Assembly (NCBI GenBank): GCA_031263495.1 | Contig: JAISFQ010000119.1 | Span: 1-43,952, forward strand | Length of the DNA: 43,952 nt | Source: Candidatus Nutricula glyptotermitis | GTDB lineage: Bacteria > Actinomycetota > Actinomycetes > Actinomycetales > Bifidobacteriaceae | Direction of reading: 5' to 3' | Part shown: piece after piece, positions 1-43,952 of the stretch | Position numbering within the stretch: position 1 is the first letter of the stretch | Layout: each line of letters begins with the position of its first letter | Program-made: the position numbers and the translations under genes | The notes under the pieces: generated by a model | Databases searched by the model: none | Seen by the model: only the letters and a program-made list of their open reading frames with translations | What the model was told of the DNA's origin: nothing

Positions 1-600
1 AGCCTCTGCAGTGAAGTTACATATTGTTTAACAGTTACTTTGCTTAACAGTGGCTTGGCTTGGCGTAGCCAAGCCAAGCCTTAGCGCAACATACACAACA
101 ACAAGCGCAGCGAAGTTGGTTTGTGTGTTGCGCGAATAAGAGTGTGAGCACGCGTAGCGTGTGAACTCCGATTCGTACGTAGCAAGAAGTACCTTGTCAT
201 CCCGCAAGCGAAGCGATGCGGGATCTGTGATTAGCGAGGAGTACTCTTAATGCCACGCAGTACTTCTATTCTGAATTCCGCACCGCGAAACGAAGTGCAG
301 CGTGATGCGGAATCTTAGAATAAAGCATGAGCCGCTAGGCGAATTCGATTAATCGCATTGCTACGCAATACTTTATTTTAAGACCCCGCATCGGAGTGCG
401 GGGTTCTGAGGTGGAGTATCAGCGATAGCGAATGCATTTAATGGTGTTCGCATGCGCTCACTGGATGTTTTAAGATTCCGCATCTACGTGCGGAATTCTG
501 AGTGGGAGTTGTGCGGAATTCTGAGGTGGAGCATGAGCGAAAGTAAAAGTGAATGTGATGCGGCATGACAAGGTACACTCACGAATCTTGCGGTATCGTC
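1..600 (+). repeat. Hairpin-chain repeat, copy A (left-truncated)
   Basis: Gene-free stretch made of successive palindromes. A 12-bp stem (52-63 with 69-80) is followed by a long stem GCGCAACATACACAA (84-98) pairing with 121-133, then ATCCCGCA/TGCGGGAT around 198-232, a CCGCA/TGCGG element around 275-315 and a GACCCCGC/GCGGGGTC-type element around 383-407. The same order of elements recurs at 7753-8225, 32613-33575, 38080-39035 (inverted) and 43259-43800. I see no credible gene in it. Confidence 0.85.
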
Positions 601-602
601 GA

Positions 603-1844
603 CTATTCTACATACTTATCTAATACTGTCGACAACCTGCGGACGCCTTCGGCGATGTGAGCAGGAGTTGGGAAGCAGAAACTTAAGCGCATGTAATCGT
701 CACCTTCGCCAGTTGCAAAAAATCCGCGACCTGGAACGTATGCGACGCCCGCTTCGATGCATTCTGCCTGAATGTGCTTGGTGTTAATGTGCTCCGGAAC
801 TTTGAGCCAAATATAAAATCCACCGCTCGGGTCGTGAAAATCGCAGTATGGCAAGTATTTGCGAATCGCTTCGACCATAGCATCGTGACGCTCTTTGTAG
901 ATGCTACGGTAAGTTTCAATCTGCTTTTTCCAATCGAAGTTTTCCAAATATGCGACCAAAGTCATTTGCGACGCACTGCTTGGGCACAATATCGCAGATT
1001 CCGAACTCAGAACCAACTTTTCCTTAATTCCCTTCGGCACGACAGACCAACCAACGCGAAACCCTGGTGCCATAATCTTGGAAAACGACCCCAAATACAC
1101 GACGTTTGGCGCGTAACCAAGTTCGGCGTCATAATCGTACGAATATAGTGACGGATGAATATCGCCATCAAACGACAGCAGTCCGTATGGATTATCTTCA
1201 ACTATCAGCACTTCATACTTCTTGCAAATCTCCAAAACCTTGGGTCTGCGCTCATCGGCAAGCGTAACACCAGATGGATTATGAAAATTAGGCACAGTGT
1301 ATAGGAACTTCACGCGTTTGCCAATCTGATCCAACCGCTTCAACTGCTTCTCAAACTTATCAGGCACAAGCCCCAAATCGTCAATCGCAACATTCGCAAC
1401 TTCGGCTTGAAACGAGCGGAAAACACCAAGTGCGCCCACATAATTCGGCGCTTCTGCGAGAATTACGTCGCCTGGATTGATGAAAATGCGCGTAATATAA
1501 TCGAGTGCCTGCTGTGAACCCGATGTAATTACGACGTTATCAGGAGTCGCAGTAACGCCTTCAAGTGCGGAAATATCAAGCACCAACTCGCGAAGTCGCT
1601 GATTGCCCTGCGCACTGCCATATTGCCACATCATCTCGCCCTTTTCAACTATGACGTCCGCAAGCACTTCCGAAATCGCCTTAAACGGCATGCTTCTCAA
1701 ATGTGGCATTCCGCCCGCCAACGAAATTACCTCAGGTCTGTTCGACGCCTCAAAAAGTGCGCGAATCTCACTCGCCACCAGCGAATGCGACCTGTCCGCA
1801 TATTTATATCGCCATGGATCCAAAAACCGCTTATTTTCTTGCAT
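603..1844 (-). CDS. PLP-dependent aminotransferase, class I/II (2-aminoadipate/aromatic type)
   Basis: A 413-residue fold-type I aminotransferase that transfers amino groups between an amino acid and a 2-oxo acid in the cytoplasm. It shows the substrate-binding NFHNPSG segment near residue 190, the cofactor-contacting Asp in EDNPY (about 217) and the Schiff-base lysine in SFSKIMAPGFRVGW (about K256). The full-length fold resembles Aro8/LysN-type enzymes; there is no GntR-type DNA-binding domain in front, so it is not a MocR regulator. I chose ATG at 1844 over a GTG five codons upstream because a TATACT box (1851-1856) lies exactly 6 nt before it, implying a leaderless mRNA. The gene is monocistronic. 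Exact substrate unknown. Confidence 0.88.
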   Translation of the reverse strand: MQENKRFLDPWRYKYADRSHSLVASEIRALFEASNRPEVISLAGGMPHLRSMPFKAISEVLADVIVEKGEMMWQYGSAQGNQRLRELVLDISALEGVTATPDNVVITSGSQQALDYITRIFINPGDVILAEAPNYVGALGVFRSFQAEVANVAIDDLGLVPDKFEKQLKRLDQIGKRVKFLYTVPNFHNPSGVTLADERRPKVLEICKKYEVLIVEDNPYGLLSFDGDIHPSLYSYDYDAELGYAPNVVYLGSFSKIMAPGFRVGWSVVPKGIKEKLVLSSESAILCPSSASQMTLVAYLENFDWKKQIETYRSIYKERHDAMVEAIRKYLPYCDFHDPSGGFYIWLKVPEHINTKHIQAECIEAGVAYVPGRGFFATGEGDDYMRLSFCFPTPAHIAEGVRRLSTVLDKYVE

Positions 1845-1850
1845 ACATAT

Positions 1851-1856
1851 AGTATA
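1851..1856 (-). promoter_or_regulatory. -10 box of the aminotransferase gene
   Basis: TATACT on the minus strand, 6 nt from the ATG at 1844. The -35 position falls at the edge of the heptad array, whose minus strand reads repeated ATTACTC, so no consensus -35 is present. Confidence 0.6.
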
Positions 1857-1869
1857 CACCTTTTTTGAT

Positions 1870-2040
1870 AATGAGTAAGGTGGTTAGTTAATAATGAGTA
1901 ATGGGTAATGAGTAATGAGTAAGGAGTAATGAGTAATGAGTAATGAGTAATGAGTAATGAGTAAGGAGTAATGAGTAAGGAGTAATGAGTAATGAGTAAT
2001 GAGTAATGAGTAAGGAGTAAGGAGTAATGAATAAGGAGGT
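1870..2040. repeat. Heptad tandem array (GAGTAAT/GAGTAAG)n
   Basis: About twenty imperfect copies of a 7-bp unit, GAGTAAT or GAGTAAG, run through this stretch. Shorter arrays of the same unit lie at 12464-12484, 32565-32612 and 43230-43256, with single remnants at 16417. The array sits directly behind the promoter of the aminotransferase gene. Confidence 0.9.
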
Positions 2041-2143
2041 TAGTTAATAATTAATCGCAACGCGCCAGTTAATAGTTAATAATTGGGAAAGTGACGAACT
2101 GAGCACATGGTCGTTTGCTGTTAGCCTGTAGTGGAGGTTAAAG

Positions 2144-2215
2144 ATGATAAACAACGCAATTTATGGTAACAATTCCCAATTGTTTCGTCGCTTGACTTTT
2201 GATATAGTTTTGTAG
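2144..2215 (+). CDS. Possible 23-aa peptide
   Basis: ATG at 2144 follows GGAGG (2133-2137) at a good spacing of 6 nt and is followed by 23 codons, starting MINNAIYGNN. No homology is recognisable, and it may be a remnant or a chance ORF. Its stop lies inside the spacer of the promoter for the next small ORF. Confidence 0.25.
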   Translation: MINNAIYGNNSQLFRRLTFDIVL

Positions 2216-2221
2216 TAATAT
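2192..2221 (+). promoter_or_regulatory. Promoter of the small ORF at 2228
   Basis: TTGACT (2192-2197), 18-nt spacer, TAATAT (2216-2221); GTG start codon 6 nt further on. Good match to a housekeeping sigma-factor promoter. Confidence 0.6.
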
Positions 2222-2227
2222 TAAATA

Positions 2228-2404
2228 GTGGAAGTAAAGCACAGTAGAATCGATGGTGATGAGATTATCACACCAACTGGTGTAATCTTGCCACCTGAAA
2301 CTATGGCGAGGTTTGAGGAAGACCTCGCGGAAATGGATGCAGACCCGTCAAGTTGCGTGTCGTTACGTGAACTAATGGCAGAGTTTGAAGTACATCCAGC
2401 ATAG
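2228..2404 (+). CDS. Small acidic protein, 58 aa, antitoxin-like
   Basis: A 58-codon ORF from GTG 2228 to TAG 2404, starting MEVKHSRIDGDEII and ending LMAEFEVHPA. The promoter lies so close that the mRNA would begin at or next to the start codon. The product is acidic, with a short N-terminal strand-like part followed by a helical PPETMARFEEDLAEMD segment, a size and charge typical of type II antitoxins. No toxin gene follows: a 26-codon ORF (2407-2487) ends before the surface-protein gene and resembles nothing I know. It could be an orphan antitoxin or the remains of a toxin-antitoxin pair. Function unassigned. Confidence 0.5.
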   Translation: MEVKHSRIDGDEIITPTGVILPPETMARFEEDLAEMDADPSSCVSLRELMAEFEVHPA

Positions 2405-2464
2405 TAGTGTACGGAACACCGTACGAGGAAGGGCGCAGGCGAAACATCGCTATAGCGCGAGTAG

Positions 2465-2485
2465 ATATATTTGGGTGGAATATAT
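2465..2485 (+). promoter_or_regulatory. ATATATT-N7-AATATAT palindrome in the surface-protein leader
   Basis: Perfect 7-bp arms around TGGGTGG, 18 nt before the start codon. The leader of the Abi gene has the same arms around a near-identical core (7456-7477). It could be an operator or an RNA hairpin next to the ribosome-binding site. Confidence 0.4.
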
Positions 2486-2503
2486 AAAACGAAAGGATTT
2501 ACT

Positions 2504-5113
2504 ATGAAACGTAAGTTATGGGGATTAAAGACACTAGGTCTTGCTCTTTTTATTGGAGTTATAGGAGTTGTTGGAGTATTTGGCGCGAGTGAGGCGAGAG
2601 CGGATACTCCACCTGCGGGCGATTATATTGACGGCACGTTAAACGTTGCACCGTACTTTTATTCTATATATGCAGGACTTACAGGAGGGTCGGCTCTTAG
2701 CGCCAGTGCAACATCGATTAATCAAGGGTATAGATATGGGGATTGGCGGATTTGGGAACATAAAATGAAATTAGTTGATGCAAGTGGCAAAGTGTACAAG
2801 GTGGACGAATCTGGTAATGCCTATAATCTTAAGCCCTCTGTTTATACTCTTACTATATATGCAGGTCGCTATCCAGACTATCCCAATCAAACGATTAGCG
2901 AAACAGTCACTTTTAAGACTTCGTTGACAGTAGCAAAGAAAGATTACAAAAACAAGTTTACTGACTTAGGGAAAGTAACAAAAGAACGAAAGAGTTCAAT
3001 CAGGTGGATGTATCAATATGGAATTACAACAGGTGTAGATGGTAAAAACGTATACAATCCAAGTGGAGTAGTAAACAGAGGCGCAATGGCACAGTTCCTG
3101 CATAAATTATCAGCATCTGTAAAGACAAGTAAAACAGAAGTTAATCCGACTGATATTAGTAACTTAACTCAACCTGGAAGACAAGCAGATATAAAATGGC
3201 TAGCAAGTGAAGGAATCACTGTATTAGACAATGGAAAGTTTAACCCACAAAATCCAGTAAACAGAGGCGCAATGGCGGAGTTTATGTATAAAACAGCAGG
3301 AAGCCCTGCATATACACCAAGTAAGGCAGACCTTGCAAAGGTAAAGGACATAAAAAAAGTAAAGAACAATCCTGCTCGTCAAAAGGCAATCGCGTGGCTA
3401 GCAAAGAACAACATCACAGTATTAGATAAAAACGGCAACTTCAATCCACAAAACAACGTAAACCGTGGTTCTATGGCGCAATTCATGCAGAAACTTTACA
3501 AAAACGTAATGATAAAGCCTAACAAAACACAAAGCAAGGCAACTTTGATTGTGCCAAATAACTGCAAAAACAATCAGTGCACACTACTCAACAAAACATA
3601 TCCAGTAGGAACAGATACTCTGAAGCCAGAAGGTAAAGAGCCTGTATTGTTGTTAGGTTTGGACGGAGTTCAAAGAAGCAAAGTCAGCAGTTTAGTGTTT
3701 GACAATCATAAACCAACAACTTGTAAATCTCCATATTCAGGAAGTCCAATAGACGTAGGAGCAAGCAAAAAGAAACAAGTTATGGCATGCGTGTCTGCAG
3801 ACAAAACAAAAGTTCTAATTGGTGAGGACGCAGGAGTTAGAGTAAACGCTAATTCACAATATCTGTTTTATAATCTGCAACAAGCACCTACATTAACTGG
3901 TTTTGCAGATAAAACTCGTAATTGGGACAAGGCTCTCAACCTAACTGGGGTATTTCAAGATTATGGAAAGAACTCAACAAAAGGCACTATAAGCATACCA
4001 GAATTTCCATCGTTACTAGGTGCTCCTGAGGAGTCTGGGGGAGGAATCCGCGACAGTACTAACTGGTGGTATTATCCTGAACGAATGCGCATTCCAGAGC
4101 ACAACTTTTCGCATATGTTTGATGGCTTTGGGCAAAACGCAAAGAACGCCACAAGCATAACACTGCCAGAATTTCCACGTTTCTTCTCGGTAAGCGGCAC
4201 TAAGGTACAAGTTATTAATTTTGGCACAGTAGCCACTGACACAAGTTACATGTTTGCAAACTTCGCAAAAGGTGCTACACGCGTAACAAAAGTTACTATA
4301 CCAGAGTTCCCAATCACTAACGACGCCAGCAACAGTTTTGCTTACAGAACAGCGACAATGTCACATATGTTTGATGGCTTTGGCGAAGGAGCAACAAGTG
4401 CAACGGAGATTTCGCCAATCAATATTCCAGCTTCGTGGACAGAATCCGGGTCAGCGAACTTGTCTTACATGTTTGCCAATTTTGCTAAAGATGCAACGAG
4501 TGTAAAAAATGTTACTTTGCCTGAATTCAAGACTAAAAGTTCCTGGGGTACTTCAAACATGTCGCACATGTTTGAGAACTTTGGAAAAGGCGCAACGAGT
4601 GCTACGTCAGTTACCTTGCCTAAGGTTTATGAAGTTGGAACAAGTGACGCAAGTTATATGTTCGCAGGCTTTGGCGAAGGTGCAACGAACGCGACGAGGA
4701 TTTCGGTGGAGAGCGTGCCTACTGGTGCGTCTCCATATATGTTTGCGAACTTTGCCTATAACGCTACGAATGCTACGCAGATAGCCATTCCAGTTATGCG
4801 CTTCTCCGTCAAGGGGGTAGCCAGTGCAGAATCCATGTTTAGCGGATTTGCTGGCGGCACAGCAAAGATGACAAATGATATAGTATGGAGTGACCCTAGT
4901 TTGCAGTCAGGAGGGGTATTCACTGCACCTGCCGAGAATATGAGCAATATATTTACTAACGTAAATTGGAATAATCGTAAACTGTTGCTCGGTTATCACA
5001 GTGCCAATCCGCCCAAAACGAGCGGTGTTGTAGCGCTCCATGATTGGCTTAAAGTAAACGTCTTTGGCAATAGCGATAACAATCTAGGCTATACCGTTAC
5101 GACTACATACTAG
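2504..5113 (+). CDS. Secreted surface protein with SLH-like and BspA-like repeats
   Basis: 869 residues from ATG 2504, preceded by AAAGGA at 6 nt. An N-terminal signal peptide has KRK, a hydrophobic core and a probable cut after SEARA. Three repeats of about 50 residues follow (roughly residues 150-335), each ending in NRGxMAxFxxK, the form of SLH-like domains used by actinobacterial surface proteins to bind the wall. The C-terminal half has eight repeats with MFxxFxxxAxxAT (roughly residues 530-810), typical of the BspA/DUF285 adhesin-like fold. No LPXTG sorting motif or C-terminal membrane anchor is visible, so attachment would depend on the SLH-like part. Likely adhesin or host/cell-contact protein; ligand unknown. 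Confidence 0.8.
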   Translation: MKRKLWGLKTLGLALFIGVIGVVGVFGASEARADTPPAGDYIDGTLNVAPYFYSIYAGLTGGSALSASATSINQGYRYGDWRIWEHKMKLVDASGKVYKVDESGNAYNLKPSVYTLTIYAGRYPDYPNQTISETVTFKTSLTVAKKDYKNKFTDLGKVTKERKSSIRWMYQYGITTGVDGKNVYNPSGVVNRGAMAQFLHKLSASVKTSKTEVNPTDISNLTQPGRQADIKWLASEGITVLDNGKFNPQNPVNRGAMAEFMYKTAGSPAYTPSKADLAKVKDIKKVKNNPARQKAIAWLAKNNITVLDKNGNFNPQNNVNRGSMAQFMQKLYKNVMIKPNKTQSKATLIVPNNCKNNQCTLLNKTYPVGTDTLKPEGKEPVLLLGLDGVQRSKVSSLVFDNHKPTTCKSPYSGSPIDVGASKKKQVMACVSADKTKVLIGEDAGVRVNANSQYLFYNLQQAPTLTGFADKTRNWDKALNLTGVFQDYGKNSTKGTISIPEFPSLLGAPEESGGGIRDSTNWWYYPERMRIPEHNFSHMFDGFGQNAKNATSITLPEFPRFFSVSGTKVQVINFGTVATDTSYMFANFAKGATRVTKVTIPEFPITNDASNSFAYRTATMSHMFDGFGEGATSATEISPINIPASWTESGSANLSYMFANFAKDATSVKNVTLPEFKTKSSWGTSNMSHMFENFGKGATSATSVTLPKVYEVGTSDASYMFAGFGEGATNATRISVESVPTGASPYMFANFAYNATNATQIAIPVMRFSVKGVASAESMFSGFAGGTAKMTNDIVWSDPSLQSGGVFTAPAENMSNIFTNVNWNNRKLLLGYHSANPPKTSGVVALHDWLKVNVFGNSDNNLGYTVTTTY

Positions 5114-5136
5114 CACAATTCTAACTGCACAGAATT

Positions 5137-5172
5137 ACGACAAATCCTATAATCAATCATTGTCGTATGTTT
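5137..5172 (+). terminator. Candidate terminator after the surface-protein gene
   Basis: ACGACAA (5137-5143) pairs with TTGTCGT (5160-5166) and is followed by ATGTTTTTT. It overlaps the 3' end of the convergent GIY-YIG gene. The 16-nt loop makes it moderate. Confidence 0.45.
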
Positions 5173-5875
5173 TTTCGGACTCGAGTCTTTCTCGCCTATC
5201 ACTTATAGTCTCATCTTCGTATTTCCAATAAAGAGAGCCCTGCACTGAAGGCTTTTTCGACTTTTTCCATTTTTTTTGCAACAAAATCCCTGCTATCGCA
5301 GATAAGGTCGTTGGTTCATTGCTGTACGTAACGTGATTTGTACCATCTAAAACCTTACATGTTGTTTTGTCGTCGTACAGGAAAGTTAACTTTGCGCCAA
5401 TGGGAATTCCCAAATTAGCAAACGAGAAGTTTTTCCTAGTTGACCTTTGCGTTTGTTGCTCTTTAAGCTCTTCGTCGGTTGGTTCAACTACCTCTAGCTT
5501 GTCAGAGTCTCCTCGCAATTTTGCAATTCTATCAAGGACAGTGTATGCCTTTTCTGCCGACATTTGGAAAAATTCCCTTTTCCGCTCTCTACCACTATTC
5601 GGATTGGTCTCAACAGCATGTAGTTTATCATCAACTGCATCAATGATATCATGTATGTATCCTTCAACCTCTTTTGGGTTTTTCACTTTATATGTTGCAT
5701 ACGACCTAAAACATAACGGCATGTTTGCGGGGCTATTAAGCTCCTCTATGCGGTCTTTAATGTCGTTTTTATCCGTCATACCTATTTTAACCCATCCGTC
5801 CAAGCATGGATTCGTGAATATATACACAATTCCTCTGCTCGCGTTTTCTGATTTAGACTCTTTCTCTTTAGCCAT
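5153..5875 (-). CDS. GIY-YIG nuclease with C-terminal RAMA-like domain
   Basis: 240 residues from ATG 5875, which follows GAGAGG at 6 nt; a TTG 13 codons upstream is less likely. Residues 15-105 form a T5orf172-type GIY-YIG domain: GIVYIFTN gives the first motif, VKIGMT the second, followed by the Arg of IKDRIEELNS and the Glu of NPKEVEGYIH. Residues about 158-225 (IGAKLTFLYDDK through SLYWKYE) resemble the RAMA domain, thought to read modified bases or serve restriction-like systems. Together these suggest a DNA-acting defence effector. A ncRNA-terminator-promoter cassette nearly identical to the one before the Abi gene lies upstream (5997-6170), tying both genes to the same control. Target and activity are inferred. 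Confidence 0.75.
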   Translation of the reverse strand: MAKEKESKSENASRGIVYIFTNPCLDGWVKIGMTDKNDIKDRIEELNSPANMPLCFRSYATYKVKNPKEVEGYIHDIIDAVDDKLHAVETNPNSGRERKREFFQMSAEKAYTVLDRIAKLRGDSDKLEVVEPTDEELKEQQTQRSTRKNFSFANLGIPIGAKLTFLYDDKTTCKVLDGTNHVTYSNEPTTLSAIAGILLQKKWKKSKKPSVQGSLYWKYEDETISDRRERLESEKTYDND

Positions 5876-5891
5876 AATCATCCTCTCTACA

Positions 5892-5913
5892 CGAGAGCGG
5901 TTGTCCGCTCTCA
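5892..5913 (-). promoter_or_regulatory. Leader hairpin before the GIY-YIG start
   Basis: GAGAGCGG pairs perfectly with CCGCTCTC around a 4-nt loop just upstream of the ribosome-binding site. It could tune translation or protect the mRNA end. Confidence 0.45.
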
Positions 5914-5996
5914 AACTCTATATATTACCCCACTACTATACCTTCTTTTGCAATATCTAGCGCGACTTAATCATCGCATTAAACTTTACAGTTAAA

Positions 5997-6026
5997 ATTG
6001 TATCATTAAATGAAAACGTTAAACAA
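5997..6026 (-). promoter_or_regulatory. mRNA promoter of the GIY-YIG gene
   Basis: Minus strand TTGTTT (6021-6026), 18-nt spacer, TACAAT (5997-6002). It lies just past the terminator of the upstream ncRNA; its position in the Abi cassette is identical. Confidence 0.6.
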
Positions 6027-6044
6027 TAGCAAAAAATAGAGAAC

Positions 6045-6158
6045 AAAAAAAGAGCCCTCCCAACCTCTTACGAGGTCGGAGGACTTAAACTGAACCCCCA
6101 AAATTGCGCTTAAACTCGAATCTTACGATTCTAGCCCATAGGCGTGGGGGCTACCGAT
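6045..6158 (-). ncRNA. Small structured RNA, copy 1 (abiF-RNA-like)
   Basis: On the minus strand an extended -10 (TGCTAAAAT, 6165-6170) is followed by a predicted RNA of about 114 nt. It has a UAGCCC/GGGCUA stem, a GAAUC-GUAA-GAUUC hairpin and a strong terminator stem (6053-6085) ending in seven U residues (6045-6051). A GGGGG run and the CCCCC in the first loop could form a pseudoknot; the same run can also pair with the left arm of the terminator. Copy 2 (7560-7672) is almost identical. Position and shape recall the published abiF RNA motif, but here the following gene is a GIY-YIG protein. No consensus -35 is present in this copy. Confidence 0.65.
6053..6085 (-). terminator. Intrinsic terminator of ncRNA copy 1
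   Basis: AGTCCTCC plus ACCTC pair with GAGGT plus GGAGGGCT around GTAA with one bulge, then TTTTTTT on the minus strand. Confidence 0.8.
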
Positions 6159-6235
6159 AGTACTATTTTAGCATGCTTCCGATTTTGATTGTTTAACATT
6201 TGATTGTTTAACAGTTGTTACAGGCGAATAGTGCC

Positions 6236-6273
6236 TTAAAAATTATAACCCCTAGCCCTTGTGGGGCTAGGGG
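6236..6273 (-). terminator. Intrinsic terminator of the small RNA
   Basis: CCCCTAGCCC pairs with GGGCTAGGGG around a short loop on the minus strand, followed by TTATAATTTTT. Confidence 0.7.
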
Positions 6274-6374
6274 AGTAAATCTCTAACAACCGTACGGAAT
6301 TAGAGACTGCGCGTCTCCGTAATGAGCATTCACGTAAAGAAATCCCTACATGACTAAGCCGGTGACGACTGTAC
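6236..6374 (-). ncRNA. Small-RNA candidate between the two defence genes
   Basis: Consensus promoter (6381-6410) and a strong terminator hairpin (6248-6273) delimit a transcript of about 140 nt with no good ORF. It contains TACG-GAGAC-gcgca-GUCUC ending in CGUA, and an alternative 8-bp pairing of GUCUCUAA with UUAGAGAU, so two structures exclude each other. I do not recognise a known family: it does not match SRP RNA, 6S, tmRNA or RNase P landmarks. It starts just past the Abi stop codon. Confidence 0.6.
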
Positions 6375-6380
6375 AATATA

Positions 6381-6410
6381 ATTATAGCATGGCTTCAGAA
6401 CATATGTCAA
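6381..6410 (-). promoter_or_regulatory. Consensus promoter of the small RNA
   Basis: TTGACA (6405-6410), 18-nt spacer, TATAAT (6381-6386). One of the best promoter matches in the window. Confidence 0.8.
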
Positions 6411-6420
6411 TACCTCAAAA

Positions 6421-7431
6421 TCAATTGTTACGATTGTTACGTTTTTTATTCTTTTCCCTGCTTGTGCGACTGCCATTCCATCCAACTTTTCCGCGTGTGG
6501 GACTGTATAGTCCATTTTTGAATGCTTTATTGCTGTCAATTAATGCAAAAATATGCTCTGAGTAAAGGCTATTTCCTTCAATCTCGTCAACCACCATAGC
6601 CAAGAGGCATATTATGCGAATAACACTGTTTTCGCTTGGAAAATTACTCTCTCCGTTATTGTCGTGCGGAAAATACTTTTCGATTACACCTCTTGAGAGT
6701 GAAGGGGATGTTTTCATAAGCCTATTCCATATTCTTGAATGATGTGCACAGAGATTTCGCAGGATAGAAAACACCTTAAGTGTTGCGATAAATCGGTCGT
6801 TACTACCGAATATTTTACGCGCTTCAGTAGATTGATTGTCGCTATCGTTTATGTCAAAAGAGTCGGTGATGTCCTTTTTGCAATTAAAATTATTGCAGTA
6901 TTCATACATGGTCACTATTGTGTCAAATGTAAGTATTTCGACTGCCGCATAAACTGGAACTCTTTCGTTTTTGTTTTTAAAGTGCAACATGCATGGTTCA
7001 TCTGAACGTTCAATTTGGGAGTAGATTCTATTGAGTAATCTATATGAGGACGATATTTTATGTTTTGCTTTACTGCCAGAGGGTAAATAAGTATCTAAAT
7101 TCAAATATCCGTAATCCCCAAAAGTATGTACAAATTGGTAAGCCAAACTTGCTCTAAATGCAATCTCGAAAATCTGTATTCCCTCAAATATTATACGACG
7201 TAACTCTTTGTCTAATTTAATAAGTTTTATAATGGTTGCAATGTCGGCATTTTTATAAAACGTATTGTTGCCACTCAATGGGTCGACTTGATAATATCTT
7301 GCATACCCTGAAAAACGGTAATAGTTTATTTCGTACAGGTACTTTGCAACATCTACGTCTGTTTTATTCTTTAAGCCACGCTCTCGCAGCATCTCCACCA
7401 TTTCTGGTATAGTTTTCGGCTCTTTACTCAT
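6421..7431 (-). CDS. Abi_2 family abortive-infection protein (AbiF/AbiD type, HEPN RNase)
   Basis: 336 residues from ATG 7431, preceded by GAGAGGG at 6 nt. It matches the Abi_2 family: N-terminal LRERGLKNKTD and a YEINYYRFSGY segment, then an all-helical body with the HEPN catalytic motif R225-N-L-C-A-H230 (R-X4-H) in ILRNLCAHHSRIWNR. HEPN proteins of this family act as RNases that stop growth on phage infection and are considered relatives of Cas13. The ncRNA candidate immediately upstream (7560-7672) fits the known link between abiF genes and a structured RNA, which probably neutralises the protein. Full-length with the motif intact. Trigger and RNA target are unknown. Confidence 0.85.
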   Translation of the reverse strand: MSKEPKTIPEMVEMLRERGLKNKTDVDVAKYLYEINYYRFSGYARYYQVDPLSGNNTFYKNADIATIIKLIKLDKELRRIIFEGIQIFEIAFRASLAYQFVHTFGDYGYLNLDTYLPSGSKAKHKISSSYRLLNRIYSQIERSDEPCMLHFKNKNERVPVYAAVEILTFDTIVTMYEYCNNFNCKKDITDSFDINDSDNQSTEARKIFGSNDRFIATLKVFSILRNLCAHHSRIWNRLMKTSPSLSRGVIEKYFPHDNNGESNFPSENSVIRIICLLAMVVDEIEGNSLYSEHIFALIDSNKAFKNGLYSPTRGKVGWNGSRTSREKNKKRNNRNN

Positions 7432-7455
7432 TCGCAACCCTCTCTTTACTGCTTC

Positions 7456-7477
7456 ATATATTCCACCACTAATATAT
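7456..7477 (-). promoter_or_regulatory. ATATATT-N8-AATATAT palindrome in the Abi leader
   Basis: Perfect 7-bp arms around AGTGGTGG, about 25 nt before the start codon. Compare 2465-2485 in front of the surface-protein gene. A diverged version also lies in the GIY-YIG leader. Confidence 0.4.
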
Positions 7478-7511
7478 CCTCGTTTATGCGCACGTAAGGC
7501 GCACAGTTAAA

Positions 7512-7541
7512 ATTGTATCATTAAATGGAAACGTTAAACAA
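7512..7541 (-). promoter_or_regulatory. mRNA promoter of the Abi gene
   Basis: Minus strand TTGTTT (7536-7541), 18-nt spacer, TACAAT (7512-7517); the leader would be about 75 nt. Confidence 0.6.
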
Positions 7542-7559
7542 TAGCGGAAAATAGAGAAC

Positions 7560-7672
7560 AAAAAAAGAGCCCTCCCAACCTCTTACGAGGTCGGAGGACT
7601 TAAACTGAACCTCCAAAATTGCGCGTAAACCGAATCTTACGATTCTAGCCCATAGGCGTGGGGGCTACCGAT
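7560..7672 (-). ncRNA. Small structured RNA, copy 2 (abiF-RNA-like)
   Basis: Promoter CTGACA, 18 nt, TAAAAT (7679-7684) with a TG extension, then about 113 nt ending in seven U residues (7560-7566). Elements in order: UAGCCC/GGGCUA stem, GAAUC-GUAA-GAUUC hairpin, GGAGG run, terminator stem (7568-7600). The GGAGG run can pair with CCUCC of the terminator arm or, with one mismatch, with CCCCC in the first loop. It lies directly before the Abi gene, as the published abiF RNA motif does, so a cognate RNA antitoxin is the likeliest role. Confidence 0.72.
7568..7600 (-). terminator. Intrinsic terminator of ncRNA copy 2
   Basis: Same stem as at 6053-6085 with a GTAA loop, followed by TTTTTTT on the minus strand. 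Confidence 0.8.
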
Positions 7673-7752
7673 AGTACTATTTTAGCATGCTTCCGATTTG
7701 AGTGTCAGAATTTGGCTGTTTACATGAAATGCCTTAAAAGTCGGCTATCGCC

Positions 7753-8225
7753 TTGTGCCCGATGACTTGAGCATTGCTTGGATTTTTCAGTATGAAAAAT
7801 CCAAGCCTCTGCTGTGAAGTTACTTTTTGTTTAAGAGTTACTCTGCAACAGAGTGGCTTGGCAAGACGCAGCCAAGCCTAAGCGCAACTTTCAAAAGAAC
7901 GAGCGTAAGCGAAGTTGTTTTGAAAAGTTGCGCGGGTAAAAGCGTGAGCGAAGCGAACTCCGATTCGTACGTAACGAGCAGTACTCTTAACGCCACGCAG
8001 TACTTCTATTCTGAATTCCGCACCGCGAAACGAAGTGTAGCGTGATGCGGAATCTTAAAATAGAGTATGTGCCGTCAGGCGAACGCGATTTAATTGCATT
8101 GCTACGCAATAGGGTCGAATGCTCATTCGCATTCTCCTTTCAAGACCCCGCATCGGAGTGTGGGGTTCTGAGTGGGAGTTGTACTTGGTTCTGAGGTGGA
8201 GTAGTGCGGAATTCTGAGGTGAAGT
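7753..8225 (+). repeat. Hairpin-chain repeat, copy B
   Basis: Stem 1 CTTGGATTTTTCA (7777-7789) pairs with 7793-7805; stem 2 GGCTTGGC (7855-7862) with 7871-7878; stem 3 GCGCAACTTTCAAAA (7882-7896) with 7918-7933; then the CCGCA/TGCGG and CCCCGC/GTGGGG elements. It ends about 140 bp before tRNA-Gln. No gene is seen in it; ORFs here are by-products of the repeat. Confidence 0.88.
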
Positions 8226-8365
8226 ATGAGCGAATGCGAAGTTGTTTTGGAAGTTCAGGGCAAAAAAGGTGCTCAGATGGCAAAAAAATATGTTACAAAG
8301 CGGGGAGTGAAACCTCGTTTGCACTTTACTCGCAATTCGTGTAAACTTAAATATGTAAGACACAT

Positions 8366-8437
8366 TCCGCCTTGGTGTAATTGGCAGCACGAGGGTTTTT
8401 GGTACCTTTAGTCTAGGTTCGAGTCCTGGAGGCGGAG
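8366..8437 (+). tRNA. tRNA-Gln (anticodon TTG)
   Basis: Cloverleaf of 72 nt: acceptor TCCGCCT/AGGCGGA, D stem GTGT/GCAC, anticodon stem AGGGT/ACCTT with loop TTTTGGT (anticodon TTG, reads CAA), T stem CTAGG/CCTGG with loop TTCGAGT, discriminator G. CCA is not encoded. glmU starts 21 nt downstream. Confidence 0.95.
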
Positions 8438-8458
8438 CAGGCAATTTTTAGGTGATGA

Positions 8459-9904
8459 ATGAAAGATAAGTTAGCGTTCGCGATTTTGGCGGCAGGATCA
8501 GGCAGTAGGATGAAAAGCGAAAAGCCGAAGGTTTTGCAACAAATCGCGCATAAATCTATGCTCAAGCGAGTGACGGAAACGGTGCGTAGTCAAAATCCCG
8601 ACTTTTTGACCACTGTCGTCCGGTATAAGAAGGAAGACGTCGCCGCAGAAGCACTTTCTGTATGCGATTCGCAAGTAATTACAGTTCAGGACGAGATTAA
8701 TGGCACAGGCAGGGCGGCAGATTTGGCTGGACAATCGCTCATGGACGCAGGATTTAGCGATGGAACTTTCGTCGTTATTACTGCTGACACGCCACTTTTG
8801 AAGCCCGAAACACTTAGCAAACTGTTAGATATGCATACAGCGCACAACAATTCCGCGACTTTTTTAACCACAGTAGTCAAAAACCCAGCAGGTTATGGGC
8901 GCATAATCCGCAACTCAGAGGGCGAATTTGTAAAGATTGTCGAGGAATTGGACGCAAATGATGCCGAACGCACAGTGAATGAGATTAACGTTTCGGTTTA
9001 TGCGTTCGACTTCGTTGCCTTCCGCGATTTCATCAAGCAAGTGAAAAGTGACAACAAAAAGGGCGAAATATACATCACAGACGTGCTTTCCGCGATGAAT
9101 GCAGAGCGAGTTTTATACGCAAATGACGCACACACACTGTTCGCGAACCATGTGCCTGACGAAAAACGCATCAGAATTGAAGCGTTAGTCGAGCGCGATT
9201 ACGAAAGCCTAGAAGGCGCTAACGATTTCATACAACTTGCTGCTCAGGCGAAGGTTTTTAACACACGCATTTGTCACAAGCACATGTTAAATGGTGTCAG
9301 CATTCAGGACCCCGAAACTGTGTGGATTGATTCTGAGGTGCAGATTGCCGTGAACGCCGTAATTCATGCAAATACGCATTTAATTGGCGACTGTGTGATT
9401 GAAGAAGGCGCGGAAATCGGACCAAATACCGTGCTCAGAGACGTAGTCGTACATAAAAATGCCACTGTTTTGTCGAGCGACGTGACGGGTGCGGAAATCG
9501 GCGAAAATGCCACTGTCGGACCGTTTTCATACATCCGAGCAGGCACAAAAATGGGCGAAAGTTCAAAAATCGGCGCGTACACCGAGACGAAGGCGTTAAG
9601 TCTCGGTGCGAGGTCAAAAATCCCACACTTGTCATATGCAGGCGATGCGGAAATCGGCGAGGGCACGAATTTCGGCTGTGGAAGCATAATCGCGAACTAC
9701 GATGGCGTGCACAAACACAAAACTCGCGTCGGCTCAAATGCTAGAATTGGCTCGAACACAATCTTCGTTGCGCCTGTTGAAGTGGGCGATAATGTCTACA
9801 CCGGCGCAGGTTCGGTGGTGCGCGAAAATGTCCCCGACGGCGCGCTTGCGTATAGCGAAAACTCTCTCACGGTTAGGGAAGGTTGGACTGAGGAAAACAG
9901 ATAG
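8459..9904 (+). CDS. glmU: Bifunctional UDP-N-acetylglucosamine pyrophosphorylase / glucosamine-1-phosphate N-acetyltransferase
   Basis: 481 residues. GlmU acetylates glucosamine-1-phosphate and then joins it to UTP to give UDP-GlcNAc, the precursor of peptidoglycan. The N-terminal nucleotidyltransferase domain starts AILAAGSGSRMKSEKPKVL (the usual AAGxGTRM motif with GSR for GTR) and the C-terminal half is a left-handed beta helix of hexapeptide repeats with the family segment FGCGSIIANYDGVHKHKT. ATG 8459 follows AGGTG. Stop TAG is directly followed by the murI start, so the two are co-transcribed. Length and domains are those of a normal enzyme. Confidence 0.96.
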   Translation: MKDKLAFAILAAGSGSRMKSEKPKVLQQIAHKSMLKRVTETVRSQNPDFLTTVVRYKKEDVAAEALSVCDSQVITVQDEINGTGRAADLAGQSLMDAGFSDGTFVVITADTPLLKPETLSKLLDMHTAHNNSATFLTTVVKNPAGYGRIIRNSEGEFVKIVEELDANDAERTVNEINVSVYAFDFVAFRDFIKQVKSDNKKGEIYITDVLSAMNAERVLYANDAHTLFANHVPDEKRIRIEALVERDYESLEGANDFIQLAAQAKVFNTRICHKHMLNGVSIQDPETVWIDSEVQIAVNAVIHANTHLIGDCVIEEGAEIGPNTVLRDVVVHKNATVLSSDVTGAEIGENATVGPFSYIRAGTKMGESSKIGAYTETKALSLGARSKIPHLSYAGDAEIGEGTNFGCGSIIANYDGVHKHKTRVGSNARIGSNTIFVAPVEVGDNVYTGAGSVVRENVPDGALAYSENSLTVREGWTEENR

Positions 9905-10726
9905 TTGAGCAGGCAAATAAGTGACGAACGTGCAATCGGCGTATTCGATTCGGGTGCAGGCGGACTTAGTGTTTTGAACGCGATTGCCAAAGAAATGCCT
10001 GCTGAGAACATATTTTACATTGGCGACGAAAAACACACTCCATATGGCACGAAACCCATATCTGACGTCCGAAAATATTCGCTCGATATTATGGATTCCC
10101 TACTTGTGCGCGACATTAAGGCAATCGTAATTGCATGCAACACCGCTTCAGTCGCTGTTTATTATGACGCACTCGAACGATACGAAACGGAGCGCGGCAT
10201 AAAAGTGTTCGAAGTCATAAAACCGACAGTTCAGAAGGCAATTTTGGAAACGCGCAACGGCAAAATCGGCGTAATCGGCACAGACACTACGATTTCCTCA
10301 GGCGTTTATGCGGACGCACTTACAAATACGCCGCGAATTGAAGTTTTTCAGCAAAAATGCCCTGAATTCGTGCGATTAGTCGAAGAAGGCAAAACCGAAG
10401 GCGCAGAAACTGAACAAATTGCCACGAAATACTTATCTGACCTCGGCGAATCAGGAATCGACACTTTAATACTAGGTTGCACTCATTACCCAATGCTTTC
10501 AGCCGTAATCGGCCGCACAATCAACTTGCATAACGCAAATTCGCCAGTAAAACTCATTTCAAGCGCGGATGCAGTCGCCGATAAACTTAAAGTTTACCTG
10601 CAAAACGCCAACAAGCAGAACTTAAGCACTTCACGCGGTAAGTATGACATAACATCAACTGAACCATCCGCACGTTTTGACGGGTTGGTGCAGAAGTTTT
10701 TGGTAAAACGTGTAGTTAAAGTGTAA
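9905..10726 (+). CDS. murI: Glutamate racemase
   Basis: 273 residues. MurI converts L- to D-glutamate for peptidoglycan stem peptides. Visible signature: GVFDSGAGG (Asp15-Ser16), first catalytic Cys78 in IACNTAS, second Cys192 with His194 in GCTHYP, and the PYGTK segment. The start is TTG immediately after the glmU stop; GAGG lies about 12 nt upstream, so translation may depend on coupling. The last codons (ending VKRVVKV) are part of a 40-bp tandem repeat that continues past the stop. Confidence 0.96.
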   Translation: MSRQISDERAIGVFDSGAGGLSVLNAIAKEMPAENIFYIGDEKHTPYGTKPISDVRKYSLDIMDSLLVRDIKAIVIACNTASVAVYYDALERYETERGIKVFEVIKPTVQKAILETRNGKIGVIGTDTTISSGVYADALTNTPRIEVFQQKCPEFVRLVEEGKTEGAETEQIATKYLSDLGESGIDTLILGCTHYPMLSAVIGRTINLHNANSPVKLISSADAVADKLKVYLQNANKQNLSTSRGKYDITSTEPSARFDGLVQKFLVKRVVKV

Positions 10727-10802
10727 AGTGTGTAGTAAAACGGTAAAATGTGTAGTTAAAAGTGTAAAATGTGTAGTAAAACGGTAAAACGTGTAGTTAA
10801 AT
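10702..10802. repeat. 40-41-bp tandem repeat across the murI stop
   Basis: Two and a half units beginning GGTAAAACGTGTAGTTAAA at 10702, 10742 and 10783. The first includes the murI stop codon (GTG TAA). A related array follows the TfoX-like gene at 26642-26748 in the same relation to its stop. Confidence 0.85.
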
Positions 10803-11003
10803 GATAAGATGTCGCCTCACTTGTTGTCTCTTTTGCATGTGTTTATTCATAATGACTTGTCGTGCTTCCTTGAATGCTTTACCTGCATTCGTTCCGCTTA
10901 AATCTTGAACTTGTTTAATGGCGTCTTGGAGTTGCTTCATTTGAGCGATAGCGTTTTCCACTTCGCTCGTAATTTCTATCTTAATTCCATAGTCGTTTGG
11001 CAT
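10797..11003 (-). CDS. Small hypothetical protein, 68 aa
   Basis: 68 residues starting MPNDYGIKIEITSEV, mostly helical and heptad-like in the middle (ENAIAQMKQLQDAIKQVQ), with a basic tail. No family is recognised; the style resembles small phage or tail-measure fragments. TATACT (11010-11015) lies 6 nt before the ATG, so the mRNA would be leaderless; the -35 (TTAAGA) is weak. The last residues may run into the neighbouring repeat, so the C-terminus could be altered. Confidence 0.5.
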   Translation of the reverse strand: MPNDYGIKIEITSEVENAIAQMKQLQDAIKQVQDLSGTNAGKAFKEARQVIMNKHMQKRQQVRRHLII

Positions 11004-11015
11004 ACATTAAGTATA

Positions 11016-11405
11016 CTAAACAGTTAATTTTTTCTTAAACCACTTCTTCTTATTTACGGTTGGGCGAGGATGTAACGCACCATGCTTATAATACATTTCG
11101 CGTCCGTCTGCATATATCACAGCAGGCATTCCGTCATCTCTATGAAATCGTCCAATATCGTCATAGTAAAAAGTAGTACCGAATTCGTCTGTTTCTTTCC
11201 ACACTTCGCACGGTTTGTTGTTAAACATAGTACTATAATCTACCGTAGCAGGCAAAAACATTCCTACGCCGATATTTTCTATGCTCTCTCGCACAATGCG
11301 CTTCGCGTCCTCCAAATCGTCGCATGACGTTTCAGGCACTGCATTACCAAACGACTGCAACTTACCTGCAATATACAACCCTGTAACTTCTCCTAAACTA
11401 AGCAT
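11016..11405 (-). CDS. Hypothetical protein with an HRDDGMPAVIY repeat motif
   Basis: 129 residues from ATG 11405, chosen because GGAGG lies 9 nt upstream and a strong promoter precedes it; a GTG six codons upstream is possible. The C-terminal part GRFHRDDGMPAVIYADGRE plus YYKHGALH resembles the HRxxGPA repeats found in phage and bacterial proteins of unknown role. No catalytic motif is seen. It lies in a cluster of orphan small genes that may be phage-derived. Confidence 0.6.
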   Translation of the reverse strand: MLSLGEVTGLYIAGKLQSFGNAVPETSCDDLEDAKRIVRESIENIGVGMFLPATVDYSTMFNNKPCEVWKETDEFGTTFYYDDIGRFHRDDGMPAVIYADGREMYYKHGALHPRPTVNKKKWFKKKLTV

Positions 11406-11428
11406 ATTCCTCATCCTCCACACCTACA

Positions 11429-11457
11429 ATTCTACTCTCTTCAAACTTCCATGTCAA
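11429..11457 (-). promoter_or_regulatory. Promoter of the 129-aa hypothetical gene
   Basis: TTGACA (11452-11457), 17-nt spacer, TAGAAT (11429-11434) on the minus strand. Confidence 0.7.
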
Positions 11458-11622
11458 GTACTTTTGCCATTTTCGTCCAAATGTTACAATTGTTACAAAA
11501 TATTCTGTCCTTATTCCAGTTTTTCGGAATATGGAGTGGTTGCATTCTGCAAAACACCTATTCACAAGCACATATTTATCTTTTAACCAACTTATATTTT
11601 ACTGTTTAGTACAATTATATAC

Positions 11623-11757
11623 ATGGATGCAATGCAGATTAAACGACCAAAGGCTGTCAGCAAAGAACAAGACCTTTGGATGAAAGACATGGCTAAGGCA
11701 GTCAGTGAACTTCAAAGAAGCATGGAGCAAGTGAAAGGATTTATAAATGCCAGTTGA
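11623..11757 (+). CDS. Small hypothetical protein, 44 aa
   Basis: 44 residues, beginning MDAMQIKRPKAVSKEQ, highly helical (SELQRSMEQVKGF). TACAAT (11610-11615) ends 7 nt before the ATG, again fitting a leaderless mRNA. The next ORF overlaps its end behind an AAAGGA site, so the two look like a mini-operon. Reminiscent of small phage structural genes; function unknown. Confidence 0.45.
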   Translation: MDAMQIKRPKAVSKEQDLWMKDMAKAVSELQRSMEQVKGFINAS

Positions 11758-11899
11758 CCCAGATTTACAGGCAGCAGAAGCGGCTGCGGAAGCCATACCG
11801 ATTTGGAAACCTGAAACGGGCAGTATGCTAGGGGATTACCTCCGTGTACCTTGGGAACACTTAACCGCCCCTTTTGTTAAACTTCTTATTCTTGCGTGA
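11747..11899 (+). CDS. Small hypothetical protein, 50 aa
   Basis: 50 residues from ATG 11747, preceded by AAAGGA at 7 nt and overlapping the previous ORF by 11 nt. It contains AAEAIPIWKPETGSMLGDYL, a style seen at the start of longer phage single-strand-binding or DUF proteins, so it may be a truncated gene. It overlaps the convergent gene at 11836-12225 by 64 bp. Confidence 0.4.
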   Translation: MPVDPDLQAAEAAAEAIPIWKPETGSMLGDYLRVPWEHLTAPFVKLLILA

Positions 11900-12225
11900 C
11901 TGCAGCTTACCCTAAACCACGTAAAAGAAATCTTACGCCAAATATGCCATACTGTGATTGCAACTAATACAAATATCGCAAAGTAAACACCTGCCATCTG
12001 CATATTCTCACTCAATAGCGCGTTGTGGCATTCGTCCAACATCCAACATGAAAGGAGTGTGTTTATTGCGAGCGCACCTCCTTCAAATACAAGCGATAAA
12101 AGAGCGCTCGCCATCTTATTGCGTGCCCTCTTTATTGCAGCCTCTCGCTCCTCAGGAGTCATATTGCGGTCTCTTTCCGCAAGTGTCCTATACTTTTTCT
12201 TACCTGCTATTTGTTCCTTACTCAT
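11836..12225 (-). CDS. Small membrane protein, hypothetical
   Basis: 129 residues. A charged N-terminal region (TLAERDRNMTPEEREAAIKR) is followed by two hydrophobic segments, about 39-60 and 78-96, then a basic tail. A consensus promoter precedes it (12242-12270) and GAGGT lies 5 nt before the ATG. No family recognised. The cysteine- and arginine-rich tail may be read-through of a decayed 3' end, as it overlaps the convergent ORF. Confidence 0.55.
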   Translation of the reverse strand: MSKEQIAGKKKYRTLAERDRNMTPEEREAAIKRARNKMASALLSLVFEGGALAINTLLSCWMLDECHNALLSENMQMAGVYFAIFVLVAITVWHIWRKISFTWFRVSCSHARIRSLTKGAVKCSQGTRR

Positions 12226-12241
12226 TCTCTACCTCTTTTTA

Positions 12242-12270
12242 ATTATACAGGAGGCTAAATCTCATGTCAA
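12242..12270 (-). promoter_or_regulatory. Consensus promoter of the small membrane protein gene
   Basis: TTGACA (12265-12270), 17-nt spacer, TATAAT (12242-12247) on the minus strand. Confidence 0.8.
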
Positions 12271-12284
12271 GTGCGTGTTAAGAT

Positions 12285-12484
12285 TGGTAGCGTCTCAATT
12301 TCTGTGTATTTTAAAGATAAACTCTTACTTAATGTTTCACAAGCACTCCCACTCAGAATTCCGTAAAGGAAAACGCGATTGAGCGTTTGACCCCCTGCGA
12401 CCCAGTGAGCGATAGCGAACTCCTACCAACAGTTATTAACTCTTCGTTATTAACTATTAACTCCCTTTCCTTACTCATTACTCA
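12285..12484. repeat. IS-end-like sequence and repeat fragments
   Basis: TAGCGTCTCAATTT followed by TGTGTATTTTA (about 12286-12312) recurs at 29011-29037 and resembles terminal sequences of IS256-type elements; no transposase is nearby. Next come a repeat fragment (GGAAAACGCGATTGAGCG near 12367) and a short heptad array that touches the dgk stop codon. Confidence 0.5.
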
Positions 12485-13525
12485 TTAACCGAACTGCTGA
12501 AATGCCTTCGGGTGCAACAAAACTGGCACTGCACGTGACGCCATGGTGACGAGTAATGGCAGTTGACCTGCGGTTTCGCCATCGGAAATGGAAGTCGGGA
12601 CATTGCCTGAGCGCGACTCCAAAATCACGCGGTTGGTTTTATATTCGCCGATGTGTGCGTGCGGTAAATGATTGCCAGATCGCGCCTTCATAAACGCGAC
12701 AACTGCGGAAGGTGCAGATAATTTGTCCGCATAAACCACGCGAAAATAGCCATCGGTAATGTCAGCGTCAGGCGCAATTTTCACGCCACCGCCATAATAT
12801 TGCGAGTTCGCGACGCAGACGAAAGTGGTATCGCCTTCGATGACGTAATCTAGTTCCTTGCCAGCAGTTTCATCGGTTTCAGCGTTCCAAATCTTGTTTA
12901 ACGGCTCGTGAACAGGCACTCCTTTGAACGAAACGCGCATGTCATACGTATACATCCGCGCGATATGCGAGAATGTGTGGTAACGGTATGCGAAAAAGTT
13001 GCCTTTTACTGCGGATTCGTTGGTTGCAATCGCAATATCTGCGTCCAAACCAGTCGCCAATATGCTCGCAAAATACTTGTCGACCGCGCCAGTCGGCTGT
13101 TGTTTATCATCAATCGACTGCAAATGACCTGCATCTACGCGCAAAACTGCCTGCTCACGCAATCCAGCGATGATTCCGTTCACGACTTTCGCGATGTCGT
13201 TCGTGGGAATGTGCAGTGAGCGAACAAAATCATTGCCCGAGCCACTAGGCACGATTCCGAGCGGGACATCGGTATTCACGACTGCATTGAAGCCCAAATG
13301 CACGAGTCCATCGCCGCCAACGACTATTAGTGCCGCCAATTCACCAGATTCCACTGCGTTTTTTGCGTTTTGACTTGCCAATTCATACGTATCGTCTGAT
13401 AAATGCACGATTTTATATTCGGGAGCCTTTTCGCCGAGTTTCAGGATGACTTCCTCCGAATCCCTAGCCTTTTTCTTAGTTCCCGCAGTTGGATTGACTA
13501 TTAACCCAATCTTCTTCTTGCTCAT
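12485..13525 (-). CDS. Diacylglycerol kinase family lipid kinase
   Basis: 346 residues. Members of this family (DagK/YegS/BmrU type) phosphorylate diacylglycerol or related lipids with ATP at the membrane face. Motifs: IVNPTAG at residue 9, the nucleotide-binding GGDG (70-73; the following Thr of GGDGT is Leu here) and PSGSGNDF (93-100). Its ATG overlaps the stop of the gene before it (ATGA), so it is translationally coupled with it. With the alpha/beta hydrolase two genes upstream it could recycle monoacyl- and diacylglycerol. The exact lipid is unproven. Confidence 0.88.
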   Translation of the reverse strand: MSKKKIGLIVNPTAGTKKKARDSEEVILKLGEKAPEYKIVHLSDDTYELASQNAKNAVESGELAALIVVGGDGLVHLGFNAVVNTDVPLGIVPSGSGNDFVRSLHIPTNDIAKVVNGIIAGLREQAVLRVDAGHLQSIDDKQQPTGAVDKYFASILATGLDADIAIATNESAVKGNFFAYRYHTFSHIARMYTYDMRVSFKGVPVHEPLNKIWNAETDETAGKELDYVIEGDTTFVCVANSQYYGGGVKIAPDADITDGYFRVVYADKLSAPSAVVAFMKARSGNHLPHAHIGEYKTNRVILESRSGNVPTSISDGETAGQLPLLVTMASRAVPVLLHPKAFQQFG

Positions 13526-13887
13526 TTTGCTCCTTTCGCCAAATTCGCTTCATAATATTCTACCACGTCCATATCTGCCCATTCTTGTTGCCGTTTTTCG
13601 CGCTTTTGTTGCACTTTTTCCCTATGCCGTTCTTTATCATACTTTACCCATTCGCGTTGTTCAAGCAACTCATCAACTGACTTTAACATGCCAGGTTTTT
13701 CGTCACGCCAATCGTCATTCAGGTTCATAGAAGCGACTGCGTGCGATTTAGTTTCGGCAACTTTCGCGTCCAATTCCTCGCGTTTTTCACTAAATGCCTT
13801 GTATCTTTGAACTGCATATCGCCACGAAATCACATTGCCTATGACAAATATCGCCACCAACACAATCCACAAAACCGTCCAAAACAT
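13522..13887 (-). CDS. Small single-pass membrane protein, hypothetical
   Basis: 121 residues: an N-terminal membrane segment (about 2-24, FWTVLWIVLVAIFVIGNVI) followed by a charged helical cytoplasmic or coiled-coil region rich in E, K and R. No family recognised. It lies between the hydrolase (9-nt gap) and the lipid kinase (4-bp overlap), so it probably belongs to the same lipid-related unit, perhaps as a membrane tether. Confidence 0.7.
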   Translation of the reverse strand: MFWTVLWIVLVAIFVIGNVISWRYAVQRYKAFSEKREELDAKVAETKSHAVASMNLNDDWRDEKPGMLKSVDELLEQREWVKYDKERHREKVQQKREKRQQEWADMDVVEYYEANLAKGAK

Positions 13888-13896
13888 TTTCGCCCC

Positions 13897-14925
13897 TTAC
13901 GCCTTCTTACCTGCCTTACTTTTTCTGCCACCACCAACTGCATTAACATCACTAACTGCATTAACTTTGCTAACCGCGCCGACTTCGCTAGTCGCACCAC
14001 TTTCGCCTATCTCGCGAATCTGCTCAACAACCCAATCGACGATCACTTTCGACGGTCCAGCATACTGTTTTCCCTGCAAAACTTCGTGCGCCAATTCAGG
14101 ATACAGCACAGATTTTACACTACTATTGCCATTTTTGCGAAGTTGCACGTCCAAATCGCGCACAGATTGCCCAAAATTGCCTACGGGGTCTTCCGCGCCT
14201 GAAAGCAACAAAAACCTGTTGTCCTCGCTAATCGAACTCGCCCACTTGGGGTTCGTCGCCCTTTCGATGCTTTCAAACATGTCCGCGTAACTTTGCAGAG
14301 TAAATGGGTCGCCGACTTTGAGTTTTATGTTCCTGATTTGGTAAAGTAGAGTTTTCAAGTCCCAAAACTCCGGAAACTTCGAATCTTTATGCTCTTTTTT
14401 GCGCAAAAATGGCGAAAATGCCAAGTTCTGCATGACTTTTGACTTATATCTCTTGCCCTTAACCAGCGCTATGACCTTGCAAATCTTTGCCACAGTGACT
14501 GTAAATGGCATGTGATTCATAGTGGACACCAAAATGCAACCGTCGACACCTTCGTAGCGCGAGATTAATAACCTACAAAGCGCAGTTCCGAGCGAGTTTC
14601 CGAGTATAAAAACTGGCACATCAGGATACTTTTCCATCATCGTCAACTGCAACTTTTTAGCATCGCGCACCATGTTCAAAATGCCATTCTTGCCAAAATC
14701 GCCCTTAACCTGCGTCGACTTACCGTGACCAGCCAAATCAATCGCGCCGACTGCAATTCCCTGCTCAGTAGCCATTTCCGCGAATGACCCGAATCTGCCC
14801 GAATACTCCGACATTCCGTGCAAAATAAGCAACACGCCCCTCGTCTCGCCTTTCGGCTCCCAAATGCGCGTGTAAATCTCGCCGATTCCGCAACTGGCAG
14901 GCACGTAGTATTTTATCTTTCCCAT
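13897..14925 (-). CDS. Alpha/beta hydrolase, monoacylglycerol-lipase-like (serine aminopeptidase S33 family)
   Basis: 342 residues from ATG 14925. Catalytic features: oxyanion HG at 36-37, nucleophile Ser111 in GNSLG, an acid in GAEDPVGN and the His of LAHEVLQ. This pattern fits monoacylglycerol lipase/lysophospholipase L2-like enzymes. The C-terminus is a low-complexity AVSxVNAV tail followed by a lysine-rich end, unusual for the family. A TATACT box (14934-14939) lies 8 nt before the start. It is the first gene of the operon with the membrane protein and lipid kinase. Confidence 0.83.
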   Translation of the reverse strand: MGKIKYYVPASCGIGEIYTRIWEPKGETRGVLLILHGMSEYSGRFGSFAEMATEQGIAVGAIDLAGHGKSTQVKGDFGKNGILNMVRDAKKLQLTMMEKYPDVPVFILGNSLGTALCRLLISRYEGVDGCILVSTMNHMPFTVTVAKICKVIALVKGKRYKSKVMQNLAFSPFLRKKEHKDSKFPEFWDLKTLLYQIRNIKLKVGDPFTLQSYADMFESIERATNPKWASSISEDNRFLLLSGAEDPVGNFGQSVRDLDVQLRKNGNSSVKSVLYPELAHEVLQGKQYAGPSKVIVDWVVEQIREIGESGATSEVGAVSKVNAVSDVNAVGGGRKSKAGKKA

Positions 14926-15066
14926 AGAGTTAAAGTATAGCATAAAAAAGTTGACAGTTAATAATTGCCGGGTTAAGTGTCGGAATTTGTCTGCACCGCC
15001 AATGCTCACTCGCATTTTAAGGTTTTTTTCAGGAAAGTGTGTTATACTTATTAGTTGGAGGTTATA

Positions 15067-16374
15067 ATGGCAAATGAAATAGAGCCAGAAGAAAGTAACA
15101 TAGAGGGACTTAAACAAGAAGAGGAACTCAATGACAGTCTGGAAACAGACATAGGACTCGTAGAAAACGATGCGTCGCTTGCGGCGGTTGGAGAGTATGA
15201 AGAGGATGTTGTGCGCGAAACAGAAAGTGAGAGAAAGGCTGTGGCGCAGGAGAAGGTGACTTCTCGCGATAAAGGCGTGCATGAGCATGCCAAAAAAGGG
15301 CGTTCAGATAAGAATATGCAGAGTGCGCATACGAGTTCGAAGCCTGCCGAAGGCATGTCGACGAAAAAACTTACGACGATTCTTGTTGCTTGTGTTGCTG
15401 TGGCATTAATAGTCGGAGCAGGCATTATGTATTTGTTTATGTCAGGCGCTTTCGAACCTAGCGGTTTGCAAGGCATAAAATATTCACAGGAAGGTGAAAA
15501 TCCGCCGACTATTAGTGTTCCGAAGAATATGGAGAGCGCAAAGGACGGTGACACAATCATTTTGCAGGAAGGAACAGGTGAAGAGATAGTCGATGGAAGT
15601 GTTATTTCATTACAGGCTGTGATTTATGATGCACTTGCAGGTGAAGAGTTGCAAAACACTTGGACGACTAACGCTGCAGAGTCAATGACTTACTCGGAAG
15701 TGGCAGTTTATGAGCCGATTTATAATGCATTAAAGGGACAGAAAGTCGGCGTTGCATTCGCTTGGGTCACAGAAGCCGAAGCATCGGAGGATGCTGAAAC
15801 GGGCGAATCTACACCTGCCACGAAGCACGTCGGTATTGGCACAATTGTCGCATTGCTTCCAAGCAGAGCAGAAGGCACTGCAAAGACGCTTGACTCAAAG
15901 TTACCGCAAGTCACGCTTGCAGATAATGGCGCACCGTCGATTAAAATCCCAAGTGGCTTTGTGCCAGATAAAGATTCAGTTACGAGTGAAGTCACGATTG
16001 AAGGCACAGGAGAGGAAGTTTTGAGCACGGACACGGTCACTGTGCAATATACAGGCTGGTTGACTGATGGCACACAGTTCGATTCGAGTTGGGAAAGTGG
16101 TTCTGCATTTAGTTTTTCGTTAGATGGTGGCGTAATTGATGGTTGGACGCAAGGACTTATGGGCAAAAAAGTTGGTTCACAAGTGTTGCTAGTCGTTCCA
16201 CCATCTTATGGTTACGGTGAAGATGCGCAAGGCGATATACCAGGAAACTCGACACTTATTTTCGTTGTAGACATTTTAGGACGCGTACCTGCGGCTGAAG
16301 CAGAGGATATTGAAAGCGACGAACTTTCTGAGGAAGATTTGGCTGAACTGGAGTATGAGGAGGCGGACGAATAA
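15067..16374 (+). CDS. Membrane-anchored FKBP-type peptidyl-prolyl isomerase
   Basis: 435 residues from ATG 15067, which follows GGAGG at 7 nt; a TTG four codons upstream is unlikely. An acidic N-terminal region (1-100) precedes a membrane anchor (about 101-126), then an extracytoplasmic part with a C-terminal FKBP domain: VTVQYTGWLTDGTQFDSSW, VIDGWTQGLMGKKVG and YGYGEDAQGDIPGNSTLIF. The middle region (residues about 160-280) looks like a degenerate second FKBP domain. The enzyme would help fold secreted proteins. It has its own promoter (TATACT at 15041-15046). The acidic tail is rich in Glu and Asp. Confidence 0.9.
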   Translation: MANEIEPEESNIEGLKQEEELNDSLETDIGLVENDASLAAVGEYEEDVVRETESERKAVAQEKVTSRDKGVHEHAKKGRSDKNMQSAHTSSKPAEGMSTKKLTTILVACVAVALIVGAGIMYLFMSGAFEPSGLQGIKYSQEGENPPTISVPKNMESAKDGDTIILQEGTGEEIVDGSVISLQAVIYDALAGEELQNTWTTNAAESMTYSEVAVYEPIYNALKGQKVGVAFAWVTEAEASEDAETGESTPATKHVGIGTIVALLPSRAEGTAKTLDSKLPQVTLADNGAPSIKIPSGFVPDKDSVTSEVTIEGTGEEVLSTDTVTVQYTGWLTDGTQFDSSWESGSAFSFSLDGGVIDGWTQGLMGKKVGSQVLLVVPPSYGYGEDAQGDIPGNSTLIFVVDILGRVPAAEAEDIESDELSEEDLAELEYEEADE

Positions 16375-16701
16375 GTTGCTCTGTATAACATACCGACCGC
16401 CGGTAGGTTAACTAATAATGAGTAATTGGAATCGGCATTCGCTTGCTAGATGACAAGGTGGTACTCAGAACCTTGCACTACCCCCACTCAGAACCCCGCA
16501 CAACTCCCACTCTGAATTCTGTGTAGGAAAACGCGATTGAGCGTTCGACCCCAGGTGAAGGAAAATGCGATTGAGCATTTGACCCCCTGTGACCCAGCGC
16601 GTAAGCGCGTAACGTGATGCGGGACTTTAAAACGATGTGTGAGCGTAGCGAACTCCTTATATTTATAGTGTGAGCAATAGCGAATGCGTTTAATTGCATT
16701 A
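16375..16701. repeat. Repeat fragments between the FKBP gene and the R-M operon
   Basis: Pieces of the hairpin-repeat family: a heptad remnant (16417), the GGAAAATGCGATTGAGCA segment in two copies (about 16526 and 16559), and AACTCC/GTGTGAGC linkers. No gene is seen. Confidence 0.7.
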
Positions 16702-16732
16702 TTTTACACAGTTTTTGAAAAAAGTGTGTGTT
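16702..16732. repeat. Left quasi-palindrome of the R-M/AbiE block
   Basis: TTTACACAG-TTTTT-G-AAAAA-AGTGTGT. It matches the reverse complement of 22745-22776 at nearly every position. One copy lies on each side of the operon; it could be a boundary mark or a bidirectional terminator. Confidence 0.6.
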
Positions 16733-16737
16733 TTGAG

Positions 16738-16766
16738 TTGGAATTTCGGAAACAGTGTGCTATACT
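16738..16766 (+). promoter_or_regulatory. Promoter of the mod-res-abiE operon
   Basis: TTGGAA (16738-16743), 17-nt spacer, TATACT (16761-16766); about 43 nt of leader before the mod ATG. Confidence 0.6.
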
Positions 16767-16815
16767 TTATATGTAGTGTTGTGAATTGCGGGAACGCAGG
16801 TTGGAGGTAAAGGCG

Positions 16816-18726
16816 ATGGAAAAAGAAAGGCAAGACCAATTAAATGGAGCGCTTGCAGAGATTACTGATCGCATTAAAAGAGGGCTAGAAGTGCCTACAG
16901 ATTTAGCGCACATTCTATTCCCAGATAGAATGCGCGAGTGCAAATTGATGTATTACGGAAAAGAGAGTGAAGAAAGCATTATTGCAAATACGCTTCCACT
17001 GCCCCTGCAGCCTGAAAAAAGTTTTCCGACTTGTGACAAAAAACCAAAAAACGATGACAGTTGGAAAAATATGTTAATTTTTGGCGACAATTTGCAGGTG
17101 TTAAAAAATTTGTTTGATTTAAAAAAGAAAGGTAAATTAAAAAATGCCGACGGAACTGATGGCGTACGACTCGTATACATTGACCCACCATTTTCAACGC
17201 GCAGAGACTTCCACACTACAAGCGAAGACCAAAAAGCATATGCAGACAAAGTGGCAGGAGCACAGTTTTTAGAATGGTTGCGTAAACGTTTAGTTTTACT
17301 TAAAAAAGTGTTGGCAGACGATGGAAGCATTTATGTACATATGGATTACAGAAAAGGACATTACGTTAAGGTGCTTATGGATGAAATTTTTGGAGAAAGT
17401 AAGTTTAGAAATGAAATTGTGTGGGGATATTCTGGTTCAGGTCAATCTCCAAGACATTTTAAGAGAAAGCATGACGTGATTTATTTTTATAGCAAATCAA
17501 ACGAATGGATATTTAATGCCGAAGCGGTCGGAGTTGTTAAAACCGAAACGCAAAAGAAAAAGTACACAGGACGTGACGAACAGGGGCAGTATAAAGAGTA
17601 CGCACATAGTGACGGCAAAGTTTATCGCCAATATTGGGACGAAAATAGCTATTTGCCACGTAACGACTGGTGGGATGATATCTATGTAATACAAAGTCAC
17701 AACGAGCGCACAGGGTATCCAACCCAAAAACCTGAAGCTCTGCTCGCACGCATCATAAAAGCGTCTTCAAATCCTGGAGACATAGTTCTTGATTGTTTTG
17801 CAGGAAGTGGAACGACTGCTACGGTCGCTGAAAAACTTGGTAGGCGATGGATAAGCTGCGATGTTGGAAAGCTGTCCATATACACGCAACAAAAACGGCT
17901 GTTAAATATAGCAGAGAGCAAAGACCTAGAGAAAAGCAAGAAAAAATACGGAAAGCAACCCACTCCATTTACTCTTTATTCTGCTGGACTTTACGACGAA
18001 GAAAAACTTAACAGATTTGATAAGAGCGAATGGAAAAAGTTTGCACTTGCTCTTTGGGGATGCTCGCCAGTTAGTGATATTGAAAAGTCCAAAATTAATG
18101 GCATACAGTTTGATGGCACTCGTGATGGGAATTATGTAAAAGTGTATACGCCACATGAGCTGGCTAAAGATGTGCAAATATCAGAAGAAACCATTCACTC
18201 TATTCATCAACGCGCCGGCTCTGTAATAGGAAATGCTGCATACATTATCGCCCCTAGAAGCAAATTCGCATTCGTTGACGATGAGATAAAATTTGGCAAA
18301 ACGACCTACAACATTCTTCGTGTTCCTTTTTCTCTGTTAGCAAACTTTACAGAAAACTATACCGCACCACTTCAACCAAAAAACGAAAACGATATAAACG
18401 AGGGAGTCGATTCTGTCGGGTTTGACTTTATTCAACCGCCTGTCCTCGAGTACGAGATTAAAGACGAAAAAATAATTATCAAGCGTTTTGAAACAAAATC
18501 GCGCATAAAAGGAAGAGATGTTTCGCACCAAATGGATGCCTTTTCTATGTTGCTGATTGATTATGACTATGACGGCAAGATGTTTGATTTGGATGAAGTT
18601 TTTTATTCTAAAGATTTTAAAGGAAACGCACATAAGTTCGACGCAAAAAAAATCAAAAAAACCGCTATGCTTATCTTTGTTGATAAGTTTGGAAACGAAA
18701 GGAGAGTGACCGTTGATGGAAAATGA
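16816..18726 (+). CDS. mod: Type III restriction-modification system methyltransferase (Mod)
   Basis: 636 residues from ATG 16816 (GGAGG at 8 nt); a TTG ten codons upstream is less likely. Mod transfers methyl from SAM to adenine in the recognition site and provides site recognition for Res. The catalytic DPPF (123-126) precedes the SAM-binding DCFAGSGTT (326-334), the order of beta-class N6-adenine methyltransferases. The region between holds the target recognition part; the C-terminal 250 residues probably contact Res. First gene of the operon; its end overlaps the start of res. Confidence 0.93.
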
Positions 18727-21316
18727 CGACAAAATAAGAGCGAAGAACGCGGATTTGGTTCTTAAAGTTAGTGAAAACGTGGATATTTCTGTTTGGGACG
18801 AAGGAGTATATTATCAATTTGTTGACAAGTTATGCAGAAACCGCAAGTATCAGAAAGAGGCAATTTTTACCACTTTAAGGTATTTACTTGGTGGACAATA
18901 CAAAAACCTTGAAGAGCTAGCAAAGGAAAACTTTGACTCATCAGAAAAACTGAAAGAGGTTTACCGCAACAATTTTGATAGTCTAAGAAGATCTTTGCCG
19001 TTTCCTAACAAACTTTCTGCTTCGCTTGATTTGGCTACAGGAACAGGAAAAAGTTATGTACTGTATGCTTTGGCAGCCATTATGATGTCAAGCGGTGCTG
19101 TTGATCAGGTGCTTGTCGTGGTTCCAAGCGTGACAATTGAAACTGAGTTAACAAAAAAGTTTACACAGCTAGCAGAAGACAGTGAACTTGCAAGACTGTT
19201 ATTAGATACAGGAATGTCTCCACCGCGTATTATTAATGGTTCGGAAAGTATAACCGAAGGGTCGATTTGTATAGAGAACCGCGATGCAGTTTACCGAAAC
19301 GCAAGAACATCTATATCTGACAGCCTTAAAGATAAAGGCGAAAGAACACTTTTATTGAACGACGAAGTTCATCATATTTATAACACGTCATCAAATGAGT
19401 GGCGAAAATTTATAAACGACGAGTACGAAAACGGTATAAATTTCAAATATGTTATAGGAGTTTCAGGTACTTGCTATAAGGGAACTAATGCGCAAAATGC
19501 AAATAACTATTTTTCTGACGTAATTTACAGATATTCGCTAAAAACTGCAATTGAGAATAACTTTGCAAAGAAAGTAGAGTATATTCCAGGCGAAGAATTA
19601 CCAAGCGGCTCTTATGAAAAATGGCAGGTAATAACGAAATCGCACGAAAGCATTAGAAATGAGTTAGCATCGACTTATGGCGAGTTGCCTATTTCTATTG
19701 TTGTTGCGCGTGATATACAAACCTGTAAAAACGTTGCTAAAGAATTCAAAGGTTACCTTAAAGAAAGATACGGATATTCAGAAGATGAAGTCAATGAAAA
19801 AGTGCTAGTCGTGCATAGTAACTCCGATGCGGCGAGTGATAGAATCAAACTTAAGCATGTTGACGAACCAGAAAACCCAGTTGAATGGATATTTTCGGTT
19901 TCTATGCTAACAGAAGGTTGGGATGTGAAAAGGGTTTTTCAAATAATACCGCATGAGGAAAGAGCCTTTAATTCAAAACTGCTTATTGCTCAAGTGATGG
20001 GGCGTGGTCTCAGAATTCCTGACGAATGGTTAAATAAATGGGGCGATTGCAGAGTTAGAATATTCAATCACGCGAAATGGGCAGAAAGCATACAAAGACT
20101 CGTTGATGAAATACTAGAGTTTGAACTGTTTATAACGTCAGTAGTAGATAACAACTCTCCATATAATTTTGAACTGCAAAACGTCAATTATAGTACAACT
20201 TGTGACGTGATAGACACTCCCAAAAAAAGTCCATACAAATGGCTAGAAAAAGAATACATTACATTACCGACTATTGAGGCAAACCACGAACAAGAATACG
20301 ACTTTACCGATGTTATAGGAGAGCATACTTCTGCGCTGATTGCGGCGTATTCAAATAAAACTTTTACTATTGAAGACGCGGCTAGAGTAATTGATGACTT
20401 GTTTGGTGATTTGGATCAAGAGTTCGGCGAAGAAAAAATTAACTTAACGGAGTATTACAGGTCTAAATGGAACATAAAACGACTCGAAAAAATGATAAAG
20501 CTGTCTCTTAAAAAGTCAGGAAATGCCGTCATAACGAAAGAGCTTATGAGTAAGATTAAGCAATCAGTAGGAACTTTAAAAAGGACAGGAAACAAAACCC
20601 CTATATATAGTCCGATTCCAAACGACTACTTTAAGAGTAACACAAAAGATGATGTTCGTAGCGTAACTGTACGCGCTAGTTCTTTAAAAGCACATTCAGC
20701 AATCTTTTGGACAGACGAAACTCAAAATTTCATAGAGGAAGAGCAAAAAAGCTTTTATGACGAAGTTACAATAGAAGTTGATATGATGGGCAAACCGGTA
20801 TACAATCAGCAGAAAGTTGCGAATGCGTTTAATTTTAAAACTCCGCAAAGCCTAGTTATAGCAGATTCTAGACCAGAAGTGGAATTTATTAAACGGTTAA
20901 CAGACTCAAAGCATAACAAAAACATTAATAAATGGATAAAGTCGCCGAGCACGGGGTTTTATTCAATTGAATACACGTGGGAAAAAAAGACGCACCACCA
21001 AAAGGACAGTTTCAACCCTGATTTCTTTTTAATTGCTGGGGACAGGGTTATCGTTGCAGAAGTAAAAGATGATGAGCAAATCGGCGATATGTCTGATGAA
21101 AACAAGGGTAAATGGCGTGCTGCAATAAAACATTTTAAGTACATAAACGATTATCTGAAAGAGCAAGGAAGCAGTATACAATATGTATTTACCATGATTA
21201 CACCACAAAGTTACGAAGCGTTTTTTAACACCATAACGTCTGACAATGTAAGTGAAATCGATGATTTTAACAGTTTTTTAGACGCAGAAATGCGTGGAAG
21301 GAGTGCAGATGACTAA
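18716..21316 (+). CDS. res: Type III restriction endonuclease/helicase subunit (Res)
   Basis: 866 residues from ATG 18716; TTG at 18713 has better spacing to AGGAG (8 nt), so either may serve. Motifs: Walker A ATGTGKS (107-113), DEVHH (216-220, motif II), QVMGRGLR (426-433, motif VI). The C-terminal nuclease shows NPDF (Asp769) and EVK (Glu782, Lys784), a PD-(D/E)xK site. All catalytic parts appear intact. It overlaps mod by 11 bp and abiEi by 8 bp, so the whole set is translationally coupled. Confidence 0.93.
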
Positions 21317-21902
21317 AACAGATTTATTGCACGATTTCATAACCACGCAAAACGGTGGCTACATAACCCACAAAGATGCCGTTGAAATGGGATATGGAGC
21401 AAATGCATTGCGCACTTTAATCAAGAACGGAAAACTATATAAAGCAGGTGAAGGGGTATATGCTCAACCACATATACTAGAAGATCCGTTTTTTGAGTAT
21501 TCTGTACGGTTCTCAAGAGGGATTTTTTCGTTGAATACTGCGCTCTACCTGCGCGACATGTCCGACAGAACGCCTATCAAATACGATATGTCCTTCCCTG
21601 TAAATTATGGAACAGCAAATTTGCCTGATGACATAGTACCGTTCCGCGAATCAAGCAAAACATATGGAATCGGAGCGGAAACAGTAAACACTCCTGCTGG
21701 GAATAAGGTAAAGTGTTATTCTGTCGAACGAACTCTTTGCGATATTGTTCGTCCAGTAAATAAACTTGACAGAGCGATTGTCGTGGCGGCATTTAAGTAT
21801 TACGTACGTAACATGAAGCAGGACATAGGAAAACTGTTTGCGTACGCAAAACTTTTAGGTGTTAATGAAAAAATTAGTAGTTATATGGAGGTGCTACAAT
21901 GA
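21309..21902 (+). CDS. Type IV toxin-antitoxin system AbiEi family antitoxin
   Basis: 197 residues from ATG 21309, chosen because GGAAGGAG lies 5-6 nt upstream; a GTG five codons before is in frame. AbiEi proteins are DNA-binding antitoxins with an N-terminal winged helix (here DLLHDFITTQNGGYITHKDA and the following residues) and a C-terminal domain (VKCYSVERTLCDIVR). They repress their operon and counter AbiEii without binding it. Here the gene sits inside a restriction operon, so autoregulation could extend to res/mod only if it binds upstream. Its ATG overlaps the res stop. Confidence 0.85.
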   Translation: MTKTDLLHDFITTQNGGYITHKDAVEMGYGANALRTLIKNGKLYKAGEGVYAQPHILEDPFFEYSVRFSRGIFSLNTALYLRDMSDRTPIKYDMSFPVNYGTANLPDDIVPFRESSKTYGIGAETVNTPAGNKVKCYSVERTLCDIVRPVNKLDRAIVVAAFKYYVRNMKQDIGKLFAYAKLLGVNEKISSYMEVLQ

Positions 21903-22744
21903 AAAATGAAGCGATGAGTTTAATGCAAAGGTTGAAAAATGTCGCAGAAGAAAAAGGTATAAATGCACAAATAGTTCAGCAGAACTATATGTTTGAGCGG
22001 TTTTTAATTAAACTGTCCCACTCTAGGTACAAAAATAATTTCATACTCAAAGGCGGTTTTTTAGTCGCATCACTTATTGATATTTCAAATAGAACTACGA
22101 AAGACATTGATGCTTTGGTTGGCAATATGGTTTTTTCTAAAGACGCTGTCACTAATATGTTTGAAGAGATTCTTGCAATTGAACTTGACGATAATATCAA
22201 TTTTCAAATCACAAAAGTTGCTCCGATTCGCGAAGATGATGAATATGGAGGCTTCAGACTTACAGTTAAGGCAGGGCATTATGGATCTAATTTTACTTTA
22301 CAATTTGATATTTCTACAGGCGACATTATTGATCCGCCAGGCGAAACAGCCTATACATATCATCCACTTTTCAGTAATGAAACGATTGACATTTTGACGT
22401 ACAGCCTTGAAACTATTCTTGCTGAAAAGTTACAGACAATATTTTCAAGACGCGAAAGTACAACAAGAATGCATGATTATTTTGATGTGTACATAATCAA
22501 AAAACTCAAAAGCAATGATATTCGTTATGACATTTTAGACACTGCTATCAAAAACACTGCCAAACACAGGGACACCGAGGATGCGTTTTTGAAATGGGAT
22601 AATACCTTAGAAGTGCTAGTTTCAAATGAGAAATTGCTGATGTCGTGGAAGGGGTATAGAGAAAGTAACCCTTATGTTGAAAATGTTGAATTTTCTGAAA
22701 CTATTGACGCAATAAGAATAATTATGACCAGTCTTAACGTTTAA
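21899..22744 (+). CDS. AbiEii family nucleotidyltransferase toxin
   Basis: 281 residues; ATG overlaps the abiEi stop (ATGA) and GGAGG lies 7 nt upstream. AbiEii toxins are nucleotidyltransferase-fold enzymes of the DNA polymerase beta superfamily that inhibit growth, in characterised members by adding nucleotides to tRNA. The signature is complete: KGG (51-53) and RTTKDID (65-71) form motif I, with AEKLQT and R190-MHDYFD downstream. It completes a type III R-M plus AbiE operon. The natural trigger is unknown. Confidence 0.88.
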   Translation: MKNEAMSLMQRLKNVAEEKGINAQIVQQNYMFERFLIKLSHSRYKNNFILKGGFLVASLIDISNRTTKDIDALVGNMVFSKDAVTNMFEEILAIELDDNINFQITKVAPIREDDEYGGFRLTVKAGHYGSNFTLQFDISTGDIIDPPGETAYTYHPLFSNETIDILTYSLETILAEKLQTIFSRRESTTRMHDYFDVYIIKKLKSNDIRYDILDTAIKNTAKHRDTEDAFLKWDNTLEVLVSNEKLLMSWKGYRESNPYVENVEFSETIDAIRIIMTSLNV

Positions 22745-22776
22745 TTTTACACACTTTTTTGAAAAACTGTGTAAAT
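22745..22776. repeat. Right quasi-palindrome of the R-M/AbiE block
   Basis: TTTTACACA and TGTGTAAA arms around C-TTTTTT-G-AAAAA-C, directly after the abiEii stop. It is the counterpart of 16702-16732 in inverted orientation. It may also serve as a terminator, although no U run follows the stem. Confidence 0.6.
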
Positions 22777-22908
22777 ATGTGCGTTTTGTAAGCTTGCTGT
22801 AGCAGTGCCCCCAGCGACAAAATAGGGAGCAAAGTGCTAGGAATGCGAGCGAAGCTGTATTAAAATACCGCGAGCGAGCAATGACAACGCAATTTGCCCA
22901 TATTTTGA

Positions 22909-22988
22909 GGCAACACACCGAATTTAATATAGAAGTAAGAAATTTGTAAAAGTTCTTACTCAATTAATAAATTATTCGGTGTGTCGCC
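22909..22988. repeat. 80-bp imperfect palindrome downstream of mgtA
   Basis: GGCAACACACCGAAT (22909-22923) faces ATTCGGTGTGTCGCC (22974-22988), and AGTAAGAA faces TTCTTACT inside. It lies between two convergent genes. Probable bidirectional terminator or small non-autonomous repeat. Confidence 0.55.
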
Positions 22989-22999
22989 GTGCGCTGTGG

Positions 23000-25735
23000 C
23001 TACAACAGCTCCCCATACTTCCCTACAAACACGCCCTTAAGCCAAGTCACTACGAGCATATACAGCGCGACGGTCAGTAGTAGCCAAAAGAAGAACGAAA
23101 GCGGAAGCGCGGTTAAGCCAATGTATTGGGCGAATGGTGTGAACGGAATGGCTGTGAGCAGGGCAATGCCGGTAAATGTGAGCAACGTGACCTGCACGGA
23201 AGCGCGACTTTGAATGAACGGAATCTTAGGCGTGCGAATCAAGTGAATGACCAGCGTCTGCGTCCACATCGACTCCACAAACCAGCCAGCATGAAAAACC
23301 GCGATGAACAGCACTTGCGTAGGTTCGTCCGCAATCTCATTCCACATCAAACCGCCACACATCGTAGGGCAAATGACGAAAAACATCAGCAAATAGGTGG
23401 TAATGTCGAACACGGAACTCGTCGGACCGAACCACAGCATAAACTTTTCAATTGACTGCGCATTCCATTTACGCGGTACTGCCAAAAACTCCCTGTCCAC
23501 ATTGTCCCACGGAATCGCCATGCACGAAAGGTCATAAATCAAGTTGAGCAGGATTAATTGTATCGGCAACATCGGAATGAACGGCAGAAATGCACTCGCA
23601 ATCAGCACAGAAAACACATTGCCGAAATTGGAACTCGCAGTCATTTTAATGTGCTTAATCATGTTTGCATACGTTTTGCGACCCTCGATAATTCCCTGCT
23701 CAAGCACCATTAAGTCTTTTTCAAGCAAGATAACATCAGCAGACTCCTTCGCAATATCTACGGCGGTATCGACCGAAATGCCCACGTCAGACGCCTTCAT
23801 CGCAGCCGCATCGTTGATCCCATCGCCCATATAGCCGACGCTGTGCCCATTAGCACGAAGCGCAGTAATTACGCGTGCCTTCTGAGCAGGCGAAAGTTTA
23901 GCAAACACACTCACTTTTTCGCACACATCACGAAGTTCTGCGTCACTCATGTGCTCCAAATCTGAACCGAGCAATATACAATCCGCCGGTATGTTTACCT
24001 GCTTACAGACCGCGCGCGTGACTTTATCGTTGTCGCCAGTCAGTATTTTTACGCCTACACCATATTCCCTGAGCGCCCGAATCGCATTCGCAGTGGACTC
24101 CTTCGGTGGATCCAAAAACGCCAAATAGCCCATGAGCACCATATCTGCTTCATCAGCGACCGAAAATGCACCCACAGGCGACGGATCGGTTTTCTGCGCA
24201 ACCGCAATCACGCGCATGCCGTCCTCGTTCAATTCGTCGACTTTTTGCAGTATATACGCGCGAATATCATCAGTCAGCGGCAGTACTTTGCCTTCATATT
24301 CCGCATAATTACACACCGCAAGCATTTCCTCGACCGCGCCTTTCGTAATCATCTGCGTTTTGCCATTTTGCACCACCACACTCATGCGTCGCCTTTCGAA
24401 GTCAAACGGTATTTCGTCGACTTTCGTGTAGCGATTTGCAAGTCCACGCAGTTCAGAAGCACTTTCTTGCTCGCTATTTGTGCGCTCGATGATAGCAATG
24501 TCCATCAAGTTTTTGAGCCCAGTTTGATAGTAACTGTTCAAAAATGCATGACGAAGTACGCGTGAATCTTCGTGCCCGTGAATGTCCAGATGATACATCA
24601 GAACGACCTTATCTTGCGTCAAAGTGCCTGTCTTATCGGTGCACAAAATGTCCATTGACCCCAAGTTTTGGATGGAATTAAGGTTCTTTACTATGGTTTT
24701 TTCCTTCGACATCGCGACCGCACCCTTCGCAAGGCATGTCGTTACTATCATCGGCAACATTTCAGGCGTCAACCCGACTGCGACCGACAGCGCAAACAGT
24801 GCCGCTTCGACCCAATCGCCCTTCGTAAAACCGTTCACAAACAGCACGACAGGCACCATGACCAGCATAAAGCGTATTAACAGCCACGAAACCGAATTCA
24901 CGCCTTTCTCAAAACTTGTCTGCACAGGCTTTTCGCTCACGCCTTTTGCCATTTCCCCAAACACCGTATCATCGCCCACAGCCACAGTAATGCCTGTTGC
25001 ACTGCCACTTAATACGTCCGAACCCATAAACGCAAGGTTCTGTGTTTCAGTTAGTGCAATATTATCGCCAACACCGCCATCATCGCCCGCAACAGCAATA
25101 TCAGCAGTTTTTTCCACGACTACACTTTCGCCAGTTAACGCCGACTGACTTACGAACAAATCCTTCGCGTAAATAATGCGAATGTCCGCAGGAATCATAT
25201 CGCCAGCAGCCAAATGTACAATATCGCCTACCACCACATCTTCAATCGGAATCTCCTGCACACCGCTAACTTGCCGCTCAACGCTAGTAGTGGTTTTAAT
25301 CATCTTAAGCAAGTTTTCCGCCGCCTTACCGCTCCTAGTTTCCTGCACAAACTGCAAAATGCCCGAAAACATAACCATAGTCATGATGATAATCACAGTC
25401 GCGGGAGTTGCTTCGCCCGAATCTGCCAAAATAACATCAGTAAACAGCGATACAGCCGCAAGTACCAGTAAAATCACGGTAAACGGATTGATGAACGCAC
25501 CAATAATGCGCTTAAACAGTGGCGTTTTTTTGCCATGCGTGACTTCGTTTTCGCCATAAATGTCGCGCGAATCTTCCGCCACGTCCTCGGTCAAACCTCG
25601 AATACCGCTGTTGAACGCGACAAAAAGTTCCTCAACGCTTGCCTTGCTCGCCAGTTTTAACCTGTTCAGCACATCGTTTCTGTGCTCAGTTTCGGCGCGT
25701 GCACGCCTAGTCTCTAATAAATTGTTCCTTTTCAT
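23000..25735 (-). CDS. mgtA: Magnesium-translocating P-type ATPase
   Basis: 911 residues from ATG 25735 (an upstream TTG is also in frame; GGGG lies 8 nt before the ATG). MgtA imports Mg2+ across the membrane using ATP. Features: LTGES actuator loop, phosphorylated Asp in CTDKTGTLT, hinge GDGINDAAA and about ten hydrophobic segments, three or four before and six after the catalytic part. Length is normal for type IIIB pumps. The 240-nt leader contains a short ORF and alternative pairings (see 25735-25973), a typical setting for Mg2+-responsive control. Confidence 0.94.
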
Positions 25736-25973
25736 AGCCTGTACCCCTGTTACAAACAAAAAGATTTGGAATACAGCCCGTTTTTGATGAACTACATATA
25801 ATTAAGCGGTGACGAATAGAAATCTAGGTTTCTTTTTTACCACCACACATTGCCGCAGCCAATCACTATCTGGGCTGCATAAACTTCCAGATTCCATTTC
25901 GTTTTCACCTCCTAAACCAATAAATCCGCTCCAGCATCAAAAAAGCGCCAAAGCATGCAGAACTGTCCGCACA
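25736..25973 (-). promoter_or_regulatory. mgtA 5' leader with competing hairpins
   Basis: From the predicted start near 25973 to the mgtA ATG the leader is about 240 nt. Hairpin A pairs GCAGCC with GGCTGC inside the leader ORF (+ strand 25855-25860 with 25873-25878). Hairpin B pairs CAGCCC of the same ORF (25872-25877) with GGGCTG near mgtA (25774-25779), extended by GGAAT with ATTCC (+ 25768-25772). A and B exclude each other, so ribosome position on the leader ORF could set mgtA expression. I see no M-box landmarks. Confidence 0.6.
25802..25897 (-). CDS. mgtA leader peptide, 31 aa
   Basis: ATG 25897 follows AGGAGG at 10 nt, the best ribosome-binding site nearby. The peptide begins MESGSLCSPD and ends KKKPRFLFVTA: an acidic/proline part near the front and a basic, hydrophobic end. 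It fits the layout of Mg2+-sensing leader peptides such as mgtL in enterobacteria, though the sequence is unrelated. It lies between the mgtA promoter and mgtA, with 66 nt to the mgtA start. Confidence 0.6.
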   Translation of the reverse strand: MESGSLCSPDSDWLRQCVVVKKKPRFLFVTA

Positions 25974-25979
25974 GTTAAT

Positions 25980-26008
25980 ATTATACACGGAATCTTGGGG
26001 GAGCGCAA
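25980..26008 (-). promoter_or_regulatory. Promoter of the mgtA transcript
   Basis: TTGCGC (26003-26008), 17-nt spacer, TATAAT (25980-25985) on the minus strand; predicted start near 25973. Confidence 0.7.
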
Positions 26009-26036
26009 GTGGCCGAGATATGCTTTTTCGTAAGTG

Positions 26037-26603
26037 TCAAGCGTTACGAAACCCACACCACACCAAGTGGTCGTTTATCACGCCGACTGCTTGTAAGTAT
26101 GAGTAGATGATAGTCGAGCCGATGAACTTGAAACCGCGCTTTTTCATATCAGTGCTTACTTTGTCTGAAAGCAGGGATGTAGCAGGCAGTTGATCTTGCG
26201 TTTCCCAATTATTTACGACTTGCTTACCGTCCGTGAACTGCCAAATGTAGTTGTCGAGCGAACCGAATTCGTCGCATAGCGCAAAATATGTTTTTGCATT
26301 CGTAATTGCGGCGTTCACTTTTAGGCGATTGCGGATTATGCCTGGGTTTTTGAGCAGTTCCGCGACTTTTGCGTCGTCGTATGTGATTAGTTTGTGAGGA
26401 TTGAAGTCGTCAAAAGCAACGCACAACGTATCCATTTTGCGCAATATTCCACGCCAACTGAGCCCAGCCTGTTTGCCTTCCAAAACAAGCATTTTGAACA
26501 TGTGCAGGTCATCGTGACAAGGCACTCCCCATTCCGTGTCGTGATAGCGCATGGACAGCGGATCGGTCAGCGACCAAGGGCAGCGAAGCGGTTCTGTATT
26601 CAT
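26037..26603 (-). CDS. tag: DNA-3-methyladenine glycosylase I
   Basis: 188 residues from ATG 26603. Tag removes 3-methyladenine from alkylated DNA. It aligns from RCPW and YHDTEWGVP through LEGKQAGLSW, GIIRNRLKV and KKRGFKFIGSTI to NDHLVWCGF. The zinc ligands Cys8, His21, and the C-terminal His and Cys are all present. I chose ATG 26603 over a TTG twelve codons upstream because TTGCAT, 17 nt, TAAACT places the -10 box 7 nt before it (leaderless). Confidence 0.93.
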   Translation of the reverse strand: MNTEPLRCPWSLTDPLSMRYHDTEWGVPCHDDLHMFKMLVLEGKQAGLSWRGILRKMDTLCVAFDDFNPHKLITYDDAKVAELLKNPGIIRNRLKVNAAITNAKTYFALCDEFGSLDNYIWQFTDGKQVVNNWETQDQLPATSLLSDKVSTDMKKRGFKFIGSTIIYSYLQAVGVINDHLVWCGFRNA

Positions 26604-26641
26604 AAGAATAAGTTTACTATGGTTTGTGTGCAGATGCAATA

Positions 26642-26748
26642 GACGAATTTAACTACACGTTTTACCAAAACACTACACACTTTACCATTTAACTACCAAC
26701 TTTACCTTTTTACTACACGTTTTACCGTTTTGCTACATGTTTTACACT
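26642..26748. repeat. Tandem repeat across the TfoX-like stop codon
   Basis: Minus strand reads GTGTAAAACATGTAGCAAA, then repeated GGTAAAACGTGTAGT-type units. The first GTG TAA is the end of the upstream gene. Same family as 10702-10802. Confidence 0.8.
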
Positions 26749-27068
26749 TTCTTTTTCTTAGATCGAGGTTTCCGCACTGGCACAACCTGCAACAACTCTT
26801 CGACTACGCGTCTTGCTGTCTCGCTGTCGTCGATGTCAAGAATGTAATGTTCCTTTGCACCGCCGTACGGGAAGCCTTTGTCTGCGTTTATCATTAGCTC
26901 ATCCAACACAGGCAGCATTTTAACGTACACTGTATCGTCGCAAACAAGCAGAATCGGCTTTTCGTCCACCCAAACCATGTATTCGCCGAACATCTTTTTG
27001 TAGCGAATGTTGCCAGTGCCACGAATTTGCTCGCAAACAAACTCTATAAACTCAACCGATGTCGCCAT
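26742..27068 (-). CDS. TfoX N-terminal domain protein
   Basis: 108 residues with the TfoX-N fold: KKMFGEYMVWVDEKPILLVCDD, GFPYGGAKEHYIL and a basic tail (RKPRSKKKK). Unlike full TfoX competence regulators, only this domain is present, so a role in competence cannot be assumed. GGAGGG precedes the ATG. Last gene of the four-gene minus-strand unit, 19 nt after rhuM-like. Confidence 0.85.
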   Translation of the reverse strand: MATSVEFIEFVCEQIRGTGNIRYKKMFGEYMVWVDEKPILLVCDDTVYVKMLPVLDELMINADKGFPYGGAKEHYILDIDDSETARRVVEELLQVVPVRKPRSKKKKV

Positions 27069-27087
27069 GTGTTGCCCTCCTTTACCT

Positions 27088-28098
27088 TTACTTGTTGCCT
27101 ATCTGCTTGTTAATCTGTCGATCAAAGTCTGAAATTATCTTTTGCGTTTTGTTAAATTCATCGTACTCACTTTCAGCTTTTTGACTGGCGTTTTTACGTG
27201 ATATAGTTCCTTTTCCTTTCAGTATTTTATATTTTCTAAACTCCAAAAAGGCATTAATGCTTGTGTTGAAATCGTCCATTGTAAAAGAGTGCTCTTCTTC
27301 AATCAAATCTTCAATATAATCAAAAAACCCAGTCACGCTTCTTTCAAGTCTGCGAATCTGTTGCTCGTCAAGATAGTTTTTGGCGATAGTAACATCAGGT
27401 TTTAAGATTCTGCCATCTGGCGAGTTTTTCCAAGTCATCAACCCCATGTTCTCTTTGCTTTTATCAGCCGAAGCGTATACTATTTCAGGCGCGGTTTTGC
27501 CTGTAATCGCATAATGAAACTTATTTTGAATAGTAGCATAAAATTCGCGGGTTATAGGACTGTTTTTGTCATAATCTATTGAGCATTCAGCAAAAATATC
27601 GGTAATTTGTTGCCATATTCTTCTTTCACTTGCCCGAATAGACCTAACGCGCTCAAGAAGTTCTCGGAAATAATCTTTCCCAAAAACTGTTTCGCCAAGT
27701 TTCAAGCGTTCATCATCAAGCACGAAACCTTTTTGAATAAACTCTTTCAAAACCGAAGTTGCCCAAATACGAAACTTAGTCGCTTTCAATGAATTTACGC
27801 GATAACCAACAGAAATCACAGCATCTAAATTGTAGAGATTTACGTCGTTTGTTTGTAGTTTACTCTTAATTGCCCCATGTCGAGTGGTTGTTTCCATTTT
27901 GGAAATAACCACTTTTTCGTCAAGTTCTCCGTCCTCAAATATATTAGATAAATGTTTGCTAATTGCGGACACTCCGACCCCAAACAGTTCAGACATTGCT
28001 TTTTGCGTTACCCAAATTGTACCTTTATCGACAGCGACATTGATAGAAGCCTCATTATCGGGAAGTTGGTACAGAACGTAAGTTATTTCTTTACTCAT
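27088..28098 (-). CDS. RhuM family protein
   Basis: 336 residues. N-terminal region (ITYVLYQLPDNEASINVAVDKGTIWVTQKAMSELFGV in short pieces) with a helix-turn-helix-like part VGVSAISKHLSNIF, then NLDAVISVGYRVNSLKATKFRIWAT, the core of the RhuM/KilA-N-like family, and a helical C-terminal region. RhuM genes occur in pathogenicity islands, phages and restriction loci; the molecular role is unknown. Its ATG overlaps the stop of the preceding gene (ATGA). Confidence 0.9.
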   Translation of the reverse strand: MSKEITYVLYQLPDNEASINVAVDKGTIWVTQKAMSELFGVGVSAISKHLSNIFEDGELDEKVVISKMETTTRHGAIKSKLQTNDVNLYNLDAVISVGYRVNSLKATKFRIWATSVLKEFIQKGFVLDDERLKLGETVFGKDYFRELLERVRSIRASERRIWQQITDIFAECSIDYDKNSPITREFYATIQNKFHYAITGKTAPEIVYASADKSKENMGLMTWKNSPDGRILKPDVTIAKNYLDEQQIRRLERSVTGFFDYIEDLIEEEHSFTMDDFNTSINAFLEFRKYKILKGKGTISRKNASQKAESEYDEFNKTQKIISDFDRQINKQIGNK

Positions 28099-28313
28099 TC
28101 GCCCACCAGCCTTTGAAACGTAACGCGCTTTTCTTTAAGCGAGACTTTGCCGACTTGATATCCGAACTGCATGGCTTCCTTTTTGGCGTTTAAGAACGAG
28201 TGGTCGATATCGAAACCTAGCACATTGTGGACGTCGTCAAAGGTCAATGTGAAAGTGTCGCGCCCATCTGCACAGGTCTGTAAATGCTTCCACAATGGTT
28301 CATATTTACTCAT
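28095..28313 (-). CDS. DUF7662-like small protein
   Basis: 72 residues beginning MSKYEPLWKHLQTCADGRDT, with LTFDDVHNVLGFDIDHSF and a strand-rich KVSLKEKRVTFQRL end. The MSKYEPLW start and LTF-segment match a widespread small family of unknown function found beside acetyltransferase and restriction genes. It overlaps both neighbours by 4 bp (ATGA), so the operon is translationally coupled. Confidence 0.75.
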   Translation of the reverse strand: MSKYEPLWKHLQTCADGRDTFTLTFDDVHNVLGFDIDHSFLNAKKEAMQFGYQVGKVSLKEKRVTFQRLVGE

Positions 28314-28945
28314 AACCGCTCCTTTATCTCATGTTTTACCTGCTCCAAGTCGCTATTACTAAGCAACGGAATCAACTGCTGAATCTCGGCAACTGGCTTG
28401 TCCCACCACTTAAACGCCAGCATTAAGTCGATCAGTTCGTCATTAAAACGCTTGCGAACAGGCTTTGCAGGGTTACCAACCGCGACAGTGTAAGGCTGAA
28501 TATCACTCGCGACCACGGCATTTGCGCCAATAATCGCGCCGTCACCGATATGCACACCAGCAAGAATCGTCGCATTTTGCCCAATCCACACATCATTTCC
28601 GACTACGGTGTCGCCCTTCACAGGCATGTTCGTAAGCGGTGGCACATCTTTCGTAAAGCCTACGATATAGAACGGAAACGTGCTTACAGCGTTCATTTGG
28701 TGGTTCGCGCCATTCATCACAAACTCCACACCCGCCGCAATTTGGCAAAACTTGCCGATAATCAACTTGTCGCCATAAAACTCGTAATGGTGCGTGACAT
28801 GGCTTTCGAAGTTTTCGTCGCTACAATATGTGAAATCGCCGACCTCAATGTTCGCGCGCGTGATAGTCGGCTTGACATTCGTCACAAGTGCGCCCTCAAC
28901 TGGGTACACTGTGTTCGGATCTGGCAGATTCGGCGGTATGCTCAT
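28310..28945 (-). CDS. CatB-related O-acetyltransferase (Vat/XAT hexapeptide family)
   Basis: 211 residues. It has a left-handed beta helix (VKGDTVVGNDVWIGQNATIL, IGDGAIIGANAVV) and the XAT-type HHYEFYGDKLIIGKFCQIA and GANHQMNAVSTFPFY parts holding the likely catalytic His. Such enzymes acetylate streptogramin, chloramphenicol or sugars; the drug-resistance role is only one option. AGGAG lies 6 nt before the ATG. First gene of the unit that runs into DUF7662-like, rhuM-like and TfoX-like genes. Confidence 0.88.
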   Translation of the reverse strand: MSIPPNLPDPNTVYPVEGALVTNVKPTITRANIEVGDFTYCSDENFESHVTHHYEFYGDKLIIGKFCQIAAGVEFVMNGANHQMNAVSTFPFYIVGFTKDVPPLTNMPVKGDTVVGNDVWIGQNATILAGVHIGDGAIIGANAVVASDIQPYTVAVGNPAKPVRKRFNDELIDLMLAFKWWDKPVAEIQQLIPLLSNSDLEQVKHEIKERL

Positions 28946-29266
28946 GTGTTGCTCCTTACGCTTATTAGTTTACAGGAGTTGGGCGCGGGATGCAACTTGT
29001 TGTTAAAGGAGGGTAGCGTCTCAATTTGTGTGTATTTTACGAATCGCTTTATAATTCTCGCGACAACCACTCTCAGAATTCCGCACGTAGATGCGGAATC
29101 TTAATTAAAAGTGTGAGCGCATGCGAACACCATTAAATGCATTCGCGTTGCGGAATTCAGAGGTGAAGTGCGTGCGGAGTCAAGAACAGGGGCACTAGAT
29201 GAGAACGTAAGTCAGTTCGTACAACTCACAGAATTTGGAACACTTTCTGCCCCTTAACCCCGCCCT
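28946..29266. repeat. Repeat fragments between acetyltransferase and LicD-like genes
   Basis: IS-end-like sequence (29011-29037), then a hairpin-repeat piece: CCGCACGTAGATGCGGAATC (29081-29101) and the linker GTGTGAGCGCATGCGAAC (29112-29129). No gene is seen. Confidence 0.6.
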
Positions 29267-29295
29267 TTGCATTATGAGCAGTTTTCAAGTATACT
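29267..29295 (+). promoter_or_regulatory. Promoter of the LicD-methyltransferase gene
   Basis: TTGCAT (29267-29272), 17-nt spacer, TATACT (29290-29295); the GTG start follows after 6 nt, so the mRNA is probably leaderless. Confidence 0.7.
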
Positions 29296-29301
29296 TAACA
29301 T

Positions 29302-30936
29302 GTGCGAGTGACGAAGTTTGCAATAATATTTGCTAATCCACGAGTCAGGGACACGGATGTACTGACGGTGAAGTTTGATGAGCGAGCAATATTTAATTCT
29401 GCCAATTTTCTGCACATCGGACCTTTGGTTTATGTGCCGATTCCTAAGGCTCTCATGCCGTTTTTGCAGGGAAAATCAACTTTGAGCATTGAAGATGTCT
29501 CAAAAGACAAAGAAGTTGCGTACGCAGAAGTGATTTTTGGCAAAAAAAGCGATACGAGCGTGATAAATGGGGAGCGCGTGTTGATTGAGGATGCGGATGG
29601 GAGACCGCTTGCAGTCAACAAATGGGGCAGACTTGGTCACGCAACCGCGTTGGACGATAAAGTCCGTCCGACACTTATTTCTAAAACCAAAGAAATTCTT
29701 GACGAACTCACAAAAATTGGCTATAAGGTCGCGATTTCAAGCGCAACTTTGTTAGCGGCAGTCAGGAATAAAGGCAAAATGCTAGATAGCGATGATGATT
29801 CTGACCTGCTCGTTTTTTCAGATTCCGAATTGCCACAAGATGCATATTTATTGATGCTTAAATTGAAGCGTGACCTTGAAAAACGCGGACATACAGTGAT
29901 TCGTTTTTCTGGAGCGCACATACAGGCACTATTTTTTGCGGAAAACGGTTCCATTGACTTTTATATTGACTTTTTCGTTGGATTCTTCAAAGACGGCTAT
30001 TACAATCAGCCTTTTGCGTTACGTAAAAAGATGCCTAAGGAATCGATTTACCCATTTAAGCAGATATATTGGGAAGGCGATTTTGTGCCAGCACCTGCTG
30101 TGCCTGAAGATTGGCTTGCGGCGTGCTATGGTGAAGATTGGCGAACTCCTAATCCTGCATTTCGTTTTAACAATCCCGTGCTCACAACGTATCTTTTTAA
30201 TCAGTGGTTCGGTAATTCGATGAACGATGTACGCGATTTTTGGGAAGCGGAGGCGACTTCATCTGTCGAATTTTTGAAGCATGTTTTTGATTCAGAAACG
30301 CACACTCATCTAGTCAAAAAATATATTAAAAGCGGAGTGCCAATACTTGATATTGGTTTTGGAAACGGTGAGTTTTCTGCAGATTTAGTTGAACAAAATC
30401 ATCCTGTGCTGGCGATTGACTATAGCGCAGTTGCTGTCCAAAAGGCAAAAATAAAGTTTGCAGATAAAAAATTGAAGCGCGAATTGGTTTTTAAGTATAT
30501 AAATTTGCATGACGATAACGCGTTAATCGAGCTGTTGACCGATATTGAAGCGGACGAAAGAGAGTGGAGTGTGAACATTTCGCACGGTTTACATTTGTTT
30601 ATGGGAAGCGCACGTAGGCAGATTTATTATAGTCTTTCAAAAATATTGAAACCAAAAAACATCACACAAAAGCCCGCAAAAAGCACACAATCACAAATTA
30701 ACACCGGGTTGCCACTCGCAGTCATTTCATTTGACACGGAAACAGATGTTAATATGCTGGATATAGACGATCCGAACACGTGGTGGTTGGGGAAAAATAC
30801 TTTTTTTGATGAAATTGATGACTACCCACTGGAAGTCATTGCAGAGCGAAAGGGCGAGAAAGTCCTGTCAAACGGAAGGACGCGCGATTTTATTACGGTA
30901 GTAGTGAAATATGCGGAAAAAGGGAAGGAGAGGTAA
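29302..30936 (+). CDS. LicD/fukutin-type transferase fused to a SAM methyltransferase
   Basis: 544 residues. The middle part (about 130-290) has the LicD-family site DSDDDSDLLV (Asp162-Asp168) and CYGEDWRTPNPAF, typical of proteins that transfer phosphocholine or polyol phosphate from a CDP donor to a glycan. Residues from about 345 form a class I methyltransferase with ILDIGFGNGEF (348-358) and an acidic strand end LAIDYSA. The first 100 residues (FANPRVRDTDVLTVKF) are an additional strand-rich domain. It probably decorates a surface glycan with a methylated group. GTG start chosen by the promoter. Confidence 0.8.
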   Translation: MRVTKFAIIFANPRVRDTDVLTVKFDERAIFNSANFLHIGPLVYVPIPKALMPFLQGKSTLSIEDVSKDKEVAYAEVIFGKKSDTSVINGERVLIEDADGRPLAVNKWGRLGHATALDDKVRPTLISKTKEILDELTKIGYKVAISSATLLAAVRNKGKMLDSDDDSDLLVFSDSELPQDAYLLMLKLKRDLEKRGHTVIRFSGAHIQALFFAENGSIDFYIDFFVGFFKDGYYNQPFALRKKMPKESIYPFKQIYWEGDFVPAPAVPEDWLAACYGEDWRTPNPAFRFNNPVLTTYLFNQWFGNSMNDVRDFWEAEATSSVEFLKHVFDSETHTHLVKKYIKSGVPILDIGFGNGEFSADLVEQNHPVLAIDYSAVAVQKAKIKFADKKLKRELVFKYINLHDDNALIELLTDIEADEREWSVNISHGLHLFMGSARRQIYYSLSKILKPKNITQKPAKSTQSQINTGLPLAVISFDTETDVNMLDIDDPNTWWLGKNTFFDEIDDYPLEVIAERKGEKVLSNGRTRDFITVVVKYAEKGKER

Positions 30937-30937
30937 A

Positions 30938-31216
30938 ATGGAAAGAGATTATGCTATTGGAGCGGTAAGGTTGGCGGTACAACTGCCAGCCAAAGCGGTG
31001 CGTGGAGTGTACAATATCACGAGCGTAATGTTCAATCAGTTGGTGCGCAGAGATAAGGATTTGATTCGAATACGCGAGGGCATAGACGCTTTGGAAAGGC
31101 ACGAAATTGCGCCGCAAGATGCAAAAGTTGCCGAACTCTACGATTTGGTGTACGTGAAAATTGCGGAGGATAAAAAGGCTGGAAAGCGCGCGAAAAGTGT
31201 TAAATTGCCGAGGTGA
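30938..31216 (+). CDS. Hypothetical protein, 92 aa
   Basis: 92 residues from ATG 30938, one base past the stop of the LicD-like gene and with AGGAGAGG upstream. Begins MERDYAIGAVRLAVQL and ends with a basic KKAGKRAKSVKLPR tail; helical, no membrane segment. No family recognised. Tight coupling suggests a role with the LicD-methyltransferase, but nothing in the sequence says which. Confidence 0.65.
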   Translation: MERDYAIGAVRLAVQLPAKAVRGVYNITSVMFNQLVRRDKDLIRIREGIDALERHEIAPQDAKVAELYDLVYVKIAEDKKAGKRAKSVKLPR

Positions 31217-31258
31217 AAGCGGCGCTGCGAGTTATCATGAACATTAATTAAAGGAGTT

Positions 31259-32527
31259 TTGGTTATAAAAATTAAGACATTGAAAGGGAACAGCGCATTC
31301 TTAAAAGAGTTTTATAAACCAATTGTGGCGTTGGTGATTTTAATGGTATTAATCACATATTATGTTTTAGCGCCAGCAAGTCCAAAAATCATTGCGACGC
31401 TTTCTGAGGACGAAATGCCATCGCAGAACGTTGCAGTCGAACTAAATTGTGCGCGAGCAACTGCGCTTTCAATCGGAACTGCTGAAGGTGGATTGGCAAA
31501 AAAATGCGAACAGCGCGAGAATCAAAAACTTTCGATTGCGTCAATAAGTAAAATCATTACTGCTCTTGTTTTTTTGAAACATACGCAGTCAAACGAGATA
31601 GAGTTAAACACAAAAATTCAACTCACACCTGCAGATGTTGCGATTTCGGCAAGATATAAATCCGAACTACAATCTGCAACGATTGACGTTTATGTTGGTC
31701 AAGAAATAACTTATAACCAACTACTTGAAGGCATGTTAATCGCAAGTGCTGGGAATTTCGCGCAGATTTTGGTCAACCACGCATTTGGAGGGTTTAATGA
31801 ATACAAAAAAGCAGCCGAAACATATTTATCTGAGTCTAAACTTTCAAACACGATAATTGGCAAAGATCCAGATGGAATTGGCGATGACACATTATCGACC
31901 GCGAACGACTTATTTGAGCTCGGTAAATTGGCTATGACGCAAGAAACGATTCGGGAAATTACCACAAGCGCAAAGTTTACGCTTGAGGGAAACGTTTATG
32001 AAAACACAAACGAGTTAATAGACCAAGGTTTTACTGGAATCAAGACAGGAACAAACTATGTTTCTGGCGATTGTTTACTTTTTTCATACAAAGTTACGAA
32101 ATTTGGGCGAACTTACAACGCAATTGGAGTTATTTTGCACGCGAACGCGCAACGTTTTGATGTCGCAAAAGAAATGCTTCGCGAGTTGGAGAAAAGTATT
32201 CAAGAAGTTGAAGTCGTCAAGGAAGGCGAAACGGTCGGAAGCATTAGTTATTCAAGTCCACTTGGGGAAATAACGCAAGAGTTGGTTGCCAAAAGCGCAG
32301 TAAAAGTTCCACTAGCCCAAAACGAATCTGTGCGTTTTGACGTAGCGACAGATATTGCAAAGAAGCAAATCACTTATGCGTTCCGCCTTTCAACTGCAGA
32401 ATCCGCAGAAAACATCGCCGAACTTTCAGCCACAGTCAACCTAGAATCCTGCGCACTTCCGGCAAACTCCTTTTTTGCGCACTTTGAGCATATAACAGGC
32501 GTTTACACGCATCCATGGTGTTATTAA
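31259..32527 (+). CDS. D-alanyl-D-alanine carboxypeptidase (peptidase S11)
   Basis: 422 residues. An N-terminal membrane anchor (about 14-40) is followed by a penicillin-binding domain: SIASISK (SxxK with Ser95 and Lys98), SAGN (163-166) and KTGT (262-265). It removes the last D-Ala from peptidoglycan stem peptides outside the membrane. Start is uncertain: TTG 31259 lies only 2 nt behind GGAG, whereas ATA 31265 (reading MKIKTLKGN) has the proper 8-nt spacing, as if an ATG had mutated. Third gene behind the LicD-like gene. Confidence 0.9.
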   Translation: MVIKIKTLKGNSAFLKEFYKPIVALVILMVLITYYVLAPASPKIIATLSEDEMPSQNVAVELNCARATALSIGTAEGGLAKKCEQRENQKLSIASISKIITALVFLKHTQSNEIELNTKIQLTPADVAISARYKSELQSATIDVYVGQEITYNQLLEGMLIASAGNFAQILVNHAFGGFNEYKKAAETYLSESKLSNTIIGKDPDGIGDDTLSTANDLFELGKLAMTQETIREITTSAKFTLEGNVYENTNELIDQGFTGIKTGTNYVSGDCLLFSYKVTKFGRTYNAIGVILHANAQRFDVAKEMLRELEKSIQEVEVVKEGETVGSISYSSPLGEITQELVAKSAVKVPLAQNESVRFDVATDIAKKQITYAFRLSTAESAENIAELSATVNLESCALPANSFFAHFEHITGVYTHPWCY

Positions 32528-32544
32528 ACAAAAGACACTGGCGT

Positions 32545-32612
32545 GCAATGAATAATGAATAGTTAATAATGAGTAATGAGTAATGAGTAAGGAGTAATGA
32601 GTAAGGAGTAAT
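32545..32612. repeat. Heptad array after the carboxypeptidase gene
   Basis: Several GAGTAAT/GAGTAAG units as at 1870-2040, in a gene-free gap. Confidence 0.8.
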
Positions 32613-33575
32613 TTGCTCGCGCTTACGCGCTTCGCGGTTGAATCGGAATTCGCCTATCGGCTCACACTTTGATTGCTCACGCTACGCGTTCGCATTGCTA
32701 CCGCGCGCGTGGTGAAGTACCGCTTGTCGTCACGTAGTGCGTGAAATGCTCTTTTTGTTTGTCATCCCGTAGCGCGTGAAACGCGCGACACGGGATCTGG
32801 CTTCAAAAGCTGTATGTCCTTTCTTGGTGACGCAGATCCCGCATCGCTTCGCTTGCGGGATGACAAAAAATGGAATTCGCGTTGCGAATACTCTGATTGC
32901 TCGCGCTTACGCGCTTCGCGGTTGAATCGGAATTCATTTCATTCATACTTCTATAGCGCTGCGTCAGCGTGCGCTACGCGCCCGCCGACTTGCGCATTGC
33001 TTGGATTTTTCAGTATGAAAAATCCAAGCCTCTGCTGTGAAGTTACTTTTGGGTTAAGAGTAACTCTGCTGCAGAGTGGCTTGGCAAGACCTAAGTCTTG
33101 CCAAGCCTTAGCGCAACATAAAAAACAACAAGCGAAAGCGAAGTTGTTTTGTATGTTGCGGGGTTAGAGTGTGAGCACGCGTAGCGTGTGAACTCCGTTT
33201 TGTACGTAGCGAGGAGTACTCTTAATGCCGCACAGTACTTCTACTCTGAATTCCGCACTGCGAAACGAAGTGTAGCGTGATGCGGAATCTTAATTATAAA
33301 GTATTCGCAAAGCGAATGCGATTTAATTGTATTGCTACGCAATACTTCGTTTTAAGATTCCGCGAGGGTCAAACGGGGTCAAATGGGGTCAAATGCTCAA
33401 TCGCATTTTCCTACGCTGGGTCAAATGCTCAATCGCATTTTCCTCCTCCGTCCACGTTTTCCAGCACGGAATTCTGAGGTAGAGTGCGTGCGAGGCAGAA
33501 CCTTCTCATTCCGCAAGTGCTTTGTAATGCAGATCCCGTGTCGCGCTCACTTCGTTCACGCTACGGGATGACAAA
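32613..33575 (+). repeat. Hairpin-chain repeat, copy C with extra palindromes
   Basis: Stem 1 (33000-33012 with 33016-33028), stem 2 GGCTTGGCAAGA (33078-33089) with TCTTGCCAAGCC (33096-33107), stem 3 GCGCAACATAAAAAA (33111 on) with TTTTGTATGTTGCG. Before and after lie three ATCCCG/CGGGAT palindromes (about 32763, 32824 and 33532) and two copies of TCAAATGCTCAATCGCATTT (33393, 33421). ORFs here are by-products. Confidence 0.85.
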
Positions 33576-33613
33576 TAGGGAAACTGCACCACGCGTGCGG
33601 TAGCAATATATCA

Positions 33614-33656
33614 AAGCGTAAAATTATTTTGCACATTGCAAAATAATTTTACTCCG
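33614..33656. repeat. AT-rich palindrome
   Basis: TAAAATTATTTTGC and its complement GCAAAATAATTTTA flank a short loop. Terminator-like on either strand, with no adjacent gene end. Confidence 0.5.
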
Positions 33657-33793
33657 TTTCCCACGAGCTTAACCCCGAGCGAACTTCACGCAACAAAACA
33701 ACATCACTCACGTCTACTCAACCAAGAAACAAAACCCAACATTCAAGATTAACACCCCAACCTGACCTTAACCCTGAGCGAAAAGGCAACTTC

Positions 33794-33951
33794 AGGAATT
33801 TTGCACAATTATTTTAGCTTTTCGACTTCACCAAGAGGAAGTGACGGCAACATCAATGAACGAATACTTTGATACCAAATGTAAGATAGAAGTAAAGAAA
33901 ATGGCTTCCTCGTCGGTACAGGAGAAAAATAAAATAATTGTGCAAAATTCC
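33794..33951. repeat. 158-bp element bounded by a perfect 21-bp inverted repeat
   Basis: Positions 33794-33814 and 33931-33951 are exact reverse complements (GGAATTTTGCACAATTATTT start). The inside has no clear gene; a 62-codon minus ORF crosses it. It may be a small transposon-like unit or an RNA with a very long stem. Confidence 0.6.
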
Positions 33952-33979
33952 CCAGTACTGCTTTTTCAGCGAAGTACAT

Positions 33980-34008
33980 TTGCGAACGTAAACTCATTCG
34001 TGTATACT
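33980..34008 (+). promoter_or_regulatory. Promoter of parA-parB
   Basis: TTGCGA (33980-33985), 17-nt spacer, TATACT (34003-34008). The 14-bp segment GTGTATACTATTAA occurs twice (34000-34013 and 34028-34041), giving a second -10 box or an operator. Confidence 0.6.
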
Positions 34009-34072
34009 ATTAAATATATTTTTTATAGTGTATACTATTAACTAGAGATGCTATAAAGTAAGGGTAAGTGAA

Positions 34073-34999
34073 ATGTCTGACTCGAACGATTTAATAGGGG
34101 AAGAGTGGCGCGACACTCCTCTTGGGGCAGAGATTGCCAGCAATATTGCGCGTGCGCGCAGGATTGACGATGCGACCTTTTGTTTGCCTGCCACAACGAG
34201 GGTGATTACATTTGCCAACCAAAAAGGTGGCGTTGGCAAGACAACGACCACTGTCAACATTGCCGTTGCGTTAGCGGTGAAAGGCGCAAAAGTTTTGGTA
34301 ATTGATTTAGATCCACAAGGCAACACTTCAACTGCACTTGATGTTGAGCACGCCGAAGGCACACCATCTATCTATGATGTTTTGATTGAAGGTGCACCAC
34401 TAGAAGATGTAATGGTAAAATCAGCAAAGATTGAAAGACTTTATTGTGTTCCTGCGACAATTGATTTAGCAGGTGCAGATGTTGAACTCGCGACTAAAAC
34501 GGACAGAGAGTATAAGTTGAAAACGGCATTTAATGATTACTTTATCGCCTTGCAAAAACGTGGCGAACGCAAATTTGATTACGTGTTTATTGATTGCCCA
34601 CCTTCGCTTGGTCTACTTGTGATAAATTCACTTGCAGCATCGCGTGAAGTAATAATCCCTATTCAGGCGGAGTATTATGCGCTTGAAGGGTTAGGACAAC
34701 TTATAAAGACGATTAACCTCGTGCACGACAATCTGAACGCATATCTTTCAATTTCTAAGATACTTATAACGATGTTTGATGCTCGAACTAACTTAAGTTC
34801 AGAGGTTGAAAGGGAAGTAAGGTCATATTTTGGCGATATTGTGATTAAAACCCGCATACCTAGGACTGTGAAAATTTCAGAAGCACCGAGTCATAGTGCG
34901 TCAATTATAGAATATGCACCGAGTTCAGTGGGTTCGATTGCATACTACGAAGCGGCGTATGAAATAGCACAGCAAAATAGGCGTAAGGAGCAATTTTGA
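34073..34999 (+). CDS. parA: Chromosome partitioning ATPase ParA (Soj)
   Basis: 308 residues. ParA is a deviant Walker ATPase that with ParB moves the replication origin region. KGGVGKTT (51-58) has the signature lysine, VLVIDLDPQGNTS the Mg2+-binding Asp, and DYVFIDCPPSLG the third motif. The first 40 residues are an extension typical of actinobacterial ParA. The gene starts with ATG 34073 behind a weak AAGGG site; parB follows after 28 nt. Confidence 0.95.
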   Translation: MSDSNDLIGEEWRDTPLGAEIASNIARARRIDDATFCLPATTRVITFANQKGGVGKTTTTVNIAVALAVKGAKVLVIDLDPQGNTSTALDVEHAEGTPSIYDVLIEGAPLEDVMVKSAKIERLYCVPATIDLAGADVELATKTDREYKLKTAFNDYFIALQKRGERKFDYVFIDCPPSLGLLVINSLAASREVIIPIQAEYYALEGLGQLIKTINLVHDNLNAYLSISKILITMFDARTNLSSEVEREVRSYFGDIVIKTRIPRTVKISEAPSHSASIIEYAPSSVGSIAYYEAAYEIAQQNRRKEQF

Positions 35000-35027
35000 T
35001 GGAAACAATGAAAGGAGGGCATAGCAT

Positions 35028-36200
35028 ATGGCAGGAAAAAAGCGTTCGTTAGGCAGAGGCTTAGGTGCTTTAATCCCAAATAAATTCAGGGAAAGCGCGG
35101 AAGATGCAGAGCCTAAAGAGGAAGAAAGTTCTGCAGGAGAAGCACAGACTGCAGAAAAAGCGGAGACCAAAGGTCAGAAAATAACGCAAGATTCGAAGCG
35201 AAAAGAGGATGTTGCAGACGATTCTGGTGACGCAGACATAAGTGACACTCAAGAAATAAAACTGGTTCGCAAAGAGCCGACGGATATTCTTTTTGGTTCG
35301 AGTTCAGATTACGCTTCTGATGACGAAATGGAAGTCGTTTCTGCATCTTACACAGTGAATTGGGCAGATAAGCCGGGATATTATGATGAAGTGGCGATTG
35401 AATCAATTGTACCAAACAAAAACCAACCGCGAACTATTTTTGACGAAGCCGATCTTCAAGAACTTTCGGAATCAATCACCGAAGTTGGCGTTTTGCAACC
35501 AATAATCGTGCGTGAAATCTTAGAAGAAGATGCTGTTGGTGACGAAAAATACGAAATTGTAATGGGTGAAAGGCGTTATCGCGCATCGAAACTCGCAGGG
35601 CTTGCCGAAGTTCCTGTGATTGTCAAACAAACAAGTGACGACAATATGTTGCGGGATGCTTTACTTGAAAACATTCATCGCGTTGACTTGAATCCGCTTG
35701 AAGAGGCGGCTGCATATCAGCAACTGTTGCAAGAATTTGACATTACACAGGACGAACTGTCATCAAAAATTGCAGTATCTAGGTCAACAATCGCAAATAC
35801 ATTACGACTACTTAAACTCCCCGCTTCCGTGCAGCAAAAAGTCGCGGCAAATGTTTTAACTGCAGGTCACGCGCGTGCTATATTGTCATTAAAAAACACA
35901 GAAAATGTGGAAAAGTTGGCAAACAAGATAGTGCGTGAAAATTTAAGCGTCAGGAATGCAGAGGAAGTTGCGGCAATAATGAATGCTGGAGGTGAGTTGA
36001 AAAAGGGCTCACATGCTGGTGCACGCAGGAAGTTGCCTGACATTAATGAAAAGACCGAACGCATAATTGAGAACATTATGGACACTCTGGACACTGAGGT
36101 CTTGATTCGACCCAAGAAAACTGGAGGTAGCATTTTGATTTCATATGCGGACGAGGAGGATTTAAAGCGAATCGGTGATGTGATTGCTGGTGAACTTTAA
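35028..36200 (+). CDS. parB: Chromosome partitioning protein ParB (Spo0J)
   Basis: 390 residues. It opens with the conserved KKRSLGRGLGALIP and has an acidic low-complexity linker (about 25-110), then the N-terminal CTPase/ParB domain (VPNKNQPRTIFDEADLQELSE cut short here, GERRYRASKLAG, ENIHRVDLNPLEEA) and the helix-turn-helix (SSKIAVSRSTIANTLRLLKLP); the C-terminus is a dimerisation part. GGAGG precedes the ATG. No canonical parS was seen in this window. Confidence 0.95.
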   Translation: MAGKKRSLGRGLGALIPNKFRESAEDAEPKEEESSAGEAQTAEKAETKGQKITQDSKRKEDVADDSGDADISDTQEIKLVRKEPTDILFGSSSDYASDDEMEVVSASYTVNWADKPGYYDEVAIESIVPNKNQPRTIFDEADLQELSESITEVGVLQPIIVREILEEDAVGDEKYEIVMGERRYRASKLAGLAEVPVIVKQTSDDNMLRDALLENIHRVDLNPLEEAAAYQQLLQEFDITQDELSSKIAVSRSTIANTLRLLKLPASVQQKVAANVLTAGHARAILSLKNTENVEKLANKIVRENLSVRNAEEVAAIMNAGGELKKGSHAGARRKLPDINEKTERIIENIMDTLDTEVLIRPKKTGGSILISYADEEDLKRIGDVIAGEL

Positions 36201-36254
36201 TTAGTGGGGATTCTGTGGTCAAAGATTGATGATAGAATTACAAAAAGGAGGAAG

Positions 36255-36812
36255 TTGGAAGTTAAAGATGTTGCGAATAACATAAGTGAGGTGCTGTTCA
36301 CAGAAGAGCAGTTGTATGCGCGACTGGATGAATTGGCAGCGGAGATTGATGCTGAGTATGAAGGTAAAGAACCACCCGTTCTGGTTGGAATTTTGCGTGG
36401 ATCCGTGCCAGTCACTTATGAATTGGCGAAGCGGTTAAAAACAAATGTGCGCTTTGATTGGGTCGCGATTTCGTCGTATCAAGATTCGATGACTTCGACT
36501 GGGAAGTTTTTGATTGAAAAAGATATAACGCTGAACTTACAAGGCAAAAACGTGATAGTGGTCGATGATATTTACGACACTGGCGACACATTGCTTTGGA
36601 TGAAAGGCAGGATTAAAGATGCTGGTGCCACAAATGTTGACCTATTTGCGTTGCTTGAAAAACCTGAGGTGCATAAGCACAGTTTTAAGCCAAAATATGT
36701 CGGATTTGAAGTGCCAAATAAGTTTGTCGTCGGTTTTGGACTCGATTTTCGTCAACAATATCGCCATTTGCGTGCAATTTGTGTCCTTTCGCCGCATGTT
36801 TATGAGCAGTAA
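36255..36812 (+). CDS. Hypoxanthine phosphoribosyltransferase, paralogue 1
   Basis: 185 residues from TTG 36255, which follows AGGAGG by 3 nt and lines up exactly with the start of paralogue 2; a GTG 17 codons upstream has no ribosome-binding site. The enzyme makes IMP/GMP from hypoxanthine/guanine and PRPP. LVGILRGS, WVAISSYQ, the PRPP loop VVDDIYDTGDT (102-112) and KPKYVGFEVPNKFVVGFGLD match HPRT. It lies 54 nt after parB, an unusual position. Looks active. Confidence 0.88.
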   Translation: MEVKDVANNISEVLFTEEQLYARLDELAAEIDAEYEGKEPPVLVGILRGSVPVTYELAKRLKTNVRFDWVAISSYQDSMTSTGKFLIEKDITLNLQGKNVIVVDDIYDTGDTLLWMKGRIKDAGATNVDLFALLEKPEVHKHSFKPKYVGFEVPNKFVVGFGLDFRQQYRHLRAICVLSPHVYEQ

Positions 36813-36833
36813 GCCACGTTAGTTGAGGTAAAA

Positions 36834-37382
36834 ATGAAGATTAAAGACATCGAGGACATTGTCAGCGAGGTGCTGTTTACAGAAGACCAGCTGTATGAGC
36901 GACTGGATGAATTGGCGGCGCAGATTGATGCGGAGTACGAAGGAAAAGAACCGCCTGTTTTGCTGGGAGTTTTGCGTGGCGCGGCTCCGACTGTTCATGA
37001 ACTTTCAAAACGACTGAAAACGAAAGTGCTATTTGATTGGATTGCGATTTCGTCATATCAAAACGCAACTCGCCCAACTGGTGACTTTTTGGTTGAAAAG
37101 AGCTTGACGCTTGACGTTTCAGGCAGAGAAGTAATCGTGATTGATGAGATTTTTGACACTGGCAACACGTTTGCTTGGATACAAGACAGGCTGAAAGATT
37201 CTAGTGCTACAAAAATTGAGTTTTTTGCGTTACTCGAGAAAAAAGAACGTCATTTGCACGACATTAAGCCAAAATATATCGGTTTCCAAGTTCCAGACAA
37301 GTTTGTCACAGGTTTTGGACTCGATTATTATCAACAATACCGTAATTTGATGGGCATTGTTATTCTTAAAGTCAATGCGTAA
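36834..37382 (+). CDS. Hypoxanthine phosphoribosyltransferase, paralogue 2
   Basis: 182 residues, collinear with paralogue 1 without gaps over the first 120 residues. The 5' parts are most alike, so a tandem duplication followed by divergence is likely. The PRPP loop reads VIDEIFDTGNT (102-112): Asp-Asp has become Asp-Glu and DTGDT has become DTGNT, whereas ISSYQ and the KPKYIGFQVPDKFVTGFGLD part are kept. It could be an HPRT with altered substrate preference or a non-catalytic partner. GAGG lies 6 nt before the ATG. Confidence 0.85.
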   Translation: MKIKDIEDIVSEVLFTEDQLYERLDELAAQIDAEYEGKEPPVLLGVLRGAAPTVHELSKRLKTKVLFDWIAISSYQNATRPTGDFLVEKSLTLDVSGREVIVIDEIFDTGNTFAWIQDRLKDSSATKIEFFALLEKKERHLHDIKPKYIGFQVPDKFVTGFGLDYYQQYRNLMGIVILKVNA

Positions 37383-37403
37383 CGAGCTGAAGGGGAGGAA
37401 GAC

Positions 37404-38078
37404 ACGCCAATTAATCACGTAATATATTCTAGCGACAGTGCAGTTTTGGATGCACGCGAAACAAATGAAACTATTAACACTGCCGACACCAAAAACGCAG
37501 TTGATACTCCACTTTTTGTTCTGTTGCACGGTTTCGCATCCAACGAACGCGATTTGCCGATGCTTATGGATTTTATCGCTCCTTGCGCACCATGGGTTTC
37601 GCTGCGTGCACCAATGAATTTGGGATTCAATGCACATGCGTGGATTCCGCTTGACGAATGGCAAAATGACACGCTTATCGCTGTTGCGCGTGCGGATTTA
37701 CTCACGTGGATTAAAGATAATGTGCCTGAAACGCGTAAAATCATCCCGTTTGGCTTTTCGCAAGGCGCACTGATGGCTTCTGAAGTTTTGCGTTCTATTC
37801 CTGAGCGTTGCGCTGCTGGTTTAGTGCTTTCTGGTTTCATAAACCCTGTTCCACACATTGCCGACTCGTCTCTCGCAGACTCCAATGTTCCTGTTTTTGT
37901 GGCTTATGGCGAGGATGATGACATCGTTCCACCTGCTTTTCTGACTCAAGCCACTGAATGGTTTGCTTCAAATTCCAACGCGACTATTAAAACCTATGCA
38001 AACACTCCACATAGTATCGCGATTGAAGAACTGGAAGATATTAAAGCATGGATTAGCGCAATCGTCGAAGGACAGTAA
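37404..38078 (+). CDS. Carboxylesterase/phospholipase family protein
   Basis: An alpha/beta hydrolase with LLHGFASNERDL, nucleophile Ser in GFSQGAL, acid in YGEDDDIVPP and His in TPHSIAIEEL, complete for the phospholipase/carboxylesterase (Pfam Abhydrolase_2) family. Start: TTG 37446 gives 210 residues but has no ribosome-binding site. GGGGAGG lies 5 nt before ACG 37404, which reads on as TPINHVIYSSDSAV and looks like a mutated ATG; ATT 37410 is another option. I give the longer form as a candidate. Last gene of the parAB-HPRT run. Confidence 0.8.
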   Translation, partial: TPINHVIYSSDSAVLDARETNETINTADTKNAVDTPLFVLLHGFASNERDLPMLMDFIAPCAPWVSLRAPMNLGFNAHAWIPLDEWQNDTLIAVARADLLTWIKDNVPETRKIIPFGFSQGALMASEVLRSIPERCAAGLVLSGFINPVPHIADSSLADSNVPVFVAYGEDDDIVPPAFLTQATEWFASNSNATIKTYANTPHSIAIEELEDIKAWISAIVEGQ

Positions 38079-38079
38079 A

Positions 38080-39035
38080 AAAGTCCGCTAAGGGCATTCG
38101 CGTTGCGGGTACTTTGATGGCACTGCGTTTGAATCGGAGTTCGGCTTACGCCTCACACAAGTTTTAAGATTCCGCATCACGCTACACTTCGTTCCGCGGT
38201 GCGGAATTCAGAAATGAAGTACTGCGTGGCATTAAGAGTACTGCTTGTCATCTAGGTAGCGCACGTAGTGCGCGACACGGGATCTGCCTTCTTAGTATGT
38301 AACGCACTTTCTCGCTAATCACAGATCCCGCATCGCTTCGCTCGCGGGATGACAAAGGTAAAGTCTTGCAAGATGATAAGGTGTCTCTTGTTAAGTACAA
38401 AACGGAGTTCGCTATCGCTCACACTCTTACCCCGCAACTTTCAAAACAACTTCGCATGCGCTCGTTCTTTTGAAAGTTGCGCTTAGGCTTGGCTTGCCGT
38501 AGGCAAGCCAAGCCACTCTGCTGCAGAGTAACTCTTTTACAGCTAAGTTACTTCACAGCAGAGGCTTGGATTTTTCATGTTGAAAAATCCAAGCAATGCG
38601 CAACCCCAGCGGGCGCGTAGCGCACGCTGACGCAGCGCTATCAAAGTATGAATGAAATGAATTCCGATTCCCGCGAGCGGAGCGAGCAATAAAAATGTGA
38701 GGCGTAAGCCGAACTCCGAATCAAACGCGCTCAGTGAAACGCAGCGCTATCAAAGTATGAATGAAATGAATTCCGATTCTCTTGTCATCCCGTAGCGCCG
38801 TAGTGCGCGACACGGGATCTGCATTGCCAAGAGGTACTTCGAACCCCGCACAACTCTACCTCAGAACCCCGCACTCCGATGCGGGGTCTTGAAACGGAGG
38901 AAAATGCGATTGAGCATTTGACCCTCGCGAATGAGCGTTCGAGACTATTGCGCAGCAATACAATTAAAGGAGTTCGCTTACGCTCACACATCAATTAAGA
39001 TTCCGCATCTACGTGCGGAATTCAGAGTGGTGGAG
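38080..39035 (-). repeat. Hairpin-chain repeat, copy D (inverted) with extra palindromes
   Basis: Stem 1 at 38565-38577 with 38581-38593, stem 2 GGCTTGGCTTGCC (38486-38498) with 38502-38514, stem 3 around 38440-38482, flanked by further CCGCA/TGCGG and ATCCCG/CGGGAT units. The whole block is the reverse complement of the other copies. No gene is visible in the 1,050-bp gap. Confidence 0.85.
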
Positions 39036-39135
39036 TATTAGCAAGAGGCACCTTGTCACGATCGCTCGTTGAGAACAGCAGGGGTGTAGCTCCCGTGCGG
39101 ATGATAAGTTATATGAATACGCAGGAGTGGAGAGG

Positions 39136-40167
39136 TTAAGCGTTGAAGTTGCGAATCGCTTCCCCAACCCCCATTTCCAGCCCATACTCTGCGTTCCACC
39201 CGAGCGCATTAATTTTCGCGGTGTCGAGTAAAAGTGAGCCGTAAGCAGGTTGTGGCGCGGAAGTGTCGTAATCGAATAATAACTTTACACCAGCAACTTT
39301 GGCGCAAGTTTCGGCAAATTTACGCATGGAAACTTCGGCGTTTTCGTCCGCGATGTTGTATGCTTCGCCAGATGTGCCATGTTTAAGGAGTGTGAGCAGG
39401 GCATTTGCGCAATCTTTGACGTAGACGTACGAGCGAACGCGTGCGCCATCACTTTTTAGCACAATATCTTTGCCCCTGCTTGCAAGACGCAGGAATTCGG
39501 CGTCTGCGCGAGTATTTTTGGAGTCGGTTGCGCCATAAACTACTGCTGGACGCGCAATTATGCTCTCAACTCCATATTCTGCGAGATACGATTTGCAAAG
39601 CGTTTCGGCTGCGCGTTTGGACTCGGGGTACGATGAACGCGCATTGTTTGGGTCAAGCGGTGCGTAATCTGTTTCGGTAAACCTGCGCGTACCGTCTCTG
39701 AACTGGTCAGACAGGCGCGAATCGCCGTAGATTTCGGAACTCGAAAGGTAAAGCATGCGCGCTTTGTAATGTTTCGCAAGTTCGAGAAGGGCAAGTGTGC
39801 CGATATAATTTGCATTCATCACCTCGACTGGCTGCTCAGCATACGCTTTTGGGTGCGCGTCCGTCGCCGAATGGACTATATAATCAAGCCCTTTTGGTGC
39901 GCCAAACCCAACAAACCGACGCACTGCATTTACGAAAGTTGGCGCAGTTATGTCCAAAACCACGATGTTGAAGCACGGATGAGCGGAATACTTTTCGAAA
40001 AGTTTCTGTGCCTTTTTCTCGTTGCGAAATGACGCGAAAACCGCCGTGTTATAATCATATTTCGCGTTCAATTCCATTATCGTGTGCACAAGGCAAGAGC
40101 CGATAAGCCCAGTTGAACCAGTTACTAACACTGCCTTATTGCGCAAAAACTCATAATCAACTGCCAT
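39136..40167 (-). CDS. NAD-dependent epimerase/dehydratase (extended SDR)
   Basis: 343 residues. NAD-binding VLVTGSTGLIG (13-23), LSSSEIYGD with the catalytic Ser near 143, and Tyr180/Lys184 in YPESK complete the extended SDR site. Substrate would be a nucleotide-linked sugar or polyol derivative. Its ATG overlaps the stop of the preceding gene (TAATG), and it closes the four-gene operon. Given the CDP-polyol-type neighbours, a role in making a modified CDP-linked sugar is likely but not proven. Confidence 0.88.
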   Translation of the reverse strand: MAVDYEFLRNKAVLVTGSTGLIGSCLVHTIMELNAKYDYNTAVFASFRNEKKAQKLFEKYSAHPCFNIVVLDITAPTFVNAVRRFVGFGAPKGLDYIVHSATDAHPKAYAEQPVEVMNANYIGTLALLELAKHYKARMLYLSSSEIYGDSRLSDQFRDGTRRFTETDYAPLDPNNARSSYPESKRAAETLCKSYLAEYGVESIIARPAVVYGATDSKNTRADAEFLRLASRGKDIVLKSDGARVRSYVYVKDCANALLTLLKHGTSGEAYNIADENAEVSMRKFAETCAKVAGVKLLFDYDTSAPQPAYGSLLLDTAKINALGWNAEYGLEMGVGEAIRNFNA

Positions 40168-40901
40168 TATTCCCCCACTTTTTCGCCACCATTGCCTACA
40201 TTGCCAGTCGCACCATTGCCGATCGCCTCCAGAAACTCGTCAATAAGTGCGCTTGCGTCACTAGGGTTACCGTTAAAAATAGCAGAAGTGCCTGCGACGA
40301 ACATATTTGCGCCAAGAGCACGCATTTTGCACGCATTTTCAGGGCTCATATTGCCATCAACTTCGACAATAAAACCGTTTTCAAGCGTTTCTGCGTCGTG
40401 AAATTGTGAGATTGCCGAATACAACTGCTTCATTTTATCAAACGCGTTCGGAATAATCTTATTGCCTGCAAAACCGACCTGCACCGCCATCATCATCACG
40501 CCATCCACGCGGTCAATGTACGGTAACACCACGTCAACAGGCTGTTCTGTCGAAAGCGCGAGAATCGGTTTGGCGTCAAGCGAACGAATATAATCAATCA
40601 CGCCTTTCACATTTTTGGACGCTTGCGGATGAAACGACACCAAATCGCCTGCTCGGATGTCGAACCAGTTGAGCCTGTATTCCGGATTGTAGACCATGAA
40701 ATGAAAATCGAACGGAACGCCACCCGCAAGTTCACGCATCTCGCGCACCTGATCGACCCCAAACGTCAAATTCTCGGCAAAGTGCGCGTCCATTATGTCA
40801 ATATGCAGGTAATCTACGCCTTTTGACTTGAACACGTCCAAATATTTCGGCAAGTTCAACATCGAACTGCACATCAGCGACGGCGATATTTTTGCACCCA
40901 T
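40167..40901 (-). CDS. Ribulose-phosphate 3-epimerase family protein
   Basis: 244 residues from ATG 40901; the longer ORF start would overlap the preceding gene. TIM-barrel enzyme with HIDIMDAHFAENLTFG (metal ligands and catalytic Asp), DFHFMV, FHPQA and VDGNM. The usual MDGHFVPN is MDAHFAEN, and the MVENPD-type loop is MVYNPEY, so it may act on a pentulose phosphate other than ribulose-5-phosphate. In this surface-polymer operon it could feed the cytidylyltransferase. Confidence 0.86.
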   Translation of the reverse strand: MGAKISPSLMCSSMLNLPKYLDVFKSKGVDYLHIDIMDAHFAENLTFGVDQVREMRELAGGVPFDFHFMVYNPEYRLNWFDIRAGDLVSFHPQASKNVKGVIDYIRSLDAKPILALSTEQPVDVVLPYIDRVDGVMMMAVQVGFAGNKIIPNAFDKMKQLYSAISQFHDAETLENGFIVEVDGNMSPENACKMRALGANMFVAGTSAIFNGNPSDASALIDEFLEAIGNGATGNVGNGGEKVGE

Positions 40902-40902
40902 A

Positions 40903-41739
40903 CTATTTTCCCTCACTTTCTGCACCTACTGCCTCATTTGCGCCACCGTTTTCCAGCGACTGCAATATTCCATCCGCAACAGCCAAGTCAGAATCCGTAG
41001 TTATTTTCATGTTCGACGAGTCAGACTTAGCGATTGCGACTTTTAATCCTGCTCGCATGCTTAAATGTACAGTTCCTGTAAGCGTTTCTTTTTCGTCCGC
41101 GGTCAAAGATTGCAAAGTTTTTATGAACTCAGGCAGGCGCACTGCGTCGGGAGTTTGCGCGTGAAATAGTGCGGATCTAAGCGGTATCGATTCGACGGTT
41201 TCGCCATTTTCGCTGTACACCATAGTGTCATAAGCAGGCACTCCTGTAATCGAAGCACCGAATTTACGCGCGTTTTCTATGCATTCCGCGACCACTGACT
41301 TTTTCACAAATGGGCGCACTGCGTCGTGGATTAATATTACACTGTCACTATGAATGTGCTCGTTTGTTGCGGTAATATAGCCTACTGCGTTGTAAATGGA
41401 GTCGATTCGCTCTCCGCCACCATCCACTGTCGCGATTTTATCAGTAACTACTTCGAATTTCGCCAGTAGTTCTACAAAAAACTCACGGTACGCAGGGTTA
41501 ATAGCGACTATTATCTCGTCTACGTCAAACGTCAGTGCACCGCGAATCGTGCGAATAATAATCGGCACACCGCTGAGCTCAATAAACTGTTTTGGTAACT
41601 TCGCAGTCTTCAATCTAGTACCACTGCCACCTGCTAAAATGCAGAAATACGACTTCGCACTGTTACTGGCATTGGTATTTGCACTCACATGTGCACTTTC
41701 GCCATATTTCGCGTTACTCATTTTCTCAACTTCTGTCAT
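40903..41739 (-). CDS. IspD/TarI-type cytidylyltransferase
   Basis: 278 residues. CTP-binding ILAGGSGTRLKTAKLPKQF (34-52), GGGERIDSIYNAV, LIHDAVRPFV and the C-terminal MKITTDSDLAVAD. These fit both IspD (isoprenoid pathway) and ribitol-5-phosphate cytidylyltransferase (TarI). Because it lies with a pentulose-phosphate epimerase, an SDR and a pyruvyl transferase, a polyol-phosphate substrate is more likely. A 30-residue low-complexity N-terminal extension is unusual. AGGTG lies 4 nt before the ATG. Confidence 0.84.
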   Translation of the reverse strand: MTEVEKMSNAKYGESAHVSANTNASNSAKSYFCILAGGSGTRLKTAKLPKQFIELSGVPIIIRTIRGALTFDVDEIIVAINPAYREFFVELLAKFEVVTDKIATVDGGGERIDSIYNAVGYITATNEHIHSDSVILIHDAVRPFVKKSVVAECIENARKFGASITGVPAYDTMVYSENGETVESIPLRSALFHAQTPDAVRLPEFIKTLQSLTADEKETLTGTVHLSMRAGLKVAIAKSDSSNMKITTDSDLAVADGILQSLENGGANEAVGAESEGK

Positions 41740-41751
41740 ATTGCACCTGTT

Positions 41752-43206
41752 TTACCTATCAGCACCACTAAATCTACGCAAACGGCGCACGATTTTGTCA
41801 ATCACGCGGTCGTTCATTCTGCGTTCAAGTTCTGAAATGCGCTGTTCAGCCATTTCAGCACGCGTTTTCCAAAGCATATCGGGCGCAGGATAATTGCCGA
41901 CGCCACCATCCCATTCGTTCATATACGTCGCTTCACGGCGCAAAGTGTCGGTTTTTCTGCCTTGCCACAACCACCGTAAGCGATTGATAAGTGCTTCGTC
42001 ATCTGCACTTTCATTGCGCAATGGGACGATAGGTTTCGCGAACAAAGGAAACACTTCCGCCATTTTCGCTTCAAACTCTGGGTTATCGATACTGAACTGT
42101 AAGCCCTGTTTCTGCAAAAACGCACTGTAATTGGCTATGTTGAGCGCTATATTGTCATTAAGTTCAGTAAAATCGAGCGAATCGTAGAGTTCTTGGAGAT
42201 TTAACTTGTCCACATCTAGGTCTTTATAGAGCATATAGGGCATTTTGTGGTAGCGTGCAAGTTCAAGCGCACGCATGTCCCACGCGATATTGCAAGCAGG
42301 AGTTCCGCCCAAAACACTCGCAATACAGCCATGAAATCTGGGTCCAAATATGAAATCAAAGTTACGCATTTCGGCAATCCACCTGCGCGAATCGACGTAC
42401 ATTCGCATTCGTCGCTCTTTGTAAAGTGGATGATGAATGCTCGTCGGATGATTCCAGTCAGGCATGCCAAATTCCGCACCCCAAAGCAACAACGCGAGGT
42501 CAGTCGTATCTTGCATAATGTACTGCGAATTGGGACAAACAGAGGACATTTTGTCCTGAAATCGTACCATTTTGCCTGTGCCCAAATTGCTAGGATGCAG
42601 GCTGAAACCCAATTTTTCGACAGTTTTTGCACGTTTTACGACTTTCAACTGGGGAAACGTAGTCATTGATGGACAGCCTATGACCGTAATCTGTTCGGAA
42701 TCGAAGCCGAGCCACATAAGATAATCGCGAGTTATTTCGCCACGCACACCGACCGCAGGCGAATGCGCAAGTACAGCCGTGACAAGGCGTTTTGCGTTCC
42801 TATTGACCTCGTCAGGCACATCTGCAAACGTCTCATTAAGCCTACACTTCACGCTCACAGACAATAAAGTTACAGGTATTTTCAACTTTTCGACCAGTTC
42901 AGCAAGCAAATCGAGCCGATCCATGAACCCAGGCTTGAACGAATCGGAAAGCGGTATTACGAAGTGGTCGAATTCGCTGTTTATGCGCTCAGCCATCGCG
43001 TTTTTGTCGTTGTAACCCTGCGTCAACAGGAAATCAGGCGTAACTTCCTGCTCATCAGCGATGCTAAGGTGCTTGAATGCGGCATCGAAATACAGCAGAT
43101 TGCCAGTATTTGACGCAAAAGTCGTGTATTCGCGCGCACCCAAACTCTGTTCAGGCGTAATCGGCACAAGCGGGCTTTTTCCAGCACGCATAAGTATCTT
43201 TTTCAC
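41752..43206 (-). CDS. Polysaccharide pyruvyl transferase family protein
   Basis: 484 residues. The family core is visible as TVIGCPSMTTFPQL, MRNFDFIFGPRFHGCIASVLGG and TPACNIAWDMRALELARYHKMP (split here), typical of enzymes that add pyruvate ketals to exopolysaccharides or wall polymers using phosphoenolpyruvate. The last 60 residues are charged and helical (AEMAEQRISELERRMND), possibly a coiled coil. Start is GTG 43206: TATAAT (43214-43219) lies 7 nt before it and there is no ribosome-binding site, so it is leaderless. First gene of the operon. Confidence 0.85.
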   Translation of the reverse strand: MKKILMRAGKSPLVPITPEQSLGAREYTTFASNTGNLLYFDAAFKHLSIADEQEVTPDFLLTQGYNDKNAMAERINSEFDHFVIPLSDSFKPGFMDRLDLLAELVEKLKIPVTLLSVSVKCRLNETFADVPDEVNRNAKRLVTAVLAHSPAVGVRGEITRDYLMWLGFDSEQITVIGCPSMTTFPQLKVVKRAKTVEKLGFSLHPSNLGTGKMVRFQDKMSSVCPNSQYIMQDTTDLALLLWGAEFGMPDWNHPTSIHHPLYKERRMRMYVDSRRWIAEMRNFDFIFGPRFHGCIASVLGGTPACNIAWDMRALELARYHKMPYMLYKDLDVDKLNLQELYDSLDFTELNDNIALNIANYSAFLQKQGLQFSIDNPEFEAKMAEVFPLFAKPIVPLRNESADDEALINRLRWLWQGRKTDTLRREATYMNEWDGGVGNYPAPDMLWKTRAEMAEQRISELERRMNDRVIDKIVRRLRRFSGADR

Positions 43207-43213
43207 ATTATAT

Positions 43214-43256
43214 ATTATACACCTTAATTAATGAGTAATGAGTAAGGAATAATGAA
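43214..43256 (-). promoter_or_regulatory. -10 box and heptad array before the pyruvyl transferase operon
   Basis: TATAAT at 43214-43219, then GAGTAAT-type heptads at 43230-43256 covering the -35 position, as at the aminotransferase promoter. Confidence 0.5.
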
Positions 43257-43258
43257 TA

Positions 43259-43800
43259 ATGGGATTCGGAGTTCGGCTTACGCCTCACACTTTTATAGCA
43301 CTGCGTTTCACGCAGTGCGTTTGATTCGGAGTTCGCCCTACGGGCTCACACTTTTATAGCACTGCGTCAGCGTGCGCTCCGCGCCCGCCGACTTGTGCAT
43401 TGCTTGGATTTTGCAATTTGCAAAATCCAAGCCTCTGCTGTGAAGTTGCTTTTTGCTTAAGAGTTACATTGCTGTGGAGTGGCTTGGCTTCGCGTTGCGA
43501 AGCCAAGCCTAAGCGCAACTTTCAAAAGAACAAGCGAATAGCGAAGTTGTTTTGAAAGTTGCGCGAATAAAAGCGTGAGCGGAGCGAACTCCTTTTTGTA
43601 CGTAGTGAAGTGGGAACTTCTTGTCGTCTTGAACACCTCCACCACGTCATCCTGAACTCCACGAATGTGGCGGCTTGTCCCGTACTTGATATGGGAATTC
43701 AGAATCTTAAAACAACCCGTTCGCGATAGTGAACTCCGATTCTTACGTAACAGCAGAACTTTCCTTGTCATCGCGCCTCGCACATAGTGATGACAAAACG
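43259..43800 (+). repeat. Hairpin-chain repeat, copy E
   Basis: Stem 1 CTTGGATTTTGCA (43403-43415) with TGCAAAATCCAAG (43419-43431), stem 2 GGCTTGGCTTCGC (43481-43493) with 43497-43509, stem 3 GCGCAACTTTCAAAA with TTTTGAAAGTTGCGC. Stem 1 carries a paired T-to-G/A-to-C change relative to copies B, C and D. No gene is seen. Confidence 0.85.
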
Positions 43801-43801
43801 C

Positions 43802-43952
43802 TTAATCTGACTCGGGGCGAGGGTCTTCGCTACATGCCGTAATTCGTTCGTCATTTACAATAGAAGCACCGCCTGGCAAAGCAAGATCTGGGTAAGGTCC
43901 ATCATAACCCCAAGATGACATCTCAGGATGCTCAGCTTCAAACTTTTCTTGC
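43802..43952 (-). CDS. Unidentified protein, C-terminal end only
   Basis: An open frame on the minus strand from the window edge to TAA 43802-43804, about 49 codons: QEKFEAEHPEMSSWGYDG, then YPDLALPGGASIVNDERI and an acidic end. It is too short to name; the tail looks like a real protein rather than repeat read-through because the repeat stops just after it. Confidence 0.5.
   Translation of the reverse strand, partial: QEKFEAEHPEMSSWGYDGPYPDLALPGGASIVNDERITACSEDPRPESD

Follow-up and report, generated by a model that had tools for sequence, protein, structure and literature searches.

Two genes in this DNA, one for an Abi_2 (AbiF-type) HEPN protein and one for a GIY-YIG nuclease, are each preceded by nearly the same stretch of predicted RNA and terminator. 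What kind of RNA is this, and does it control one gene, both or neither? The locus was analysed within a window of 43,952 nucleotides (the whole stretch of DNA), to which all coordinates refer. The source genome is fragmentary (157 contigs, 77% complete, 1.55 Mb) and has no close relative, and all evidence on the locus comes from this one genome. Read along the minus strand, the order is RNA copy 2, the Abi_2 gene, a third RNA gene, RNA copy 1 and the GIY-YIG gene. The features are as follows.

5153..5881, minus strand: T5orf172 GIY-YIG nuclease with a likely RAMA-like C-terminus (likely start ATG 5875, 5881 possible; PF10544, E 4.6e-14)
5997..6026, minus strand: weak promoter-like site TTGTTT-18-TACAAT before the GIY-YIG gene (from sequence)
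6053..6085, minus strand: predicted intrinsic terminator hairpin of copy 1, then U7 (from the fold; identical to copy 2)
6089..6159, minus strand: abiF-like RNA motif, copy 1, upstream of the GIY-YIG gene (full RNA about 6046-6160; covariance model R1, 22.4 bits, E 3.2e-4)
6165..6173, minus strand: extended -10 (TGCTAAAAT) of RNA copy 1 (from sequence)
6240..6374, minus strand: third putative RNA gene, between the Abi_2 gene and copy 1, unrelated to abiF (terminator stem 6249-6273)
6381..6410, minus strand: predicted sigma-70 promoter of the third RNA, TTGACA-18-TGcTATAAT (12/12 consensus positions)
6421..7431, minus strand: Abi_2/AbiF HEPN protein (ATG 7431, RBS GAGAGG; PF07751, E 4.7e-41)
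6742..6759, minus strand: HEPN catalytic motif RNLCAH (R-N-x-x-x-H; R225, N226, C228 and H230 invariant in eight homologues)
7512..7541, minus strand: weak promoter-like site TTGTTT-18-TACAAT before the Abi_2 gene (from sequence, 8/12; scan threshold 9/12)
7568..7600, minus strand: predicted intrinsic terminator hairpin of copy 2, then U7 (from the fold, about -23 kcal/mol)
7604..7673, minus strand: abiF-like RNA motif, copy 2, upstream of the Abi_2 gene (full RNA about 7561-7674; R1, 19.9 bits, E 1.7e-3)
7679..7708, minus strand: promoter-like site of RNA copy 2, CTGACA-18-TGcTAAAAT (10/12 consensus matches)

The duplication, first noticed in a sequence-only reading as about 190 bp repeated nearly identically before the two genes, is real. 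It is a direct repeat of about 197 bp with both copies on the minus strand (copy 1, 5988-6185; copy 2, 7503-7699); the copies share 97% identity and are set apart by five substitutions and a one-base indel. When the source genome (1.55 Mb) was searched with the repeat, the two copies were the only strong matches (E 1e-103 and 1e-90); a search for the cassette in viral contigs and plasmids gave no match. Misassembly was considered as the source of the repeat and is unlikely, given the six differences between the copies and their spacing of 1.5 kb within a single 44-kb contig. The duplicated unit is longer than 190 bp, since weaker similarity extends through the leaders toward both start codons (local alignment score 41; one of 1000 shuffles as high). 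Upstream of the repeat the copies perhaps share further similarity (27 of 1000 shuffles scoring as well). That the whole cassette is so well conserved could reflect a recent duplication event or gene conversion instead of selection.

The product of the gene after copy 2 was confirmed as an AbiF-family HEPN protein in which the RNLCAH motif is intact. Its Abi_2 domain scored 141.6 bits against a cut-off of 25.6, and the PADLOC label was AbiD. A solved relative, PDB entry 8vz6 ('Abi family protein'), belongs to the same protein family by sequence (E 3.8e-14), but it is distant and the match says nothing on the GIY-YIG neighbour.

The protein encoded after copy 1 had been described as GIY-YIG/RAMA-like. 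Its GIY-YIG part was supported by profile and has conserved active-site residues (Y21, K33-I-G35, R45, H78 and R103-E-F-F), and the protein was assigned by PADLOC to the candidate defence family PDC-S57 (E 2.5e-59), present in 3/396 genomes of the phylum, the source genome counted. The RAMA part was supported by fold but not by Pfam, which gave no RAMA match. Using an AlphaFold model (mean pLDDT 80), Foldseek returned CcrM (6pbd; probability 1.00, E 0.016), Slx1 (probability 0.99) and MPND in complex with DNA (7ydw; probability 0.66, E 0.92), all with E-values above 0.01. CcrM has a C-terminal domain related to RAMA, and the DNA-binding part of MPND is a RAMA domain. Judged from the predicted structure, the C-terminus is likely to be RAMA-like. 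Searches for sequence relatives in 150 other family genomes and in viral contigs were negative. From CMoRE the protein differs in that its C-terminus resembles CcrM and the RAMA domain of MPND, and in having no sequence match to PDB chains at E<=1. What it appears to share with that enzyme, a type IV GIY-YIG restriction endonuclease, is the layout of a single protein with an N-terminal GIY-YIG domain and a C-terminal modification-sensing domain (PMC12923530).

For each copy of the repeat, an RNA of about 110 nt with a strong terminator of its own was predicted, in agreement with the earlier estimate of about 113 nt. The same reading had taken the RNA to be of the abiF type and had proposed a check with the Rfam abiF model. 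With that model (RF03085; gathering score 37 bits) neither copy was matched, either in the window at E<=5 or in the source genome at E<=1, and the sole match in an Rfam scan of the window at the gathering threshold was a tRNA. BTnc049, another Rfam family, was rejected for the cassette (E 0.5, far under its gathering score, with the match resting on the terminator). Rfam probably misses both copies because the P2 loop is expanded and the sequence generally divergent. Across the family RF03085 gave scores above the cut-off in 8/151 genomes and matches at E<=1 in 43, and many abiF RNAs upstream of Abi_2 genes in the family likewise fall under the cut-off.

A strict IUPAC pattern derived from the family consensus had no match in the window. 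Because one P1 position of this pattern is absent there, a covariance model (R1) was used. It was built from 24 abiF RNAs from other genomes of the same family, the window sequences being left out, and its alignment showed covariation (91% of cells paired; 28 double-change cells versus 8.4 in shuffles). On the 44-kb window with filters off, the two copies ranked first with 22.4 and 19.9 bits, ahead of a next hit at 10.4 bits; both lay on the expected strand and covered the full model (positions 1 to 51). They were still first on the whole 1.55-Mb genome, with E-values of only 0.011 and 0.059. Both copies have kept the P1 stem, the unpaired A, the P2 stem and the GCCU/GCNCAA core of RF03085. 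They differ from that motif in lying below Rfam detection and in a P2 loop of about 32 nt versus 11 nt in the canonical form, the expansion of about 20 nt carrying its own hairpin (GAAUC-GUAA-GAUUC); a milder P2 loop expansion (9 nt) was seen at another locus (L082). A loop of this length could change AbiF binding. As to position, copy 2 lies directly upstream of the Abi_2 gene, the arrangement seen in 13/30 abiF RNA loci of the same family; copy 1 lies upstream of the GIY-YIG gene instead. Since the copies fall below the Rfam threshold and depart from the canonical loop length, they were filed as a divergent abiF homologue outside RF03085. With this qualification, sequence comparison identifies both as abiF-type RNAs.

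The two copies are not predicted to fold equally well. Copy 1 has an intact P1 stem (AGCCCCC/GGGGGUU) with a predicted pairing probability of 0.9998, and its predicted fold has a z-score of -4.2. In copy 2 one P1 G is changed to A, giving a C-A mismatch (GGAGG) and a P1 pairing probability of 0.75, and a rival hairpin (UAGCCC/GGGCUA; probability 0.19) falls short of the best fold by only 0.3 kcal/mol. In these predictions the abiF form is much more secure for copy 1 than for copy 2. In Clostridioides difficile, removal of one stem base pair in both abiF motifs abolished neutralisation of AbiF, whereas compensated changes did not (PMC12373285). By analogy with this result, the copy before the nuclease gene may be the better antitoxin because its P1 stem is intact.

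The predicted terminators, each a 14-bp GC-rich stem followed by U7, show no difference between copies. RNA copy 1 is without a good -35 element because the -35 position falls outside the repeat. The TTGTTT-18-TACAAT site put forward earlier as a promoter for each gene is present in both copies; as it matches the consensus at just 8/12 positions, it constitutes weak promoter evidence.

Between the Abi_2 gene and copy 1 lies the putative third RNA gene, a structured sequence of about 130 nt followed by a terminator (predicted fold of 6200-6300, z -5.7). It had no Rfam match, searches of 60 family genomes and of plasmids gave no convincing relative, and its short matches in other genomes were mostly coding-DNA-like by eye. 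A tracrRNA or another known RNA was considered and found no support, there being no Rfam match and no repeats in the contig (C78) that holds its sole similarity in the source genome. Predicted pairing with the abiF RNAs was no better than in shuffles. Elsewhere in the window, about 600 bp between copy 2 and tRNA-Gln (7740-8360) are apparently non-coding and contain short degenerate repeats, and an 880-aa SLH-domain protein with seven degenerate repeats of about 50 nt (2471-5113, plus strand) adjoins the defence genes. A second defence cluster on the same contig (16786-22744, plus strand) comprises a Type III-like methyltransferase and a ResIII helicase, then an AbiEi-like/AbiEii toxin-antitoxin pair. 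A RhuM-family gene (PF13310, E 1.8e-101) lies at 27088-28098 on the minus strand.

Whether the RNA also controls the nuclease was addressed by comparison of loci. The eight GIY-YIG homologue loci available (L048-L053, L085, L086) are all distant, the four from genome contigs being 35-37% identical. The cassette, whose conservation before such homologues had been suggested as a check, was absent at 8/8 of these distant loci: no adjacent abiF-like RNA was found (best match 12.4 bits, E 0.27, away from the gene), and no Abi_2 gene was present in the flanks examined, which were short on one side for some. Conversely, 29 other Abi_2 loci of the family lacked this GIY-YIG gene in their 1.5-kb flanks. 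Among all loci compared, an Abi_2 protein and this GIY-YIG protein occurred together only in the window. The pairing looks lineage-specific because the eight distant homologues have neither abiF RNA nor Abi_2; given the distance of the homologues and the limited flanks, a lineage-specific RNA control of the nuclease is possible.

With moderate confidence, we favour the reading of an AbiF RNA-toxin module with a duplicated regulatory region next to a restriction nuclease gene, in which the RNA would restrain Abi_2 and copy 1 would act in trans. The whole upstream regulatory region (RNA, terminator and leader) has been duplicated, placing the second copy between the toxin gene and the nuclease gene. 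Both RNA copies would be transcribed and end at their own hairpins, and both would bind and restrain the Abi_2 dimer, as RCd22 does AbiF in C. difficile. Copy 1, with its intact P1 stem, would probably be the better antitoxin, supplied in trans, while copy 2 would be partly misfolded. The nuclease gene would be expressed independently, by terminator readthrough or from the weak promoter, and its product would probably cut DNA according to DNA modification.

The closest described system is RCd22-AbiF of C. difficile phi027, in which an Abi_2 HEPN protein with R-N-x-x-x-H likewise follows an abiF RNA of about 100-130 nt and a terminator. Whether it acts in cis or in trans, that RNA neutralises AbiF (PMC12373285). 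RCd22 has two canonical motifs per RNA, whereas the window RNA has one loop-expanded motif and a terminator hairpin, a second, degenerate motif being merely hinted at (R1, 7.1 bits). The window RNA differs further in being duplicated, with the second copy preceding a nuclease gene.

Alternatively, copy 1 could have arisen by a recent tandem duplication of the abiF RNA with its leader and have no separate function, being for instance a remnant from the replacement of a second Abi_2 gene by the nuclease gene. Homology across the RNA and the leader toward the start codons is what copying of a whole regulatory region would produce, and the GIY-YIG homologues occur without the cassette. Solitary abiF RNAs are moreover common in the family: 17/30 abiF RNA loci have no Abi_2 gene within about 1.5 kb (L059-L071, L073, L078, L081, L084), with varied neighbour genes and several RNAs under the Rfam cut-off. 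Because abiF RNAs away from Abi_2 are so common, one standing before another gene is not by itself evidence of control. Against a functionless duplicate, the cassette still shows 97% identity although indels and other changes separate the two leaders, and P1 is better kept in copy 1 than in copy 2, which suggests some constraint on copy 1. We regard passive duplication as unlikely, though worth serious attention.

It is also conceivable that each copy is a cis attenuator only, a leader that terminates most transcription so that readthrough makes the gene product, with no protein bound. In both copies a strong terminator separates the RNA from the gene, as would suit this role, and RCd22 itself lowers downstream expression by premature termination (PMC12373285). 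However, conservation of the abiF core and of the P1 and P2 stems goes further than termination would require, the terminator here forms its own hairpin, and the C. difficile RNA acts in trans as well; we find an attenuator alone improbable.

The model originally proposed, in which a common abiF-type RNA controls both effectors as a paired RNase/DNase defence unit, draws on the recurrence of RNA, terminator and weak promoter, with a related leader, ahead of both genes, and on the membership of both genes in known or candidate defence families. The comparison did not support it, no second example being found at the eight GIY-YIG homologue loci (0/8) or the 29 other Abi_2 loci (0/29), and a literature search found no RNA-controlled GIY-YIG/RAMA protein. 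We consider it very doubtful.

There is a similarly slim chance that the locus is a self-guarding pair, in which the intact antitoxin RNA sits in the nuclease transcription unit and the RNA-antitoxin module addicts the cell to the DNA-restriction gene; loss of the nuclease locus would then remove the better antitoxin and activate Abi_2. In CreTA-type guards of CRISPR-Cas, a small-RNA antitoxin is tied to a defence locus. An antitoxin RNA linked to the present locus could similarly make its loss toxic, but the RNA, the toxin and the defence genes are others, and a guard role in the window is hypothetical.

The locus also drew attention to a broader pattern, in which many abiF RNAs lie apart from any toxin gene. 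In IMG/VR, 33 viral contigs (L087-L119) carried the exact canonical abiF core, with Abi_2 in 0/33 records, many of which may be fragments. None of the 28 distinct viral cores lay within an ATG-started ORF of at least 100 aa, and the P1 stems showed covariation, the flanks pairing better with their own partner (mean -6.2 kcal/mol) than when swapped (-4.1 kcal/mol; lowest of 50 swaps -4.8). An abiF sRNA is on record from one cyanophage, with no function tested (PMC9964418). The viral RNAs are candidate phage-borne solitary abiF RNAs, possibly decoys against AbiF; for the viral and the bacterial toxin-less abiF RNAs alike, a role as RNA decoys or as solitary antitoxins would be consistent with the lack of a neighbouring toxin gene. 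AbiF-RNA modules have been proposed as ancestors of Cas13. A duplicated, loop-expanded abiF RNA beside another effector indicates that the RNA can be copied into new contexts, and the duplication gives a simple test of cis versus trans action.
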